Source of the DNA: Vallitalea guaymasensis
Lineage (GTDB): Bacteria > Bacillota > Clostridia > Lachnospirales > Vallitaleaceae
DNA length: 64,000 nucleotides
Assembly: GCF_018141425.1 (NCBI RefSeq)
Contig: NZ_CP058561.1
Coordinates: 496,001-560,000, forward strand
Direction: 5' to 3'
Each line of letters opens with the position of its first letter. The stretch's first letter is position 1. The translations under genes were made by a program, and so were the position numbers. Shown here one piece after another: positions 1 through 64,000 of this stretch. The notes below the pieces were generated by a model. It was not told the origin of the DNA, searched no databases, and was given only the letters and a program-made list of their open reading frames with translations.

Positions 1-77
1 TCATAATAAAAGCAATACTTACATCTTAGATTACAATTACCTGAAGCAGGTTTTATCAGTGTAGTAAGTGGCGGCAT
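1..77 (-). CDS. Anaerobic sulfatase-maturase-type radical SAM protein, N-terminal fragment
   Basis: Only the first 25 codons are inside the window; the gene runs off the left edge. The start ATG is at 77-75 and follows an AGGAG site. The product begins MPPLTTLIKPASGNCNLRCK and continues YCFYY, giving the radical-SAM CxxxCxxC cluster motif near residue 15. This opening is typical of anaerobic sulfatase-maturating enzymes, which convert a Cys or Ser of a sulfatase to formylglycine using S-adenosylmethionine and iron-sulfur clusters. Other SPASM-domain radical SAM peptide modifiers share this start, so the substrate is an inference. Confidence 0.75.
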   Translation of the reverse strand, partial: MPPLTTLIKPASGNCNLRCKYCFYY

Positions 78-234
78 ACTAACATCTCCTTGCATTATAT
101 GTCAATCATTTTATCCATATTTTTATTCGTATCTACTTATTATAACATTTTTTTATGTTTTTTTCAGCATATTATTGAATACACTTTGTATTTTGTTAAT
201 AAGCAATTGGAAATGTAGTAAGATCAATTATGAT

Positions 235-1053
235 TTAGTCGCCATCAAATAAGTTACCTAATCCACCTAATGCATCTAGTACACTGCCTTCACCTTTTGA
301 TTTTCCTCCAGGTACTCCTCTAACTGCACTTAGCATCCTATCTGCTAATCTACTAAATGGTAATGACTGAATCCATACTTTTCCTGGACCAGATACTGTT
401 GCAAAGAATAATCCTTCTCCACCGAAGAAAGCACTCTTGATTTTTCCAACATATTCAATATTGTAACTAACATCTCTTGTAAGAGCAACTAGACATCCAG
501 TATCTATCTTCAATGTTTCACCTGGCATAAGCTCTTTTTCAATGACAGTTCCTCCTGCATGTACAAAAGCCAATCCATCCCCTTCTAACTTTTGCATTAT
601 GAAGCCTTCTCCACCAAAGAAACCTACACCTAATTTCTTTTGGAACTCAATTCCTACTGATACACCCTTAGCGGCGCATAGGAAAGCGTCTTTTTGACAG
701 ATTATTTTACCTTGATACTCAGTTAAATCCATAGGTATTATTTTTCCTGGATAAGGTGCTGCAAAGGATACGTGTTTTTTATCATTCCAAGTATTAGTGA
801 ATACTGTCATAAATAAACTTTCTCCAGTTAATACACGTTTACCAGCTCCCATTAATCTTCCCATAAATCCGCCTTGATTACTTCTCTGAGAACCATCTCC
901 AAAGATTGTTTCCATTTCAATACCTTGATCCATATAAGTCATAGCTCCCGCTTCCGCTACTACACTTTCTCTAGGATCCAATTCGATCTCAACCAACTGC
1001 ATGTCGTCTCCCTGAATCTTATAATCAATCTCATGTGCCATTGCCATAGTCAT
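235..1053 (-). CDS. AIM24 / TIGR00266 family protein
   Basis: This 272-residue protein matches the AIM24 (TIGR00266) family by its start (ending in [17 protein letters not shown]), the AEAGAMTYM segment and the repeated Gly-rich beta segments ([32 protein letters not shown]). The family is a beta-sandwich, tryptophan-RNA-binding-attenuator-like fold of unknown biochemical role. There is no signal peptide or membrane segment, so it is probably cytosolic. The C-terminus is a short Gly/Asp-rich tail. It is monocistronic, with the sulfatase maturase downstream on the same strand about 160 bases away. Family call is firm; function unknown. Confidence 0.88.
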
Positions 1054-1336
1054 ACTCTCCCTTACTGTTATTATTAGTCTTCATTATTTCTTTAATGATA
1101 TCAAATAAAAACATCAACTTCAATTAAAATATAATTAATTTACTGTAAATTATTGAGTACCTATCTATGCCTCTAACTTTATATATAAAAGAAATTTGTT
1201 AAAATACGTACAGTTTTATTAGTAAATAATGTATAATAAATATAACAATAATTAAATACTAGATATTATGGATTATTAATGTACTATTTATCAGCATAAC
1301 AGCCGTTATTAATCCCACAAGAAAGGTGGTCATGAT

Positions 1337-2074
1337 ATGAGCAATATTGCAGCTTTTTTTGATATTGATGGAACTCTATATAGAGAAGGTCTTATAACGG
1401 AGATATTTAAGAAATTGATTAAGTCAGAAATTATTGATAAGCAAAGATGGTATAACGAAGTCAGAGAAAAATATATTAAATGGGATAAACGTATTGGTAA
1501 TTATGATGATTATTTGATAAAAATGGCAGAAATATATATTGATGCTATCAAAGGTCTTCATAAAACCCAAATTGAATTTATAGCAGGTAAAGTTATTGAA
1601 CAAAAGGGTGATAGAGTCTATACTTACACTAGAAATAAAATCAAATGGCATACTGAGCAAGGTCATAAAGTTATTACTGTATCTGGTTCACCATTTGAAT
1701 TGGTTAGTGCTATGTCCAAGAAACATGGTTTTCACGATTTTATTGGTTCAATGTATCTAACGGATGATAGAGATATCTACACTGGTGAAGTAACTCCTAT
1801 GTGGGATAGTGTCAATAAAAAGAAAGCGATTAACGAATTAGTTGAAAAATATGATATTGATTTATCTAGATCCTATGCATATGGAGATACTGCTGGAGAT
1901 TTCTCCATGTTAAAATCCGTTGCATTCCCAGTTGCTATTAATCCAACAAGAGAACTTGTCAATAAGCTAAAAAATGATTCTCAGACATCTACAAAAGCAC
2001 AAATAATAGTAGAAAGAAAAGATATGGTTTATAAGTTATCTCCTTCAGATATAATTTTTGAAGATAATGTTTAA
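1337..2074 (+). CDS. HAD-IB family phosphatase
   Basis: The 245-residue product has all four HAD phosphatase motifs: FFDIDGT near residues 7-13 (nucleophile Asp9, acid/base Asp11), VSGSP near 116 (motif II), a Lys-rich NKKKA stretch near 160 (motif III Lys) and YGDTAGDFSM near 182-191 (Mg-binding Asp pair). A helical cap lies between motifs I and II, as in subfamily IB, which includes SerB-like phosphoserine phosphatases and phospholipid phosphatases. The substrate cannot be read from sequence. An AAAGGTGG site precedes the ATG. The gene ends at a hairpin shared with the convergent MFS gene. Confidence 0.88.
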   Translation: MSNIAAFFDIDGTLYREGLITEIFKKLIKSEIIDKQRWYNEVREKYIKWDKRIGNYDDYLIKMAEIYIDAIKGLHKTQIEFIAGKVIEQKGDRVYTYTRNKIKWHTEQGHKVITVSGSPFELVSAMSKKHGFHDFIGSMYLTDDRDIYTGEVTPMWDSVNKKKAINELVEKYDIDLSRSYAYGDTAGDFSMLKSVAFPVAINPTRELVNKLKNDSQTSTKAQIIVERKDMVYKLSPSDIIFEDNV

Positions 2075-2096
2075 GAATGCTTGTATATAAAACAAT

Positions 2097-2133
2097 AAGG
2101 GAAGTCTTCCATTATATATGGTAAGCTTCCCTT
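2097..2133. terminator. Bidirectional terminator
   Basis: Arms AAGGGAAG (2097-2104) and CTTCCCTT (2126-2133), with further pairing inside, lie between the convergent HAD and MFS genes. Confidence 0.7.
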
Positions 2134-2136
2134 TAG

Positions 2137-3471
2137 TTATTCTGCTTCTTGTTCCAACTTTTTGTTTTCTATAAACACTTTTACGAATAATGGACATAGT
2201 AATAATAATAACCCTGATATGAAAAACGTAATTTGCATATTATTTATATGCATACCTAAAATCACTAATTCTTTGTTTTCTAATAATTTTATTATCCTAC
2301 CACCTATCCAGACCGCTATTCCACTAACAATTCCTCCAATAGCAGCATTTAGTCCGATGTACATAGTTCTTCCCTCTTTTTTAGCATATAGGAATTGTAT
2401 ATTGAACATTGATATCCCTATACCGCCCCAAGCTATACCAGATAGTATATGTAATATAGGAGCAAGAACAATGTAATTAGATACATTAACAAATCCCCAT
2501 GTAAAATGTACCACAGCTAATATTCCAATGGAACATTCTGTACTTAAAAACCACGATTTCTTATCTGCTATTCTACCCCATTTATTAGCTACTACTACCC
2601 TTACTACAGTCGCCACAACTGATAATGCCATCATGTAAGTGTATTTCAGATTAAGCTTAGTAACCATGTATATAGCAATGTAAGGACCTCCTATCTGCAA
2701 GGAGAAATTCCATATTATAAATAGTAGTATTATCTTTCTGAAAGATGTATCTTTCAATGGTGTTGTCAATACTTGTTTTATATTATATTTTTTGATAACG
2801 TAATTTTCTTTAAATTCATCTATATGCATCAAAGCATAGATATTCAAAAAACCTAGTATAGCAATAATTCCACCAACTACTGCAAAACCTATCATTTGAT
2901 TACCTGCATCCTTAGAATAATCAAGTACTTTTCCCAAAAAGATTGTTAGTATAGCTGTTGTTCCTAGAGATATTTTATCTCTATAGGCTAAATACTGCCC
3001 TCTAATTGATATAGGCGTAACATCAACTAACCAATTAAACAATGCAGGACTTATCAAGGCGTTCATTGAGTAAGCCAATATGTAACACAAAATAAAAGCT
3101 TCTAGTCCAAATCCAAGTGGTATGAGTAACATAGGTATGAAATATACTAATGACAGTAATGACCTAAGTACAATAGCCATACTTATAATAGTTTTCTTAC
3201 GGCTTTCTAATCTCTCAAATATCAACGAAGAGAATATCTGTAATAAACCAACTATTGCAGGGGCTACTGCTACCATTCCATTTACTTGTTCTGACCCATT
3301 CAATAAGTTAATGAAACCAGCTAAAAATGCTCCAGCTGTCAAGGAATTCTGTCCTATACCTGTTACACCTTCCATGATGAAGTATTTTCTACTCCTATGT
3401 TTAGAACTAACCTCTGTTGTCTTATTTTTACAGCTCTTATTTTTTAGCACACTTAATACAAGTGAACCCAT
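2137..3471 (-). CDS. MFS transporter
   Basis: This is a 12-helix integral membrane protein of about 444 residues. After a basic cytosolic start (Lys/Arg-rich, residues 10-30), hydrophobic segments repeat through the length, with a charged loop near the middle (DEFKENYVIKKYNIKQ) dividing two six-helix halves. This is the major facilitator layout. The substrate is unknown. I chose the ATG at 3471 because GAGGTGG lies at the right distance; an ATG 33 bases further upstream lacks such a site. The gene is divergent from an AraC-type regulator with about 190 bases between them, which may control it. Confidence 0.85.
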   Translation of the reverse strand: MGSLVLSVLKNKSCKNKTTEVSSKHRSRKYFIMEGVTGIGQNSLTAGAFLAGFINLLNGSEQVNGMVAVAPAIVGLLQIFSSLIFERLESRKKTIISMAIVLRSLLSLVYFIPMLLIPLGFGLEAFILCYILAYSMNALISPALFNWLVDVTPISIRGQYLAYRDKISLGTTAILTIFLGKVLDYSKDAGNQMIGFAVVGGIIAILGFLNIYALMHIDEFKENYVIKKYNIKQVLTTPLKDTSFRKIILLFIIWNFSLQIGGPYIAIYMVTKLNLKYTYMMALSVVATVVRVVVANKWGRIADKKSWFLSTECSIGILAVVHFTWGFVNVSNYIVLAPILHILSGIAWGGIGISMFNIQFLYAKKEGRTMYIGLNAAIGGIVSGIAVWIGGRIIKLLENKELVILGMHINNMQITFFISGLLLLLCPLFVKVFIENKKLEQEAE

Positions 3472-3659
3472 TATGCTCCACCTCGCTTCAAAACTATAAT
3501 TCAAAAAGCATTATACTCACATTACTTTATAAAAAAAATGTTTATACTGGTATTTACAATGTCATTTTTGGTAATAAATAAAATGCAAAAAATTGGGGTT
3601 GTATTCATCTTTTTTTGTGGTAAAATGAATTTTAAATAACGACATTAAGGAAGTGCAAT

Positions 3660-4514
3660 ATGAATATAGCAGAAATAGTACATAATAAATTTCATAATAA
3701 CGAATCTCATCATAGAGTTTTAAGTAACAATAATTCTCTAGGAGTATTACTTAGTGGTTATGTTAGGAAAAATAGCATAAATGGTTCACATATCAATTAT
3801 ACACCTCAAGAATATCATGGTTTGTTTGTTTTATCTGGTAAAGGTATTTACAAGGATACTGAAGGTAGAGAAATATCCATTGAATCTGGGGATTTCATTC
3901 AGAGGTTCCCTAATAAAACACATAGTACAATAGTTACTACAGACGACTGGAGCGAATTATATCTTTCTATAGGTCATAATGTTTTTAATAGTCTAGCTGA
4001 GATATATGTATTTTCTCCTGATAAACCTGTTTTGACTCCAGGACACGATTTTGAACTTATTCAACAAATGCTGGATTTTCATGAAAGACTAGATAAGGCT
4101 AACAGAATTGAACTTCCTTTACTTATGAATGAGGCTATTTCAATTATTTCTAAGGCAACTTACCTTGATAGGATTAATAGAACAACAACAGATGAAATGA
4201 ATATATTAGCAATGAGCATTAAATACATAGAAGAAAATATAACCAACAGGATTTCAGTTGAAGATGTAGCTCTATATGTAAATATGGGCTATGAGAAGTT
4301 TAGAAAACTCTTTACTAAACAGTATAGAATATCACCAGGTAACTACATTCTAAATAGGAGAATCAACGCTGCTCAAAAATTATTATCTGCTGGCAATCTA
4401 TCAGTAAAAGAAATCTCTGTGGAATTGGGTTACCCAGATTCTTATACATTTTCTAAGCAGTTCAAGAAACTTACTGGTCATACACCTTCAGAGTTTAAGA
4501 GGTTTTATTATTAG
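3660..4514 (+). CDS. AraC family transcriptional regulator
   Basis: The 284-residue protein has an N-terminal cupin-like sensor (about residues 25-110, including HGLFVLSGKGIY) and a C-terminal double helix-turn-helix (about 180-284). The second helix pair carries the family signature VKEISVELGYPDSYTFSKQF followed by KKLTGHTPSEF. Such proteins bind a small ligand, often a sugar, and activate nearby genes. It is divergent from the MFS transporter, a plausible target, and lies just upstream of the cotJ operon on the same strand, about 100 bases away. Confidence 0.88.
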   Translation: MNIAEIVHNKFHNNESHHRVLSNNNSLGVLLSGYVRKNSINGSHINYTPQEYHGLFVLSGKGIYKDTEGREISIESGDFIQRFPNKTHSTIVTTDDWSELYLSIGHNVFNSLAEIYVFSPDKPVLTPGHDFELIQQMLDFHERLDKANRIELPLLMNEAISIISKATYLDRINRTTTDEMNILAMSIKYIEENITNRISVEDVALYVNMGYEKFRKLFTKQYRISPGNYILNRRINAAQKLLSAGNLSVKEISVELGYPDSYTFSKQFKKLTGHTPSEFKRFYY

Positions 4515-4610
4515 TTGGGTTAAATTAATATGGAAATTATTATTTGGAAAAACACTAATTTTACATATATAACATATGGTAACTTATAGACATTTATAAG
4601 GAGTATATTA

Positions 4611-4856
4611 ATGAGAGATATGTACAACTCAAAAAGACCTGTTTTTCTGGAACGCCCTAATAGGATGCAACCTCAAGTAAGACCAGATAAAGATAAGAAT
4701 GAATCTATGAAACAACCAGAACCCGAGATTAGATTGGCAACAGCTTATATCCCTAATCAGCCTTATGTGGGACTAGTCCCTCTACAAGAAGGATTCCATA
4801 GAGGAAGTATGTTTCCTAATCTATATCAACCTTATCGTGATTGGAGGCGTCATTAA
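4611..4856 (+). CDS. cotJA: Spore coat protein CotJA
   Basis: The 81-residue product has the CotJA pattern: a Pro-rich, basic N-terminal half, then LATAYIPNQPYVG, and an aromatic ending (LYQPYRDW). In Bacillus subtilis CotJA, CotJB and CotJC are co-transcribed in the mother cell under sigma-E and enter the inner coat. Here the gene is first of three, with a TAAGGAG site before the ATG. Its stop overlaps the cotJB start (TAATG). The unique feature of this copy of the operon is that the third gene is interrupted. Confidence 0.9.
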   Translation: MRDMYNSKRPVFLERPNRMQPQVRPDKDKNESMKQPEPEIRLATAYIPNQPYVGLVPLQEGFHRGSMFPNLYQPYRDWRRH

Positions 4857-5104
4857 TGTATGATAAAAAATTAATGAGAGAAATACAACAATTAGGATTT
4901 GCTGCCTTAGACCTTAATCTATATCTAGATACTCATCCCGATTGTAAAAAAGCAATTTCGGATTATAATGTTATACAACGTCAATATGAGAACAAGAGAC
5001 GTATGTATGAGTTAAATGTGGGTCCACTTGTTAACTTTGGTATGTCTCCAAGCAAATATCCATGGGAATGGTTAGATGGACCATGGCCATGGGAAAATGA
5101 ATAA
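4856..5104 (+). CDS. cotJB: Spore coat protein CotJB
   Basis: The 82-residue product matches CotJB: MREIQQLGFAALDLNLYLDT near the start, a central DYNVIQRQYENKRRMYE helix and an aromatic end (YPWEWLDGPWPW). I chose the ATG at 4856 because GGAGG (4843-4847) lies eight bases upstream; an in-frame TTG at 4841 would overlap that site. The start overlaps the cotJA stop by one base, showing translational coupling. CotJB is thought to act with CotJA and CotJC in coat assembly; its molecular role is not known. Confidence 0.9.
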   Translation: MYDKKLMREIQQLGFAALDLNLYLDTHPDCKKAISDYNVIQRQYENKRRMYELNVGPLVNFGMSPSKYPWEWLDGPWPWENE

Positions 5105-5117
5105 AGGAGGATAAAGT

Positions 5118-5330
5118 ATGTGGTTATATGAAAAAAGATTACAATTTCCTGTTAATATCAAAAAGAAAGATCTAAGAATGGCAGGGTTGCTCGTTACCCA
5201 GTATGGAGGACCTGACGGTGAATTAGGTGCTGCTATTCGTTATCTTAATCAGAGATATGCTATGCCTACCAATAAGACTAAAGGGTTGTTGACGGATATT
5301 GGAACTGAAGAATGGGTTCCATGGGGTTAG
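5118..5330 (+). CDS. cotJC: CotJC manganese-catalase-like coat protein, N-terminal part (interrupted gene)
   Basis: Residues 1-65 are normal CotJC: MWLYEKRLQFPVNIK, GGPDGELGAA with metal ligand Glu35, and LLTDIGTEE ending at Glu65. The frame then reads five foreign residues (WVPWG) and stops at 5328-5330, inside the intervening element. The complete family is about 190 residues. This fragment lacks three of the five manganese ligands and should be inactive. A good AAAGGAGG site precedes the ATG, 13 bases after cotJB. The missing 125 codons lie in frame at 14008-14385. I see no mutation inside the retained part, which argues against simple decay. Confidence 0.93.
   Translation: MWLYEKRLQFPVNIKKKDLRMAGLLVTQYGGPDGELGAAIRYLNQRYAMPTNKTKGLLTDIGTEEWVPWG
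5297..5327 (+). other. Left recombination site (attL) of the cotJC element
   Basis: The site reads TATTGGAACTGAAGAAT and then GGGTTCCATGGGGTT. The left half is cotJC and the right half is element end. TTGGAAC and AAGAAT are shared with the right junction. The likely central dinucleotide is GA at 5310-5311, which is not self-complementary and so would fix the direction of joining. Confidence 0.8.
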
Positions 5331-5344
5331 CCATTATTATTTAT

Positions 5345-5866
5345 TTACATAAGACATTTACTATCAACTTCTCGTGTTTTAACACCATTTTCATACCAAA
5401 TTAGCTGATAGCTTCCTATATCTTCCTTAACCCCTATTAATATGAATAAACCATATTTATAACCCAAATTGCTTAATACTTTAGTTGTAGCAGCTTTTAA
5501 TTTGACTTCATCTTGTTCTTGACTAGTTTTTTTAGAACAGCTTTTTTTTATTTCTATTATAACTAGATTTCTGTAGTTTTCTTCTCTTTGATGAATAATA
5601 ATATCTGGTATTATTTTTTTTGGCATTGATTTTTTTTCGCCATATTCACATTCTATTTCATATATTATTTTTTTATCTTCAATTGCTTTTGCATTACGAT
5701 CGTACTCGCAATCAATATTATATGAAGGAAAGTATTTTTCAATATATGTACCTAACTTATAGGAAATTGCTCGTTCATGAACATTATTTTTTAATAATAC
5801 ATGCTCCTTTTCCATTAATTCATTTAATGCTAATATTATGTATTTTTCTATAATTAATATATTCAT
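5345..5866 (-). CDS. PD-(D/E)xK nuclease-like hypothetical protein
   Basis: The first cargo gene encodes 173 residues. HERAISYKLGTYIEKYFPSY is followed by VDCEY-like DCEYDRN, then a PDIIIHQ segment and NLVIIEIKKS. That gives a PD...(E)xK arrangement typical of the PD-(D/E)xK nuclease fold. Similar orphan proteins occur in bacterial accessory regions and are often suspected of defence roles. I see no partner methylase or restriction subunit beside it, so activity is unproven. It is transcribed toward the left junction, opposite to cotJC, and ends 15 bases from the truncated cotJC stop. Very AT-rich. Confidence 0.6.
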   Translation of the reverse strand: MNILIIEKYIILALNELMEKEHVLLKNNVHERAISYKLGTYIEKYFPSYNIDCEYDRNAKAIEDKKIIYEIECEYGEKKSMPKKIIPDIIIHQREENYRNLVIIEIKKSCSKKTSQEQDEVKLKAATTKVLSNLGYKYGLFILIGVKEDIGSYQLIWYENGVKTREVDSKCLM

Positions 5867-5912
5867 ATATATATATACCTTTCTTATTTATTAATTTAAC
5901 TTACACACTTAT

Positions 5913-6407
5913 TTAAGTATAGCCAAAAAAGAAACAATACCAACAATCTTTCAATTTATCTTCAAGTGAAAATGTACTGTTATAGTTAATAATATCCTTT
6001 TCCGAATATACTATCCCCGTTTCATACGGAAACGGTCCAGTAGTATAATAATTAAAATATACTTCATCTCCATACTTTGAAATTTCTTTATAATCAAGAT
6101 TTTTCAATAGATACTTAATAGATTGAACTATTTGCTCATCCTCAATGTTTACTATTCTTATATTATATTCATTATCAATCTCTTTAATAATTAGTTTACT
6201 ATTTTCATAATAACAACTTGCATTATATTGTAAATTCATTAAAAACAAAGCTACCTCTTCGAAGTATAAACTATTTGCATAAAAGCAACCTTTAATAATT
6301 TGTTTTTCTGATAGGCTTGAGTCACTTATTTCAATTGTTTTATTTAAAATTACAACTATAATACTAACAATTACTATTGATATTTTTATAATTCTTTTCA
6401 TAGGCAA
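5913..6407 (-). CDS. Hypothetical membrane-anchored or secreted protein
   Basis: I do not recognise this 164-residue product. Residues 4-22 form one hydrophobic segment (IIKISIVIVSIIVVIL) after a basic start, so it is either a signal anchor or an uncleaved signal peptide. The rest is polar, rich in Tyr, Asn and Glu, with a Cys-containing, aromatic end (CWYCFFFGYT). It lies upstream of the nuclease-like gene on the same strand, 46 bases away, and may be in one transcript with it. Confidence 0.5.
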   Translation of the reverse strand: MPMKRIIKISIVIVSIIVVILNKTIEISDSSLSEKQIIKGCFYANSLYFEEVALFLMNLQYNASCYYENSKLIIKEIDNEYNIRIVNIEDEQIVQSIKYLLKNLDYKEISKYGDEVYFNYYTTGPFPYETGIVYSEKDIINYNSTFSLEDKLKDCWYCFFFGYT

Positions 6408-6521
6408 ATTCTCTTTCTGTACTTTATCTATTCATTAATCAATAGTCTCCTAACTATTACAATGCAATATTCAATAATTTTTAGCAAGGTCTTTTTCCAA
6501 AAACATAAATACGTATTAATA

Positions 6522-6556
6522 TTATCAGATAATTTAACAATAAGCAACAAAAAAGA
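6522..6556. repeat. 35-bp dispersed repeat, copy 1
   Basis: This matches 12761-12795 at 33 of 35 positions, in the same orientation. The shared core is TAACAATAAGCAACAAAAAA. Both copies lie near the 3' end of a minus-strand gene for a secreted protein inside the element. Here it overlaps the terminator T-tract. Confidence 0.75.
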
Positions 6557-6582
6557 CCTAACTTCAATTATTAAAGTAGGTC
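6550..6582 (-). terminator. Terminator of the fibronectin-III gene
   Basis: The stem GACCTAACTT / AAGTAGGTC, with a one-base bulge, lies at 6555-6582. It is followed on the minus strand by a run of six T. Confidence 0.65.
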
Positions 6583-6619
6583 GGGTCTTTACTTGTTATA
6601 AGTTTGTTCTAATTAATAT

Positions 6620-7621
6620 TTATTGTTTTATGTATTCTTTAACTTTAAACCAAACTATTTTATTATATATCAAATACTCATTTGCATCTGTATAAGGTTC
6701 AATTTCTGATTCAGCAGCAAATTTATAGAATGGTAATCCATTATCGTTTGATCTATCTATATACCACTTAATAAAATTTTCAGCCTCGTTCATTGTTACT
6801 CTAAATTCATATATATCAGTAGTTGATAATTTAATTTGTAACACTGCTGGATTCACCTTTTTAATCATAGCTGATGCAATATTTGAATCAGTGCTTTCTA
6901 CGCTATTCTTTACTGCACGTACTATATAATAATAAGTAATTCCTGGCTCTACATCACTATCTATGTAAGTTGTTTCTTCACTACTCCCTATTATAGTATC
7001 TATTGCATCTAATGTAGTCGACCTTAGTATAGTATAGTTATCTGCACCTTCTACTGCATCCCAATTTAGAGTTATATTATAATCAGATGATTGAGCAGTC
7101 AAATTAGTTGGAGCCTCAATTTGTATTGGTGATTCATCATATCCTTTTAATTCTCCATTTTCATCCATATCTATATAATCCAATGAAACATGATGAGCAC
7201 TATCAGCTGTAGTAGTGTCAATTACAACTGCATGTTCAACATTAGCTAAATTCTTAATTTCAAACATTATGACTGGTGTATATTCTGGCATAGAATCTTT
7301 ATTATCTGTTTGGTATTTTATACCGTCTATTGTAACAGAAAGATTTTTTGAAGAGTAACTACTTAATCTTCTAATCAATCTTAATTCAGTTCCCACAAAA
7401 TTAAATTTAATAAAATTAGTAGTTTTATATGAATAATATTGACCACCCCAGTCACCTTCATATGTAATTCTGTTATCTGCAATTCCTTCCTTAACAACTT
7501 CATATCTTTTCCAACCATTTTCTGGCTGTTGTAATTCATCCCCTGCTGTGGCAGCATTAACAATTACATTACTAAAAATAAATAACACAAAAAATATAAA
7601 CATACTTAGTCTTTTTTTCAT
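6620..7621 (-). CDS. Secreted fibronectin type III domain protein
   Basis: The 333-residue protein opens with a classical signal peptide (MKKRLSMFIFFVLFIFSNVIVNA, cleavage near residue 24). Residues about 30-160 form an all-beta region containing ITYEGDWGG and FVGTELRLI, resembling the jelly-roll modules that precede Fn3 domains in clostridial surface proteins. Residues about 170-255 are a clear Fn3 domain (APTNLTAQSSDYNITLNWDA, YYYIVRAV). The last 70 residues are an unrecognised domain (FIKWYIDRSNDNGLPFY). No sortase or S-layer motif is present. Probably released or loosely cell-associated. The role as cargo of a sporulation element is unclear. Confidence 0.7.
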   Translation of the reverse strand: MKKRLSMFIFFVLFIFSNVIVNAATAGDELQQPENGWKRYEVVKEGIADNRITYEGDWGGQYYSYKTTNFIKFNFVGTELRLIRRLSSYSSKNLSVTIDGIKYQTDNKDSMPEYTPVIMFEIKNLANVEHAVVIDTTTADSAHHVSLDYIDMDENGELKGYDESPIQIEAPTNLTAQSSDYNITLNWDAVEGADNYTILRSTTLDAIDTIIGSSEETTYIDSDVEPGITYYYIVRAVKNSVESTDSNIASAMIKKVNPAVLQIKLSTTDIYEFRVTMNEAENFIKWYIDRSNDNGLPFYKFAAESEIEPYTDANEYLIYNKIVWFKVKEYIKQ

Positions 7622-7824
7622 TATACATCATCCTTTTCTATTAATTATGCCAAATTATACCATAATACATATTCAATATATAGCCTTATAATTAGTATTA
7701 TTAGGTAGTACAATAAAATGTTATAGTTCTTGCTACAACTTTTGTGTTATTAATTTTCTATCTCTTTACAATTATAGTTTTTTAATAAGAGAGCTATGGA
7801 AATTATAAATCCTAAAATCTCTTC

Positions 7825-8700
7825 TCAAACTTCAGCAAAAGCCATTCGTTCAATTGGCATAATAGAAATCTCTCTTCCGATTGGTTTAAAATATCGTTCT
7901 CTATATTCTATATCACCAACATCTTCAATCAATTTAAGACCATGTTCCTTTAGAAACTCTGATATATTATTTGGTTCAAATCCTGTAATCCATTCTTCGC
8001 CTATTCTTTTACCTAGTTTTAACATTTTACTATACTCTGGAAAGTTTATAGGGGATGTTAATACACTTTTGATTACATACGTAAATGTAACTTGACTACC
8101 TTTTGAGCATGATGCGATGAATTCCAGAGTTCCAATAACTGCTTCAATCGTAATATATTGTGTAACACCTTCCCAAAGAAACAGTGTTCTATTATCTTTA
8201 CTATAACCAGCCTTAACAAGCTCATCTTCAAGTCTTTGCGTATCAAAATCAATAGGTACAAACCTAACATATGAAGGGATACCACATTGTAATCCAGACA
8301 TTATTTTTTCATAATTGGTTATAACAGATTTCTGGTCAACGTGGTAATATTCCAATCCTTTCATATCAAATCTTAGACACTTGGTGTCATAACCCCCACC
8401 CAAGTTGACAATAGCATCAAATTTATTTGCAATAGCAGTCTCCAATGCATCATCCATATACTTCGTTCGACTAATAATACCACCATAGACACCAGGACCA
8501 GTCTTATCCATAAAATTTACCATCCAATTCCTAATGCATTTGGGCTTCATGATTTTAAGGAAGAATCTATTAAAAGCAGTAATAAACTTTATTGAATATT
8601 GATCATCATATAATCTCTCGTTTTTTAGAAACATCATTTCCATGGCTCTAATCATTGCAGCCTTTTCTGAAGTTGTTATACTTTTCATTGATTTAATCAT
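7825..8700 (-). CDS. LCM-type SAM-dependent methyltransferase
   Basis: The 291-residue protein fits the leucine carboxyl methyltransferase-like family (PF04072, TIGR00027 type). The SAM-binding glycine loop is VNLGGGYDTKCLRF near residues 98-112, followed by an acidic strand end (YYHVDQKSV) and the family motif FLWEGVTQYI near 175. Members methylate carboxyl or hydroxyl groups of small molecules or peptides; the substrate cannot be read here. It is a stand-alone cargo gene with about 200 bases to its downstream neighbour. Confidence 0.8.
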   Translation of the reverse strand: MIKSMKSITTSEKAAMIRAMEMMFLKNERLYDDQYSIKFITAFNRFFLKIMKPKCIRNWMVNFMDKTGPGVYGGIISRTKYMDDALETAIANKFDAIVNLGGGYDTKCLRFDMKGLEYYHVDQKSVITNYEKIMSGLQCGIPSYVRFVPIDFDTQRLEDELVKAGYSKDNRTLFLWEGVTQYITIEAVIGTLEFIASCSKGSQVTFTYVIKSVLTSPINFPEYSKMLKLGKRIGEEWITGFEPNNISEFLKEHGLKLIEDVGDIEYRERYFKPIGREISIMPIERMAFAEV

Positions 8701-8828
8701 CCTTTCTATATACTATATTGAGTACAAATGCTCCTACCTTATTATACTTCATATATTAATTCATTAGTAACTTAAGAATTTTATGATGAATAATATATAT
8801 TAAGCAACTGTAATAAAGGACTGTATCT

Positions 8829-9128
8829 ATGTATATTTATGAAAATAATTCTACAAATAATTCTTACCAAGGATGTCGTGTAATTACTGTTGATGACATA
8901 GAATCTAATGAAGATAACCTACTTAACACTTGGGTTATTATAAAATTACTTAATAATAGCTTCTACCAAATGTATATAACCGAAATAAATGATTATGGGG
9001 TTGGTGGTACACTATATTTAGGATCAGTACCAGACGATACTCCTCCATCATATTCATTATCAATCAAAGCAGATACTTTTTTCCTATACGATTATATTGA
9101 AAACATGATTCTTGAAAATTCTTATTAA
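8829..9128 (+). CDS. Hypothetical 99-residue protein
   Basis: I do not recognise this product. It is acidic and rich in Asn, Tyr and Asp, with alternating beta-like segments (LNTWVIIKLLNNSFYQMYI, GGTLYLGSV, TFFLYDYIENMI) and no signal or membrane segment. It could be a small beta-barrel binding protein. It is the plus-strand gene immediately upstream of the recombinase region, ends at its own terminator (9157-9187), and so is probably transcribed alone. A role in recombination control is possible but unsupported. Confidence 0.5.
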   Translation: MYIYENNSTNNSYQGCRVITVDDIESNEDNLLNTWVIIKLLNNSFYQMYITEINDYGVGGTLYLGSVPDDTPPSYSLSIKADTFFLYDYIENMILENSY

Positions 9129-9156
9129 CTACTTATAATTTAATAATCTCATAATT

Positions 9157-9187
9157 AACCTCACATTTGTTGAGGTTTTATTTTATG
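9157..9187 (+). terminator. Terminator of the 99-residue gene
   Basis: Arms AACCTCA (9157-9163) and TGAGGTT (9171-9177) are followed by TTATTTTA. Confidence 0.7.
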
Positions 9188-9205
9188 TATGCTCTATAAA
9201 TACTC

Positions 9206-9379
9206 TTATTCTACCTTATTCTGTTCCCGTATATAATGATTTAGAATAATGGTACTTATGTTGTCAAGAATTTTTTGAATATCTTCAGGAGTCCTATTAA
9301 TGTATCCACTATCTCTTATTTGAACTTTGGTATTGCCAATTTTATATTCTTCAACAATGTTACCTTCTAATTCAATCAT
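9206..9379 (-). CDS. Small protein next to the recombinase, candidate directionality factor
   Basis: A 57-codon gene starts with ATG at 9379-9377, nine bases after a strong AGGAGG. It reads MIELEGNIVEEYKIGNTKVQ and continues RDSGYINRTPEDIQKILDNI. Small proteins with the pattern YKIGNT...TPEDIQ.IL..I are commonly encoded beside serine recombinases on clostridial prophages and integrative elements. Recombination directionality factors such as SprB of the SPbeta system are of similar size and position, so that role is my inference. It is divergent from the recombinase with 198 bases between. Confidence 0.65.
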   Translation of the reverse strand: MIELEGNIVEEYKIGNTKVQIRDSGYINRTPEDIQKILDNISTIILNHYIREQNKVE

Positions 9380-9448
9380 ACATAATACCTCCTTTTATCT
9401 TATAATTTATGCTAGCTAATTTTTGTCCTATTACTTCACGCCACTTCA

Positions 9449-9477
9449 GACATTAAATTTCTTTATAACATAAAGTT
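9449..9477 (+). promoter_or_regulatory. Candidate sigma-K-like promoter for the recombinase
   Basis: GACA at 9449-9452 is followed after 16 bases by CATAAAGTT at 9469-9477. The sigma-K consensus is mACm, 16 bases, CATAnnnTA, so only the last base differs. The start would lie about 95 bases before the recombinase ATG. No TTGACA/TATAAT pair with correct spacing is obvious. In AT-rich DNA such matches occur by chance, so this is tentative. Confidence 0.3.
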
Positions 9478-9577
9478 TATTTTACAATAGCTGCATATAA
9501 ATATAATTGCTGTAATAGATATAAATAGAAATTATATAATCCTCCTAAGAGCTAAAATTAAAAATGAAGGTGTTTGT

Positions 9578-11173
9578 ATGTCAGCTGAATATTGTATCTA
9601 CCTTAGAAAATCCCGTTCAGATATGGAAGCAGAAGCACATGGAGAAGGAGAAACTCTAGCTAGGCATGAAAAAATATTATTGGATTTATCTAAAAACAGG
9701 AATCTAGATGTTACTAAAATTTATAAAGAGATTGTATCTGGAGAAACTATATCTTCCCGTCCAGTTATTCAACAGGTTCTATCAGAAGTAGAACAAGGCA
9801 TTTGGTCTGGTGTTCTTGTTGTTGAAGTTGAACGTTTAGCACGTGGTGATACTATTGACCAAGGAATAGTTGCTCAAAGTTTTAAATTCTCTAATACTAA
9901 AATAATAACCCCTATGAAAGACTATGACCCCAAAAATGAATTTGATGAAGAGTACTTTGAATTCGGTCTATTCATGTCACGACGTGAATATAAAACAATA
10001 AATAGACGTTTACAAAGGGGCAGAATAGAGTCTGTTAAAGAAGGAAAATATTTAGGAAATAAACCTCCCTATGGATATATGAGAAAAAAATTAGAAAATG
10101 ATAAAGGTTATACCTTAGAAATAAATCATGAACAAGCTAAGGCTGTAAAATTAATTTTCATCCTATATACAAAAGGTGAATCGCACTCCGATGGAACTTC
10201 CGATAAATTCGGATTAACACTTATAGCCAATAAATTAAATGAATTAAAAATTTCACCGGTAAAAAGTAAAATATGGGTAGAATCTTCAATAAGGGATATT
10301 CTCAAAAACCCTGTATACATAGGTAAAATACGATGGAATTCACGTCCTACAGTCAAAAGAATGGTTGATGGTAAAATTGTTAAATCAAGACCTAGAACCA
10401 AAAAAGAAGATTGGATTCTAGTTAATGGATTACACGAACCAATAATCGATAACACTACATTTGAACTTGCACAAAAGCGTTTATCTGAAAACTCTAAGGC
10501 TCCTATTCCCAGTAAATATAATATAAAAAATCCTTTAGCTGGAATAGCTATCTGTGGTATGTGTGGAAGAAAAATGGTTAGAAGGTCTTATACCAACAGC
10601 ACTCCTGATTATTTGATATGTAAAATTTCATCATGCAATAATATTAGTTGTGAATTATCTGTTGTTGAGGAAAAACTAATTGAATGTCTAAGAACATGGT
10701 TAATAAATTATAAGTTGGATATAAAATCATCAAAACATGATAAAAGCAATTTAAATTTACAACATGAAATTACTGAAAAATCTATTAAGAAATTAGATGA
10801 AGAATTAATGACATTAATAAAGCAATCTGATACTTTACATGATTTACTTGAACAAGGTGTTTACTCAGTTGATAAATTTCTTGAAAGATCTAAAATAATT
10901 ACTGATAAAATAAGCGAAGTAAAAAACACTAAAAACGAATTGTTAGATGTACTTAACCAAAATACTGTACATAATAAAAATCAAGTGACTTTAATCCCCA
11001 AAATTGAACGAATATTAGAGACATACGGTAATCTTACAAATCCTGCTGAAAAGAATGAATTACTCAAAGAAGTTATTGATAAAGTTGTTTATACCAAGAC
11101 AGTCAACGGTCGTTGGCATGGAAACCCCGATGATTTCAACCTTGTACTATATCCAAAGCTACCAAAAAAATAA
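9578..11173 (+). CDS. Large serine recombinase of the cotJC element (SpoIVCA-like)
   Basis: The 531-residue protein has a resolvase catalytic domain at about 5-150. YLRKSRSD places the nucleophile at Ser12, and VEVERLARGD holds active-site Arg residues. A recombinase domain spans about 155-285 (GNKPPYGYM), a zinc ribbon about 320-365 (CGMCGRKM plus two later Cys) and a coiled coil about 385-470. This is the layout of phage integrases and of SpoIVCA, which excises skin from sigK. It is slightly longer than SpoIVCA (about 500). It is the only recombinase in the element and points in the cotJC direction. The gene ends in a strong terminator. Confidence 0.93.
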   Translation: MSAEYCIYLRKSRSDMEAEAHGEGETLARHEKILLDLSKNRNLDVTKIYKEIVSGETISSRPVIQQVLSEVEQGIWSGVLVVEVERLARGDTIDQGIVAQSFKFSNTKIITPMKDYDPKNEFDEEYFEFGLFMSRREYKTINRRLQRGRIESVKEGKYLGNKPPYGYMRKKLENDKGYTLEINHEQAKAVKLIFILYTKGESHSDGTSDKFGLTLIANKLNELKISPVKSKIWVESSIRDILKNPVYIGKIRWNSRPTVKRMVDGKIVKSRPRTKKEDWILVNGLHEPIIDNTTFELAQKRLSENSKAPIPSKYNIKNPLAGIAICGMCGRKMVRRSYTNSTPDYLICKISSCNNISCELSVVEEKLIECLRTWLINYKLDIKSSKHDKSNLNLQHEITEKSIKKLDEELMTLIKQSDTLHDLLEQGVYSVDKFLERSKIITDKISEVKNTKNELLDVLNQNTVHNKNQVTLIPKIERILETYGNLTNPAEKNELLKEVIDKVVYTKTVNGRWHGNPDDFNLVLYPKLPKK

Positions 11174-11217
11174 TAAGCCATCATTATGTATCAAATACTG
11201 ATGGCTTATTATTTTAT
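11172..11217 (+). terminator. Terminator of the recombinase gene
   Basis: A perfect 12-bp stem, AATAAGCCATCA (11172-11183) with TGATGGCTTATT (11199-11210), starts at the stop codon and is followed by ATTTTATT. Confidence 0.85.
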
Positions 11218-11226
11218 TAACAATTA

Positions 11227-11463
11227 TCATCCTAATTTCTTATCAGCTCGTAACCTTTTAATGAATTCAGTTAAAGCATCATTTTCATTATCATATATAG
11301 CTTCTGATATTTTACATGTTCTTTCATCAGCAGTAAAAACACTCCAACTGTTTTCTGTTTTGCTTATACTTACCTCATATGGATAAACTTCATGGTTACC
11401 AAACCAATTGTAGTGTTTTAAATTTTCATTCTCAATAATTTTTCTTGCATCACTTTTATTCAT
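11227..11463 (-). CDS. Imm59-like small protein
   Basis: The 78-residue product MNKSDARKIIENENLKHYNW, followed by a VSISKTENSWSVFTADER segment and YDNENDALTEFIKRLR, resembles the Imm59 immunity-protein family of contact-dependent toxin systems. The call is from memory of the family pattern. I see no matching polymorphic toxin within the element, so it would be an orphan immunity gene or have another function. It is convergent with the recombinase gene and 24 bases downstream of the next minus-strand gene, with which it is probably co-transcribed. Confidence 0.5.
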   Translation of the reverse strand: MNKSDARKIIENENLKHYNWFGNHEVYPYEVSISKTENSWSVFTADERTCKISEAIYDNENDALTEFIKRLRADKKLG

Positions 11464-11487
11464 TTTTCACCTAATCTTTCTATTTTA

Positions 11488-12102
11488 TTAATAGCAAACT
11501 GTATTGGTAAAACGAGACATATTAATCATTTCTCTTAGCTCTCTAACAGGTATATTTTTACCTTCTAGTCGATAATCTTCAATTGCTTTAAACTTATTAT
11601 ATGTATCATCTTCCAATTCAAAAATATCTATAAACCATACTATATCAATCCAGTCATGGAATACTGAAATATTGATATTATTATCTATAACTCCTCTAAT
11701 TTTATTATCTAAGATTCTATTCTCTACTAGTATCGGTTTTATTGTAAAATATTCTATAAGTGCAGCATTAAGATAATCTAATAAAACTCCTCTTTTTATA
11801 TCATTGCTTAGAAAATCTTTAAGAAACTTGTCAGCTTCATAAATTGAATTATCATCAAGTAGTCTATTTTTACCTTCTTTTATTTTCTTAATATTGTTTC
11901 GAATAATTAAAATATTTATTATTGAGAAAGGTACAAAAATATATAATGGTTCTAGTTGTCTGCACAAGATACTAAGAGCAATCCCTATTCCTAGGGTAAA
12001 TATTAATGCAATGATACCAATTATTAAGTTAGAACGTCCCATTTTTATAATCTTTTTAGGTCCATCTCCATAATCTTTAATATATTTTTCTAGTCCAAAC
12101 AT
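11488..12102 (-). CDS. Hypothetical protein with two membrane helices
   Basis: I do not recognise this 204-residue protein. Two hydrophobic helices (about residues 25-48, IIGIIALIFTLGIGIALSIL, and 51-68) form a hairpin near the N-terminus, followed by a 135-residue polar, helix-rich cytosolic domain (LKDFLSNDIKRGVLLDYL, WIDIVWFIDIFELEDD). It lies between the Imm59-like gene and another two-helix membrane protein, all on the minus strand, so the three probably form one transcript. Confidence 0.5.
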   Translation of the reverse strand: MFGLEKYIKDYGDGPKKIIKMGRSNLIIGIIALIFTLGIGIALSILCRQLEPLYIFVPFSIINILIIRNNIKKIKEGKNRLLDDNSIYEADKFLKDFLSNDIKRGVLLDYLNAALIEYFTIKPILVENRILDNKIRGVIDNNINISVFHDWIDIVWFIDIFELEDDTYNKFKAIEDYRLEGKNIPVRELREMINMSRFTNTVCY

Positions 12103-12159
12103 AGTAACTTCTACTCCTCATAAAATGTGTTTTTATATGTAAATAGTTCTTTTTATTTT

Positions 12160-12666
12160 TTATTTAATCTTTCTATTATTTAATAAATGTTCTATAAGTG
12201 CTTTAACTTTTTTAGTCCTGTAGTTAAATCCAGCCATCATACCAAAATAATATACTAAGGTACCGATAATAAATCCTATTGGTTGTTCAATGGTTTTTGA
12301 CCCATTTATATATGATACAACTGATGTTATAGATTGGGTAAATAAAAATAAGAATACTAGCCAATATATGAAAGGATAATAAAACTTTAAATATATTTTA
12401 CTAATCTTTCCCTCTTTAACTATATTACCTCTATAAACTATTGATGATGGATCTCCTTTTAAATATTTATATCTTTTTAATTTAAATCCTTTTTCATTTA
12501 CATATCCAGAGTACTCTTCTTTTGAAAAGAAATCTATTGATGTATGTATTTGAATTTTATCAGTGTTTTCTTTTTTCTTTATCAATTTTTCAATCTTATA
12601 TTGTATTACACTTGGTCGTCGATCTGTACTAATACATCCTCTATATATTGGATAAAATTTAGTCAT
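12160..12666 (-). CDS. Hypothetical protein with two membrane helices
   Basis: I do not recognise this 168-residue product. The first 95 residues are basic and soluble (Lys/Arg/Tyr-rich). Two hydrophobic stretches follow (FYYPFIYWLVFLFLFTQSI near 95-113 and IGFIIGTLVYYFGMMAGF near 130-147), and the protein ends with a basic tail. This layout, soluble N-terminus plus C-terminal membrane hairpin, differs from its neighbour at 11488. It is the first gene of the probable three-gene minus-strand unit. Confidence 0.5.
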   Translation of the reverse strand: MTKFYPIYRGCISTDRRPSVIQYKIEKLIKKKENTDKIQIHTSIDFFSKEEYSGYVNEKGFKLKRYKYLKGDPSSIVYRGNIVKEGKISKIYLKFYYPFIYWLVFLFLFTQSITSVVSYINGSKTIEQPIGFIIGTLVYYFGMMAGFNYRTKKVKALIEHLLNNRKIK

Positions 12667-12760
12667 TTACATTTCTTCCTTTACATTACATTTTATTATA
12701 ATTATTGCACTAGCTTTATACAAATCACAAGCAATATCACCACATAGTTCCCGATATATA

Positions 12761-12795
12761 TTAACAGATAATCTAACAATAAGCAACAAAAAAGA
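12761..12795. repeat. 35-bp dispersed repeat, copy 2
   Basis: It matches 6522-6556 with two differences. It lies just past the terminator (12827-12849) of the secreted-protein gene at 12919-13599. Confidence 0.75.
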
Positions 12796-12819
12796 AATAT
12801 CAATTGTATTTATGTATAA

Positions 12820-12850
12820 ACTAAAAAGGACTGCCATATTAGCAGTCCTC
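12820..12850 (-). terminator. Terminator of the 226-residue secreted-protein gene
   Basis: Arms AGGACTGC (12827-12834) and GCAGTCCT (12842-12849) are followed on the minus strand by TTTTTAG. Confidence 0.8.
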
Positions 12851-12918
12851 TCATTAAACCCAAAGCTTGTATACTTTTAAACTCTATATTTAAATAATAC
12901 GAAATCTCTTAATCTATA

Positions 12919-13599
12919 TTAACCTAGAGGAATTAAGTTTAAAGGTTCGTTACCTTCTGAACCAGTTACAGCATCTCTAGTTCCGTCGCCTTCAGCTACT
13001 GTAGCATTTGTGTTGATTACTTTTAAAGTTGATCCATCTTTGAATTGGATTCTTGTTACTTCTACGAAACAATATGCTTCTGTAGGTATGTAGCTTAGAC
13101 CTCTAGCTTTGATAGTACCTGATAATTCATATTCTTGTTCAGTAATATCTTTAAGCTCTTTTAATATAGCTTTATCTTCTTCTTCACCTAGTAATACTTC
13201 TTTATTTCTTGCATTTGCAAAGTAATCACTAGAACCATCACCATAAACTACACTAACTAAACAATTGAAAAGATTTGCGCCCATACCTTCTGCTTCAAAT
13301 GAGCTATTCTCTGAAATCTCACTATATTGGTCAGCAGTAAGTTTGTCTTTATGTGTTTCTATAAATTCTACTAATTGATCTTGAGTTACAGTTTTAACAT
13401 TCATTTTAATGTTAATATCTGCTTCTGCTCCAGCTGTTAATCTTACTCCGGCTTTTCCAACATATCCAAAACCATTACTTATTTTAAAAGAATCGAACTC
13501 ATTATAATCTTCAGCAGCATAGCTTACCAACGAAAATGAGAATACCATTCCTAAAACTAACATACAACTTACCACTTTTTTTAATCCTTTTAATTTCAT
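12919..13599 (-). CDS. Secreted hypothetical protein
   Basis: The 226-residue product begins with a clear signal peptide (basic KLKGLKK, hydrophobic core SCMLVLGMVFSFSLVS, Ala-x-Ala site YAAE near residue 29). The mature part is acidic, with repeated beta-like stretches and no recognised domain. Glycine-rich DGSS/DGST pairs occur twice (VVYGDGSSDYF, IQFKDGSTLKV), suggesting two related beta modules. An AGGAGGTTACAGGT leader precedes the ATG. It appears to be driven by the strong promoter at 13808-13836, with a ten-codon reading frame in the leader. It lies nearest the right junction. Confidence 0.55.
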   Translation of the reverse strand: MKLKGLKKVVSCMLVLGMVFSFSLVSYAAEDYNEFDSFKISNGFGYVGKAGVRLTAGAEADINIKMNVKTVTQDQLVEFIETHKDKLTADQYSEISENSSFEAEGMGANLFNCLVSVVYGDGSSDYFANARNKEVLLGEEEDKAILKELKDITEQEYELSGTIKARGLSYIPTEAYCFVEVTRIQFKDGSTLKVINTNATVAEGDGTRDAVTGSEGNEPLNLIPLG

Positions 13600-13735
13600 A
13601 CCTGTAACCTCCTAATATTTTATCATATAGTTTATTAATATTTTTTCCTACATTTAGTTTTTTCCAATTGGCCAAAATCGTTAACTAAATTTATTTCTGT
13701 TAAATCAAATACTGTCTACACATTTTATACGCTAA

Positions 13736-13768
13736 TTAGTAATAATATGGAATGTTTACTTTTTTCAT
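13736..13768 (-). CDS. Possible 10-residue leader peptide
   Basis: ATG at 13768-13766 follows a perfect AAGGAGG site and reads MKKVNIPYYY before TAA. It lies 136 bases upstream of the secreted-protein gene and 39 bases downstream of a strong promoter. It may be a leader peptide, a short secreted or signalling peptide, or chance. Confidence 0.3.
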   Translation of the reverse strand: MKKVNIPYYY

Positions 13769-13807
13769 AATAATCCTCCTTATCTGTAATATAATTTTAC
13801 AAATCAT

Positions 13808-13836
13808 ATTATACAACTAATTGTCTAACTATTCAA
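13808..13836 (-). promoter_or_regulatory. Sigma-A-type promoter of the secreted-protein gene
   Basis: On the minus strand TTGAAT (13836-13831) and TATAAT (13813-13808) are separated by exactly 17 bases. I see no gene or clear signal in the remaining AT-rich stretch 13837-13984 up to the right junction. Confidence 0.65.
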
Positions 13837-13983
13837 CCCTTTTAATAATATTTTCTATAAATAAATTTAATTTTCATTTTAGTATAATTTATTGCAATTT
13901 TTGTACCAAAAACAAATATTAAATATATTTATCTATCAAATCTATCATAAGAAATAAAATAAGACAAAAAATTTTTCCAACAC

Positions 13984-14013
13984 CGATAACCTTTTGGAAC
14001 CTAAGAATTAGCC
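13984..14013 (+). other. Right recombination site (attR) of the cotJC element
   Basis: The element end reads CGATAACCTTTTGGAACC, followed by TAAGAAT and then cotJC sequence TAGCCCATG. It shares TTGGAAC and AAGAAT with the left site. The two element ends together form an inverted repeat: TAACCTTTTGGAACC on the right and GGTTCCATGGGGTTA on the left match at 12 of 15 positions around an 8-base centre. Confidence 0.8.
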
Positions 14014-14385
14014 CATGTAGAAATAATATCCGCAATGATCTACCAACTACTTAAAGGTGCAACAATCCAAGAATTGAAAGACGCCGGATTAGCTCCACAT
14101 TACGCCCAACACGATCATGGTCTGTTCCCAACTGATGCTAGCGGTGTTCCTTTCACTGTAGCAGGTATCGGCTCATTGGGTGATCCTGTCACTGACTTAC
14201 ACGAGGACCTTGCAGCTGAGCAAAAAGCTAGAGCGACTTATGAACACCTTATGAATCTCACTGATGATCCTGACCTAATTGAACCATTGAAATTCTTACG
14301 CCAAAGAGAAGTAATTCATTTCCAAAGATTTGGTGAAGCCCTTGATGACGTTCAGAATGAATTAAACAGAAAGAAATATTATTAA
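14008..14385 (+). CDS. cotJC: CotJC, C-terminal part (interrupted gene)
   Basis: These 125 codons complete CotJC. Read from TTA at 14008 they give LAHVEIISAMIYQLLKGATI and onward to QRFGEALDDVQNELNRKKYY. In the joined protein this supplies His68 of E-x-x-H, a Glu ligand near 136 (HEDLAAEQKARATYEH) and a His ligand near 169 (REVIHFQRF). An internal ATG at 14035 is the first in-frame start, but no Shine-Dalgarno precedes it, so separate translation is unlikely. The frame has no mutation and the joined length, 190 residues, equals the family norm. Intact coding of an unexpressed 3' fragment suggests that it is regularly rejoined. Confidence 0.93.
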   Translation, partial: LAHVEIISAMIYQLLKGATIQELKDAGLAPHYAQHDHGLFPTDASGVPFTVAGIGSLGDPVTDLHEDLAAEQKARATYEHLMNLTDDPDLIEPLKFLRQREVIHFQRFGEALDDVQNELNRKKYY

Positions 14386-14436
14386 AATTTAGTTATTACT
14401 AGTTTTAATACATATAAATTAATCATACAAATAGTT

Positions 14437-14472
14437 TAAGCTAGAATTTGCATAATGCATTAATCTAGCTTA
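14437..14472. terminator. Terminator after cotJC
   Basis: Arms TAAGCTAGA (14437-14445) and TCTAGCTTA (14464-14472) lie between the convergent cotJC and YibE/F genes and could serve both. Confidence 0.7.
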
Positions 14473-14478
14473 TTTATT

Positions 14479-15639
14479 TTACCTCTTATTCTTTTTATTA
14501 CTTTTGTTTTTGTTACTTTTAATAGGTTTTCGCTTTAACAGCATTACAGATATTATTGCGGTAACAGGAACAGTCAAGACAATCCCAATACTCCCTGACA
14601 AACCTTGGATAATCTCAGTGCCTATAAAAGGAATGTTCATGAATTGTCTTCTTCCCATTTGATATCCCCATATAAGCATGATACTATTAAGTGAACTACC
14701 AGCAAAAGCTAGAATAAGTGTGTTGGACATGGTTCCCATAACATCCTTACCAATATTCATTCCTGATTTGAATAATTGTTTTTTTGATAATCCACTATTC
14801 GTTTGATGTATCTCAAAAATTGATGATGTGATAGACATAGCTACATCCATAACTGCTCCTAGAGAAGCAATTAATATAGCAGAAAACATTAATCCCCTTA
14901 CCTGTATTTTATAATCCTGAGCTACATATACCAATTCCTTACCTTTATCCATAGTAATTCCCGATAGATGTGCCAGATTACCAGATACATAAGAGATAAC
15001 CCCTGCAATAACTACTCCTATAATCGTACCTATAATAACAGTCAATGTCTTTAGATTAAATCCACTTATCAATAAAAATGATACTATTATTATAATTGAT
15101 GCAGTCAGTATGGTCACTACGATAGGATTATTTCCTTGAAAAATTAGGGGAAGCATGAAAAATACTATCATGATGCCTGTAAATATCAGGGAAATAATTG
15201 AATATACTCCTTGCATGCCTCCAAGTAGTATTAATAGAATGAACAGCAAAGCAATTAGAATATATAGTATGTTTTCCCTTTTGTAATTATAAATCCAAAC
15301 ATTTGCCTCTTCCAGTGAATCATCAATACTTGCAATTACCTTGTCATCAGCTTGTGCATAAACGTTATGGCTCCTGCTAAGGGGATTTTTAACCTCAAAT
15401 ATTTTACCTTTATATTCACCTGTCAATATTTCTATCTTAACTACTTGAGTACCTAGATATCTTCCCTCAAAGGTAGGATCTTCATCAATTTCTTCACTTA
15501 CAACTTCAACTACTTTAGCATCTTCAAAATCCTGTTTAAAGTAATTAGGTTGTTTTATATTCATTTTAAATATTGGAGATAAGATTATAATTAATGCTGC
15601 TAATAATATAAATGAAATAATAGGTAAGTACTTTTTCAT
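14479..15639 (-). CDS. YibE/F family membrane protein
   Basis: The 386-residue protein has an N-terminal helix, an extracytoplasmic beta domain (about 35-120, containing GEYKGKIFEVKNPLSRSH) and about seven more membrane helices, the standard YibE/F layout. The conserved region GAVMDVAMSITSSIFEI is present near residue 265. Family function is unknown; an ion or small-solute transport role is often suggested. The C-terminus is strongly basic (KSNKNKSNKKNKR). It follows the LysM-nucleotidase gene on the same strand, but a terminator lies between, so it is probably a separate unit. Confidence 0.85.
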   Translation of the reverse strand: MKKYLPIISFILLAALIIILSPIFKMNIKQPNYFKQDFEDAKVVEVVSEEIDEDPTFEGRYLGTQVVKIEILTGEYKGKIFEVKNPLSRSHNVYAQADDKVIASIDDSLEEANVWIYNYKRENILYILIALLFILLILLGGMQGVYSIISLIFTGIMIVFFMLPLIFQGNNPIVVTILTASIIIIVSFLLISGFNLKTLTVIIGTIIGVVIAGVISYVSGNLAHLSGITMDKGKELVYVAQDYKIQVRGLMFSAILIASLGAVMDVAMSITSSIFEIHQTNSGLSKKQLFKSGMNIGKDVMGTMSNTLILAFAGSSLNSIMLIWGYQMGRRQFMNIPFIGTEIIQGLSGSIGIVLTVPVTAIISVMLLKRKPIKSNKNKSNKKNKR

Positions 15640-15682
15640 AAGCTTGTCCTTTCTTGTATATTATAGTAATTAAGATGGTTAA

Positions 15683-15706
15683 AAGAGGCTGCCTGGCAGC
15701 CCCTTA
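15683..15706 (-). terminator. Terminator of the LysM-nucleotidase gene
   Basis: A compact GC-rich hairpin, GGCTGCC (15687-15693) with GGCAGCC (15695-15701), is followed on the minus strand by TCTTTTAACC. Confidence 0.7.
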
Positions 15707-15717
15707 CTCTTTACTTA

Positions 15718-17733
15718 TTATGATGCTTTTGGTAACTCTTCAACTTTATTTTTTTCTAGTTTACCTTCTTCAATCAGTTCATTAACATTGATTGATTTTA
15801 CATTAGGTGTTCTTCCATCTTCGGATCTTGGAATAGTAAGATCACCATCCTTAATCATTTCATATACAGTATCTTTATAAGGACTTTCTAGGTCTATGCC
15901 TATTATCTTCCAGTTATTATCAACTGTTGGTACAGCTTTACCTTCTTTTTCTTCTTTAATATATTTGACTATTAAAGCACGTATTCTACCTGCGTCTTGC
16001 ATTGTTTCATAAGAATCGTAGTATACATCTTCATCAGTAACAAGCTCTAATCCCTTTAATGTACCGAATCGATAATTATTAACAGCCAATTTGTATGTTT
16101 CATCATCCTTAACTGGCTCACCATTAAATGTTAAGTTTGTAATTCTGTTATTAGGTTCTTTTGAGATATCAATATCATAGTTCACTCCAGCGAACATATC
16201 ATAATTATATCCTCTGATATCAGGGTTGAAGCTTACTGTTACATCCCCTTCTGTATAGGTATTATAATAGCAGGCTGACCATTCCATGTATTTTTTCAAA
16301 TTCTCACCAGTAATATTTACACCCATCAAAGTATTAGAATATTTATAGATGTTAGCTACATCTTTTTTCTTGAAATCGCCTTTTACTAAGTTCATATCAT
16401 TCTTAAATGCTGCAGCTGAACTTATCTGTGCATCAGTATAGAATAACTGCACCTCATTGATTAAATCCATTAAAGGTGTATCTTCTATTTGAGCAGTAGG
16501 CATTGTTGTAACTTTTGCTTCTCCAGTAATATAATCAACATTTTTAACGTAATCATCTTCAATGTGTCCAACAACAATATTTGCATCTTCTACAGATTTT
16601 TTATGTACAAATTCAAACTCAGATAATATTTCTTTATCTTCTTCAATCTCTTTTGTTTCTATATTTTCTACTGTAACATCCTTAACAACATATCCATCTT
16701 GTGATTCATCTAAAGTAATTTCAGCTTTTGCAAGCGCCCATCCATAACATCCAGGCTCAATTAATTTTACTCCATTAGCTTCTTTATCAGAAAATCTTGA
16801 ATGAGCATGTCCACAGAAAATAACATCAAATTCAGGAAGGGCTTCAGCAATCTCTAATGCACCTTGACTGCCATACTCGCCATCTGGACCTATATGAAAT
16901 GCTCCAACTAGAACATCATATTTTCCTTCTAGTTCTTTTACAACTTTCTTAGCTTCTTCCAAAGGTTGTGTAAAACTTAATCCTTCAAAATGTTGTGGTG
17001 AACTAGCTTCCCATCTAGGAATATGAGGTGGTAATAATCCAACTACTGCTATACGAATACCATCTTTTTCAAAGATTTTGTAAGGCTCTACAAAACGTGT
17101 ATCATCTGTTTTATAAATATTTGCAGCCAATACAGTATTATTGAATGCTTCAATATTTCTATCTAGGAATGATTTATCAAAATTAAACTCATGATTTCCT
17201 AGTGTCCATACATCATAACCCATAGTATTCATGGCTTGTACCATTGGATGTATTGGTAAATCATTGAATAGTTCAGCGCTATTATCTTGTACTGTATCAC
17301 CACAGTCTAATAATATCGCATCCGGTGCTTCTGCTTTTTCTTTATTAATAAGTGTTTGAAGCTTAGCAAATCCTGCATCAGCATCTGGACTATCAGTTGC
17401 ATATTCATATGCATATATACGTCCATGTACGTCACTAGTTCCAAGTATTGTTACTTTTTTACCTTCAACCGCTACATCTTCTTCCTCATTTTCTGTAACT
17501 GTTTCCGCTTTACCAGGTATTTCTAATTCCTGTTCTGGATAAATCATATGAGGATTAGATAATTGATTAACTTCTGCAAGTTCTTCCCATGTTGTGTCAT
17601 ATTTTTCAGCAATCTTCCATAAAACATCTCCTGGTTTCACAGTATACACTTCATTAGCTAATGCAGATGTTGCAAAAACGCTGACTAGCATTAATACAAC
17701 TACTAGAAGTGTAAAGGGCTTTCTGATTTTCAT
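15718..17733 (-). CDS. Secreted LysM-containing 5'-nucleotidase / cyclic phosphodiesterase
   Basis: The 671-residue protein has a signal peptide (1-26), one LysM peptidoglycan-binding domain (about 28-72, VYTVKPGDVLWKIAEKYDTT), a calcineurin-like metallophosphatase domain and a 5'-nucleotidase C-terminal domain (about 400-600). Metal ligands are visible in order: GTSDVHG, DCGDTVQDN, LGNHEFNF, AFHIGPDGE and GHAHSRF. Enzymes of this UshA/YfkN type hydrolyse extracellular nucleotides to nucleosides and phosphate. The LysM domain should retain it in the cell wall. It ends at a terminator and is monocistronic. Confidence 0.9.
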   Translation of the reverse strand: MKIRKPFTLLVVVLMLVSVFATSALANEVYTVKPGDVLWKIAEKYDTTWEELAEVNQLSNPHMIYPEQELEIPGKAETVTENEEEDVAVEGKKVTILGTSDVHGRIYAYEYATDSPDADAGFAKLQTLINKEKAEAPDAILLDCGDTVQDNSAELFNDLPIHPMVQAMNTMGYDVWTLGNHEFNFDKSFLDRNIEAFNNTVLAANIYKTDDTRFVEPYKIFEKDGIRIAVVGLLPPHIPRWEASSPQHFEGLSFTQPLEEAKKVVKELEGKYDVLVGAFHIGPDGEYGSQGALEIAEALPEFDVIFCGHAHSRFSDKEANGVKLIEPGCYGWALAKAEITLDESQDGYVVKDVTVENIETKEIEEDKEILSEFEFVHKKSVEDANIVVGHIEDDYVKNVDYITGEAKVTTMPTAQIEDTPLMDLINEVQLFYTDAQISSAAAFKNDMNLVKGDFKKKDVANIYKYSNTLMGVNITGENLKKYMEWSACYYNTYTEGDVTVSFNPDIRGYNYDMFAGVNYDIDISKEPNNRITNLTFNGEPVKDDETYKLAVNNYRFGTLKGLELVTDEDVYYDSYETMQDAGRIRALIVKYIKEEKEGKAVPTVDNNWKIIGIDLESPYKDTVYEMIKDGDLTIPRSEDGRTPNVKSINVNELIEEGKLEKNKVEELPKAS

Positions 17734-17958
17734 TAAAAATCATCTCCTTCAATTTTATTGATTACTTAAACCTATAAACTTTTTGATAGTTTTCGCTATC
17801 ATTCTAATTATAATCCTAATTCTATTATATATCAATGTTTTGATATTTTATTTAACTTAATATTTACATATATTTCATCATATTATATTGTATTTCGACT
17901 TTTTATTTTTAAGTTATTTTCATTTCGACTTAATTCTATTTTATTCTTAAATAACAAA

Positions 17959-17993
17959 AAGACGAAGATATGAATAAACAATATCTTCGTCTT
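17959..17993 (-). terminator. Terminator of the coiled-coil gene
   Basis: A perfect 13-bp stem, AAGACGAAGATAT (17959-17971) with ATATCTTCGTCTT (17981-17993), is followed on the minus strand by TTTTGTTATT. Confidence 0.85.
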
Positions 17994-18000
17994 CTGGTTA

Positions 18001-18780
18001 TTATAATTTTACATCTACATTCTTACCTATAACCTCTTCTTTTTGTTTTTCTTCTATATTTTTTTCAGGATTAGTATAATTCATTCTTTCTTGTTTTTCA
18101 TCTTCTTCTACCTGATTATTTATCTCTTTATTCTTTTCCTTGGCTTTTTCTAATTTTTCGCTTGCTTTTTTGACTAACTTATTAGCTTTTCCCAAAGCTT
18201 CCATAGCTTCTGTTTCTATTTGATCTGCTTTTGACCTAAATGATACTGATTGTTTTATCCTAAAATCACTCACATCAATACTTTGACCTCTACCTCTATC
18301 AGTTTCAACCTGCTTCTCTAGGATCTTGGCATCTTGTCTCATCTTTCTAGCTGTATTAAGTTTATTATTAGCAGTATCTAGTGCTCTTGAAGCTTTTATC
18401 ATTGATTTTGAAGATAATTCAATTCCTAATTCAGCTTTTATTTCATCTAAAGGAGTAGGTGGTTTTTCTTCTTTTTCTTTCTTCTTAGCTTCAATTTCTT
18501 CTGCCTCTTCTATTTTTTCCTCTACTTCAGTCATTTTTTCTTTGATTTTTTCTTCGTTGATCCTTTGAAGTATTTCTTGCTTTTGCTTTTCTAGCTGTTC
18601 AATTTTCTCTTGCTTTTCTTTAGCAGTCAATTTTTCATTTTCTCTTATATCTGCAATGTTCTTATCAACTCTTACCATCTGCTTTTGCAATCTAGTAATT
18701 GGAGTTTCTTTTTTCCCATTATTTCTAATAGCGTTATTATATACATTAACTCCGCCATTAGTATTTGTATTAATATTCAT
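18001..18780 (-). CDS. Hypothetical coiled-coil protein
   Basis: I do not recognise this 259-residue protein. After an Asn/Thr-rich start (MNINTNTNGGVNVYNNAIR) it is almost entirely charged helix: a Lys/Glu coiled coil at about 28-105, a Pro break (EKPPTPLDEIKAELG), a second helical region with Ala/Lys heptads at about 135-235, and a charged tail. No signal or membrane segment is present. The opening is similar to small flagellar or FlxA-like proteins, but I cannot assign it. The ATG at 18780 follows GAGGTG; an in-frame GTG nine bases upstream lies in the ribosome site itself. Confidence 0.65.
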   Translation of the reverse strand: MNINTNTNGGVNVYNNAIRNNGKKETPITRLQKQMVRVDKNIADIRENEKLTAKEKQEKIEQLEKQKQEILQRINEEKIKEKMTEVEEKIEEAEEIEAKKKEKEEKPPTPLDEIKAELGIELSSKSMIKASRALDTANNKLNTARKMRQDAKILEKQVETDRGRGQSIDVSDFRIKQSVSFRSKADQIETEAMEALGKANKLVKKASEKLEKAKEKNKEINNQVEEDEKQERMNYTNPEKNIEEKQKEEVIGKNVDVKL

Positions 18781-19009
18781 ACTCTTCACCTCTTAATTTA
18801 ATAACATTCATTGCTTAGTAACAAATATTTCATATATATATATATCGTCAATTCTCATTTAAATATTAAGACATAAATCATAAAATTCTTTATAAAATTC
18901 AAACTCATTTTCAAATATGTTGAAATAAACATCACAATATGCTATTATTAGTTGAATATTATTATATAATGATATTTTTAATCAACTAAATTATATATTA
19001 TAAAAAGGA

Positions 19010-19957
19010 GTGATTATTATCAAAAAAATATTCAGTATGCTATTAATTTCAGTGTTAGTATTATCAAATGCAACTATTTCTAGGGCTAATACTGGACCTA
19101 TTCAAGTTAATGGTTACATAAATATTGGTGAGGGTTATGAAGGTGAAGAGTTTTCTGTGACAACAAATATTTATAATGACAGTGCAGCTTATCATAATGT
19201 AACCATTGAAATTCAAGATAATGATATCAATCTATGTGTTGACAAAACCCAGTTGAGAATACCTGGTAATCAAGGTATCACCATTAAAATTACTGGTAAG
19301 TACCCAAAAGCAGATAACACTAGTATATTTGCCAATTTGAAAATAGTGGATGACCTTAATTACACAAATGATCAAGAGATTCATTTTTATGCTTCAAAAG
19401 TGTTGAAAAAAGATAAAGATGATAATGATGAACCTTCTAATCCTGAAGATAATAATAATCATAATCCACATAAATTTTCACCAGTAAAAAATGTTAAGAT
19501 AAGATATGACAATTCAAAACAAGCCTATATCTTTACTTGGGATCCAGTAGATTATGCTACAAGTTACTATCTACAATTCCTAAAACCTAGCAGTCATTCT
19601 AAGGTTGTTGCGTTTAATATTACACACACTAAAACAGTATATACTAACAGAGCTGAAGTTGAAATGCGTCCAGATGTTGGAGTGATATTAAGAATACAAG
19701 CTGTTGGAAATAAATATTTACCAAATAATGATTGCGTAGCTTATTTGAAACGAAAAAGCGGAAGAAGAGGTTACGATACTATAACAACCACTTACAATGA
19801 ATTTTTAGAAGAGTATAAGGAAAGATATTCTACAAATCCTAGACGTAGAGATACTAGTACAACTAGCGGTGGAACTAGAGGTAATACAAATAATGGTAAT
19901 ACTAGACGTGATAGTAATAATGGTAGCAGAACACGCACCAGTTATAAAGGAAGATAA
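19010..19957 (+). CDS. Secreted protein with Fn3-like domain and Arg/Asn-rich tail
   Basis: The product, about 315 residues, has a signal peptide (KKIFSMLLISVLVLSNATIS, cleavage near ANTG), a beta-sandwich domain (about 30-130), an acidic Asn-rich linker, a degenerate Fn3-like domain (about 165-250, SPVKNVKIRYDN and FTWDPVDYATSYYLQFL) and a basic Arg/Thr/Gly/Asn-rich end of about 45 residues. Such tails often bind acidic wall polymers. The start is odd: AAGGAG (19005-19010) is eight bases from an ATC codon (19019) where ATG is expected. The only standard start, GTG at 19010, overlaps that site. It ends in a very strong terminator. Confidence 0.65.
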   Translation: MIIIKKIFSMLLISVLVLSNATISRANTGPIQVNGYINIGEGYEGEEFSVTTNIYNDSAAYHNVTIEIQDNDINLCVDKTQLRIPGNQGITIKITGKYPKADNTSIFANLKIVDDLNYTNDQEIHFYASKVLKKDKDDNDEPSNPEDNNNHNPHKFSPVKNVKIRYDNSKQAYIFTWDPVDYATSYYLQFLKPSSHSKVVAFNITHTKTVYTNRAEVEMRPDVGVILRIQAVGNKYLPNNDCVAYLKRKSGRRGYDTITTTYNEFLEEYKERYSTNPRRRDTSTTSGGTRGNTNNGNTRRDSNNGSRTRTSYKGR

Positions 19958-19969
19958 TCATCATTAGCT

Positions 19970-20021
19970 ATAAGTAACTGTCGGATAATTCATCTTAGTG
20001 TATTATCCGACAGTTACTTAT
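19970..20021. terminator. Strong terminator with perfect 20-bp stem
   Basis: Arms 19970-19989 and 20002-20021 are perfectly complementary (ATAAGTAACTGTCGGATAAT). It separates the convergent secreted-protein and glycerophosphodiesterase genes. Confidence 0.8.
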
Positions 20022-20049
20022 ATAATAATCATAGTTTATTTAAATAGTA

Positions 20050-21822
20050 TTATCGATAAGTTCTTAATATATTTATTAGTAGTTCATCATAATCGGTTAT
20101 TATGTTATCCACGCCCATTTCTATGAATTCCATCATTTTTTCACTGTCATTTACTGTCCATACATGGACATCCCTATTCATTAAATGTGCTTTTACTACG
20201 AAGTTCTCATCAATATAACTTTCTTCAATACTATAAAAGTCCACACCTTTGATACTGTTAATATCTCCTATTGCAAAAAACATGATATATCCTGTTTTGA
20301 TATTGCTATCCAATAACTCAACTTTTTGTAATAAATCATAATCCAATGATGTTACAACACATGACTTAACAATATTGTTCTTCTTGATTATATCTACAAC
20401 TTTTCCCACTAATCCTTTTCTTTTCTTTCTCTGCTTGAGTTCGATATTCAATCTTATCCTACCTTTTGAGTAATCTATGACTTCCTGTAAAGTAGGAATC
20501 TTTTCTCCCTTAAAATCACTACTGAACCAGCTGCCAGCATCTAGTTTTTTGATTTCACTATAATTGGCATCATATAGATTCTTATCAAGCCCAGTGATTC
20601 GCTTCAGATTTTTATCATGAAAAAGCACCACTTTTCCATCTTTAGTTTCTTGTACATCAATCTCAACAAAATCCGCTTTATTCTTAACTGCTTCTCTAAT
20701 TGCAGCAAGAGTGTTTTCTGGTGCTTCTTTTGAGCTCCCTCTGTGAGCAGTAACACCCACCTTATAATGAGTATTTTCAAAGTCCGCCAACACGTATTTT
20801 GTAAAGAACAACACTAAACAAAATGATAATACCAACAACAATTTTACAGTTTTCTTATTGTTGAATATCTTATCTATCAAAGACAGCTTTGTCCTTTTAC
20901 TCAAAGGAAAGACTTCTAAAGGACTATCATTAATACTAATATACAGATAAGTGAAATGATGAATAACATAAGGTATTATCAAAAAACTGACTAAATATAA
21001 AAATACTCCAATAAAAATGAATAAACCGTTAATAATTACATTGGTTAACGAATCATTATGAGATAGTATTGGAAAAGATATGGCTATACTTCCAAATATA
21101 CCTACACTTATTATTACAATCAGCAAAACTGTAATAGATAAATGTTTTATTACTGTCTTAAAATTATTTTTTACTAAATAGAAGCTTTTCTTCATTGCTT
21201 GAAAAGCCGATTTATTCTCAAGCATTATTATCTCCATAGCAAAAACCCAGCTTATTGAAAAAAGGAAAAGAATAACCGTTCCTAATTTCATAGTCATATA
21301 AAGGAATTGATTTCTATTTATATAAGCTTTTACGAAAGAAGGTATTTTCAGTGATGTCAATAAACTTGTATGATATCCCATATCAAGCCATGGAAATATG
21401 ATTATGACATACACCAATATCAGGAATCCACCAAATCCTATAAGATTCTTAAACCTTTTAACACAAATCTTCAATACGTTAAAAAGGCTTGTTGGCTGTT
21501 TATCTATAGAAGCCTCATAACTTATAATCACAAGTCCTCCATACTCAATAAGAAGAACTAACGTAGCAAAAATAATTATTAATATCCCACTTAAAAATCC
21601 TTGTGGAGATAGTAGAAATTTCAGTATGACTCCGTTAAAAAGTATATTAATCCCTTTACTTTTCAAAATAAGCTTAAACAATTCTTTAAATATTGGAATT
21701 AGGACAATAGCAATCAATATCTTAGCAACTATCTGATATTTTATAAAAGTCCAGAAATATTTTCTAAAACTGTTAAATATGTTTTTGTATTTACTACTTA
21801 TTGTATGTTTTTTATAAATCAC
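20050..21822 (-). CDS. Membrane glycerophosphodiester phosphodiesterase
   Basis: The product has an N-terminal membrane domain of about six to eight helices (to about residue 340, the GPDPase_memb type) fused to a C-terminal GDPD TIM-barrel. The catalytic motifs are visible: TAHRGSSKEAPENT, DFVEIDVQETKDG and VLFHDKNLKR (His, Glu-x-Asp, His-Asp). It cleaves glycerophosphodiesters, or glycerophosphate polymers such as lipoteichoic acid pieces, to glycerol-3-phosphate. I favour the GTG at 21822, eight bases after GGAGG. The upstream ATG codons at 21837 and 21843 overlap or precede that site. Monocistronic. Confidence 0.88.
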   Translation of the reverse strand: MIYKKHTISSKYKNIFNSFRKYFWTFIKYQIVAKILIAIVLIPIFKELFKLILKSKGINILFNGVILKFLLSPQGFLSGILIIIFATLVLLIEYGGLVIISYEASIDKQPTSLFNVLKICVKRFKNLIGFGGFLILVYVIIIFPWLDMGYHTSLLTSLKIPSFVKAYINRNQFLYMTMKLGTVILFLFSISWVFAMEIIMLENKSAFQAMKKSFYLVKNNFKTVIKHLSITVLLIVIISVGIFGSIAISFPILSHNDSLTNVIINGLFIFIGVFLYLVSFLIIPYVIHHFTYLYISINDSPLEVFPLSKRTKLSLIDKIFNNKKTVKLLLVLSFCLVLFFTKYVLADFENTHYKVGVTAHRGSSKEAPENTLAAIREAVKNKADFVEIDVQETKDGKVVLFHDKNLKRITGLDKNLYDANYSEIKKLDAGSWFSSDFKGEKIPTLQEVIDYSKGRIRLNIELKQRKKRKGLVGKVVDIIKKNNIVKSCVVTSLDYDLLQKVELLDSNIKTGYIMFFAIGDINSIKGVDFYSIEESYIDENFVVKAHLMNRDVHVWTVNDSEKMMEFIEMGVDNIITDYDELLINILRTYR

Positions 21823-21897
21823 TGAACTGTCCTCCATACACATTCAACCAAGACTCCTCTATTCTCTCATGGAATTTCATACAAAGTTGAATACAAA

Positions 21898-21932
21898 GGG
21901 GCTGTAGGATATCCACACATCCCACAGCTCCC
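21898..21932 (-). terminator. Terminator of the ABC transporter operon
   Basis: On the minus strand GGGAGCTGTGGGAT pairs imperfectly with ATCCTACAGCCCC and is followed by TTTGT. Confidence 0.6.
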
Positions 21933-21975
21933 AATATCTAAATCGTCATTCTTATTTTCACTATCATAAATAACA

Positions 21976-22671
21976 TCATTTAATAGTTGTTAATATTTTT
22001 CTATAATCATTTAATTTATCTTTTTGTTTAATTCTTTCCCTTTTGGGAATATTTATTTCAATTTCTTTCTTAATCTCAACTGGTCTGCCATCTAATATGT
22101 ATATCTTGTCTGATAATAATAAAGCTTCATCTAGATCGTGGGTTACAAATATTACAGTTCTATTATCCTCTTCCCATAATTCCAGAAAAGCATTAATCAA
22201 TTCAATCTTAAGATCATAATCCAACCCTTGAAATGGTTCATCCATAAGTAATATTTCTGAACGATAAGCGAAAGCTCTTGCTATAGAAACTCTTTGTTTC
22301 ATACCACCACTTAATTGTTTTGGATAATAATCACTGAACTTACCTAACTTAACTATATCTATATACTTTTTAGTTAATTGGTCAACATTTATATTCTTAT
22401 TACTTTTTAGTACAAACTTGATATTATTTTCTATTGTTGCCCATGGTAACAGTCTGGTATCTTGAAAAATATAGGATACATTATTATCTATACCTTCAAT
22501 GGACCCACTATCATATTCTAGAGTTCCAGAAATAATATTAAGAAGTGTAGTTTTACCACACCCTGAAGCACCTAAAAAACATACTATCTTATCTTCATCA
22601 ATGGATAGATTAAAATCTTTCAGTATAGTCAAATCATCAAATGCTTTACTGATATTGTTCAGTTTAATCAT
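21976..22671 (-). CDS. ABC transporter ATP-binding protein, NitT/TauT type
   Basis: This is a 231-residue ABC ATPase with Walker A GASGCGKTT (about 33-41), Q-loop FQDTRLLPW, signature LSGGMKQRVSIARA, Walker B ILLMDEP and H-loop VTHDLDEAL. The short form with these motifs is typical of SsuB/TauB/NrtD-type importers of sulfonates, nitrate or thiamine precursors. It is the last gene of a three-gene operon (binding protein, permease, ATPase) on the minus strand, 11 bases after the permease stop. Confidence 0.88.
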   Translation of the reverse strand: MIKLNNISKAFDDLTILKDFNLSIDEDKIVCFLGASGCGKTTLLNIISGTLEYDSGSIEGIDNNVSYIFQDTRLLPWATIENNIKFVLKSNKNINVDQLTKKYIDIVKLGKFSDYYPKQLSGGMKQRVSIARAFAYRSEILLMDEPFQGLDYDLKIELINAFLELWEEDNRTVIFVTHDLDEALLLSDKIYILDGRPVEIKKEIEINIPKRERIKQKDKLNDYRKILTTIK

Positions 22672-22682
22672 TATTATTACAC

Positions 22683-23450
22683 CTACTTTTGTATACGCAC
22701 TGGCAGCATTTTTCTAAGTAAATACTTGAATATATATTCTAACATCAAACTTAAGACAATAACAACTATTGTCCAAGCAAATAGCTGTTCTGATTCTATA
22801 TATACTTTTGCATTATATAGTTTTGTACCTATGGAAAATTTAGGACTGCTAAGTACTTCAGCAGCAACTGTTACTTTCCACCCTAGACCAAGAGAAGTTA
22901 TCATAGCAGTTGTTATATATGGAATAATTGAAGGAACGTATATATCTTTTATTATATATCTTTTATCAACCTTATATACATATGCCATGTCTATCAATCT
23001 TCTGTCAATATGCTTGATTCCCCCAACGACCGAAGTCCATATAATAGGAAAACACATCAAAAAGCATATAAAGATAGGTACATTCTCTGATTTGAACCAT
23101 ACCAATGCAATAAGTATAAAAGACATAACTGGTGTTGATTTTACTGCGACTATTATTAGATTAAGAATCTCATACATTAAATGGTTGATTCCGCATATTA
23201 TTCCTACTAATATTCCTACAATACATGCTATTACAAAGCCTACTGCAACTCTAAATATAGTAGCAAAGATTGTCTGCCAAAACATAACTGTCTTGATCTC
23301 TTCCAATAATACCTTAAAAGTATTATAAGGAGTAGGAAGATATATTTCCTTATTGATAACTAAGGCAATAATCTCCCATACTATTATCCAAAATATTAAA
23401 GCTATTATTTTATATAATCGTCGTCTATTTTTGGTAATAGAAGTCTCCAT
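22683..23450 (-). CDS. ABC transporter permease, NitT/TauT type
   Basis: The 255-residue protein has six membrane helices and the BPD-type EAA-like loop (MAYVYKVDKRYIIKDIYVPS, about 155-175, with IPYITTAMITSLGLGWK after it). This matches SsuC/TauC permeases. Its start overlaps the end of the binding-protein gene by 26 bases, so the two are translationally coupled. The substrate depends on the binding protein and is not known. Confidence 0.87.
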   Translation of the reverse strand: METSITKNRRRLYKIIALIFWIIVWEIIALVINKEIYLPTPYNTFKVLLEEIKTVMFWQTIFATIFRVAVGFVIACIVGILVGIICGINHLMYEILNLIIVAVKSTPVMSFILIALVWFKSENVPIFICFLMCFPIIWTSVVGGIKHIDRRLIDMAYVYKVDKRYIIKDIYVPSIIPYITTAMITSLGLGWKVTVAAEVLSSPKFSIGTKLYNAKVYIESEQLFAWTIVVIVLSLMLEYIFKYLLRKMLPVRIQK

Positions 23451-24600
23451 CAGGTAATTTTCCTCCTAATGACTTTGGATTGAAGTCAAATAGTATTTCA
23501 TATAAGTTCTGTAATGTATCTTTTGCATCAGTAGCACTCATATAGACTATATTACAATTAGGTATAGCTTTTTGTGCAATAGCAGCACTAGGTAAGATTT
23601 CATGTTTTTCAATTAACTTACCAGCTTCTTCATGATTAGCATTAACAAAGTCTACTGATTCTTTATATTCTTGTAGAAATTTATCTACTAGTTCTTTATT
23701 GTTAGCTGCAAATTCTGCGTCTACTACAATACATCCCATTGCAAGTGGACTATCTTCACCTTGGATTTTCTCCCACTCTTTTGTAATATCAAGTGCAATT
23801 CTAGCATCTTTGTTTTTCATTGATACAGTAGTTACGAATGGTTGTGGTAATAAAGCTATTTTGTTATCTCCTGATATTACAGTTGTTGCAACTTCTGCAT
23901 GTTGCATAGAGAAATTAATATCTACATCTTTTTCAGGGTCTATAGAATTTTCCTTCAATATATATTGTAATATATAATCTGGAACTGATCCTTTTCCACT
24001 AGCATAAATTTCTTTGCCTTTTAGATCATTAATATCATTAATTTCATTTCCTACTTCCATAATATATAATACACCAAGTGTATTAACTGCTGCAAGCTTG
24101 ATACCACCTTCTGTTTTATTATATAAAACAGAAGCTAAGTTTGTTGGAAGGCATGCAAAATCTACTTCTTTATTAACAATCTTACCAACCAAATCATCTG
24201 GTGCACCAGTTAAAGTAAAATCACAATTGACTTCTGATTCGCCTGTAGTTACATCTTCCATTAATTTTGCCATACCCATTCCTGTAGGTCCTTTTAATGT
24301 AGCAACTCTTATAGTTGTATCTTTTAAGATTGTTTCATCTGAGGATTCATCTTTGTTTTCTTCTTTATTAGCTTCATCCTTATCCTCTTCTTTGTTAGTT
24401 TCGTCTTCAGCATCTTTATCAGTGTTCTCTTTATTATCTACTGATTCATTATCTTCATCAGCTTCTTTATTGTTCTCTTGTTCCTGTGTATATACATCAT
24501 CCTCAACATCTTTCTTTTTATTGGATTTACACCCTGCAAATAAAGCAGTCATAAGTACTAGTGTAAGCATCAAGCACAATATTTTATTAAGATTCTTCAT
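23425..24600 (-). CDS. ABC transporter substrate-binding lipoprotein with long acidic linker
   Basis: The 391-residue protein has a lipoprotein signal (LTLVLMTALFAGC, lipid-attached Cys24), an unusually long Glu/Asp/Lys/Asn-rich linker (about 29-92) and an NMT1/TauA-like periplasmic-binding fold. The fold shows TIRVATLKGPTGMGMAKLME, VDFACLPTNLASVLY and EIYASGKGSVPDYILQYIL. The linker should hold the domain well away from the membrane. First gene of the three-gene importer operon. Related proteins bind sulfonates, riboflavin or thiamine precursors; this substrate is unknown. Confidence 0.87.
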   Translation of the reverse strand: MKNLNKILCLMLTLVLMTALFAGCKSNKKKDVEDDVYTQEQENNKEADEDNESVDNKENTDKDAEDETNKEEDKDEANKEENKDESSDETILKDTTIRVATLKGPTGMGMAKLMEDVTTGESEVNCDFTLTGAPDDLVGKIVNKEVDFACLPTNLASVLYNKTEGGIKLAAVNTLGVLYIMEVGNEINDINDLKGKEIYASGKGSVPDYILQYILKENSIDPEKDVDINFSMQHAEVATTVISGDNKIALLPQPFVTTVSMKNKDARIALDITKEWEKIQGEDSPLAMGCIVVDAEFAANNKELVDKFLQEYKESVDFVNANHEEAGKLIEKHEILPSAAIAQKAIPNCNIVYMSATDAKDTLQNLYEILFDFNPKSLGGKLPDGDFYYQK

Positions 24601-24767
24601 AATAATTTATCCTTTCTTATCTCTTATCAACTTTTAAATTAGTAGCTATTATATGATTAAATATTATAACATAAATTTACTCTTTCAAAATATTTATTTT
24701 ACATTTTTTGCTGTATTTTTATCATTGACCAAATAAAAAGATTTAATTATATTATTTTACAGCAAAA

Positions 24768-24808
24768 AAAATATAGCTCATCTTATTATTATAAGGTAAG
24801 CTATATTT
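24768..24808 (-). terminator. Terminator of the aldolase gene
   Basis: Arms AAATATAGCT (24769-24778) and AGCTATATTT (24799-24808) are followed on the minus strand by a T-rich run (TTTTTTTGCTG). Confidence 0.75.
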
Positions 24809-24818
24809 ATTTATGATA

Positions 24819-25847
24819 TTATTGTCTACCCATAGTTTGACCGCTTGATCTTAAAACGTTACAAGCTTCAATAACTCTATCAGCCATACCTGTTTGAGCT
24901 TTCTTCAAATATGCTCTTGGGTCATAAGCTTTTTTATTCCCTACTTCACCCTCAACCTTAAGTACTTCATCATAATGCTTAAACATATGTTCAACTACTG
25001 GTCTAGTAAATGCATATTGAGTATCTGTATCAATATTCATTTTAATTACACCATATTCAAGTGTTTCTTCTATTTCTTCTTTTGTTGATCCTGAACCACC
25101 ATGGAATACTAAATAGTAGTTAGCATCTTCTCCATATTTAGCTTTTAATGCATCTTGACCTTCTTTTAATATGATTGGCTTTAACTTAACATTACCTGGT
25201 TTGTATACACCATGTACGTTACCAAATGTTGCAGCTAACATATAACGGTCACCAACATCTTTTAAAGCTTCTTCAAACATAAGCATATCTTCTGGAGTTG
25301 TAAATAATTTATCTGCTGCTACATCTTCATTATTTACACCGTCTTCTTCTCCACCAACTACACCAGCTTCAACTTCTAGTATAATCTCATTTTCAGCACA
25401 AAGAGCCATAAGTTCTTTAGAGATTTTGATATTTTCTTCTAATGGAATATCAGAACCATCAAACATATGACTATTAAATAGATTAGGTAACCCCTGCGCT
25501 CTTCTTTTTTTAGTCTCTTCAATAAGAGGCTTCATGAATGGCTCAACATTAGCTGCTGTACAATGGTCTGTGTGTAAAGCAATGTTAATATCGTATTTTT
25601 CAGCCATAAGATGAATATGATTAGCAAGTGATATAGCACCAATTGCACTATTGGCAACCATACCTGATGCATGCTTTCCTCCACCTATGGAAACCTGAAT
25701 AATCCCGTCTGATTTTGCCCTAGCGAACGCCTCTAAAACTGCGTTGGCTGTTTCAACATTAGAAACATTAACTGCTGGATAAGCGAACTTATTTTCTAAG
25801 GCCCTATCAAGCATTTTACAATAATTTTTGTAATCAACTACTGGCAT
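24819..25847 (-). CDS. fba: Class II fructose-bisphosphate aldolase
   Basis: The 342-residue enzyme cleaves fructose-1,6-bisphosphate to dihydroxyacetone phosphate and glyceraldehyde-3-phosphate, or runs the reverse reaction. Family signatures are FAYPAVNVSN near the N-terminus, ALHTDHC (catalytic Asp and zinc His), EVEAGVVGGEEDGV (zinc Glu), NVHGVYKPG, FHGGSGS (phosphate and zinc His) and MNIDTDTQYAF. Length fits the class IIA type. It is monocistronic, with a good sigma-A promoter at 25921-25949 and a Fur-like half site just upstream. Confidence 0.9.
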   Translation of the reverse strand: MPVVDYKNYCKMLDRALENKFAYPAVNVSNVETANAVLEAFARAKSDGIIQVSIGGGKHASGMVANSAIGAISLANHIHLMAEKYDINIALHTDHCTAANVEPFMKPLIEETKKRRAQGLPNLFNSHMFDGSDIPLEENIKISKELMALCAENEIILEVEAGVVGGEEDGVNNEDVAADKLFTTPEDMLMFEEALKDVGDRYMLAATFGNVHGVYKPGNVKLKPIILKEGQDALKAKYGEDANYYLVFHGGSGSTKEEIEETLEYGVIKMNIDTDTQYAFTRPVVEHMFKHYDEVLKVEGEVGNKKAYDPRAYLKKAQTGMADRVIEACNVLRSSGQTMGRQ

Positions 25848-25920
25848 GAAATTTCACTCCTCATATATTATTAATACTTTGCCAATTCAAAGTATTCTCC
25901 TATTATTGTGTTACACATTC

Positions 25921-25949
25921 ATAATAAGATATTATTTATAATACGTCAA
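25921..25949 (-). promoter_or_regulatory. Promoter of the aldolase gene
   Basis: On the minus strand TTGACG (25949-25944) and TATTAT (25926-25921) are 17 bases apart. TGTCATTATCA immediately upstream resembles half of a Fur box; whether it is used is uncertain. Confidence 0.5.
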
Positions 25950-26011
25950 TGATAATGACAAAAATATTTTATTTATATTACCTAAATAATATTACAGATA
26001 GTAATTTTTTA

Positions 26012-26860
26012 TTATATTTTTTCAAAATAAGTTAATTTATATTGTTTAGGTGTCATATTATACTTATCTTTAAATAGCCTGATAAAATATGAAATATTAG
26101 CATATCCCAAATTAAAAGCTACATCTGTTACACTTTCATTTCTTAAATATTCTAAAGCCAACTCTAATTTTTTATTCTTAATATATTCAACTGGTTTAAT
26201 ACCAATAACTTTCTTGAATAGATGTGAAAAATTTGATTCTGACATATGCAAATCTTTTGCCAGCTCTTTTATATTGATCATTTCTTCAATATTTTCATTA
26301 ATATATTTTACAGCTATATTTATTGGATGAGAGCTGTTTCCATTAAGTATCTGATATGTTGACTTATTCTTAATCAAATCAAATACTAATTTTTGCGCAT
26401 ACAAATCAATCAAGAATTCATTATTATTCTCCTTGCTCTTAGATGCAGCAAATATATTATTGATATCTTCTGATATATTATATTTATTTTGTCCTAGAAA
26501 ATAATTATTATCTATTTTAACCTCTTCCTTTATATAATCTTCTATATTGACCTTATTAAGCACATTGTTTACTAGTTCATCATTCAACTCAAATACCAAA
26601 GCTTTTGTATCAGTATCTATATCCATATGCACTTTTGAATTAGAAGGTAATAATAGATAATTATCGTTAGTATACATGAATTTTCTGTTATTATTTAATG
26701 TTACATGCTTTCTCCCACTGAGAATTGTACAAAAACGAGAATAATTATATGATTTATATTCACCAGAAAAATTCTTTGGCAAATCATAATATAGTATTTT
26801 TACATAATCTGTCTCAAACCCATCAAGTCTTTCTAGTTTTTTATCAAAGAGATTCAACAT
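26012..26860 (-). CDS. AraC family transcriptional regulator
   Basis: The product has about 282 residues. The N-terminal region (about 30-140) looks like a cupin-type sensor. The C-terminal 100 residues hold the AraC double helix-turn-helix: INIKELAKDLHMSESNFSHL, KKVIGIKPVEYIK, and SVTDVAFNLGYANISYFIRL followed by FKDKYNMTPKQYK. I favour the ATG at 26860 behind AGGTGGAG; a TTG 42 bases upstream has no ribosome site. The gene is divergent from the nfnAB-adh cluster and lies behind the aldolase gene; either could be a target. Confidence 0.85.
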   Translation of the reverse strand: MLNLFDKKLERLDGFETDYVKILYYDLPKNFSGEYKSYNYSRFCTILSGRKHVTLNNNRKFMYTNDNYLLLPSNSKVHMDIDTDTKALVFELNDELVNNVLNKVNIEDYIKEEVKIDNNYFLGQNKYNISEDINNIFAASKSKENNNEFLIDLYAQKLVFDLIKNKSTYQILNGNSSHPINIAVKYINENIEEMINIKELAKDLHMSESNFSHLFKKVIGIKPVEYIKNKKLELALEYLRNESVTDVAFNLGYANISYFIRLFKDKYNMTPKQYKLTYFEKI

Positions 26861-27146
26861 AACTCCACCTACTTTTGTTAAAATTTTATCAATATCAATC
26901 AAAAAAGTATTACTTTTTAAAATTTAATGTTAGTTTTTTTTTGTATTCCATATTATAATGTTTTTCATAAGTACATGATAACTAAAACTTAGATGAATGT
27001 CAATGCTAGTATTCCGCCAAATTTTTGAAGGAATTAAGAAGGAATGATAAACTAGCTTTATTTACGCGTCATTTATGTATTAAGTATTTAATAAGTAACA
27101 AAATGTCTAATAATTAACAATCACATTACAATAACGAGGTGTCAGA

Positions 27147-27974
27147 ATGTATAAAATCGTAGCTAAAAGAAAGTTAAATGATTTAGTTGAACTTATGGAA
27201 ATCCATGCACCATATGTCGCAAGAAAATGCGAACCTGGTCAATTCATCATTCTAAGAGTTGATGAAGAAGGTGAACGAATCCCTTTAACTATAGCCGATT
27301 ATGATAGAAAAAAAGAAACAGTAACTATTATATATCAAGTTGTAGGATATTCAACTAAGAAATTAAGCCTTAAAAATGAAGGAGATTCTGTAGAAGACTT
27401 TGTTGGTCCTCTAGGTCAAGAAGCACCTCTTCATAAAGTAAAAAGAGTTTTAGGTATTGGTGGCGGTGTTGGTATTGCTCCACTTTATCCTCAGTTGAAA
27501 AAAATGAAAGAATTAGGTGTACAAGTAGATACTATACTTGGTGGCAGAAGTGATGAATTCATAATTCTTGAAGACGAAATGGAAAATATAAGTGATAACG
27601 TTTATTATGCTACAAACGATGGTTCAAAAGGAATCAAAGGTTTTGTAACAGATAAACTTAATGAACTAATAGAAAATGGCGAAAAATATGATTTGGTTAT
27701 CGCAATTGGACCTTTGATCATGATGAAAGCCGTTTGTGAAATAACAAAGAAACATGATATCAAAACAAATGTTTCCTTGAATCCTATTATGATTGATGGT
27801 ACAGGTATGTGTGGAGGATGTCGTGTAACTGTAGGCGGCGAAACAAAATTCGCATGTGTTGATGGTCCTGATTTCGATGGTCACCAAGTTGATTTTGATG
27901 AGGCCATGAGACGTCAAGGTATGTACAAAGAAGAAGAAAAAGATCATGTATGCAGACTAGGATTGGAGGACTAG
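27147..27974 (+). CDS. nfnA: NfnA/SudB-type FAD and [2Fe-2S] subunit
   Basis: The 275-residue protein has a ferredoxin-reductase FAD domain (IPLTIADYDR), an NAD(P)-binding domain (GIGGGVGIAPLYPQL) and a C-terminal iron-sulfur motif with the Cys set GMCGGCRV...KFACVDGP. This is the small subunit of the NADH-dependent reduced ferredoxin:NADP+ oxidoreductase, which couples NADH and ferredoxin to NADPH formation by electron bifurcation in anaerobes. The next gene encodes the large subunit and the two overlap slightly or abut. The alternative name is sulfide dehydrogenase or GltB-like subunit. Confidence 0.87.
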   Translation: MYKIVAKRKLNDLVELMEIHAPYVARKCEPGQFIILRVDEEGERIPLTIADYDRKKETVTIIYQVVGYSTKKLSLKNEGDSVEDFVGPLGQEAPLHKVKRVLGIGGGVGIAPLYPQLKKMKELGVQVDTILGGRSDEFIILEDEMENISDNVYYATNDGSKGIKGFVTDKLNELIENGEKYDLVIAIGPLIMMKAVCEITKKHDIKTNVSLNPIMIDGTGMCGGCRVTVGGETKFACVDGPDFDGHQVDFDEAMRRQGMYKEEEKDHVCRLGLED

Positions 27975-27976
27975 AA

Positions 27977-29365
27977 ATGCTTAATAAATCATTAACAAAA
28001 ACACCAATCAGCGAACAAGAACCTTTAATCAGAAATAAAAACTTCAAAGAAGTAGTTCTAGGTTACACAGAAGAAGAAGCAATCCAAGAAGCACAAAGAT
28101 GTTTACAATGCAAACACAAACCTTGTGTAAACGGATGTCCTGTCAATGTACCAATACCAGAATTCATTAATGCGGTAAGCCGTGGTGAATTCGAAGAAGC
28201 TTATAGAATAATCACTACTGAGAACTCATTACCTGCTATTTGCGGAAGAGTCTGTCCACAAGAAAATCAATGTGAAGGTAAATGCGTTAGAGGTATCAAA
28301 GGTGAACCAGTAGCAATTGGTCGTCTAGAAAGATTTGTAGCAGATTATCATATGCAGAATGCAGACGCTAATGAATCTGTAGACATTGAAAAAAATAATA
28401 CCAAAGTAGCTGTTGTAGGTGCTGGTCCTTCTGGACTTTCATGTGCATCCGAATTAGCTAAAAAAGGTTATGACATAACACTATTCGAAGCTCTACATAA
28501 AACAGGAGGAGTATTATCTTACGGTATTCCTGAATTCAGGCTTCCTAAAAAGTTAGTTAGTAATGAAATTGAAACAATAAAGAAATTAGGTGTAGAAATT
28601 AAGACTAATGTACTTGTTGGTCGTTCTATTACAATAGATGAATTACTTGAAGAAAATTACAAAGCTGTCTTCATCGGTAGTGGTGCCGGTCTTCCAAGAT
28701 TCATGAATATTGAAGGTGAAAATCTTAATGGAGTCTACTCTGCCAATGAATATTTAACTAGAGTTAATCTTATGAAAGCTTATGAAAAGGATTCTCCAAC
28801 ACCTATAAAAGTTGGCAAAAGTGTTGCAGTCATCGGTGGTGGTAATGTTGCCATGGATGCAGCTAGAACAGCAAAAAGACTAGGTGCAGAGAATGTATAT
28901 ATAATATATAGAAGAAGTGAAAACGAACTTCCTGCAAGATTAGAAGAAGTTCATCACGCAAAAGAAGAAGAAATCATATTCAAGCTTTTAACAAATCCAA
29001 CTAATATAATTGGAGAAAATGGATATGTTACAGGTATTAATTGTATAGAGATGGAACTTGGTGAACCAGATGCTTCTGGAAGAAGAAGACCATGTCCAAT
29101 AGAAAATAGTGATTTTGTAATTGATGTTGAAACAGTTATAGTAGCAATAGGTCAGACCCCTAACCCACTTATCAGACAAACAACTGATGGACTTGATACT
29201 CAGTCTTGGGGTGGATTGATTGTTGAAGAAGAAACAATGGAAACCAGTAAAGAAAATGTTTATGCTGGTGGTGATGCTGTTACAGGTGCAGCGACAGTTA
29301 TACTAGCTATGGGTGCTGGGAAAAAAGCTGCTGCTGCAATACATAATAAATTAAAAAACAATTAA
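27977..29365 (+). CDS. nfnB: NfnB-type NADPH oxidoreductase (glutamate synthase small subunit-like)
   Basis: The 462-residue protein has N-terminal Cys clusters for two [4Fe-4S] centres (CLQCKHKPCVNGCP and CGRVCPQENQCEGKC), an FAD motif VVGAGPSGLSCASEL and an NADPH motif VIGGGNVAMDAARTAKRLG, ending with YAGGDAVTGAATVILAMGAG. It is the large subunit of the NfnAB electron-bifurcating transhydrogenase. The ATG at 27977 follows GGAGGA; an earlier ATG at 27950 would overlap the nfnA coding region. It lies two bases after the nfnA stop and is followed by an alcohol dehydrogenase, tying NADPH supply to alcohol formation. Confidence 0.88.
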   Translation: MLNKSLTKTPISEQEPLIRNKNFKEVVLGYTEEEAIQEAQRCLQCKHKPCVNGCPVNVPIPEFINAVSRGEFEEAYRIITTENSLPAICGRVCPQENQCEGKCVRGIKGEPVAIGRLERFVADYHMQNADANESVDIEKNNTKVAVVGAGPSGLSCASELAKKGYDITLFEALHKTGGVLSYGIPEFRLPKKLVSNEIETIKKLGVEIKTNVLVGRSITIDELLEENYKAVFIGSGAGLPRFMNIEGENLNGVYSANEYLTRVNLMKAYEKDSPTPIKVGKSVAVIGGGNVAMDAARTAKRLGAENVYIIYRRSENELPARLEEVHHAKEEEIIFKLLTNPTNIIGENGYVTGINCIEMELGEPDASGRRRPCPIENSDFVIDVETVIVAIGQTPNPLIRQTTDGLDTQSWGGLIVEEETMETSKENVYAGGDAVTGAATVILAMGAGKKAAAAIHNKLKNN

Positions 29366-29384
29366 ATATAAGGAGGAAATTATA

Positions 29385-30542
29385 ATGAGTTTACAATGGT
29401 TCAGAGTTCCAAAAGATATCGTATTCGGTGAAGGTGCATTAGAGTACTTATCAACTTTAGAAGGTAAAAAAGCTACACTTGTTACAGGTGGTAGTTCAAT
29501 GAAAAGATTCGGTTTCTTAGATGAAGCTAAAAAGCAATTAGAAAAAGCTGGTATGGAAGTATCTATAGTTGATGGTGTTGAGCCTAATCCATCTATTGAT
29601 ACAGTAGTTAGAGGTGGAAAAGAAATGGCTGAATTCAAACCAGATTGGATTATTGCAATCGGTGGTGGTTCTGCTCTTGACGCTGCTAAGATCATGTGGG
29701 TTTACTATGAGTATCCAGAAACAAAATTTGAAGATTTAGTTGCAGGTAAATTCCCAAGACTTAGAACACAAGCTAAATTTATAGCTATTCCTTCAACAAG
29801 TGGTACTGCTTCAGAAATTACTGCATTCTCAGTAATCACTGATACAGAAAATCATATTAAATATCCATTAGTATCTTATGAAATAACACCTGATATTGCA
29901 TTATTAGATGCAGCACTTCCTGCAAAAATGCCTGCTCATATTACAGCTAACACAGGTATGGACGTTATGACACATGCAATTGAAGCTTATGTTTCAACAG
30001 CTGCAACTAGTTATACAGATCCACTTGCTATGGAAGCAATCAAATTAGTATACAAACAAATTCCAGTAGCTTATGCTGAAGGCAGTAACATGAAAGCAAG
30101 AGAAGATATGCATAATGCTTCTACTCTAGCTGGTATGGCATTTACAAACGCTTCACTTGGACTTGTTCATAGTTTAGCTCACAAAATCGGTGGAGAACTT
30201 GGTATTACTCATGGTTTAGCTAACGCTATCTTATTACCATACATCGTAGAATACAACATGAAAGCTACAGACAAATTTGCTGAGATTGAAAAACAACTTG
30301 AAATTGATGATTTAGTAGCTGAATTAAAAGAATTAAACAAAAAAGTTGGTATCCCAACTACTCTAAAAGAAGTTACAGAAGTTGAAATGACAGAAGAAAA
30401 ATTCAATGAAGTTTTAGATAGAATGAGTAAAAACGCTTTTGCTGACCCATGTACCCTTACTAACCCAAGACAATCTAGTGCAGAAGATGTAAAAGAAATA
30501 TATAAAGTAGCATTTTATGGTACAACTGCTAAAAATATTTAA
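29385..30542 (+). CDS. Iron-containing alcohol dehydrogenase
   Basis: The 385-residue enzyme has the NAD(P) motif GGGSALDAAKIMW (about 97-109), PSTSGTASE, and metal-ligand motifs HAIEAY and HSLAHKIGGELGITHGLANA (His ligands). Members of this family reduce butyraldehyde or acetaldehyde to alcohol with NAD(P)H. It starts 19 bases after nfnB behind AAGGAGG and ends in a terminator, so it is probably the third gene of the nfnAB operon. Its codon use is notably regular, as in highly expressed fermentative genes. Confidence 0.9.
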   Translation: MSLQWFRVPKDIVFGEGALEYLSTLEGKKATLVTGGSSMKRFGFLDEAKKQLEKAGMEVSIVDGVEPNPSIDTVVRGGKEMAEFKPDWIIAIGGGSALDAAKIMWVYYEYPETKFEDLVAGKFPRLRTQAKFIAIPSTSGTASEITAFSVITDTENHIKYPLVSYEITPDIALLDAALPAKMPAHITANTGMDVMTHAIEAYVSTAATSYTDPLAMEAIKLVYKQIPVAYAEGSNMKAREDMHNASTLAGMAFTNASLGLVHSLAHKIGGELGITHGLANAILLPYIVEYNMKATDKFAEIEKQLEIDDLVAELKELNKKVGIPTTLKEVTEVEMTEEKFNEVLDRMSKNAFADPCTLTNPRQSSAEDVKEIYKVAFYGTTAKNI

Positions 30543-30583
30543 TCAATTTATTAACTAGCTTACAACCTTATATTATATAATGT

Positions 30584-30621
30584 AAAATCCCTCTTTGAAA
30601 TCGAAAATCGAGAGGGATTTT
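30584..30621 (+). terminator. Terminator of the nfnAB-adh operon
   Basis: Arms AAAATCCCTCT (30584-30594) and AGAGGGATTTT (30611-30621) form an 11-bp stem ending in a T-run. Confidence 0.85.
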
Positions 30622-30628
30622 CTATATG

Positions 30629-30662
30629 CTCATCCTGCCTCATTACTCCACATATACATATA
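30629..30662 (-). repeat. Partial copy of the 39.2-kb structured repeat
   Basis: Read on the minus strand it gives TATATGTATATGTGGAGTAA followed by TGAGGCAGGATG. This matches 39223-39254 with about four differences. The inner hairpins of the larger copy are absent. Confidence 0.55.
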
Positions 30663-30748
30663 CCAGTTTGCCTTAGGAATCTTTGATTTAAATAACAAAA
30701 AGCTGTTTCTTAGATTATGCTAAACATAGGCTATTTATAAAAAACTTA

Positions 30749-30799
30749 ATATTATACTAAAAATGATATTGACAATCATTATCATTTTTAGTATAATAT
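30749..30799 (+). promoter_or_regulatory. Fur-type promoter inside a 51-bp palindrome
   Basis: TTGACA (30769-30774) and TATAAT (30792-30797) are 17 bases apart. A Fur-type 7-1-7-like box (30764-30784) overlaps the -35. The whole region has perfect 20-base inverted arms (30749-30768 and 30780-30799) around an 11-base centre. Iron or manganese repression of the DUF2325 gene is the natural reading. Confidence 0.75.
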
Positions 30800-30827
30800 A
30801 AGAAAATAAGTTAAAAAGGTGATTATT

Positions 30828-31115
30828 ATGAGTATAGTATTAATTGGCGGTCATGACCGTATGCATAGAGAATATAAAACAGTCTGTAAGAACGCTGGAC
30901 ACAAGTTAAAAGTATTTACCCAAATGTCAGGTGGATTAAGTAAGAGTATTGGAACTCCAGATGCTTTACTTATATTTACTAGCACAGTTTCACATAAAAT
31001 GGTTAAAATTGCTAATAAGGAAGCTAAAAAGAAAAATATTCCAATTCTAAGATGTCATTCCAGTAGTATTGATGCCCTACATAATTCTATAAAAAACTTA
31101 GAATCAGTTATTTAA
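30828..31115 (+). CDS. DUF2325 family protein
   Basis: The 95-residue protein opens with MSIVLIGGHDRM and carries LKVFTQMSGGLSKSIGTPDA and a TSTVSHKMVKIANKEAKKK segment, the DUF2325 pattern. It looks like a small Rossmann-like alpha/beta domain. Function is unknown. The ATG at 30828 follows AAAGGTG; an in-frame GTG nine bases upstream overlaps that site. It is alone between two terminators, behind a clear Fur-type promoter, so it is probably made when metal is scarce. Confidence 0.82.
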   Translation: MSIVLIGGHDRMHREYKTVCKNAGHKLKVFTQMSGGLSKSIGTPDALLIFTSTVSHKMVKIANKEAKKKNIPILRCHSSSIDALHNSIKNLESVI

Positions 31116-31123
31116 TTGATTCT

Positions 31124-31160
31124 AATAATAAAAAGGCTATATAACAGCCTTTTTATTATT
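31124..31160. terminator. Bidirectional terminator
   Basis: A perfect 15-bp stem (AATAATAAAAAGGCT with its complement at 31146-31160) lies between DUF2325 and the MATE gene, and overlaps the MATE stop. Confidence 0.85.
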
Positions 31161-32498
31161 GCTTAAATATCTATCACATTTTTTATTAAAATACTTCTTT
31201 AGATAATATAGACTAACGAAAAATGTTCCAACTTCTGCAAAAGTATTTGAAAGGAATATGCCACTATCCCCTATTATTCTAGGTAGAAGTATTAATCCTA
31301 TGATAACTAGAACTAAACTTCTTGATAATGATATAGCTGCTGACATCAACGGTTGTTCTACAGCGGTGAAAAATGCTGATGATGTTATGTTTATTCCAAT
31401 GAACAGGTAACAGGTTAGATATAATCTTGTCATCCAAACTCCCATTTCAATAAGTTCTCTGTTCCCTTTAGCAAAAATATTTACTAGTGGTTCACTAAAT
31501 ATAAACACCACTATCATTGATACCAATGCAATTACTTGGGTAGTAATTAAACAGAATTTTAATCCTTGTTTAGCTCTGTCTACCTGTCCTGCTCCAAGAT
31601 TATAGCTTACTATAGGCTGTAATGATTGACTTATTCCAAAAAGCACCATAATGACTAAGGTATTTATATATAACACAATACTTATAGCTGATACTCCCAA
31701 TGATCCCATCTTGTTCATTATAACTATATTGAATATCAATAATACTATAGATGACGATATTTCAGTAAGGAATTCAGAACTGCCATTGTATAACATTTTA
31801 CCTAGTAATTTTATATTACAGATTGGTCTAGTGAATCTTAGTTTTGATTTTTTGCTTAGAAAATAGGTTAGCATTGTTAAACCGCTTAATCCTGAACCAA
31901 TACAAGTAGCTACAGCTGCACCAGTTAGTCCCATGTTCAATTTAATTATCAATATATAGTCAAGAACGATATTAACTATTGTTCCTATAACAGACACAAT
32001 CATACAAAAGGATGGTCTACCATCTATACGTATAAAATTCTCCATGATAGGCGCAAGTTGAAATAGTAGATTACAGCTTAACATAATAACAAGATATTCT
32101 TTAACCAAATGAATCAATGTCTCATCTGCACCCAAAAGTTCAACTAGAGTATTCAGAAAGATTAGTGATAATAATGATGTAACCAAAATGAATACTAATG
32201 CAATTATTACTGTAAAAGAAAACCTTCTACTTGCTTCTTTTGTTTCATTCTCTCCTAGCTTTATAGCTGTTAGCACTCCACCACCTATACATATCATAAT
32301 AACAACACTATTAAGTGCTTGAATAAAAGGTAATGCAATATTAACTGCCGCTAAGCCATCAGGTCCTACTCCTCTGCTGACAAAGATTCCATCAACTATA
32401 ATGTATAGTGAGATGACTACCATACTGATAACAGCTGGAATGGAATAATTAATGAACAACTTGCTTATTTTGTCTTTTCCTAGGTCTAATTGCTTCAT
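31137..32498 (-). CDS. MATE family efflux transporter
   Basis: The 453-residue protein has 12 predicted helices in two similar halves and starts with a short basic segment (KQLDLGKDKISKLFINYSIP) as in clostridial MATE pumps. These exchange Na+ or H+ for cationic drugs or metabolites. The gene lies 68 bases downstream of a MerR regulator on the same strand, a common drug-efflux pairing. A second, more distant MATE protein is encoded at 39366. Confidence 0.87.
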   Translation of the reverse strand: MKQLDLGKDKISKLFINYSIPAVISMVVISLYIIVDGIFVSRGVGPDGLAAVNIALPFIQALNSVVIMICIGGGVLTAIKLGENETKEASRRFSFTVIIALVFILVTSLLSLIFLNTLVELLGADETLIHLVKEYLVIMLSCNLLFQLAPIMENFIRIDGRPSFCMIVSVIGTIVNIVLDYILIIKLNMGLTGAAVATCIGSGLSGLTMLTYFLSKKSKLRFTRPICNIKLLGKMLYNGSSEFLTEISSSIVLLIFNIVIMNKMGSLGVSAISIVLYINTLVIMVLFGISQSLQPIVSYNLGAGQVDRAKQGLKFCLITTQVIALVSMIVVFIFSEPLVNIFAKGNRELIEMGVWMTRLYLTCYLFIGINITSSAFFTAVEQPLMSAAISLSRSLVLVIIGLILLPRIIGDSGIFLSNTFAEVGTFFVSLYYLKKYFNKKCDRYLSNNKKAVI

Positions 32499-32566
32499 AT
32501 AAAGTCCTCCACAATGTTATAATAACTGATTAATAAATCAATTATTAGACATTGTAAAGGTTAGAG

Positions 32567-33382
32567 TTACTCTAATGTCAAGTCTTTTTTTACAATAGGT
32601 ATATTAAATTCTGTAAAGAAATATTTATTAGAGCTGGTAATGAACTGTGATGGTCTCAACATTTCATAAACTACATCACCAATGATATAACCTTTTGATT
32701 TAATATCATTTAATGTATTTATTAAGCTGTCATATATATTTTGTTCATTTCCCTTATAATAATATATTATATAATCTCCCTCAGATAATATGGACAAATC
32801 GCCTATCATATCCACTTTTTCATCATACTCTATATAAAAGTTAGTAAAATCATCTGTTATTTTTTCTAATTGTTCTATGGAATGCTTTATCATTATATTA
32901 CTTTCAGCTAAGACATCGTAACCTAATTCAAATAGATCTTCGAATTTATCCTCTTCACTAGCACTTTGTGGAGGATATTTCCCAAAATGAATGTACTTTC
33001 TTTCCTGCTCTTTTTGTACATACCATTGATTTTCACGACTTTTTTCATGAAAAGCCACCTTTATCTTATTGCCTATAAGATTACTTAGTTTAGTCATTCT
33101 TATTATTTCAGAATCTATATGTTCTTTACTATCAACCAACAACTGAACAAAATCTTCTAGATTATCATCATTAAGACTCTTTTTAATATCTTTGATGGAT
33201 ACATCCATTTCTCTTAACAATTTAATAGTACTTAATACGTAATAATGGTCTATTGAATAATATCTATACCCATTACTGTCATAACTAGGTGTAATCAATC
33301 CTATTTTATCGTAATACCTTAGCGTATGTTTCGATATGTTCAATAACTTTGACATCTCTGATAAACTTATTCGTCTGTTCAT
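32567..33382 (-). CDS. MerR family transcriptional regulator
   Basis: The 271-residue protein has an N-terminal MerR winged helix (ISLSEMSKLLNISKHTLRYY, DKIGLITPSYDSNGYRYY), a linking coiled coil (about 75-120) and a C-terminal ligand-sensing domain of BmrR/GyrI type. Such regulators bind hydrophobic drugs and activate efflux genes by untwisting a long promoter spacer. The adjacent MATE gene is the natural target. It is encoded in the same direction immediately upstream. Confidence 0.87.
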   Translation of the reverse strand: MNRRISLSEMSKLLNISKHTLRYYDKIGLITPSYDSNGYRYYSIDHYYVLSTIKLLREMDVSIKDIKKSLNDDNLEDFVQLLVDSKEHIDSEIIRMTKLSNLIGNKIKVAFHEKSRENQWYVQKEQERKYIHFGKYPPQSASEEDKFEDLFELGYDVLAESNIMIKHSIEQLEKITDDFTNFYIEYDEKVDMIGDLSILSEGDYIIYYYKGNEQNIYDSLINTLNDIKSKGYIIGDVVYEMLRPSQFITSSNKYFFTEFNIPIVKKDLTLE

Positions 33383-33413
33383 ATACTGCTCCTATATATC
33401 TCTTCTGGATCCT

Positions 33414-34466
33414 TCAAACCCTATATCTTTTCTTTTCACCCATGCCAAAGAACTTATCAAGCATGATTTTATTATCATCTTTATCCTTGATGTATCCTCT
33501 AAATGTTCCCATAGGACCTTCATAATCTGAATAAATGATACCATAATTAAATTTCAGCTTAAGCTTAGCCAATGGATAAAATAATATATTTACCATACCA
33601 TACTCATCTTTTATTTTCCACACTTCTTTATCATCTTTAACCGACCTTTTGAATTTGATTGGTGGCAATACCTGCATATTACCATTCATCCATAAACAAT
33701 TCTCATTATATTTTTCATGATCTTTTATTTGATTATCTGTTAGGTTAAACCCTATAAGTCCCGTATCTTTGTTATTGATGCATCCTGTAACCCAGTCATA
33801 TTTTACATTGTTTGGATAATATCCTTTGTGGTCATCAATGATAGTGAAAGCTGTATCCTTATCAAAGATGATTTTCTCTTTTCCAAGATAGAGTATTCCC
33901 TCCATATTCATTAATGCTTTATGAGAATATAGCCCTCTATTAGTATCAAAAGGTTGGCAGATAACGATTGGTTCTGTTAAGTGAAAAGCAGTGATTTCCA
34001 ATTTTATATTTGGCAAATCATTTTTACTTCTTATTTTAACAATTATGTTGATCTTGCCTTCTTCAAGATTGTTATATATTATCATCATAAAATCTTTTGA
34101 TATATATTTACTTTCACTTTGATACATGCTTGTACTTAATATTTGTTTCCATGGGATACAGTATTTTCTATAATTATAGAGTTTATTATTTCTTTTATCA
34201 TAGATAGATAATTGATTAAGGGCAGAAGTTTTAGTATTATAGACTGCTCCAAGCATAAAAACATCCTGATTACCTGCTTGAAATGCTTCCCATTCCTTTA
34301 ATCTTAGATTTTTGAAGTGCTTACCAAATGGAAATCCTAATGGTTTCTTAGCATCTAACATATTCAATTCTTTTACTGGTTTGTTATATGTTCCAAATTG
34401 AAATTTTCCATCTTGATCCACTAGACTATTGATTTGATTTTTAACTTCCCTTGTATAACCTTCCAT
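33414..34466 (-). CDS. DUF2804 family protein
   Basis: The 350-residue product matches DUF2804: a start with LVDQDGKFQFGTYNKPV, LKEWEAFQ near 65, RGLYSHKALMNMEG, DWVTGCINNKDTGLIGFNLT and MGTFRGYIKDKDDN near the C-terminus. Family members are soluble beta-rich proteins of unknown function, sometimes suggested to relate to lipid or carotenoid chemistry. The ATG at 34466 follows AGGAGG; the upstream in-frame start has no site. It lies just upstream of the MerR gene and may share its transcript. Confidence 0.82.
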   Translation of the reverse strand: MEGYTREVKNQINSLVDQDGKFQFGTYNKPVKELNMLDAKKPLGFPFGKHFKNLRLKEWEAFQAGNQDVFMLGAVYNTKTSALNQLSIYDKRNNKLYNYRKYCIPWKQILSTSMYQSESKYISKDFMMIIYNNLEEGKINIIVKIRSKNDLPNIKLEITAFHLTEPIVICQPFDTNRGLYSHKALMNMEGILYLGKEKIIFDKDTAFTIIDDHKGYYPNNVKYDWVTGCINNKDTGLIGFNLTDNQIKDHEKYNENCLWMNGNMQVLPPIKFKRSVKDDKEVWKIKDEYGMVNILFYPLAKLKLKFNYGIIYSDYEGPMGTFRGYIKDKDDNKIMLDKFFGMGEKKRYRV

Positions 34467-34744
34467 AATAGAACCTCCTAAAGAATATATTATCTTTACG
34501 TAATACTCTATTGATGTCATAAATTATAGTAAATACAAGTCAGTCTTTTATATCGATATAATAAAAACTATCATGAAATTCATCAAACTCACAACAAATT
34601 ACATAATAGTCCTTAACTTTAATTATATTATATAATTATTTTACCTTTTAAACAAGTAAATTTTTGACATCCATCCAAACAATACGTATACTATCTCACT
34701 TTCAACTCATATATTAGTTATGAGTATAATTCTATGGAGGATAT

Positions 34745-35005
34745 ATGGATAATAAGGATATATACTATAATGAAATGCCTTTCAAGAAAATCAAGGATAA
34801 AATGAATCTAAAAAATTACCAAGATAAAATGGTTATGATAAAATCAAAGATGGGGTTTACTCATATGTTTCGTCTAAAAGAATGTAAAAAAGATTATATT
34901 ACTGGTGTAATGTATACTGGAAAAGAGTTTGAACCTGTTAAAATACCTCTTAAAAATATTGATTGTTTTTATGCTGCCAGGTCAGATTATAATAATATCA
35001 AATAA
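34745..35005 (+). CDS. Hypothetical 86-residue protein
   Basis: I do not recognise this product. It is basic and Lys/Met-rich (VMIKSKMGFTHMFRLKECKK, MYTGKEFEPVKIPLKNI), with an SH3- or Hfq-like alternation of short strands and no signal or membrane segment. A GGAGG site lies seven bases before the ATG. It is a single plus-strand gene between two minus-strand blocks and ends near a long hairpin at 35047-35100. Confidence 0.6.
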   Translation: MDNKDIYYNEMPFKKIKDKMNLKNYQDKMVMIKSKMGFTHMFRLKECKKDYITGVMYTGKEFEPVKIPLKNIDCFYAARSDYNNIK

Positions 35006-35046
35006 TCCATTATTCTATAAAAAAAGAGGCTTTCCTATAAGATATA

Positions 35047-35100
35047 AAAAGCTTTGCATATAAAATGTGGTCTAGACATATTTTTATATACAAAGCTTTA
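35047..35100. terminator. Long hairpin between convergent genes
   Basis: Arms 35047-35065 and 35082-35100 pair at 17 of 19 positions (AAAAGCTTTGCATATAAAA). It probably terminates the DUF1893 gene and perhaps the 86-residue gene. Confidence 0.6.
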
Positions 35101-35102
35101 TA

Positions 35103-35525
35103 TTATTGGTTTTTAGCTAGTTCCTTCAATGTGTCCAAAATAATATTATAAGCCTCTTCAACATCCTCTATATCAGAAACTGCATTCTCTATTGGACAAG
35201 GACCTGTGCCTGTTCGGTTAATTATTCCTGGAACAACCTTCTTATATTCTACATGAACATTATATTTATCGGCTAATTCCAATGCTTTTTTGCTAATTAT
35301 TGGTGTAATTACTATCTTAGCTCTACTTTTTATAGCTAAACACATGGCACCTTTACCTATAATCCTATCTATAACCGTAATATCCTTGTATTCATGATTT
35401 TCATTAATATAATCTAATAAAGGTTTCACTCCTCTTTCCGTAGAAGTAAAGACCACTTCATCATTATTTTTCACAATACATGTATAATTGCTTTCATTTA
35501 ATTCATTACTATTAAGCTGTTGCAT
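35103..35525 (-). CDS. DUF1893 family protein
   Basis: The 140-residue product fits DUF1893: an early VVFTSTERGVKPLLDYI, then DRIIGKGAMCLAIKSRAKIV and VPGIINRTGTGPCPIENAV. The conserved Cys residues (MCLA and GPCP) suggest a catalytic or metal-binding site; the fold resembles cytidine deaminase-like proteins. Biochemical function is unknown. Its start overlaps the end of the ECF S-component gene by 14 bases, indicating coupling, so it may process the vitamin taken up by that transporter. Confidence 0.82.
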   Translation of the reverse strand: MQQLNSNELNESNYTCIVKNNDEVVFTSTERGVKPLLDYINENHEYKDITVIDRIIGKGAMCLAIKSRAKIVITPIISKKALELADKYNVHVEYKKVVPGIINRTGTGPCPIENAVSDIEDVEEAYNIILDTLKELAKNQ

Positions 35526-36030
35526 GTTGATACCCTACTTTCCTCATTATAAGCATCACCGATGGAATAACCACTATCTGTAATGCTATTCCTGGCAACC
35601 CAGCTATCGTCATCCCAACTACATTGATAAATGGTGGAAGGGTTATACCAAACAAACTGGTTGCACATATAATCATTAGTCCAACAACTATTCTACCTGC
35701 TACCATTGCTAAAATCAATGATAACATCATATTCAATCTGAATTTATTAAATAATAGACCTGCCATCAATCCATATACAGGTAACTCCACAATCATAAAA
35801 AATAAAGTTGGAACAGGTGGCATTCCTGTAAAAACATGACTTACTAGTACAGATGTCAATCCAACAAGCAACCCGCTGATAGGTCCACATACGAATCCTG
35901 CTAATAAAACAGGTATGTGCATAGGCAAGAAAGCTCTACCAGAAATACTCCCAAAAACATGAAACATCTGAGGTAATATAACCCCTAAAGCTGCAAATAA
36001 TGCTGTATAAACCAATTGTTTACTCTTCAT
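35512..36030 (-). CDS. ECF transporter S component
   Basis: The 172-residue protein has six hydrophobic helices and the ECF S-component opening (KSKQLVYTALFAALGVILP, with small residues that contact EcfT). It should bind a vitamin or related cofactor and share the energising EcfAAT module, which is not in this window. The substrate is unknown; it belongs to the general unassigned group rather than to a clear BioY, ThiT or RibU. It is coupled to DUF1893. Confidence 0.85.
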   Translation of the reverse strand: MKSKQLVYTALFAALGVILPQMFHVFGSISGRAFLPMHIPVLLAGFVCGPISGLLVGLTSVLVSHVFTGMPPVPTLFFMIVELPVYGLMAGLLFNKFRLNMMLSLILAMVAGRIVVGLMIICATSLFGITLPPFINVVGMTIAGLPGIALQIVVIPSVMLIMRKVGYQHATA

Positions 36031-36087
36031 AATAATTCTCCTTCCAAGTTATATGTAATATTTTAAAATACTCTCTATAAAACAAAA

Positions 36088-36127
36088 ATAAACACCAAAA
36101 AAGTATAACAACCTTCTTGGTGTTTAT
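36088..36127 (-). terminator. Terminator of the larC1-DUF3842 unit
   Basis: Arms ATAAACACCAA (36088-36098) and TTGGTGTTTAT (36117-36127) begin at the DUF3842 stop codon. Confidence 0.75.
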
Positions 36128-36531
36128 ATATATCTTAGTACTTCTTGCACTAATTCTTCAATGAGTTTATTTAATTTTTTACCTTGTACTCCTGCAATAA
36201 CCATATTGCACTTATTGAAGGGTAAAAGTATTTTTTTCGCTTCACTGGATGAAATTGATAAGGCAATTTCAGTTGTTATTTCACCCATCATAGCATCAGG
36301 TACCATGATTGCAAGTGGACCTAAAATAATATCAACTCTTTTACTCATTACTTTTATAGCATTTTCACCAGTAGCACCGGAGTTCGCTCCAGCTTTTATC
36401 ATACCAGTGGTTGCAGTTGAATTCGTTCCAAGTGCAATTAATTCATGAGTTTCATCAATATTATTTTTCAGCTTGTCAATAATAATTTTCCCAATGCCGC
36501 CGCCCTGTCCATCAACTACAGCTATCTTCAA
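36124..36531 (-). CDS. DUF3842 family protein
   Basis: The 135-residue protein opens with KIAVVDGQGGGIGKIIIDKL, a Rossmann-like glycine loop, followed by LIALGTNSTATTGMIKAGA and a DIILGPLAIMVPDAMMGEI segment, the DUF3842 pattern. Its fold suggests binding of a nucleotide, but function is unknown. The start is a TTG overlapping the larC1 stop (AATTGA), with GAGGTGG as ribosome site, so translation is coupled to larC1. The fixed pairing suggests a part in nickel-cofactor work. Confidence 0.82.
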   Translation of the reverse strand: MKIAVVDGQGGGIGKIIIDKLKNNIDETHELIALGTNSTATTGMIKAGANSGATGENAIKVMSKRVDIILGPLAIMVPDAMMGEITTEIALSISSSEAKKILLPFNKCNMVIAGVQGKKLNKLIEELVQEVLRYI

Positions 36532-37259
36532 TTAACCACCTCTTCTCCTATGAAGACTCTTAACAAATTCTTTATAGGTAATTTCTTTTTACCCGAGCCA
36601 TAACCAATCTTTCTAATGGTCATTTTAGGCATTGAAATGAAATCTTCTGCTATGGTTTTAATGATAGCAGCACCAGTTGGTGTTACTAATTCAGTTTTGA
36701 TATTAGTTTGATACACCGGTACATCTCTCAATACTTCCATGGTAGCTGGAGCAGGTATTGGTATAATGCCATTTGCACATTCTATGAATCCAGTACCTAA
36801 ATGAATAGGAGATGCATATATTTTATCAATATCAAGTAAATCAATACAAATTGAAGCTCCAATGATATCTACCATAGAGTCCAATGCACCTATTTCATGG
36901 AAGAAAATATCTTCTATAGGCTGCCCATGAACCTTTGCTTCACACTCAGCAACTAAGATAAATATTGATTTACTGATTTCTTTCGCTCTTACACTAATTG
37001 AACTATCATTTATAATATTAATAATATCATTTAAATTCCTTTTTGGATAGACTAAATTTTCATCAATATGTACATAAACATCTGTAGCACTAATTCCATC
37101 TTTTCTTTTTTTATTAATATCAAGGCAAAATCCCTCAACTCCAAGCTTATCCAATTCTCCTATTAGAATATCTTTATCAACACCCAAATCAACAAGTGCC
37201 CCTAAGGTCATATCACCGCTAAGACCACCTAAACAATCAAAATAAAGTATTTTGTTCAT
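36528..37259 (-). CDS. larC: LarC N-terminal domain protein (LarC1), nickel-pincer cofactor biosynthesis
   Basis: The 243-residue product matches the first domain of LarC: ILYFDCLGGLSGDMTLGALV, VHGQPIEDIFFHEIGALDSM and TPTGAAIIKTIA. LarC is the CTP-dependent nickel insertase that finishes the pincer cofactor of lactate racemase and relatives. Full LarC has a C-terminal domain (LarC2) carrying the CTP site, made by frameshift in Lactiplantibacillus. Here it is absent; DUF3842 follows at once. Larval partners LarB and LarE are not in this window. The ATG at 37259 follows GGAGGTG. A palindromic operator lies in the promoter. Confidence 0.85.
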   Translation of the reverse strand: MNKILYFDCLGGLSGDMTLGALVDLGVDKDILIGELDKLGVEGFCLDINKKRKDGISATDVYVHIDENLVYPKRNLNDIINIINDSSISVRAKEISKSIFILVAECEAKVHGQPIEDIFFHEIGALDSMVDIIGASICIDLLDIDKIYASPIHLGTGFIECANGIIPIPAPATMEVLRDVPVYQTNIKTELVTPTGAAIIKTIAEDFISMPKMTIRKIGYGSGKKKLPIKNLLRVFIGEEVVN

Positions 37260-37283
37260 GTCTATCACCTCCGCTGTCCAAAT

Positions 37284-37305
37284 TTGTACCAAACGTTTGG
37301 AACAA
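37284..37305 (-). promoter_or_regulatory. Palindromic operator before larC1
   Basis: The 22-base site centred on CCAAACGTTTGG pairs at 10 of 11 positions (one A-A mismatch). It lies just past the -10, over the expected start of transcription. A LacI- or TetR-type repressor is likely; no gene for one is adjacent. Confidence 0.6.
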
Positions 37306-37309
37306 CTAT

Positions 37310-37338
37310 ACTTTATCATATGATACTAATTTAGTCAA
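37310..37338 (-). promoter_or_regulatory. Promoter of the larC1-DUF3842 unit
   Basis: On the minus strand TTGACT (37338-37333) and TAAAGT (37315-37310) are 17 bases apart. Confidence 0.6.
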
Positions 37339-37354
37339 CCTTTTCTAGCATAAA

Positions 37355-37397
37355 TTTAACCATTTTACTATAATACATTATAAGTAAAATGGTTAAA
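37355..37397 (-). terminator. Terminator of the toroid-like protein gene
   Basis: A perfect 15-bp stem, TTTAACCATTTTACT (37355-37369) with its complement at 37383-37397. Confidence 0.75.
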
Positions 37398-37428
37398 TAA
37401 TATTACTAGGAATTATTTTTTGTATATT

Positions 37429-39096
37429 TTATTTTAGATACCCTTTTTCCTTAGCCCACTTTTCTTTTGAATCCAATATATCTTGGTATTCCTGTGGTGT
37501 TTCTCCATATATCTTTTTCAGATAGTATTCTGCCCTTTTAAGATCATTATATGTGACTAAGGGATAATCATCTCTCTTATACTTACCCTCTTCTGTAATA
37601 CAATAATATAAATCTCCATTATTCTTAATCCAACCATCTTTCGTATTCAATATACTATGTAAGAATTTCTCTGCCAACTCAAACATTTCTTTGTCACCAT
37701 ATAATAAGTGATATCTATACAATACTGTCATTTCTGAAAGCATGTGGTTCAATGAGCAATGAGGCATCTTAACGTTACCATTATAATCCATATAGTCAGC
37801 TACAAAAATATTTCCATCAACATAAAAACTATTATCCTCAACAAAATCAATATAAAACTTAAAGTAATTATCTAATACTCTCTTGATTTTTTCATCAGGA
37901 TATACTTCCTGCATATGTAAAAAACTACTTACAGTATCTGTATTGAATCTTGTATCATAAAAGTTCTCGTTTATACCATATTCTTCATATATCCAATTTG
38001 ACCTTGGTTCAGTAGGAATGTAATTCTTATCATTGTATAACTTTGCATAACTATACATTAGACTTATTCCATAAGTTGTAAAGATACTCCCTTGATCCAA
38101 TACCCAATAGCAAGCTCTCATATGTGTTGCACAAGGTGCTCTAAAAAAATCATTTTCTGCAGAAGGTCTATAAGTACTAGGATTATCATAATATACACCA
38201 TCAGCCCATACATATTTTATATTAGCCAGATCCAATGCAATCAATGTGTCAATATTAAATTTGACCTTCTTATCAATAATTAGATTCTTTAATGATAGAA
38301 CTCCTTCTACTTTTGTTGAATAACCTTTTTTAACAGGTAATTCATATCTATAGGTTGTTTCATTATCAATAACCATATTGATATTCTGTTCTATTTCACT
38401 TACAGTCTTTACACTTCTTTCTAGCTTTTTCTCATGAAATACTCTTCCAAGTTTAATATGATTATTCTCCCCATCAATAAAATTAATTATATTCGGAAGA
38501 ATTGTACTTGAAATTATATCTTTATCATTAAACTTTAAAGTCTTATCTTCATAATATCCTTCAAAAATATTATAACTATCTGCCTTACCTGCTTTTACAC
38601 TAAAAGATAATGCTTTACTTGAACTACCGTTAGGAATATACTCTACATAATATATCATCCCACTATCAAACACTTCATGAAAAGTCAATAATACCTTACC
38701 ATAATCACTGGATAAATCTATTTCATATTCATACTCATTCATATACTTATGCTCTATACACTTTTCACTAGAAACAGTAGGTTTTATGTTATCTCCACTA
38801 CCATTATCAAAAATAAGAACATAATCAATATTATCATCATTATCTAAATCCAATTCCAATTTTAGAGATGTTTCACTTAACTCCTTTTTAACTGTATTAG
38901 TTAAAATCTTGCCAATATCTTCATTAACACTTTCATTATTTGGTAACTTATCATTTGATTCATTACCCTCTTCAATACTATTACTAACAGCACTAGTATC
39001 ATTACCAAAACCATGAATAACCAATACTACTGCCCCAGCAATTATACCCATAATTAATATAACTCCAATAATCTTACTAAAAACATTTCTTATCAT
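37429..39096 (-). CDS. Membrane-anchored protein with C-terminal (alpha/alpha) toroid-like domain
   Basis: The 555-residue protein has one N-terminal membrane helix (about 8-30), an Asn/Glu-rich linker and then an acidic repeat-like segment LDLDNDDNIDYVLIFDNGSG, which resembles calcium-binding VCBS/dockerin-type loops. The last 250 residues are helix-rich with paired aromatic motifs (HMRACYWVLDQ, FNTDTVSSFLHMQEVYPDE, PHCSLNHMLSEMTVLYRYHL), suggesting an (alpha/alpha) barrel as in glucuronyl C5-epimerases or unsaturated glucuronyl hydrolases. An activity on cell-surface or external glycans is possible. I cannot name the enzyme. Confidence 0.5.
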   Translation of the reverse strand: MIRNVFSKIIGVILIMGIIAGAVVLVIHGFGNDTSAVSNSIEEGNESNDKLPNNESVNEDIGKILTNTVKKELSETSLKLELDLDNDDNIDYVLIFDNGSGDNIKPTVSSEKCIEHKYMNEYEYEIDLSSDYGKVLLTFHEVFDSGMIYYVEYIPNGSSSKALSFSVKAGKADSYNIFEGYYEDKTLKFNDKDIISSTILPNIINFIDGENNHIKLGRVFHEKKLERSVKTVSEIEQNINMVIDNETTYRYELPVKKGYSTKVEGVLSLKNLIIDKKVKFNIDTLIALDLANIKYVWADGVYYDNPSTYRPSAENDFFRAPCATHMRACYWVLDQGSIFTTYGISLMYSYAKLYNDKNYIPTEPRSNWIYEEYGINENFYDTRFNTDTVSSFLHMQEVYPDEKIKRVLDNYFKFYIDFVEDNSFYVDGNIFVADYMDYNGNVKMPHCSLNHMLSEMTVLYRYHLLYGDKEMFELAEKFLHSILNTKDGWIKNNGDLYYCITEEGKYKRDDYPLVTYNDLKRAEYYLKKIYGETPQEYQDILDSKEKWAKEKGYLK

Positions 39097-39214
39097 TTGT
39101 AACTCTCCCTCTTATTATATAATGTTATTAACATATTAGTCATTATAATTATACATATATATTAGAAAAGTTACAATACTATCAAACTATATAACACTTA
39201 TTTATAACTAAGAA

Positions 39215-39320
39215 GTAAAATAGTATATGTATGTGTGAAGTAGTGAGGCAGGACGCCGAATCCAGCTTTTTGCTCAGGACGAGCAAGTAGCTGGCGTAAC
39301 ATATACATATACTATTTTAC
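39215..39320. repeat. 106-bp structured repeat with long inverted ends
   Basis: Outer arms 39215-39235 and 39300-39320 pair at 20 of 21 positions. The interior is unusually GC-rich for this genome and holds nested hairpins: CCAGCT (39262-39267) with AGCTGG (39289-39294), and TTGCTC (39270-39275) with GAGCAA (39281-39286). A partial copy lies at 30629-30662. No reading frame is present. It looks like a miniature mobile or REP-like element. Confidence 0.65.
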
Positions 39321-39365
39321 AAAAACCAAGTCAGAACAAAACATTTTTCTGACTTACTTGAATTA

Positions 39366-40691
39366 TCATCTATCATATTCAATTTTATACTTCATAAAAT
39401 CAGCTTTCTTGTAATAATAAACAAACACCACACTAATTAATATTTCAGGCAACAAAAATCCTATCGCTATACCATCAACCCCAATCAAGTAAATCATGCT
39501 TATACTTGATAAAGGAATCAATATTATAGTTCTGATAAATGCAATAGCTAACGACTCTATGGGTCTATTGATTGCAGTAAAAAACAATATTATCTGAACT
39601 CCAACACAAGAAGATATATACGCTATACCCACACCCAGGTATATTCTAAAAGCGATAAACACCAAATCTTTATTATCCAAAAGATAAGGTAACAATATAA
39701 ATGAAACAGGAATCAAGATAATATATAAAATAACAGCATATACAACACTTCTCTTAAGTGAATAAACAAATATATTCTTCAATTTATTAAAATATCCTTT
39801 TCCCAAAAACCTGGACAAAATAGGCTGTAATCCTACTTGTGAACCCACATATATCTTAGTAATCAGTGCAGTAAAGATAGTTGCTGAAGCAAAGGCCTCT
39901 AAATACTCGTTAGGTAAAAACTTAAGTATCGCCTTATTAACAACATAAATCATAATAGCATCCGTAAAAACCGAAAGAAAATCACTACTCCCATTATATA
40001 GAATCCTCTTCAATTCGTGAAAATGATATGATGGAAAAATAAATCTGATAAATTTGGATTTCTTTATAAAATAATATATGTTAACTCCAAGATGAAATAA
40101 TTGGCTTAAAAGTGTTGCTAAGGCTAAACCTTTAACACCCATACTGAAGGCTATTACTAATAATAGATTAAAAGATAAATTGATAATCATAGTAATTATA
40201 TTCACTTGATAAGTAAATTTTGGAGAACCATCATTCATAATCAATTTATCAAGAACTGTAGATATTATCTGTGGAATAAAACTGATTCCTAGAATTCTAA
40301 GATAAATGGTTGCTGCTGTATGATATTTTCCACTTGCACCTAATATACTAGCTATAGAACTTGCATTAATTGACGTAATCATACCAATTATCAGAGAAAT
40401 AATACTTATAACTATAATAATAAAACTAGCTAAATCATTAGCCTTATTGATATTATCTCTCCCTAAATAAAATCCTATATAAGAACCTAAACCAGCTGAA
40501 AACATTACTGACAAAGCTATAATAAAAATTACCAATGGCATGATTAGTGCTAATGAAGCAAGTACAACAGAACTTATAAAAGCCGCAGCTATGATATTAT
40601 CTGCATTAGAAGCTACAGATAAAATAACCTTCGTTTTAATTACTCTATTAGAATATTCTTTATAATAATCCCTGAACTCTCTTTTATCCAT
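39366..40691 (-). CDS. MATE family efflux transporter
   Basis: The 441-residue protein has about 12 membrane helices in two halves and the MATE start pattern (a short charged N-terminus, then SNADNIIAAAFISSVVLASL). It is only distantly similar to the pump at 31137. Transport substrate unknown. It is monocistronic, without an adjacent regulator, and follows the structured repeat 46 bases beyond its stop. Confidence 0.85.
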   Translation of the reverse strand: MDKREFRDYYKEYSNRVIKTKVILSVASNADNIIAAAFISSVVLASLALIMPLVIFIIALSVMFSAGLGSYIGFYLGRDNINKANDLASFIIIVISIISLIIGMITSINASSIASILGASGKYHTAATIYLRILGISFIPQIISTVLDKLIMNDGSPKFTYQVNIITMIINLSFNLLLVIAFSMGVKGLALATLLSQLFHLGVNIYYFIKKSKFIRFIFPSYHFHELKRILYNGSSDFLSVFTDAIMIYVVNKAILKFLPNEYLEAFASATIFTALITKIYVGSQVGLQPILSRFLGKGYFNKLKNIFVYSLKRSVVYAVILYIILIPVSFILLPYLLDNKDLVFIAFRIYLGVGIAYISSCVGVQIILFFTAINRPIESLAIAFIRTIILIPLSSISMIYLIGVDGIAIGFLLPEILISVVFVYYYKKADFMKYKIEYDR

Positions 40692-40797
40692 ATACTCACC
40701 TCTATCTCTTTAAGAATCAACCACTAATGTCATTCAATCATCTCATTTAGTATTTGTAGATTTTCTTAAATTGATTCTGTAAGTTAAGAAGCAAAAT

Positions 40798-40843
40798 AAA
40801 AGGTACAAATCATAAAATTTGTTTTTTATGACTTGTACCTTTT
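40798..40843. terminator. Terminator between the ATC-hydrolase-like and MATE genes
   Basis: AAAGGTACAA...TCATAAAA pairs with TTTTATGA...TTGTACCTTT around a T-rich loop. It lies downstream of the minus-strand gene at 40925. Confidence 0.7.
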
Positions 40844-40924
40844 ACAACTTTTCATTAGCTCTGTATATGAGAATATCATGTTTTTATATCTTCCTATCTT
40901 TATCTAAAGTAAGGATTGATTTCT

Positions 40925-41497
40925 CTATCCCATTTTATTTTTTGTATTTTTAAAATGAAAATCACATACATCATCACCATACCCAAGTGTGTACTCTCTA
41001 GAAAATTTAAGTTTCTCCATTTTACCAAACATCAACCAATCACCGTCGCAAAACATCTTACATAGATTTGGGCATTTATAATAATCGCATAAGTCTTTAT
41101 AGAGACATTTTGTGATATTAAAGTTTAATCCTTTATTATCATTTTGTATACTATTTGTAACCCAAGTATCCGCCTTCAATCCAGATACAAATGCTTTTTT
41201 GAAGAGTATACATCCAATTGTTGACTTTCCAACTTTTTTCATGAAGTTACTCATTTTGGTTGTTTTAGAGTAATAATACTCTTTAGCATATTCAAGTGCT
41301 TTGTCGTCATCCAGATATTTGCGAATGGATAAATAGAATGCTATTCTATCAAGTATACGTGTTTTGGCAGTTTTATACTGTTTAGATGTGCGCTTTGATT
41401 CTTGCTCAGTTATCATTTGCTCCAGTATTCCATTATAATTTGTTAATATATCGTCTGTTTGTATCTCAGTAAAGTATTTATGTAAAAAATCTTTCAT
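40925..41497 (-). CDS. L-2-amino-thiazoline-4-carboxylate hydrolase-like protein
   Basis: The 190-residue protein matches the ATC_hyd family (PF14196). GCILFKKAFVSG is followed by FNITKCLYKDLCDYYKCPNL, CKMFCDGDWLMFG and LGYGDDVCDFHF, with the conserved Cys pattern. The named member in Pseudomonas hydrolyses 2-amino-thiazoline-4-carboxylate on the way to cysteine. Most clostridial relatives are uncharacterised and sit beside regulators or transporters, so the activity may differ. It is monocistronic, with a terminator after its stop. Confidence 0.72.
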   Translation of the reverse strand: MKDFLHKYFTEIQTDDILTNYNGILEQMITEQESKRTSKQYKTAKTRILDRIAFYLSIRKYLDDDKALEYAKEYYYSKTTKMSNFMKKVGKSTIGCILFKKAFVSGLKADTWVTNSIQNDNKGLNFNITKCLYKDLCDYYKCPNLCKMFCDGDWLMFGKMEKLKFSREYTLGYGDDVCDFHFKNTKNKMG

Positions 41498-41665
41498 TTC
41501 AACGATCCCCTTTTTTAGAATTATTCTTGTTATTAGCTATGTATAATTTAATTATACAGCAAACATTGATTATTATACTCGTCAATTCTGACAAAATATT
41601 ATTCCAAAAAGGTTGTTTAACAACTATAATCAGTAAAAATTTAAGCTTCACATGGGTTATAATTC

Positions 41666-42694
41666 TTATAACTTTTCATTAGATATGTATATGATAACAT
41701 CGTCCTTTTTTATTTTTCTATCTTTATCTGGATTTAGAGATACTTTTTCGTTAGCTATACCAACTACAATAGTATTATAATCATTAATATACTTCATAGA
41801 CAATTCTTTGAAGGATATTCCTATATCATCTTTCTTAACTTTACATTCATACAATTCATTACCGTAAGAGTTGGTCAATAATTCTTTTAATACAGAACTT
41901 ACATTCTTATAGACTGCACTCCTGACCATAACTCTGCTGCTCATTTGGTTACTGACAATAATATCATTTACGTTGGCTCTTTCAAAATGAGGTATATTCT
42001 CTTCATTGAGGACTTCTGCTATGAGATGAATATTTGTATTGAATTTATCAACAGCTAGACATACAAGAACTGATTTGGCATCTGCCATTCCATCATTATT
42101 TTTCAAATTTTCATCTGCTACAACCATGACAATATCTGCACAAGAGATATTAGCTCTTATAAGTGTTTCATCTATAGTAGGATCTCCATGAACAAAATAA
42201 GTGTTTTTGTATGGAAGATTCAATCTTTCAATATCAGAAACTATAACTATTTTACGTTCTTCACTATCTTCTACTAATTCCTTTAACATAGTTTCACTTT
42301 TTTTATTCCAACCAATGAGTACGATATGATTTTCAAACTTGATGTCCATAAGTCCCATACCTTCTTTCATTTTATTATCTATAAAAATCGATGCAATAGC
42401 TGCTGTTAAAAAACCAAATGTACTAATGCCTATTAACATTAAAGCTATGCCGAATAAACGCCCTGGAATAGTTATAGGGAAGTAATCACCATATCCAACA
42501 GTTGTGGTTGTAACAAATCCCCACCATAAAGAATCACCATAACTTAAATCAGCATTAGCCTTACTTTCAAAAACATAAAATGCTGTTGAACAAACAAATA
42601 ATGCCACTAAAAAAATTCCTATCAATTTATATATCTTGCTTTTTTCCATTGATATATGAAGAACCTTAATTGCATTTATTAATACTGATATCAT
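41666..42694 (-). CDS. Two-helix potassium channel with RCK (TrkA-N) domain
   Basis: The 342-residue protein has two membrane helices (about 22-40 and 78-105) flanking a pore helix and selectivity filter TTTVGYGDYFP. A cytosolic RCK domain follows (HIVLIGWNKKSETMLKEL, VSDIERL, VHGDPTIDETLIRAN), then a TrkA-C-like end (YIISN-type strand). This is the MthK/YugO layout: a ligand-gated K+ channel. It is the last gene of a membrane-stress/polyamine operon, 21 bases after the spermidine synthase stop, suggesting coupling of K+ flux to that response. Confidence 0.88.
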   Translation of the reverse strand: MISVLINAIKVLHISMEKSKIYKLIGIFLVALFVCSTAFYVFESKANADLSYGDSLWWGFVTTTTVGYGDYFPITIPGRLFGIALMLIGISTFGFLTAAIASIFIDNKMKEGMGLMDIKFENHIVLIGWNKKSETMLKELVEDSEERKIVIVSDIERLNLPYKNTYFVHGDPTIDETLIRANISCADIVMVVADENLKNNDGMADAKSVLVCLAVDKFNTNIHLIAEVLNEENIPHFERANVNDIIVSNQMSSRVMVRSAVYKNVSSVLKELLTNSYGNELYECKVKKDDIGISFKELSMKYINDYNTIVVGIANEKVSLNPDKDRKIKKDDVIIYISNEKL

Positions 42695-42715
42695 TTCATC
42701 GTCTCCTATATCTTA

Positions 42716-44266
42716 TTAATAACTGTCCCATGCTTTTTGATAATATCCAAATAAAACAGGATTGGTAAGGCTGTTTACCTCTACTTTATCTTTAGATTTT
42801 TTCTCATCATCAGCAAAAACAAATAGAGCTTTTACCATATCATCATTCAGATACTTAGTTGGGACTGATAGATTAATATCATCTTTATCAAATTCCTGAT
42901 TTGAGGCTAAAGTAAATCCCCAATCTCCAAATGAAGGAACATACAAATGATATCCAGTAGTATACAATCCTTCTGACTCAACAGTTTTGCGAATGCACCA
43001 GTAAGCTTGTTCAGCATAATAAGGACTTGTTGATTGAATAGCAATCATACCGCCATCGTCTAATCTACTATTTATCAGTCTGTAAAATAGATTAGTATAT
43101 AATTTATTTAAAGCTTCATTGTTAGGATCAGGGAGATCCACAATGACAACATCATATTTATTGTTTGTTGTTTCAAGAAACTTGTAAGCATCCTGATTAA
43201 TGACATTTACCTTATCATTATCCAATGATTTATTACTCAATGATTTTACTAGGGGATTGGTCTTACAGAAATCTACTACTTCTTTATCTAAATCTACTAG
43301 AGTAATTCTTTCAACATCATCATATTTTAGAATCTCCCTAGCAGCCAATCCATCACCACCACCAAGTATCAATATCTCTTTACGTTCTTTTGCAAGGCTC
43401 ATTGCAGGATGAATTAAAGATTCATGGTATCTATATTCATCCTGTGAACTGAATTGCACATTTCCATTAAGAAACAAACGAAGGTCATCTCGATGTTTTG
43501 TCACAACTATCCTCTGATGCTTGGTCTGCTTCCTATATATTATTTGATCTCTATAAAAACTATCTTCAATTTTATCTGCAGTGGAATCAGCTGTTATAAA
43601 ACCTACAATAATTATTAGAGCAAAAAATGCAGCTACAATTTTAAGTATATCAATTCTCTTAATATGCTCACTATACTTATATATGATAATATTAGCTACT
43701 ACAATATTGATAAAACCTACTAGAAAAGCAGTTTTTATATACCCTAGATGTGGTAAAAGAATCAAGGGAAATGCAACTGAACCTATTAGTGCACCAATAT
43801 AATCAAAACTAAGTACATTAGCAAGTGTCATTCTAAGATTATTTTCTTTTTCTTCAATGATGCGTGTAAGTATAGGTATCTCTAATCCTACTAAAATACC
43901 AATTGTAATTATTGTCATATACATAACAGGCAGATATACTTTGGTATATCCGTATGCAGCAAATAACGCCACTGCCGATATACCTCCAACTAGACCTATT
44001 GTTAATTCAATAACCACAAAAACATCAAACAAATTACGTTTGAACTTCTTAGTTATATATGAACCTATACCCATAGCACTCATATATAATCCTATAGTAA
44101 TAGAATACTGCTTAACACTATCCCCCAATAAATATGAACTGATTGCACCAATAATCAGTTCATATATTATTCCACATATAGCTATAATAAAAACAGCAAA
44201 CATTAGAGGGGCAGCATTAATTTTTTCATTACTCATATCTTTTTTAATGCTATTTTCCTTTGCCAT
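42716..44266 (-). CDS. Membrane-bound spermidine synthase (polyamine aminopropyltransferase)
   Basis: The protein, about 516 residues, fuses an N-terminal membrane domain of six to eight helices (to about 215) to a SpeE-type aminopropyltransferase domain. The latter shows ILILGGGDGLAAREILKY, LVDLDKEVVDFCK, INQDAYKFL and VIVDLPDPNNEALNKLY. It should transfer aminopropyl from decarboxylated SAM to a polyamine at the membrane. SpeD, the enzyme making decarboxylated SAM, is encoded at 47565. The ATG at 44266 follows GGAGG; a second ATG 12 bases upstream overlaps that site. Confidence 0.87.
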   Translation of the reverse strand: MAKENSIKKDMSNEKINAAPLMFAVFIIAICGIIYELIIGAISSYLLGDSVKQYSITIGLYMSAMGIGSYITKKFKRNLFDVFVVIELTIGLVGGISAVALFAAYGYTKVYLPVMYMTIITIGILVGLEIPILTRIIEEKENNLRMTLANVLSFDYIGALIGSVAFPLILLPHLGYIKTAFLVGFINIVVANIIIYKYSEHIKRIDILKIVAAFFALIIIVGFITADSTADKIEDSFYRDQIIYRKQTKHQRIVVTKHRDDLRLFLNGNVQFSSQDEYRYHESLIHPAMSLAKERKEILILGGGDGLAAREILKYDDVERITLVDLDKEVVDFCKTNPLVKSLSNKSLDNDKVNVINQDAYKFLETTNNKYDVVIVDLPDPNNEALNKLYTNLFYRLINSRLDDGGMIAIQSTSPYYAEQAYWCIRKTVESEGLYTTGYHLYVPSFGDWGFTLASNQEFDKDDINLSVPTKYLNDDMVKALFVFADDEKKSKDKVEVNSLTNPVLFGYYQKAWDSY

Positions 44267-44302
44267 GTTAACCTCCATAACTTTTCACAAAGCTATCTAA
44301 CC

Positions 44303-44497
44303 TTATATTATTGCAGCACTAACAACTATTGCCACTCCAATAAATATTCCTGCTACAGCTAAACCTGCAGCAACATTGTGATCGTCAATCTCTTTATTCA
44401 AATCAAATGGTGTTATCATATCAAACACCTTATATCCTATTGCGCAGAAAAACATACCTATTGCAAAATATATAATACTAGAAATGATAGGATTCAT
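44303..44497 (-). CDS. DUF350 membrane protein
   Basis: The 64-residue protein has two hydrophobic helices around a polar loop (FDMITPFDLNKEIDDHNVAA), the DUF350 module. It is a paralogue of the next gene upstream (44558), sharing GYKVFDMITP and the central NKEI/AEEI loop. DUF350 proteins occur with PspA and polyamine genes and probably form small membrane complexes. Confidence 0.85.
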   Translation of the reverse strand: MNPIISSIIYFAIGMFFCAIGYKVFDMITPFDLNKEIDDHNVAAGLAVAGIFIGVAIVVSAAII

Positions 44498-44557
44498 TTT
44501 TCATACCTCCTTTAATTATTAGTTAAAATTTCTATTGTCCTATATGTATTCGAGAAT

Positions 44558-44764
44558 TTATGCTATAGCAGCTTTTATGATTATTGCAACTGCAATAAAA
44601 ATCCCAGCTATTACTGCTCCCACAGCAGGATTTTTCTCCTTAATCTCTTCAGCGAAATTATAAGGTGTTATCATATCAAACACTTTATATCCTACAAACA
44701 TTAAAACTAACGCTAGAATAGCATAAATTATAGTTGCTACAAATTCATTATTTAAGAAATCCAT
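44558..44764 (-). CDS. DUF350 membrane protein
   Basis: The 68-residue two-helix protein carries FVGYKVFDMITPYNFAEEIK, the DUF350 motif, and ends in a hydrophobic helix (VIAGIFIAVAIIIKAAIA). It is a tandem paralogue of 44303; the pair may form a heteromer. It lies between the DUF4247 gene and the second DUF350 gene in the same operon, with a GGAG-containing leader. Confidence 0.85.
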   Translation of the reverse strand: MDFLNNEFVATIIYAILALVLMFVGYKVFDMITPYNFAEEIKEKNPAVGAVIAGIFIAVAIIIKAAIA

Positions 44765-44794
44765 TATTGTCTCTCCTTCCTTCGCATGTTTAAT

Positions 44795-45598
44795 TTATTT
44801 ACCGAAACTTGTTCCTCCACCTAATCTTGATTTGGAACCTACACTTCCTGAACGGACAGATTTTGTTCTTGATGTACTACTAGTTGAGCTGCTTGTTGAA
44901 GAGCTTTTACTAGTTGAACTACTTTTGCTTGTTGAACTACTTTTTGATGATGTACTACCATTTGTTGCCTTACTGGATGAATTTGTTTTTGAATTTTCTG
45001 TTCTAATCTTACTAGATGAATTCTTATCTGTCTTGATCTTAGTTGAATTAGCATCAGTTTTATCATTGGTTGTTTGACTTTTAGTTGATGTAGTATTCAC
45101 ATTCTTAACTGGTTTACTATATCCATTTCCATAACGATGATTATCCTTAGTATAATATCTGCTAGAAGTATATGATGTATCGTAGAATAATATAATATTA
45201 TTCCTATATGGTCTATACAACCCGTGATATCCATTATTATGTATGTACTTTCTTGATGATATCTGTGTATATGTCTTTCCATCTTCACTTTGATAGATTA
45301 AAATATAGTAATCATCATATGTTAATTGTATAGCTTCTTCATTATCTAAATCAGTATAATCTTCAGGTCTGTCTTCATTAATTAGATACAATGCAGTTTC
45401 TTTTACACTCATATCCGATGAATAAACCTTTGCTTTATCTGATTTATCATAATTACTTGTCAAACTAGTGGAATACTCAAAATTAGAATTATTATCTAGC
45501 TTTTTGGCTATAGATTTATGGGAACCCAATGAACTGATTGTCCCAATTATCACCACAAACACAATAACACCCAAAAATATCTTTATACCTTTGCTCAT
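44795..45598 (-). CDS. DUF4247 protein with Ser/Thr-rich tail
   Basis: The 267-residue protein has one N-terminal membrane helix (about 5-25), a DUF4247 domain (about 50-165, ALYLINEDRPEDYTDLDNEE, DDYYILIYQ) and a long low-complexity tail of Ser, Lys, Thr and Asn (about 170-255) ending in Gly-rich LGGGTSFGK. The tail is repetitive at the DNA level and has overlapping open frames that are not genes. Probably anchored with the domain outside. Its position among DUF4178 and DUF350 genes is typical of the PspA-linked clusters. Confidence 0.75.
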   Translation of the reverse strand: MSKGIKIFLGVIVFVVIIGTISSLGSHKSIAKKLDNNSNFEYSTSLTSNYDKSDKAKVYSSDMSVKETALYLINEDRPEDYTDLDNEEAIQLTYDDYYILIYQSEDGKTYTQISSRKYIHNNGYHGLYRPYRNNIILFYDTSYTSSRYYTKDNHRYGNGYSKPVKNVNTTSTKSQTTNDKTDANSTKIKTDKNSSSKIRTENSKTNSSSKATNGSTSSKSSSTSKSSSTSKSSSTSSSTSSTSRTKSVRSGSVGSKSRLGGGTSFGK

Positions 45599-45631
45599 GC
45601 AATCTCCCTCCTTCCTATACTATTAACAAAC

Positions 45632-46156
45632 CTAACTTTTTGGATAAATAACAACATTATAATCTTCTATTTCTCTACCAATTGCCATTTCTACTTCACC
45701 ATTCCATATCTCAAGGGAAAGAAGATTTTCTCCGTCTTCATCAGAATACTCATAGTAATCAACTTCTTCACCTTTTACAGCGTTTACTTGACCTTCTACA
45801 TATTCTACTTTTGCATCGCTGCCTTCTTGCATATAATATGTAACTCCTTTATATTCGTATACTCTTGGAGCCTCCGTGATTATAGCAACAACTTCCCTAT
45901 ATAAGCATATTTCGACTTCATCATCTTCTTCTACACTTAACCAATAGGTTTTTCTAGAATCTTTTAATTTGTACTCGGTCCATCTCCATCCATGATCATT
46001 GAACTTTAATATACCTTTTACTTCATAATCAACTTCTTCAATAGAAACAATATCTCCAACCCTCATATTAAAAACTGTGATTTCGTTGCTTTCCTTTTCC
46101 ATCTTTGCAGTTTTATTGGCTCTTGATATATTTTTAATTCTATCAATAAATCCCAT
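45632..46156 (-). CDS. DUF4178 protein
   Basis: The 174-residue protein carries a beta-rich DUF4178 domain: VFNMRVGDIVSIEEVDYEVK, DHGWRWTEYKLKD, YWLSVEEDDEVEI and RVYEYKGVTYYMQEG. It is acidic and soluble. In other bacteria DUF4178 is found with PspA, DUF350 and polyamine genes and may bind membranes or their surface complexes. It is the first gene of the minus-strand operon, divergent from the YbjN-like/PspA pair. Confidence 0.82.
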   Translation of the reverse strand: MGFIDRIKNISRANKTAKMEKESNEITVFNMRVGDIVSIEEVDYEVKGILKFNDHGWRWTEYKLKDSRKTYWLSVEEDDEVEICLYREVVAIITEAPRVYEYKGVTYYMQEGSDAKVEYVEGQVNAVKGEEVDYYEYSDEDGENLLSLEIWNGEVEMAIGREIEDYNVVIYPKS

Positions 46157-46387
46157 TAATATTCACCTCCTTAATTACATCCAGTTTATATTATCACATA
46201 TTTTATTATTATAAAAGTTATATTGCAAAACTTGTAATATTTTGCTTGAAATATATCTTTATTGATAAGTTACTATTGAAATTTATATGTTATAATGTAT
46301 ATAATATATAGAGTTAACTCACTTATAATATGTTATGAGTACATTACTTTATATTTAGAACCAACAATACATAAGGAGGTTATTACA

Positions 46388-46771
46388 ATGGATATAAAAC
46401 AAAGAATTGAAAGTTTCATGCTAGACATGAATTTAGTTTTTGAAGAACTAGACGAAAGCACATGGAAGATAGAAGATGATTTATCTCATATAGATAATAT
46501 CGTAGTGAAATTAGTAGAACCAATAGTTTTATTTAGAGTAAAAATCATGGAGTTGCCAAAAACGAATAAAGAAGAATTCTATAGAACAGTCTTAGAATTA
46601 AATGCTAATGATTTAGTTCACGGAGCTTACGCTATTGAAAATGACAGCTTAGTTATAATAGATACTTTACAGGCAGAAAATCTTGACCAGAATGAATTCC
46701 AATCAACAATAGACAGTATTGGTCTAGCTCTAATACAACACTATGATTTATTAGCTAAATTTGCAAATTAA
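46388..46771 (+). CDS. YbjN/CesT-like protein
   Basis: The 127-residue protein (MDIKQRIESFMLDMNLVFEE, and LVEPIVLFRVKIMELPKTNK, LNANDLVHGAYAIENDSLVI) has the alpha/beta pattern of type-III-secretion chaperone-like proteins, as in YbjN and YjfI. Such a protein usually precedes PspA in DUF350 clusters. The ATG at 46388 follows AAGGAGG; the earlier frame is upstream leader. It lies 47 bases before PspA and is probably co-transcribed with it. Confidence 0.72.
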   Translation: MDIKQRIESFMLDMNLVFEELDESTWKIEDDLSHIDNIVVKLVEPIVLFRVKIMELPKTNKEEFYRTVLELNANDLVHGAYAIENDSLVIIDTLQAENLDQNEFQSTIDSIGLALIQHYDLLAKFAN

Positions 46772-46818
46772 TGACTATAACACTATAACCTAAAAATATC
46801 AAAGGGAGGTAACTTATA

Positions 46819-47496
46819 ATGGGTATATTTAATCGTATAAGTACAGTATTTAAATCAAATGTTAATGATCTTATTTCAAAAGCTGAAGATCCTGAGAAAA
46901 TGTTGAATCAATTGATTATTGATATGGGTGAACAGTATAATAAAGCAAAGGGATCTGTTGCGTCAGCTATAGCTGATGAGAAAAAGCTTAAGAAAGCTTT
47001 AGATGAAGAAGTTGCAAAGGCTGCTCAATGGGCTAAAAAAGCTGAATTAGCTGTTGCTAATGGTAATGATGCTCTAGCATTACAAGCTCTTAACAGAAAG
47101 AAAGAATATGATGACCTTGCTGAACAATATCGTCAACAATGGCAAGCTCAAAAAAATGCAACTGATAATTTGAAAGCAGGACTTAGAGATCTTAGTAATA
47201 AAATAGAAGAAGCTAAACGTAAAAAAGGCTTATTAATCGCTAGAACAAAAAGAGCTGAAGCTCAAAAATCTATTCAAAAAACTATGTCAAGCGTTAATGA
47301 TACAAGTGTATTTGATACTTTTTCTAGAATCAGTGAAAAAGTAGATACAATTGAAAGTGAAGCTGAAGCAGCTACAGAATTAAATAGCTATATGGCTAAT
47401 GATGATCTAGACAGTCAATTTGCAGAACTTGAAAATTCAGATTCTGAGGTAATGGATGAACTTGCTGCACTAAAAGCTAAACTTGGTAAAGAATAA
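46819..47496 (+). CDS. pspA: PspA/IM30 family membrane-stress protein
   Basis: The 225-residue protein is almost entirely coiled coil, with the PspA start (MGIFNRISTVFKSNVNDLIS, amphipathic helix zero) and the family segment KAEDPEKMLNQLIIDM. It oligomerises on damaged or curved membranes. The end is acidic (AELENSDSEVMDELAALKA). It is transcribed with the YbjN-like gene and ends in a strong hairpin. Its neighbours tie it to polyamine and ion handling rather than to the classical pspF-pspBC set. Confidence 0.9.
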   Translation: MGIFNRISTVFKSNVNDLISKAEDPEKMLNQLIIDMGEQYNKAKGSVASAIADEKKLKKALDEEVAKAAQWAKKAELAVANGNDALALQALNRKKEYDDLAEQYRQQWQAQKNATDNLKAGLRDLSNKIEEAKRKKGLLIARTKRAEAQKSIQKTMSSVNDTSVFDTFSRISEKVDTIESEAEAATELNSYMANDDLDSQFAELENSDSEVMDELAALKAKLGKE

Positions 47497-47515
47497 TAAT
47501 ATTAATTAATAAATA

Positions 47516-47558
47516 TGGGGCTGTCAGATAATACCAACTAGTATTATCTGCAGCCCCA
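47516..47558. terminator. Terminator between pspA and speD
   Basis: Stem TGGGGCTG (47516-47523) plus AGATAATA pairs with TATTATCT plus CAGCCCCA (47551-47558). Confidence 0.8.
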
Positions 47559-47564
47559 TTAATA

Positions 47565-48359
47565 TTATTGTTTTCCATAAAATATAGTATTCAATTCATT
47601 CTTGATTTTGTCTATTATACATTTGACTTTTTTATCTTGTACATCTTCTTCTTTTAGCTTAAATAAATGTTTATCAATTTCAAAATCATCATTTCTCATT
47701 TTGGTATAATATATATTTTCTTTTGGTAAATTAAAATCAACTAACTCACAACATGACTTATTATCCTCTGAAATAAACTCTTGTATGGATTTTATATTAT
47801 TATCATTGTAACGTTTTCTTCCATTAATATCTCTGCTGAATCCTCTAACCCTATAATCTAGAGTTACCATATCTGAACCAAATTGTTCAATCAAGTAATT
47901 GATAACTACTAAAGGTGATATTTCACCACAAGTACTAACTTCAATATCTATTCTTACCACATATATATTGCTATGATAATTGTTTTCTGGATAAGTATGT
48001 ACAGTAACATGACTCTTATCTAAATGCCCTACCACATGCCCATCATTAGGCATGAGATTTCCTCTGTTGCAGGAATCATCCACTTTAACAACTGGTATCT
48101 GCCCTTCTGAAATCAATAGATTGACACTGGCACCTTGTGGGTCATAATCCTGCTTTGCGATATTTAATATATTGGCACCAATCATCTTAGTAACCTTTCT
48201 AAGTACTTTTGTTAAATTATCTGCACTAAAATTACAATTGATATAGTCTATATATTGATCTTTCAACTCATTACCATCTATATAATAAATATTATAAAAA
48301 TTCATATTGAGAGTTTTAGTCAGGTTATTAAAACCATATAATTTATATTTTTTATTCAA
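47565..48359 (-). CDS. speD: S-adenosylmethionine decarboxylase proenzyme (E. coli type)
   Basis: The 264-residue protein equals the E. coli SpeD length and pattern: KYKLYGFNNLTKTLNMNFY, GANILNIAKQDYDPQGASV, HLDKSHVTVHTYPE and IEVSTCGEISPLVVINYLIE. Self-cleavage at Lys-Ser in HLDKSH should create the pyruvoyl group from Ser. The product, decarboxylated SAM, is the aminopropyl donor for the membrane spermidine synthase at 42716. It faces pspA tail to tail, with the rhomboid gene just upstream on the same strand. Confidence 0.92.
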   Translation of the reverse strand: MNKKYKLYGFNNLTKTLNMNFYNIYYIDGNELKDQYIDYINCNFSADNLTKVLRKVTKMIGANILNIAKQDYDPQGASVNLLISEGQIPVVKVDDSCNRGNLMPNDGHVVGHLDKSHVTVHTYPENNYHSNIYVVRIDIEVSTCGEISPLVVINYLIEQFGSDMVTLDYRVRGFSRDINGRKRYNDNNIKSIQEFISEDNKSCCELVDFNLPKENIYYTKMRNDDFEIDKHLFKLKEEDVQDKKVKCIIDKIKNELNTIFYGKQ

Positions 48360-48393
48360 TCAAATGCCCTCTCTCTAATGTAAAGTAAATATG

Positions 48394-48972
48394 CTATATA
48401 CTTTGCTTCTTCTTATTTTTTTGTACTATGTATATATATCCCATTCCTACAAGAGCTCCTAATATATGCCCTAATTCTGAGATATTATTAGTTACAAATA
48501 TCCCATTATATATTTCTTTAGCCAAGAATAATATAGCTATAAATATAAATGTAAGGGGAACTTTTCCATCTTTCATATTAGTGAAGGAAGTTAGTATTAT
48601 CATCATGAATACAATACCACTAGCTCCTAATATTCCACTACTAAAAATAATAGCTTGAAAAAATCCAATCACTACTGTTGTTATAATAATTAAGATTAAA
48701 ATTGTTTTTGAAGAATATTTCTCTTCAAGCATCGGTCCTATCAATAGAATTAATGTAATATTCCCTAGCAAATGATCTATAGAAGCATGTCCCAAAGGCC
48801 ATAAAATCATCTGTACCAAACTTATCAAAGAAAATCCACCTCTATAAACAAATAAGGAATTAATAATATCCAAAGGTATAATCTGATCAATAAAGAAAAT
48901 TGCTGTTGCCAATAAAGAAAATGTCAGAACCACTGGTGAGTTATATTCTATTTTGCTTAATATGTTCTTCAA
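48394..48972 (-). CDS. Rhomboid family intramembrane serine protease
   Basis: The protein, about 192 residues, has six membrane helices. The rhomboid features are WPLGHASIDHLLGN (HxxxN-type helix 2), GILGASGIVFMM (catalytic Ser in GxSG) and a His in helix 6 (SELGHILGALVGMG). It should cleave membrane proteins within the bilayer. I favour a TTG start at 48972 behind AGGAGGAG; the upstream ATG at 49020 has no site. It is 34 bases before speD, so the two are probably co-transcribed. Confidence 0.85.
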   Translation of the reverse strand: MKNILSKIEYNSPVVLTFSLLATAIFFIDQIIPLDIINSLFVYRGGFSLISLVQMILWPLGHASIDHLLGNITLILLIGPMLEEKYSSKTILILIIITTVVIGFFQAIIFSSGILGASGIVFMMIILTSFTNMKDGKVPLTFIFIAILFLAKEIYNGIFVTNNISELGHILGALVGMGYIYIVQKNKKKQSI

Positions 48973-49066
48973 GTTACTCCTCCTCGTTATTTCATATACC
49001 ATTGTTATTATTATAAACATTTATGTAGGTTCCTGCAAGATATTCTTGATTTATGGTAATGATAAA

Positions 49067-49106
49067 AAAACTAGGTGAATTTATAATTAAAAGTTCACCT
49101 AGTTTT
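49067..49106 (-). terminator. Terminator of the 152-residue gene
   Basis: Arms AAAACTAGGTGAA (49067-49079) and TTCACCTAGTTTT (49094-49106) overlap the stop codon. Confidence 0.8.
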
Positions 49107-49553
49107 ATAAAGATCTTCAATATATTTCTCAAATATTTTTTTCTGGTCTTCATTATATTCTCTATACATTATTGCCCATTCTACAATTATATACTGACAT
49201 AATTCATCTAAATCAGAGAATTTACTTTCTGCATAAAGCACATTACATCCCCATTTTAGTTCTAATTCTTTATTGCCTGGGAATTCATTTCCACAACAAA
49301 TCATAAAATCATCAATTTCCCTTAGAGGATCTCCTTCATATATATAGTTTATGGATTCTTTATATCCTTCTAAGAATTCAATCATACACATACACTCATT
49401 CTTAGTAATTGAACAAGGTATATACATTTCATTATGCTTTTTTATATTGCTCCACATGGCAATAGATGAATTCACCCCTTGTTCTTGTGTAATATATAAA
49501 TCAGATAATTTCTCTAAGAATCTTTCATCAACAGCTACTTTATTATTACTCAT
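49095..49553 (-). CDS. Hypothetical 152-residue protein
   Basis: I do not recognise this product. It is soluble, acidic and helix-rich, with several Cys residues (PCSITKNECMCMIEFLEGY, FMICCGNEF, WGCNVLYAE) but no clear metal-binding spacing. It starts behind AAAGGAG and ends in a hairpin, so it is a single-gene unit between the rhomboid-speD pair and the metal transporter operon. Confidence 0.6.
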   Translation of the reverse strand: MSNNKVAVDERFLEKLSDLYITQEQGVNSSIAMWSNIKKHNEMYIPCSITKNECMCMIEFLEGYKESINYIYEGDPLREIDDFMICCGNEFPGNKELELKWGCNVLYAESKFSDLDELCQYIIVEWAIMYREYNEDQKKIFEKYIEDLYKTR

Positions 49554-49649
49554 TCAATTCACTCCTTTTAATATCAAATCAATATTATTATCACATAATA
49601 TTACACTATTTGTCAATCTACCTTCTTACTCTCAATAATCCAACAATGA

Positions 49650-49695
49650 AAAAAGGCTGTCTCACAAGACATCAATCCTGTGTAACAGCCTTTTT
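49650..49695 (-). terminator. Terminator of the metal ABC transporter operon
   Basis: Arms AAAAAGGCTGT (49650-49660) and ACAGCCTTTTT (49685-49695). Confidence 0.8.
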
Positions 49696-49701
49696 ATAAA
49701 T

Positions 49702-50820
49702 TTATTGAGCTACAATCTCTTCATAACTTCTGACAGTATATTCCCTTCCTTCATCAGTCAGTTTAAAGATTCCATTAGTTTCAATAATATAGTTATCATT
49801 TTTTAATCTCATTACAATACGTTCCAAGAAATCTTTCTGCCAATTCAAATGATTACATATACTTACTATACCATTTTCTATATATTCATTTTCATTACCT
49901 TCGTGATTATAAACATGGAATAACATTGTTTTTGCAGCGAAATCGATTTCTTGGTACTTACGCCTTCTCATTATAGTTATTATTCCACGTTTTGGTGCAA
50001 AAACAAATACTAACATGAAAGTTAAACCCGTAACGGCTGCCATACATCCTGCAATAGATACATCAAAAAACTCAGCTATCTGATACCCTGCAACAGCATT
50101 GACAGCGCCTATTATACCACTTAATACCAACATTTTCTTAAGATTATCAGTTATCAAATATGCCGAAATAGGTGGACCTACCATAAATGCAATCACCAAT
50201 ATGGATCCTACTGCTTCAAAAGCTCCTACTGCCGTAACTGAAACGGAAGTCATCAACCCATAGTGAACTAGGATGGGTGAAAAACCTAGAACCGCTGCCA
50301 ACCCTTTATCAAAAGTAGCTAACTTCAATTCCTTAAAAAATATAATTACCAATACTAGATTTATCAACAATATTGTTCCCATAGAATAAATTGCTTTTGC
50401 TCCAATGTCAACTGAACCAATAACCATTCTGTTAAATGGTGCGAAAGCCAACTCTCCTAATAATACTGAATCCGTATCTAAGTGAACTGAGCTAGCATAT
50501 TTTGAAATAATGATTATTGCAATACTGAAAAGTAGTGGAAATACAACACCTATTGCCGAATCCTCTGATAATAATTTAGTTGAATTAAGAAGTTCCACCA
50601 AATATACTGTAAGTAATCCAACTACTGCCGCCCCTATTATTAAAACAGGTGAGCTCAGATCGAATACTATAAAATATGCTCCTACAATTCCTAATAATAT
50701 TGTATGGGTTATAGCATCTGACATCATAGCCATACTTCTTAGAACTAAAAATACCCCTGGGATAGAACAAGCTATTGCAACTATTACTGCTATTATTTGA
50801 ATCTCTAATTGTGGTGTCAT
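49702..50820 (-). CDS. Metal ABC transporter permease with C-terminal winged-helix domain
   Basis: The 372-residue protein has the ZnuB/MntB-type permease domain of eight to nine helices (LRSMAMMSDAITHTILLGI, ITDNLKKMLVLSGIIGAVNA) followed by an unusual soluble tail of about 85 residues. The tail (MLFHVYNHEG, ICNHLNWQKDFLERIVMRL, FKLTDEGREY) has the winged-helix pattern of metal-responsive regulators. Such fusions occur in some manganese/iron transporters of Firmicutes. It is the last gene of the five-gene operon, following the first permease with five bases between. Confidence 0.85.
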   Translation of the reverse strand: MTPQLEIQIIAVIVAIACSIPGVFLVLRSMAMMSDAITHTILLGIVGAYFIVFDLSSPVLIIGAAVVGLLTVYLVELLNSTKLLSEDSAIGVVFPLLFSIAIIIISKYASSVHLDTDSVLLGELAFAPFNRMVIGSVDIGAKAIYSMGTILLINLVLVIIFFKELKLATFDKGLAAVLGFSPILVHYGLMTSVSVTAVGAFEAVGSILVIAFMVGPPISAYLITDNLKKMLVLSGIIGAVNAVAGYQIAEFFDVSIAGCMAAVTGLTFMLVFVFAPKRGIITIMRRRKYQEIDFAAKTMLFHVYNHEGNENEYIENGIVSICNHLNWQKDFLERIVMRLKNDNYIIETNGIFKLTDEGREYTVRSYEEIVAQ

Positions 50821-50825
50821 TTCTA

Positions 50826-51728
50826 CTACCCCCTAACAACTAAACAATTTTTTCTATTTCTAAAATCTTTGATTCTTTTCCATACTAATCCTCTATTAGG
50901 TGCAAGTAAAATACTGGCGATTACTATTATACTTATGACTAGTACTATAGATGGACCTGTAGGCATATTGGAGGTGGATGAACTGATTATAGTTCCAAGT
51001 ATACCACTCACTGCACCAAAGATAGATGCAAGTATAACCATGATAGACAGTTTATTGGTCCATTGCCTAGCAGCAACACCTGGTGCGACTAACATGGCAC
51101 TCATCAAAATGACTCCTACTGTTTGCAATCCTATGATTATTGTCGTAACTATCATACTAGCTAATAGAAAGTCTAATTTTTTTGTTGAGAAACCAATACT
51201 TCTTGCAAACTCATAATCAAATGAGATTATTTTAAGTTCCTTCCAAAAGATAATTACCAATGTAATGACAACAATACCAGCTATAAATATTATCTTGACA
51301 TCCCTACGTAGCAGTGTGGATGCCTGACCAAAAATAAAATTCTCCAGTCCTGCTTGATTTGCATTCGGTATTTTTTGAATATATGTCAATAAAGTAAGTC
51401 CAATACCAAAGAATACTGATAATATAAGTGCTAGAGCTGAATCAAATTTTATTCTGGAATGCTTATCAATTAATCCCACCAGCCAAGTAGCTAATAAACC
51501 TGTAATTAATGCTCCTATTAAAAGAATCAATGTATTTTTACTCCCGCTGAAAATAAATGCAAGAGTAATTCCTGGTAATGCCGCATGTGATACTGCGTCC
51601 CCTAATAAACTCTGTTTTTTTAGAACTGCGAAACTTCCAACTACTCCGCTTATTATACCAAGAAGCGCAGAACCTAATGAAACTATTTGTAATGTGTAAT
51701 CTGTAAATATCATTCTAAAATCAACCAT
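50826..51728 (-). CDS. Metal ABC transporter permease (Mn/Zn/Fe type)
   Basis: The 300-residue protein has eight to nine helices and the family segment KKQSLLGDAVSHAALPGITL, typical of ABC-3 metal permeases, with TVGVILMSAMLVAPGVAARQ in the later helix region. It should form the membrane channel together with the second permease for manganese, zinc or iron uptake. It lies four bases after the ATPase stop. Confidence 0.88.
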   Translation of the reverse strand: MVDFRMIFTDYTLQIVSLGSALLGIISGVVGSFAVLKKQSLLGDAVSHAALPGITLAFIFSGSKNTLILLIGALITGLLATWLVGLIDKHSRIKFDSALALILSVFFGIGLTLLTYIQKIPNANQAGLENFIFGQASTLLRRDVKIIFIAGIVVITLVIIFWKELKIISFDYEFARSIGFSTKKLDFLLASMIVTTIIIGLQTVGVILMSAMLVAPGVAARQWTNKLSIMVILASIFGAVSGILGTIISSSTSNMPTGPSIVLVISIIVIASILLAPNRGLVWKRIKDFRNRKNCLVVRG

Positions 51729-51732
51729 AACA

Positions 51733-52476
51733 TTACCTACCTTTTAGCAATCTGCCAGTACTATGATATGTTTTAACTAAATTCTCTTCTGTGAATACTT
51801 GCGAAATGGGACCACATGCTATAAGCTGGATATTAAGTAGAGTTACCCAATCAAAATATTCCTTTACTGTTTGAAGATCATGGTGTACAACTATTACTGT
51901 TTTCCCTTGTTTTCTCATTTCTTTCAATATGTCAACAATTGCTCTTTCTGTCTTAGCATCTACTCCTTGAAACGGCTCATCCATAAAATATATATCTGCA
52001 TCTTGGACAATGGCTCTTGCCAAAAAGACACGTTGCTGCTGTCCGCCAGATAATTCGCTTATTTGCCTACGTGCAAAATCTTCCATACCCACTTTGACTA
52101 AAGCTTCCTCAGCCAATTTTTTTTCTTTTTTCCCAGGTCTCTTTATCCAACCAATATGTCCATATCTTCCCATTAGAACTACATCCAACACAGTTGTAGG
52201 GAAATCCCAATCTACACTACCTCTTTGAGGTACATACCCTATATTTTTTCTCTGCTGTCTATAAGATCGTCCATTAAAGAGTGTACTACCTGATATAGGT
52301 TTTATCAGATCCAGCATAGCCTTTATTAAAGTAGATTTTCCTGCACCATTAGGTCCAACTATAGCCATTAAAACCCCTTTTGGAATTCTTAGATCAATAT
52401 CCCAAAGCACAGGTTTTACCCTATATGCAACTGTCATATCTTCAACTTCTATTACATAATTATCTGTTTTAACCAT
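51733..52476 (-). CDS. Metal ABC transporter ATP-binding protein
   Basis: The 247-residue ATPase has Walker [11 protein letters not shown]-loop [13 protein letters not shown], the family-typical [11 protein letters not shown], signature [14 protein letters not shown], Walker B IYFMDEP and H-loop VVHHDL. VPQ...DWDFP is characteristic of the manganese/zinc/iron MntA/ZnuC group. It sits between the binding protein and the first permease in the operon. Confidence 0.9.
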
Positions 52477-52503
52477 ATAATTACCCTCTTTTTTTAGTGT
52501 ATA

Positions 52504-53430
52504 TTATTTTAATGCATCAACTATTGTATTCACATTACTTTTAACAGTCCCTATATAGGTTTCTGCTTCTGTACCTTCACTTCCTAGTGAATCAGAGAAA
52601 AGTTCTCCACCTATCTCAACTTCAAAACCTCTCGCATTTACCGCCTCTTGTAGAGCTTCAACATTTTTCTTAGGAACTGATGATTCAATGAATATAGCAC
52701 CTATTTGGTGTTCCACAATAAAATCTGCCAATTCCCTTACATCTGCTGTACCAGCTTCAGAAGCTGTTGAAATACCTTGTAATCCTTTAACACTGAACCC
52801 ATAAGTACTTCCAAAGTATTCAAAAGCATCATGAGCAGTAATCAATATCCTCTTGCTTTCTGGTAATTCCTCTACTCTGGATTTTACGTATTCATGTAAC
52901 TCATCCAGTTCTTTTATATAAGCTTCATAGTTTTCATTATATGTGCTCTCATTTTCCTTATCAAATTCTATAAGACCATCTCTTACTACTTTTGCTGCAT
53001 CTTTCCATAGTAATACATTGAACCAGATATGTGGGTCATGTAAATCATCTTCACTTACTATCAGATTCTTCTCATCAATACCAGAAGCTATTTCAATAAC
53101 TATCTTTCCATTTCCATTAAGATTCTCAAAAACTTCACCCATCTTACCTTCAAGATGTATACCGTTATAGAAAACCATATCAGCATTTTGCATTAATGAA
53201 ACATCGCCAGCACTAGCTTTATATAAATGTGGATCAACTCCTGGTCCCATAAGACCTTTAACATCTACATTATCTTCGCCGATAACCTTTACTAAGTCAG
53301 CAATCATAGTAGTCGTTGCAACTATACTATATTTTCCCTCAACCTTTGAAACCTTTTTGCTGCTATTACAAGCAGTAACTCCCATTGCTAATACTAATAC
53401 TATAAATACAATAAATAAGTTTTTTTTCAT
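52504..53430 (-). CDS. Metal-binding lipoprotein of ABC transporter (TroA/MntC type)
   Basis: The 308-residue protein has a lipoprotein signal (LVLAMGVTACNSS, Cys21) and the cluster A-I fold. Metal ligands are visible: GVDPHLYKAS (His), DPHIWFN (His), a long charged central helix, and ITAHDAFEYFG plus an Asp near the end. VDPHLYKASAGDV is usual in TroA/MntC-type manganese binders. It is the second gene of the operon, after the DtxR-type regulator, and should capture the metal for the two permeases. Confidence 0.9.
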   Translation of the reverse strand: MKKNLFIVFIVLVLAMGVTACNSSKKVSKVEGKYSIVATTTMIADLVKVIGEDNVDVKGLMGPGVDPHLYKASAGDVSLMQNADMVFYNGIHLEGKMGEVFENLNGNGKIVIEIASGIDEKNLIVSEDDLHDPHIWFNVLLWKDAAKVVRDGLIEFDKENESTYNENYEAYIKELDELHEYVKSRVEELPESKRILITAHDAFEYFGSTYGFSVKGLQGISTASEAGTADVRELADFIVEHQIGAIFIESSVPKKNVEALQEAVNARGFEVEIGGELFSDSLGSEGTEAETYIGTVKSNVNTIVDALK

Positions 53431-53449
53431 ATATTTGACCTCCTAATTA

Positions 53450-53878
53450 TTAATTTGTTCCCGATGAATCATTAAGTTTAGGAATATAGCTTCCATGGGG
53501 ACATTGTTCAGGCCTTCCTAAATATTCATAAAGTCTTTCTTCTAATAAAAATGAAGTAACGTGTTCTAATTTTTCAGCCTCTTCATGCACTTGTTCCCAA
53601 GTATACCCTAACTTTTCATATAAAAAATACTCCCATATCCTATGAATCCTGATTAATCTTGTACCTATCTCTCTGCCCTCTTTAGTAAGTTTACAGCCTT
53701 TATATGGTACATATTCTACTAAATCTTTATTGACTAATTTTTTTATTGTTTCATTAACAGTTTGTGGTGTATGACCAAATTTTTTTACTAGTTCTTTGTT
53801 ACTAAGATATTCTTCTGTATTTTTATCTTCTAGGACTATTATTACTTTGATATAATCCTGCTCTGCCCTGTTTAACAT
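53450..53878 (-). CDS. DtxR/MntR family metal-dependent repressor
   Basis: The 142-residue protein has a winged helix-turn-helix (LSNKELVKKFGHTPQTVNET, NKDLVEYVPYKGCKLT) and a dimerisation domain with metal ligands in HEEAEKLEHVTSF and CPHGSYIP. The SH3 domain of DtxR is absent, as in MntR. With Mn2+ or Fe2+ bound it should repress the metal uptake genes that follow it. Its own promoter contains a perfect palindrome of DtxR-box type, so autorepression is probable. Confidence 0.9.
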   Translation of the reverse strand: MLNRAEQDYIKVIIVLEDKNTEEYLSNKELVKKFGHTPQTVNETIKKLVNKDLVEYVPYKGCKLTKEGREIGTRLIRIHRIWEYFLYEKLGYTWEQVHEEAEKLEHVTSFLLEERLYEYLGRPEQCPHGSYIPKLNDSSGTN

Positions 53879-53894
53879 TTCATCACCCCTTGAT

Positions 53895-53914
53895 TGTTAA
53901 GGTTAACCTTAACA
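53895..53914 (-). promoter_or_regulatory. DtxR-type operator, perfect 20-bp palindrome
   Basis: TTAAGGTTAACCTTAA with TG/CA ends is an exact palindrome in the leader, between the -10 and the regulator start. It resembles IdeR/DtxR boxes (TTAGGTTA...TAACCTAA). Confidence 0.75.
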
Positions 53915-53926
53915 TTTGTTAATAAC

Positions 53927-53960
53927 ATTATATACTTATTGATAATGATTGTCAATATCA
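53927..53960 (-). promoter_or_regulatory. Promoter of the metal ABC operon with Fur-type box
   Basis: On the minus strand TTGACA (53955-53950) and TATAAT (53932-53927) are 17 bases apart. A 21-base Fur-type box (53940-53960) overlaps the -35; it is identical to that before DUF2325 (30764-30784). Confidence 0.75.
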
Positions 53961-53985
53961 TTTTAACAATAAAAAAAATTATTTT

Positions 53986-54933
53986 TTATTTAGGAAATCT
54001 TTTTAATTGATTTTTATCAAAAGTCCATTCTGGAGTACTAATTATTTCATTATCATCAAGTCTATACCAAGGACTTAGCTCTTTATTATTACCATTACAT
54101 AACACTTGAGTATCCTGCGCAGGCATATAACTCTGAGCCAGCATATATAATTTTTCCCCTGTTTCTTTATTAACTGCCATATCAATTACTATAACAGCAT
54201 GTCCAGGACTTCCTCCTTTAATGAAAATATCCCCTATCTCCATATCCTCTATTTCTATATCTTCAAGCTCTTTTGACAGGGATAATGTGCCTGCATACAT
54301 AAATATATACTCCATATAATTCAGAAAATCCTCATAAGTATTGGATGGTTGTGTTTTCTTTACGTACTCTGTCTTATTGCCATCTATCTTAATGCGATAA
54401 CCATCTATCCATTTACTGTAATCAACTCTGAAACCATTGGTAAAATTAAAATGTATCTTATCATAATCTCCTTTACCAAATAGATACTCTCCCCTCAGTC
54501 TCATAATTGCATCAGCACATTGTTGTAGATTTTTATCTCCTATATTCATATCAATAACTGCTTCATAAACGTTAGTTCTATCTTTTATATTACCATCATA
54601 ATATTTAACTTTGGAACCATGTGGTTTTAATGGAAGGTTTCTTAAATATTCCCCAAAAGATTTTTCTTCAACTTTTACTCTCTCATAATTATCAGGTACA
54701 TTAAATCTTTCTTGAACAGTTTTACCATCAGAATTAATAATGTTATCCTGTTCATCATCTACATCAGCAATATCTATTTCCTTATCCTTTTCTTCTCTTT
54801 CTTCTATCTTTGCTTCATTATTATTTTTAACTACATCTCCTATTATTTCTGGATTACTTTCCGCTTTTTCTTTGTCCGTTGTACAACCTGTTACTAATAT
54901 TATCATCATAATTAATACAATATACTGTTTCAT
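53986..54933 (-). CDS. DUF4846 lipoprotein
   Basis: The 315-residue protein has a lipoprotein signal (IVLIMMIILVTGC, Cys16), an acidic linker (about 20-70) and a DUF4846 domain: VPDNYERVKVEEKSFGEYLR, LPLKPHGSKVKYYDGN, CADAIMRLRGEYL and GSPGHAVIVIDMAVN. The conserved GHAV and DxD-like positions hint at hydrolase function, but none is proven. It lies upstream of the DtxR operon and is transcribed toward it, with that operon's own promoter between. Confidence 0.78.
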   Translation of the reverse strand: MKQYIVLIMMIILVTGCTTDKEKAESNPEIIGDVVKNNNEAKIEEREEKDKEIDIADVDDEQDNIINSDGKTVQERFNVPDNYERVKVEEKSFGEYLRNLPLKPHGSKVKYYDGNIKDRTNVYEAVIDMNIGDKNLQQCADAIMRLRGEYLFGKGDYDKIHFNFTNGFRVDYSKWIDGYRIKIDGNKTEYVKKTQPSNTYEDFLNYMEYIFMYAGTLSLSKELEDIEIEDMEIGDIFIKGGSPGHAVIVIDMAVNKETGEKLYMLAQSYMPAQDTQVLCNGNNKELSPWYRLDDNEIISTPEWTFDKNQLKRFPK

Positions 54934-55011
54934 ATTACACTCCTCCTTGATTTTTGATAATATAATAGCTGTTCCTGTGTTTTGTAAAAACTTTTCTATA
55001 AGATAAAAAAA

Positions 55012-55035
55012 GCTCTCAACAATATTGTCAAGAGC
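55012..55035 (-). terminator. Terminator of the tldD-pmbA operon
   Basis: GCTCTCAAC pairs with a near-complement ending in AGAGC (55031-55035), and a run of seven T follows on the minus strand. Confidence 0.75.
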
Positions 55036-55048
55036 ATTATCTTTTTGG

Positions 55049-56401
55049 TTATTCTCCTGCTACAGATAAACTACTGATTTTTAAGGATGGTGAACCAACA
55101 TATCCTCTACTAGGCATTACGAATTCCAAGTCATTTCCTATGTCTTCAATATTTTTCATCATCTCTATATAATTACCGGATATGGTAATCTGATTAACTG
55201 GTCTGGCAATTTTACCTTGTTTGATTTCATAGCCATAAGCAGAAACAGAAAAATCTCCTGAAATGGTACTCAATCCCGAATGCAAACCTTGTACATCAAT
55301 AATTAATAAACCTTCTTCTACACTTCCAATCAACTCATCCAAGCTTTTCTTACCTATTTCTATATACATGTTGGTAGGTGCAATATCTATGATTGAATTG
55401 TAAGCAGCTTTATATGCATTACCTGTAGACTCTACACCATCTTTGGTAGCTGTCTTAAGATTATGGAAATAAGTTTTCAAGATACCGTTGCTAACCAGTT
55501 TCTTGTATTTACTAGCCACTCCTTCTGCATCAAATGGCTTAGTGTATGCTCCACCTTTCATAAAAGGATCATCTACAATAGTAATTGCTGGATTAGCTAT
55601 CTTTTCCCCTATCTTACCTTTTAATAGGGATAAATCTTTATGTACATTATCAGCTGAGAAAATTGGTGCAAATGCCCTTAGAATTTGTGCTGATACATCA
55701 GCTCTAAGGATAATTGGATATTTCCCTGATTTTATTTGAGTGGCTCCAAGCATTGATATTGCTTCGTCTACTATTTCTGCAGCTATGCTCTTACCATCTA
55801 TTTTGTTTAGGTCATCAGCAACTTTATATCTATATGCTGCTTTTACATCTCCATCTTCTTTTACATCAATGAATGCATATGTTTCTACACGGTTGGATTT
55901 ATATTCAAGATTAAGTCCTTTGGTATTACTGATTATTGTACTATTAGTAGTCTCCTCAAGTATATTATAAGGCATGGCAACAACTCTATTATCTTTTTTG
56001 AATATTTCATTTTCTAACTGTATCAGATAATCAATCTTCTGTTCAGTACTTATTTTTTCTGAGTCCCTATTATAAGTAGTCACATTTTTATATTCTTTAG
56101 AACCTTCAAATATAATATCAACGTCATCGTTATCAATTATCTTAGCATTTTCCATGGCTTCCTCTATGAGCATGTCAATACAGCTTTCATCTAATTTTTC
56201 AGTATATGAGTAACCCATTTTATTATTATACAATCCTCTAAATGAAAGTCCTTCTTCAACGGAATTCTCAAAAGTATCAACATCGCCTTTGAACACCTTT
56301 AAACTAAGTCCTTTTTTATTATAAATGTATACTTCCATTTCTTCGAATCCAGCTTTTTTACCCTTATCAAATAACATTTTAATCATTTTCTTATTATCCA
56401 C
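55049..56401 (-). CDS. pmbA: TldE/PmbA family metalloprotease subunit
   Basis: The 450-residue protein matches the PmbA (TldE) half: LSFRGLYNNKMGYSYTEKLD, KYPIILRADVSAQILRAF, and SGDFSVSAYGYEIKQGKIAR near the C-terminus. It lacks the HExxxH zinc motif, as expected of TldE. It pairs with TldD to form a protease that degrades unfolded or modified small peptides, known in microcin and RiPP maturation. It starts at GTG 56401, overlapping the tldD stop by one base (TAGTG). Confidence 0.88.
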   Translation of the reverse strand: MDNKKMIKMLFDKGKKAGFEEMEVYIYNKKGLSLKVFKGDVDTFENSVEEGLSFRGLYNNKMGYSYTEKLDESCIDMLIEEAMENAKIIDNDDVDIIFEGSKEYKNVTTYNRDSEKISTEQKIDYLIQLENEIFKKDNRVVAMPYNILEETTNSTIISNTKGLNLEYKSNRVETYAFIDVKEDGDVKAAYRYKVADDLNKIDGKSIAAEIVDEAISMLGATQIKSGKYPIILRADVSAQILRAFAPIFSADNVHKDLSLLKGKIGEKIANPAITIVDDPFMKGGAYTKPFDAEGVASKYKKLVSNGILKTYFHNLKTATKDGVESTGNAYKAAYNSIIDIAPTNMYIEIGKKSLDELIGSVEEGLLIIDVQGLHSGLSTISGDFSVSAYGYEIKQGKIARPVNQITISGNYIEMMKNIEDIGNDLEFVMPSRGYVGSPSLKISSLSVAGE

Positions 56402-57792
56402 TATTTATCACCATCCCTTCCACCAACAGTCATTTTGCTTACTCTAATAGTAGGCTGCCCTACATTGACTGGTATACTACCACTAATAGAACCACACATA
56501 CCTTGACCATGGTCTACATTATTGCCAACCATATCGATTTTCTCGAGAACTTCTATTCCTGTTCCTATTAAAGTAGCTCCACGAACAGGTCTATCAATCT
56601 TACCATTCTTAACAATATAACCTTCAGTTACAGCAAAATTGAATTCACCTGTTGATGTATTTACAGAACCTCCGCCAAGACTCTTAGCGAATAATCCATA
56701 TTCAGTATTGGCTATTATTTCTTCTCTTGTTGACTTACCTGCTGCAATGTATGTATTAGTCATTCTTGAAGTTGGAGCAAAACGATAGGATTCTCTTCTG
56801 CCAGAACCTGTTGACTCCATATTCATTCGACGTCCGTTGAATTTATCTATCATATAACCTTTTAGAATACCATTTTCTATTAATACGTTTTTCCTAGCTT
56901 TTGAACCTTCATCATCTATATTTATTGAGCCCCAAGCATTAGGTATAGTTCCATCGTCAATTGCAGTAACTAATTCTGATGCAACCTGTTCCCCAAGTTT
57001 GTCAGCGAATACTGATGATTTTTTAGCTACACTGGTAGCTTCTAATCCATGACCACACGATTCATGAAATAACACTCCACCAAAACAATTATTGATTATA
57101 ACTGGTATTTTACCGCTAGGACAATAATCAGCTAATAACATTGTTTTTGCCATCCTAGCTGAATCTTCTGCGTATCCATTCACATCAATCTTATCAAAAA
57201 ACTCATAGCCCATTTGCGCTCCTGGTCCATGTATACCTGTTTGCATTTCTCCATTTCTAGAAGCTATAGATTGAATCATAATTCTAGAACGGATTCTATT
57301 GTCTTCTACAAAAGTACCTTCTGTGTTAGCAATAAATACCTTTTGATTATGGTCTAGATACTGTACTTTCACTTGTGAAATAAGAGGGTCATATCCTTTT
57401 GCAGCTTCATATGCTGATCTCATTAAATCTACTTTATTGAATTTTGATATTGAACTAGGCATAATTTTGATAGGATGGATATTACGGGCTTCACCTTTAT
57501 TAAAGTTAAGTACCAAATTATATTTCGCACCCTTAATAGCGGACGCAGCTTCTTTAGCTACCTTTATCAGATTATCTCTGGTGGAGTTATTAGTATAAGC
57601 ATAAACACAATTTAGTCCATTGAATATTCTAATCCCTATACCATATATCTTACCTGAAACACTTTTTTCAAGCTTTCCACCTACTAAGGATAATTGTGTA
57701 TCATTTCTGTCCTCTGCAAATATCTCTGCGAAGTCCCCTCCAGTAGAAACTGCTGCTGTCAAAACATCTTCAACTAACGATTTACTTAACAA
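56401..57792 (-). CDS. tldD: TldD metalloprotease subunit
   Basis: The 463-residue protein holds the zinc site HESCGHGLEA near residue 243 and family segments GIRIFNGLNCVYAYTN and SGRRESYRFAPTSRMTNTYI. The C-terminus continues SVNTSTGEFNFAV and VGNNVDHGQGMCGSISGSI. It is the catalytic half of the TldD/PmbA heterodimeric protease. A TTG at 57792 behind GGAGGG is the best start. It is translationally coupled to pmbA. No adjacent RiPP precursor is visible. Confidence 0.9.
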   Translation of the reverse strand: MLSKSLVEDVLTAAVSTGGDFAEIFAEDRNDTQLSLVGGKLEKSVSGKIYGIGIRIFNGLNCVYAYTNNSTRDNLIKVAKEAASAIKGAKYNLVLNFNKGEARNIHPIKIMPSSISKFNKVDLMRSAYEAAKGYDPLISQVKVQYLDHNQKVFIANTEGTFVEDNRIRSRIMIQSIASRNGEMQTGIHGPGAQMGYEFFDKIDVNGYAEDSARMAKTMLLADYCPSGKIPVIINNCFGGVLFHESCGHGLEATSVAKKSSVFADKLGEQVASELVTAIDDGTIPNAWGSINIDDEGSKARKNVLIENGILKGYMIDKFNGRRMNMESTGSGRRESYRFAPTSRMTNTYIAAGKSTREEIIANTEYGLFAKSLGGGSVNTSTGEFNFAVTEGYIVKNGKIDRPVRGATLIGTGIEVLEKIDMVGNNVDHGQGMCGSISGSIPVNVGQPTIRVSKMTVGGRDGDK

Positions 57793-57918
57793 TTAATTCC
57801 CTCCTCATATTAAAACTATAATTATAATTAATCATTATATGCCAAGTATATCGGCAAAATTAAAAAATTATATATTTTATACTATCATATTTATTAAATT
57901 AATGGAAATATAAGCACA

Positions 57919-58680
57919 TTATTCTAATTTAATTAAACTAATCTTGCTTTTTACTTTTATTAATATTGACATGATAATCAACCCTATGAAAAATCCATTT
58001 ATAGATGTAATGATTAAGCTTGCTATCAGATACTTTCCTGTCAGCATTCTTTTTATTATCATAACGAAGATTGTTATTAATATCACACCACACCAGTAAA
58101 TTATTTTATTAGCTGTTGCATTCTTAACACCCATATGTGAATTTTTATCTCGTTTATAGATGATAAATAAAAATATTACTATCAATCCCATGATTGAACT
58201 AAAATGTTGTAACAGATTGTACACTGGAAGTCTAATACCAGCAATATCTATATATTCTCTTAGCACCTGGAATTTTTCTACAAAAAAACCAGTGGAATGT
58301 GTAAACCCATCCCAAAAAATATGTGAAAATGCTCCAATCAAAGCTGAATATATAAAGACAATTATTCTTAATACTGAGTTTAATTTCCACTTATCTCTAG
58401 CAATATAATAATAGTTATTGCAAAAAGGCTTAGGTAAATTGGTTATCATAGGTTCTTTAATTATGTAATGAAATACTAATGCAAGTATTAATATTAAAGG
58501 TAAATTAAAATATAATTGTCCCAAAAAACTATGACCAATAGTTCTATAAGGTCTAAAGTGTAAAAAGTACTCAAAATCAGGTGCCATTGATCCAATTACA
58601 AGAGCTGTAAAATCTACATATTTATTTTTTTTCATTCCAAAAGGCAAGACAATTGCTGGATGCGATAAAGTAAAAGGCAT
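57919..58680 (-). CDS. DUF4184 membrane protein
   Basis: The protein, about 253 residues, has seven or so membrane helices. The start MPFTLSHPAIVLPF and the segment VIGSMAPDFEYFLHFRP match DUF4184. GAFSHIFWDGFTHSTG gives a conserved His/Asp set that resembles membrane-bound metal-dependent hydrolases (YdjM type). Function is unknown. I prefer the ATG at 58680, eight bases after AGGTGG, over the GTG at 58692. Confidence 0.82.
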   Translation of the reverse strand: MPFTLSHPAIVLPFGMKKNKYVDFTALVIGSMAPDFEYFLHFRPYRTIGHSFLGQLYFNLPLILILALVFHYIIKEPMITNLPKPFCNNYYYIARDKWKLNSVLRIIVFIYSALIGAFSHIFWDGFTHSTGFFVEKFQVLREYIDIAGIRLPVYNLLQHFSSIMGLIVIFLFIIYKRDKNSHMGVKNATANKIIYWCGVILITIFVMIIKRMLTGKYLIASLIITSINGFFIGLIIMSILIKVKSKISLIKLE

Positions 58681-58692
58681 TATTTTCACCAC

Positions 58693-59079
58693 CTATAAAT
58701 TATATTCATTTTATAAGATTATAGCATGACTATATTAGACTTAAGTTAAAACTTAATTAAAAAAGCTTAAGTAGTTAGGATAAAAAAAAGAGGCAGATAA
58801 TAATTATCTGCCAAAAAAATGTAATAATTAGTTAAAATAGCATTAGGTATGGAGTTACCTAAAATATTTAACACTTATAAGACGAAAACAATTTATGAAA
58901 AGTTTCATTTTATGCAGTGGTAAATAATTCAAATTAACCTTATGCTATCAATAATAATATCTAATTAATCTATCACCTACATTGAAAGGACAGTGGGTAT
59001 ATGATAAAATTAAACAATAAACTTTACTAGAGAACTAACGATACTATTAATATTCATTCATAAGAAATGAGAGTGTAAA
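58693..59079. other. Non-coding interval with hairpins before the diguanylate cyclase
   Basis: 387 bases without a convincing gene. A perfect hairpin GGCAGATAA / TTATCTGCC (58792-58812) is flanked by A-runs on one side and T-runs (complement) on the other, so it can act as a terminator in either direction. A weaker hairpin, AGGTA...TACCT, lies near 58846-58859. I could not fit a c-di-GMP riboswitch. A small RNA is possible but unsupported. Confidence 0.4.
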
Positions 59080-60132
59080 ATGTTAGAAAATAAAATTTTC
59101 AACTCAATAGTAAAAACTGGTATAGTTTTATCAACTATATGTATAGTCGGTAATATAATATTTAAATTTCCTCTCATAGTCAACACAAAATGGATTTGTT
59201 TAATAATTATGTGTTTCTTCGCATTATATTATGAGACTAAGGAAACCCCTAAAAAAGAACATGTAAAATTTATATTTTTTATATTTATAATTTTGTTCTT
59301 TATCCCAGTTGGATGGTTTGATTCAGGTGGAACTGCTAATAATACAATTGCCTATGTATTTATCATCTTAATATGCATTACATATCTATTTAATTCAAAA
59401 AAAAGAACCATATTGATAATCCTGTTGATTGGAACTTTTACAGGACTCTACATATTTGAACATTTGAGACCCGATTTAATTAATACACATCCAACCGATT
59501 CACAATTTTGGGATAGACTTATACAAATCCCACTAACATTATATGCATCATATTATTTAATCAAACAATTTGCTAATGCATATACTACTGAAAAGAAAAA
59601 ACAAGAAGAATACAGTATAAAATTAAAAGAAGCTAATTATAAATTGCATAATCTAGCAACTTATGATTCACTTACCCATGTAAATAATAGAAGAATCTTT
59701 GATGAATATCTTCAGGCTCTGATAAGTGACCAGGAGATATCTAGCTCTAATATATATGTAGCTCTATTGGATGTTGATAACTTCAAGAAAATCAATGATA
59801 CTTACGGACATCTTATTGGTGATGACTTATTAATAAGTTTCGCCAAAAAAGCTGGTGAAATTATAAAAGCACCCAATATATTAGCTAGATGGGGTGGCGA
59901 TGAATTTGCCATCATTTATACTGGAGATGAAACCATCGTAAAATCTAAGATGAATGATCTATTGGAAGCAATCCAAAAGATAGGTCATACAAAAAATCTT
60001 GATTCATCAATTAGCATTGGTTTAACTAGATTAAAACCCAATGATACAGTAACTGATTTATTAAGTAGAGCCGATTTAGCACTTTATGAAGCTAAATCCA
60101 ATGGTAGAAACAAGTTTATAATCCATGATTGA
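59080..60132 (+). CDS. Membrane diguanylate cyclase (GGDEF)
   Basis: The 350-residue protein has about six membrane helices (to about residue 170), a short coiled coil and a GGDEF domain (about 190-350): DSLTHVNNRRIFDEYL, LLDVDNFKKINDTYGHLIGD and the active site ARWGGDEFAIIY. The active-site residues are complete, so it should make c-di-GMP from two GTP. The inhibitory RxxD site five residues before GGDEF is absent (APNILAR), so product inhibition is unlikely. The membrane part is probably a sensor of unknown signal. Confidence 0.9.
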   Translation: MLENKIFNSIVKTGIVLSTICIVGNIIFKFPLIVNTKWICLIIMCFFALYYETKETPKKEHVKFIFFIFIILFFIPVGWFDSGGTANNTIAYVFIILICITYLFNSKKRTILIILLIGTFTGLYIFEHLRPDLINTHPTDSQFWDRLIQIPLTLYASYYLIKQFANAYTTEKKKQEEYSIKLKEANYKLHNLATYDSLTHVNNRRIFDEYLQALISDQEISSSNIYVALLDVDNFKKINDTYGHLIGDDLLISFAKKAGEIIKAPNILARWGGDEFAIIYTGDETIVKSKMNDLLEAIQKIGHTKNLDSSISIGLTRLKPNDTVTDLLSRADLALYEAKSNGRNKFIIHD

Positions 60133-60195
60133 TTATTTATAGAATACAAGATATAAAGTAAATCTTTAAAAAATAAAATTTAATGAGGTGTAAAT

Positions 60196-61554
60196 ATGCA
60201 AGTAGCAGTATTGAATGGAAGCCCAAAAGGAAAGTATAGTGTAACCTTACAATCAGTTTTATATTTAGAAAAACAATTTCAAGATGATAGTTTTGAAATA
60301 ATTAATGTTGGTCAGCAAATAAAAAAATTAGAGAAACCTGACCAATTTGAAACGATCATGCAGAAGTTGAGTAACTATGATCTAATACTTTTTTCTTATC
60401 CTGTCTATACATTCATCGCTCCCTATCAACTTCATAGATTTATTGAGCTAATGAAACAATCTAGTCTTCTTACCAATCTAAAAGGTAAATTTGCAACACA
60501 GTTAACTACCTCCAAACATTTTTTTGACATTACAGCACATCATTATATTGAAGATAACTGTAATGATATGGAGTTAAAATATATTAAGGGTATATCTTGT
60601 GATATGGATGATCTACTTACAGAAAAAGGAAGAAAAGAGCTTAAACTTTTTTGGAAATATGTAAGATTTTCTGTTAAGAGTAATGTTATTAATATAGCTA
60701 ATCATACACCTTCTAAATTTGATTTCGTATATGATAGAAGCCTTGATAAGAATGATGTAAAGCCTGATTTTGAAACGGTAATTGTTACTAACTGTACTGA
60801 TGAAGATGTTAGTCTAAAAAATATGATAGATGATTTTTGTGCCACATATAAGTATAAAACAAAAATAATTAACATCAATGACTTCAAGTTTTCTGGTGGA
60901 TGTCTTGGTTGTTTTAATTGTGCATCTGACGGTAAATGTATTTATAAAGATGGTTTTGAAGATTTGTTACGTAATACCATCCAAAAAGCTGATTCAATAA
61001 TATATGCGGCTACAATAAAAGATCATTCCATGGGAGCTTCATTCAAGCTATACAACGATAGACAGTTCTGTAATGGGCATAGAACAGTCACTATGGGTAT
61101 GCCAGTAGGTTATATATTAAGCGGTGAATATTCAAAAGAAAGTAACCTGAAGACTATTGTTGAAGGCAGAAGTGAAGTTGGTCACAATTATTTAACTTCT
61201 GTAGTATGTGATGAAAGCAAAGATAATGATGTGATTAAAAATAATTTGATGAACCTATCCCTGCAAACTGAGTTTGCCCTTGAAAACAAATTAGTACTGC
61301 CTGAGAATTTTTATGGAGTTGGAGGCATGAAGATATTTAGGGACCTAATTTATGTAATGCGTGGACTTATGAAAGAAGACCATAAGTTTTATAAGAAACA
61401 TGGTATATACGATTTCCCTCAGAAAAAAAGAAAGACCATGATTAAAATGATATTAATAGGATGGCTCATGTCAATACCTTCAGTTAAGGCAAAATCAAAA
61501 GGTAAAATGAATGAAGCTATCATAAAACCTTATAAAGAAGCTATAAACAAGTAA
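60196..61554 (+). CDS. Double flavodoxin-like NAD(P)H-dependent FMN reductase
   Basis: The 452-residue protein contains two flavodoxin-like domains. The first (about 1-130) starts MQVAVLNGSPKGKYSVTLQS, the phosphate-binding loop of NADPH-dependent FMN reductases. The second (about 195-350) has SGGCLGCFNCASDGKCIYKD, the Cys-rich segment seen in iron-sulfur flavoproteins, and DHSMGASFKLYNDRQF. The last 100 residues are helical and basic. It may reduce quinones, nitro compounds or metals. The gene ends in a long hairpin shared with the convergent flavodoxin gene. Confidence 0.8.
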   Translation: MQVAVLNGSPKGKYSVTLQSVLYLEKQFQDDSFEIINVGQQIKKLEKPDQFETIMQKLSNYDLILFSYPVYTFIAPYQLHRFIELMKQSSLLTNLKGKFATQLTTSKHFFDITAHHYIEDNCNDMELKYIKGISCDMDDLLTEKGRKELKLFWKYVRFSVKSNVINIANHTPSKFDFVYDRSLDKNDVKPDFETVIVTNCTDEDVSLKNMIDDFCATYKYKTKIININDFKFSGGCLGCFNCASDGKCIYKDGFEDLLRNTIQKADSIIYAATIKDHSMGASFKLYNDRQFCNGHRTVTMGMPVGYILSGEYSKESNLKTIVEGRSEVGHNYLTSVVCDESKDNDVIKNNLMNLSLQTEFALENKLVLPENFYGVGGMKIFRDLIYVMRGLMKEDHKFYKKHGIYDFPQKKRKTMIKMILIGWLMSIPSVKAKSKGKMNEAIIKPYKEAINK

Positions 61555-61562
61555 TCTAAATA

Positions 61563-61602
61563 CAGGTATAATAAATATGTTATCTACTATTTATTATACC
61601 TG
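61563..61602. terminator. Bidirectional terminator
   Basis: A perfect 15-bp stem, CAGGTATAATAAATA (61563-61577) with its complement at 61588-61602. Confidence 0.8.
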
Positions 61603-62071
61603 CAAATTCATTGATGCTTTCTATAATCATACCGTTATTTCTATGAGTACTGGAACTATCAGTTTTTGAAACCATCTTTACAATTAGTCTATGAAAAAAT
61701 CTAGCTTTTTCCTTATTGATTTCTCCTCCAAAACACCCTTTTACAATAGTATTTCTACATAACTCACTAGGGAAAGCATCATTCAATTGCTTAATCGCAA
61801 TATCCCCACCTACAGAACACGTTACAAACAATCCGATTTTTTTATCTAACAGAATCTGCAGATTATCCGAACAAAATCTCCGTAGTTTTTTCTGGAATCT
61901 TCCTACATAAATAGGTCCTCCAATAATAATCTTATCATAGCAGCTTATGTCTTTAATCATTTCCTGTTGAATATTAACTATCTTCACTTCACCTTGTAAA
62001 TCATTACGTAAAACTTTAATACATTTTTCTGTAAAGCCGTATTTGGTACTAAAGACTATTAAAACACTCAT
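61580..62071 (-). CDS. Flavodoxin-domain protein
   Basis: The 163-residue protein opens MSVLIVFSTKYGFTEKC, a flavodoxin phosphate loop (STKYGFT), and has IIIGGPIYVGRF and GLFVTCSVGGDIAIKQL, as in the menaquinone-dependent protoporphyrinogen oxidase (HemG)-like flavodoxin group. It is a paralogue of the gene at 62247 over its whole length. The ATG at 62071 follows GGGAGG; an earlier in-frame start would lie upstream of that site. Probably electron transfer or quinone reduction. Confidence 0.82.
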   Translation of the reverse strand: MSVLIVFSTKYGFTEKCIKVLRNDLQGEVKIVNIQQEMIKDISCYDKIIIGGPIYVGRFQKKLRRFCSDNLQILLDKKIGLFVTCSVGGDIAIKQLNDAFPSELCRNTIVKGCFGGEINKEKARFFHRLIVKMVSKTDSSSTHRNNGMIIESINEFAGIINSR

Positions 62072-62179
62072 ATATATACCTCCCACTCATAAAAATTTTA
62101 ATATATATATTATATCTTAATATTACAGATTAGATTCTATCTATTTAATACACAGCCATTTGATTATAACACAAAAAAA

Positions 62180-62227
62180 TTAATGGTAAAAGAAGTTGTG
62201 AATAAATAGTTCTTCTTTCACCATTAA
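62180..62227 (-). terminator. Terminator between the flavodoxin paralogues
   Basis: TTAATGGT (62180-62187) pairs with ACCATTAA (62220-62227), with AAGAAG/CTTCTT inside. Confidence 0.65.
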
Positions 62228-62246
62228 ATATAATTATAATATACTA

Positions 62247-62738
62247 TTAACAATTATTTATAGCATCTGCAAATCTTTTTACGTTATCCATACATATTCC
62301 ATTATTCCTATTTGGGGTACTATCATCAGATTTTGATACCATCTTAATGATTAGGCGATCAAAAAAACGTGCCTTTTCTAGATTGACTTCTCCACCAAGA
62401 TAGTCTTTAATCACTGCTCTTTTATACAGCGCCTCTGGAAAAGCGTTTTTTATTTGTTTTATTGCGTCATCTCCTGTCATTGAACATGATATATATAATC
62501 CTACTTTTTTACTCAATAACATGTTAAGGTTATCTACACAGAATTGCTTAACATTTTTACGAAGCTGCCCTGCATATATAGGACCTCCAATAATGATTTT
62601 TTCATAACCAGATAAGTCCTTTATGCTTTCACTCTGTAAATTGATAATATCAACTTTACCATTTAATTCATTCTCTAGAGCTTTTGCACATTTTCCTGTA
62701 AAGCCATATTTTGTTCCATAAACTATTAAAGTACTCAT
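62247..62738 (-). CDS. Flavodoxin-domain protein
   Basis: The 163-residue paralogue starts MSTLIVYGTKYGFTGKCAKA and shares IIIGGPIYAGQLRKNVKQFC, SCSMTGDDAIKQIKNAFPEA and the tail RNNGICMDNVKRFADAINNC with its neighbour. The FMN loop is GTKYGFT. Tandem copies suggest a local duplication. It is 21 bases downstream of the FMN-binding protein gene, so both are probably transcribed with the TetR gene. Confidence 0.83.
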   Translation of the reverse strand: MSTLIVYGTKYGFTGKCAKALENELNGKVDIINLQSESIKDLSGYEKIIIGGPIYAGQLRKNVKQFCVDNLNMLLSKKVGLYISCSMTGDDAIKQIKNAFPEALYKRAVIKDYLGGEVNLEKARFFDRLIIKMVSKSDDSTPNRNNGICMDNVKRFADAINNC

Positions 62739-62759
62739 AACAAACCTCCCTAATTATAT

Positions 62760-63143
62760 TTATTGTTGGTCTTTACTCAATGCATCTTCTATGGCTTTTT
62801 TTATAGCATTACTACTAACTGTAGCTCCAGTTATACCATCCACCTGTAACGATTGTTTTTCAATAATCTTTTCTGTCATAGCTTCTGCTTTTTTCCCTAG
62901 ACCTGTTTGATGTTCATCAATAACGATAGTCTTGATCGTATGATTTTCAACTTCCACACTAACCCGTACCTTGACTAATGTAGAATCATGACTTCCTTTA
63001 TAAATACCATCTTCCAAGGTATTAAGGTCAATATTACTAACCTCAATCTCCTTTACATGAATTGATTTTACTGCGAAAAATGCTATAACAAGGATGCCTA
63101 ATATTATCAATAAAACTTTACTGCGTTTTTTTAGCTTCTTCAT
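62760..63143 (-). CDS. FMN-binding domain protein, membrane-anchored
   Basis: The 127-residue protein has an N-terminal membrane helix (LLIILGILVIAFFAV) and an extracytoplasmic FMN-binding domain (GIYKGSHDSTLVKVRVSVEV, QVDGITGATVSSNAIKKA). The segment DGITGATVSS matches the flavinylation motif (D-x-x-T-G-A-T), where ApbE would attach FMN to Thr. It should carry electrons outside the membrane, perhaps from the neighbouring flavodoxins. It lies between the TetR gene and the flavodoxin genes. Confidence 0.83.
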   Translation of the reverse strand: MKKLKKRSKVLLIILGILVIAFFAVKSIHVKEIEVSNIDLNTLEDGIYKGSHDSTLVKVRVSVEVENHTIKTIVIDEHQTGLGKKAEAMTEKIIEKQSLQVDGITGATVSSNAIKKAIEDALSKDQQ

Positions 63144-63157
63144 CAAACCACCTCTTA

Positions 63158-63769
63158 TTATTTTTTGATTCCACTTATCAGAATATCCAATTGCTGATTG
63201 ATTAATTTTTCTTTTTGCTCTATATCAATCTCCCCTTCAATAATCAATCGCACAGTTAATCCAAAAATGGAAACCCATAAAGCTTGAGCTGTAAGCTCAA
63301 CGTTACATTCTTTGAACTGATTTAATTGTATCCCCTTTCTAATGCTGTCACATAATATCTTAATTGATTTTCTGTCTTCACTGACCCCTTTGTGAAGTAT
63401 ACTTGTATATTGCAATATAGATGCCTTGTCACTTAGGACTATTGCTAAGTAGTATTCGGAAAACTTGAGAACAGCATTAATATAACTTATAAATCTCGCT
63501 CTTATTTCTTTCTCCGGCTCATTTCCATGGTCTTTTACATCCCTAAGACTGTTTAAGATTTCTCCATAGCCTTCTTTTAATAGTATTTCTGTAATCTCAT
63601 CTTTATCCTTGAAATAGTGATACACAATACCTGGAGAATAATCTAATGTATTGGTAATCTTTCTTATGGATATTTTATCAATTCCCTCTTCTACCATTAT
63701 TTCTCTTGCAGTATTCAATATTAATTGTTTTATTTCTTCTTTTTTATTTATTTGCCTTTGTCTACTCAT
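63158..63769 (-). CDS. TetR/AcrR family transcriptional regulator
   Basis: The 203-residue protein has a TetR helix-turn-helix: REIMVEEGIDKISIRKITNT, DYSPGIVYHYFKDKDEI, followed by a helical ligand domain. It heads the unit TetR, FMN-binding protein, flavodoxin, flavodoxin and is preceded by two palindromes (63795-63809 and 63813-63827) that are probable operators. The partial MFS gene upstream runs toward it. It is therefore probably an autoregulated repressor of the flavoprotein cluster. Confidence 0.85.
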   Translation of the reverse strand: MSRQRQINKKEEIKQLILNTAREIMVEEGIDKISIRKITNTLDYSPGIVYHYFKDKDEITEILLKEGYGEILNSLRDVKDHGNEPEKEIRARFISYINAVLKFSEYYLAIVLSDKASILQYTSILHKGVSEDRKSIKILCDSIRKGIQLNQFKECNVELTAQALWVSIFGLTVRLIIEGEIDIEQKEKLINQQLDILISGIKK

Positions 63770-63794
63770 AATTACCTAACTCTTCCAGATCATA

Positions 63795-63827
63795 TTAAAC
63801 AATATTTAATTATTAAACACTGTTTAA
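63795..63827 (-). promoter_or_regulatory. Paired TetR-type operators
   Basis: TTAAACACTGTTTAA (63813-63827) is a perfect 7-1-7 palindrome and TTAAACAATATTTAA (63795-63809) is the same with one mismatch. Centres are 18 bases apart. Confidence 0.6.
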
Positions 63828-63841
63828 TTTTATTATATATT

Positions 63842-63876
63842 TTTATACCCCTGTAGTCAATAGGAAGGGGTATAAA
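63842..63876 (-). terminator. Terminator of the MFS gene at the right edge
   Basis: A perfect 11-bp stem, TTTATACCCCT (63842-63852) with AGGGGTATAAA (63866-63876), lies between the MFS stop and the TetR operators. Confidence 0.8.
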
Positions 63877-63896
63877 ATTTATATTATTAATATCTA

Positions 63897-64000
63897 TTAT
63901 TTAATTTGAACTTTTTTTGCCACAAATAGATTGACAAGGGATAAGGTAGCAGCAAAAAAGAATATGTACTGTGGTCCCCATGCACTCCATATTATACCAC
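63897..64000 (-). CDS. MFS transporter, C-terminal fragment
   Basis: The last 34 codons of a minus-strand gene enter from the right edge and end at TAA (63899-63897). The fragment reads GIIWSAWGPQYIFFFAATLS and then LVNLFVAKKVQIK, a final membrane helix with a basic end as in major facilitator transporters. It lies upstream of the TetR regulator. Confidence 0.55.
   Translation of the reverse strand, partial: GIIWSAWGPQYIFFFAATLSLVNLFVAKKVQIK

Follow-up and report, generated by a model that had tools for sequence, protein, structure and literature searches.

Organization of the cotJ locus

The window analysed in this study is a stretch of 64,000 nucleotides, to which all positions refer. It carries on its forward strand cotJA, the first gene of the cotJ operon (4611-4856; Pfam CotJA, 7.5e-11), and cotJB (4859-5104; Pfam CotJB, 8.4e-30), which directly precede a 5' fragment of the sporulation gene cotJC. 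This fragment (5118-5313, forward strand) holds codons 1-65, ending at 5312, plus one base of a short core, and it matches positions 1-66 of the Pfam Mn_catalase model (2.6e-18); its open frame runs from 5118 to a stop at 5330. The 3' fragment (14003-14385, forward strand) extends from the core and codon 66, which starts at 14008, to the stop codon and matches positions 66-197 (4.7e-31), the two fragments being successive portions of one Mn_catalase model. The open frame of cotJC is divided by an insertion, as it is with skin, SPbeta in spsM, vfbin, gin and yin, which are known intervening elements of sporulation genes, and a short direct-repeat core, AAGAAT (5308-5313 and 14003-14008), allows its precise in-frame reconstitution. 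Joining at the shared core gives a CotJC of 190 amino acids with no stop or frameshift, and our reconstruction confirms the exact join that had been described in an earlier note on this DNA. The break falls at Glu65 of a T-E-E-L-A-H motif; as that note had claimed, it destroys the manganese-binding E-x-x-H motif, and joining restores E65-x-x-H68. A second, intact cotJC, which the note held would count against its reading, is absent from the whole genome, a single contig of 99.8% completeness, where the two fragments are the only cotJC sequences found. The possibility that the 3' half is translated on its own was dismissed, as the junction lacks a start codon served by a ribosome site.

Attachment sites and the empty site

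The cores and the comparison with an empty site delimit an element of 8,695 bp (5314-14008, forward strand). Read on the same strand, attL (5290-5335) consists of the first core followed by the attP right arm GGGTTCCATGGGGTTAGCC, and attR (13980-14028) consists of the attP left arm CCGATAACCTTTTGGAACCT followed by the second core. The reconstructed attP is dyad-symmetric (GGAACC-TAAGAATG-GGTTCC), and this pattern is common to most other elements found at the same cotJC codon. A match of 6 bp alone could arise by chance, but the symmetry of attP and its recurrence in the same-codon elements show that the core match did not. The earlier note had proposed looking for an intact cotJC in a close relative, and a congener (G005) was found to carry the gene uninterrupted, as a precise empty site, with one blastn alignment (95.5%) spanning the junction. 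The coding sequences of cotJC in the two species differ by 17 synonymous changes and 1 non-synonymous change. The insertion in the window's own species could be recent, and the intact halves there therefore prove little.

Recombinase, cargo and a candidate directionality factor

The large serine recombinase (LSR) that the earlier note had recognized in the element is intact, with 531 amino acids (9578-11173, forward strand), three Pfam domains (Resolvase, Recombinase and Zn_ribbon_recom) and a match to PHROG integrases (2.6e-101). Its catalytic-serine region reads YLRKSRSD, so that the resolvase, recombinase and zinc-ribbon domains and the catalytic serine of SPbeta/SprA-like LSRs are all present, and its closest solved relative is SprA/YokA of SPbeta (1.7e-52). 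The cargo on the reverse strand begins with a nuclease-like protein resembling the candidate anti-phage protein PD-Lambda-3_A (5345-5866; PADLOC, 2e-24), followed by a protein with no match in Pfam, PHROGs or PADLOC (5913-6407), a secreted fn3 protein similar to phage proteins of unknown function (6620-7621; Pfam fn3, 4.5e-6; PHROG 10059, 4.9e-26) and a SAM-dependent methyltransferase (7825-8700; Pfam LCM, 5.7e-31; TIGR00027, 1.8e-47). A 99-residue protein with no family match lies on the forward strand (8829-9128). Beyond the LSR, again on the reverse strand, are an Imm59-like protein (11227-11463; Pfam, 5.1e-6), two probable membrane proteins (11488-12102 and 12160-12666) and a probable secreted protein (12919-13599).

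Divergent from the LSR lies a gene for a protein of 57 amino acids (9206-9379, reverse strand), which is a candidate recombination directionality factor and belongs to a family with 116 homologues at the LSRs. Its structure model (pLDDT 82) shows a beta-hairpin and a long helix, and in a fold search against the PDB the first two ranks were taken by chains of 9dxd, the SPbeta integrase-RDF complex, with a non-significant E value of 4.1. The sequence profile of the family gave only chance matches in the PDB, with no known directionality factor and no SprB/YotN among them. We infer that this protein is likely the directionality factor of the LSR, that it is very probably produced in the mother cell only and that the element is excised.

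The phage affinities of these genes raise another reading, in which active phage-type elements are excised mainly on damage or infection and cotJC is restored incidentally, by active lysogeny free of developmental control. The same pair of LSR and small gene is present in IMG/VR phage contigs, a related LSR occurs in phage phiIBB_P123, and the elements move, because two relatives (G331 and G348) share 85% identity in the LSR and only 60% in cotJC. Against this, Pfam and PHROGs revealed no capsid, terminase or replication gene family in the window element, the fn3 protein being its sole phage-like gene; the smallest such element (in G004) spans 3.1 kb, mostly LSR and small gene; and the promoter motif described below suggests sigma-E/SpoIIID control. 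This reading is regarded as highly improbable.

Recurrence of split cotJC among relatives

In a sample at the order level, about 38% of the classifiable cotJC genes are split (83, against 133 intact), some of them into three or four pieces. The earlier note had asked for the same break elsewhere, and the Glu65 split recurs with orthologous LSRs in many genera of Clostridia and in a Paenibacillus. Among the cases are Clostridium carboxidivorans P7, where the element measures 3.6 kb, Tissierella praeacuta, Alkaliphilus transvaalensis and Paenibacillus lacisoli. Of the 80 best genome loci of these LSRs, 57 have the recombinase directly beside cotJC codon 65, as do 15 of 80 viral loci. Other LSR lineages split the gene at codons ~31-33 and ~136, and all three main sites are at manganese-ligand codons. 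Judged from these genomes, the split-cotJC phenomenon is widespread and extends beyond a single case.

Many of the relatives are draft genomes with cotJC fragments on different contigs, which could suggest that the wider pattern is an artefact of assembly or of metagenome binning. Seven closed or single-contig cases (G000, G004, G046, G125, G231, G254 and G331) speak against this, as do 32 genomes with both halves on one contig and breaks at only a handful of positions; for split cases with both halves on one contig an assembly-break origin was rejected, and the chance that the wider pattern is artefactual is considered negligible.

Of 34 split genes that are contiguous, 32 regain an open frame on rejoining, and the four-piece gene of one relative (G038) is also rebuilt. 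In another member of the same family (G009) about 20 codons have been lost just after the junction, and some split copies therefore decay. Among three congeneric species of a related genus, which share a codon-33 split and sister LSRs, dN/dS is 0.024-0.043 (dS 0.9-2.0), and the split cotJC of this genus is evidently under purifying selection.

Promoter of the small gene

Upstream of the 57-residue gene a mother-cell-type promoter is predicted (9408-9431, reverse strand), with ATAGGACAA as SpoIIID/-35-like element, a spacer of 11 nucleotides (N11) and CATAAATT as -10-like element, the coordinates ending with the first four bases of CATAAATT. The ATAGGACAA motif was derived from unbiased hexamer counts. 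ATA[AG]GACA was found upstream of 33 of 118 genes of the small family, in comparison to 4 of 1,245 other genes at the same loci (Fisher p 5e-33), and a generic sigma-E consensus scan gave weak enrichment only. Across the window's own genome the pattern is uninformative, with 3 matches against 5 for a reversed-pattern control, and by itself it is therefore weak evidence. The match near 1.036 Mb falls within the repressor region of a prophage, and no small gene follows it directly. Taken together, ATAGGACAA and CATAAATT point to a sigma-E/SpoIIID-like promoter. The host genes for SpoIIID and sigma-K are both intact, and sigK is uninterrupted.

The motif is present at 26 of 50 loci in which the element lies in cotJC and at 4 of 27 elsewhere (p 0.0015). 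This distribution bears on the view that the element is a mobile island of the usual kind, or a prophage relic, at a conserved attB, with cotJC knocked out and dispensable and excision rare and unregulated. Such a view gains from the island- and defence-like cargo, from insertions of the same LSR clade in non-sporulation genes (for example asnB-like genes), from the decaying copy in G009 and from the cotCB and cotD mutants of C. difficile, which have less catalase activity and no significant coat defect (PMC11222575). It accounts poorly for a sporulation-type promoter found mainly where the element is in cotJC, for frames that still rejoin in nearly all contiguous cases, for three- and four-piece genes that still rebuild and for a dN/dS of 0.02-0.04 among species with a shared split, and it is considered unlikely.

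Comparison with known intervening elements

The sigK skin element of C. difficile (recombinase CD1231, factor CD1234) offers close parallels, as it also targets a mother-cell sporulation gene, allows exact rejoining and pairs an LSR with a small factor under a sigma-E/SpoIIID promoter, whereas in our case the factor is a candidate, the promoter is predicted and the target is a coat catalase rather than a sigma factor (PMC5025042). CD1234 (72 residues) is controlled by sigma-E and SpoIIID, is needed for excision and was reported to be without database similarity (PMC5025042); the 57-residue protein belongs to a large family, and the excision of its element is predicted. SPbeta in spsM (SprA, SprB; PMC4191935) likewise targets a late spore-surface gene and has the nearest solved LSR, but it is a full prophage rather than an 8.7-kb island, and the resemblance of the 57-residue protein to SprB lies in the non-significant fold match and not in sequence. 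The gin element in gerE of Bacillus cereus ATCC10987 (GirC, GirX; PMC5595907) is similarly a non-phage intervening island with its own site-specific recombination system, with a different target gene and three recombinases in place of one. The yin element in yabG of Clostridium botulinum is clostridial, too, likewise interrupts a sporulation gene and pairs its serine recombinase with a small putative directionality factor, and AlphaFold-type complex prediction has been applied to it; its target is different, and the parts of the report consulted describe no recurrent multi-site targeting (PMC10747680). Prophage phi027 of C. difficile R20291 also adjoins a CotJC-like manganese catalase gene, but this gene of 678 bp is located outside the prophage, past attR, and has been described as a neighbour that is not split (PMC11222575). 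The earlier note knew of no described cotJC case, and our search of the open-access literature likewise found no published split cotJC, an absence which is no proof.

Proposed mechanism and implications

Our analysis very probably identifies a skin-like developmental intervening element in cotJC, excised in the mother cell by means of the 57-residue factor and the LSR. In vegetative cells the element would lie in the codon of the manganese ligand Glu65, where only a dead stub of 70 residues could be made. In the sporulating mother cell, sigma-E and SpoIIID would switch on the 57-residue gene, whose product would act as directionality factor for the recombinase; attL and attR would then be joined at AAGAAT, giving an 8.7-kb circle and the rebuilt coat catalase. 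Because the mother cell dies, the element would be kept by the germ line in the spore. The skin-like reading, first put forward in the earlier note, is strongly supported by comparison, through the empty site, the orthologous LSRs at the same codon, the 32 open rejoined frames of 34 and purifying selection on the split gene in a related genus, and further by the mother-cell-type promoter of the candidate directionality factor. The split, its sites, the intact recombinase, the empty site, the recurrence, the selection and the promoter motif are established at the level of sequence.

Removal of DNA to rebuild cotJC is probably a routine and previously unreported step of spore formation, because more than one third of the surveyed relatives carrying the gene have it broken at a few fixed positions. 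It is also fairly plausible that cotJC undergoes DNA splicing generally across Clostridia, where at least three recombinase lineages each use a different metal-ligand codon of the gene (Glu35, Glu65-x-x-His68 and Glu136) and each have their own mother-cell-controlled excision, some species removing two or three elements before making the coat catalase.

A handful of genes are known to undergo programmed rebuilding during sporulation. The empty site, the recurrent Glu65 split, the other split sites, the share of split genes in the sample, the rejoinable frames, the low dN/dS among species with one common split and the 57-residue family with its promoter motif are new here. Annotation of two cotJC pseudogenes in such genomes would be wrong, and the candidate directionality factors, a large family whose members pair with serine integrases, may provide useful tools for genome engineering. 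Interrupted by several distinct recombinase lineages and up to three times per gene, cotJC offers dozens of natural replicates and a testable rule, that late mother-cell genes retain such elements because the germ line pays nothing for their excision there. If our reading is true, the DNA-level splicing of cotJC would be among the commonest developmental rearrangements in bacteria.

Results

The spore-coat Mn catalase gene cotJC lies in two parts behind cotJB (4859-5104), which is itself preceded by cotJA (4611-4856), and the two parts match successive stretches of one Pfam Mn-catalase model (positions 1-66 and 66-197). AAGAAT cores are found at 5308-5313 and 14003-14008, and with the 8,695 bp of the element (5314-14008) taken out, the gene encodes 190 aa and is interrupted by neither a stop nor a frameshift, exactly as the earlier note had claimed. 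The break falls at Glu65 within T63-E-E-L-A-H68. In Lactobacillus plantarum Mn catalase the metal ligands are Glu35, Glu66, His69, Glu148 and His181. With this ligand set, alignment to solved Mn catalases assigned Glu35, Glu65, His68, Glu136 and His169 as the ligands of CotJC; the proposed destruction of an E-x-x-H motif by the break thus holds, because Glu65 and His68 are among them. A second cotJC, which had been named as evidence against the proposal, was looked for across the whole genome (one contig, 5.63 Mb) and none was found besides the split copy. The genome also encodes SpoIIID and has an uninterrupted sigK.

Judged by its genes, the element is not a prophage. The protein encoded by its first gene (5345-5866, minus strand) is similar to PD-Lambda-3_A, a candidate anti-phage protein (PADLOC 2e-24). 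Further serine recombinases of this genome, some within a prophage-like region and others forming a convergent pair, were observed near 1.036-1.090 Mb and 4.863-4.867 Mb.

The check for an intact gene in a close relative was answered by a congener, G005, in which cotJC is uninterrupted. At 95.5% identity, a single alignment with the window continues across the junction; in the coding sequence 17 differences are synonymous and 1 is non-synonymous. The attB site is the coding sequence for G-T-E-E-L-A-H. The attP site, rebuilt from the attR left arm and the attL right arm, is CCGATAACCTTTTGGAACCTAA-GAATGGGTTCCATGGGGTTAGCC, with an inner dyad (GGAACC/GGTTCC) and a less perfect outer dyad (GATAAC/GTTA); most same-codon elements in other genera share this architecture. 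The only bases that attL and attR have in common at the crossover in the compared genome G038 are the GA of codon 65, suggesting GA as the likely crossover dinucleotide. The cotJC of G038 is in four pieces, with a large serine recombinase (LSR) beside the codon-31 and codon-65 junctions and another near the third, and the pieces joined at the cores form one open frame.

Among 59 relatives, three congeners have a whole cotJC; the gene is split in a fourth congener, whose halves lie 3.1 kb from each other, and in members of several other families. LSR orthologues of 47-62% identity adjoin codon 65 of cotJC. LSR loci were scanned for in about 85,000 species genomes; of the best 80 loci obtained, 57 contained a cotJC half, as compared to 15 of 80 viral contigs. 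The named isolates include Clostridium carboxidivorans P7 (complete genome, 3.6-kb element), Tissierella praeacuta DSM 18095, Alkaliphilus transvaalensis ATCC 700919, Clostridium methylpentosum DSM 5476, Anaerovorax odorimutans DSM 5092 and Paenibacillus lacisoli. In a hand-classified order-level sample, cotJC was in one piece in 133 genomes and in pieces in 83, a share (38%) that is only approximate because the census rests on tblastn fragments and draft genomes. Breaks in this sample fell at codon ~33 (n=43), 62/65 (n=41), 131/136 (n=26) and 97 (n=1); both sides were on one contig in 32 genomes, and 21 genomes had two or three breaks. In G254 (L113) a 14-kb element splits the gene at a site apart from the three main ones, about codon 97-99.

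The core of the codon ~33 site is TAYGGYGG, some 4 codons ahead of Glu35, and those of the other two are GARGAA at Glu65 and GCAGCAGA at Glu136; hence all three main sites lie at metal-ligand codons. The codon-33 and codon-136 LSRs form two separate supported groups apart from the codon-65 lineage, which includes a few LSRs with other targets. The same-clade LSRs at L163, L188 and L206 lie within asparagine-synthase-like genes and, in Anaerocolumna MB42-C2, next to a YaaH-like GH18 gene that is possibly another sporulation target (gene names from translated sequence). Several genomes carry the cotJC 3' part in several copies, kilobases apart on one strand (G100, L130/L131; G200, L132; G218, L134; G246, L135; G150, L129), spanning residues from about 63 or 99 to 190 (59-190 in G150), which may reflect either serial accretion of elements or a cassette array with alternative C-termini.

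Of 34 contiguous split loci, 32 rejoined to an open frame; since the join search tolerated a small offset, this mainly shows that the halves are free of stops and frameshifts. For G344 a join to an open frame was sought and none was found. In G009 (L039-L041) about 20 codons are gone after the junction and the split gene is probably decaying; this locus and G385 (L109), whose element is 1.6 kb long and has a truncated recombinase, are possible fossils. The strongest selection test is a genus in which three species have a common codon-33 split and sister LSRs. Their joined cotJC has a dS of 0.9-2.0 and a dN/dS of 0.024-0.043, and synonymous divergence between the LSRs is comparable. Provided that the insertion is ancestral, cotJC would have remained under strong purifying selection in its split state. 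Elements are also transferred from host to host, as the LSRs of G331 and G348 are 85% identical and their cotJC only 60%.

A 57-aa gene (9206-9379, minus strand) is divergent from the LSR (9578-11173, plus strand). An iterated profile search of LSR loci gave 116 homologues of its protein, nearly all upstream on the opposite strand. The protein falls into no Pfam, PHROGs or NCBIfam family. Unbiased hexamer counts showed TAGGACAA enriched upstream of the small genes, some 40-50 bases ahead of their start codons, with N11-12 and then [CA]ATA behind it; the window copy is AATAGGACAAAAATTAGCTAGCATAAATT, then AGGAGGT. GGACAA agrees with the SpoIIID box and CATAAATT with a sigma-E -10 element. ATA[AG]GACA lies upstream of 33/118 family members against 4/1,245 other genes of the same loci (p 5e-33), and its frequency is higher for elements in cotJC than for those elsewhere (26/50 against 4/27, p 0.0015), both p values being uncorrected for relatedness among the loci. 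In G125 and G290, which have codon-33 elements, the same motif precedes a different small gene. The AlphaFold model of the 57-aa protein is a beta-hairpin with a long helix, and its top two PDB fold matches are chains of the SPbeta integrase-RDF (recombination directionality factor) complex 9dxd (E 4.1), a hint rather than proof. SprA/YokA, of the same SPbeta system, is the nearest solved relative of the LSR.

Discussion

Intervening elements are known in the sporulation genes sigK, spsM, spoVFB, gerE and yabG. Our search of the open-access literature found no split cotJC; the nearest published case, phi027, differs in that it adjoins a CotJC-like gene in C. difficile. In 2012, a study comparing Epulopiscium with Cellulosilyticum lentocellum counted cotJC among the genes that C. 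lentocellum has, and its available passages make no mention of an interruption.

The cotJC element is best accounted for by analogy with the C. difficile skin element, in which the recombinase is constitutive and excision is confined to the mother cell by CD1234, a small factor controlled by sigma-E and SpoIIID (PMC5025042). On this model the cotJC element would likewise be excised, and the 57-aa protein would be expressed and take part in the excision.
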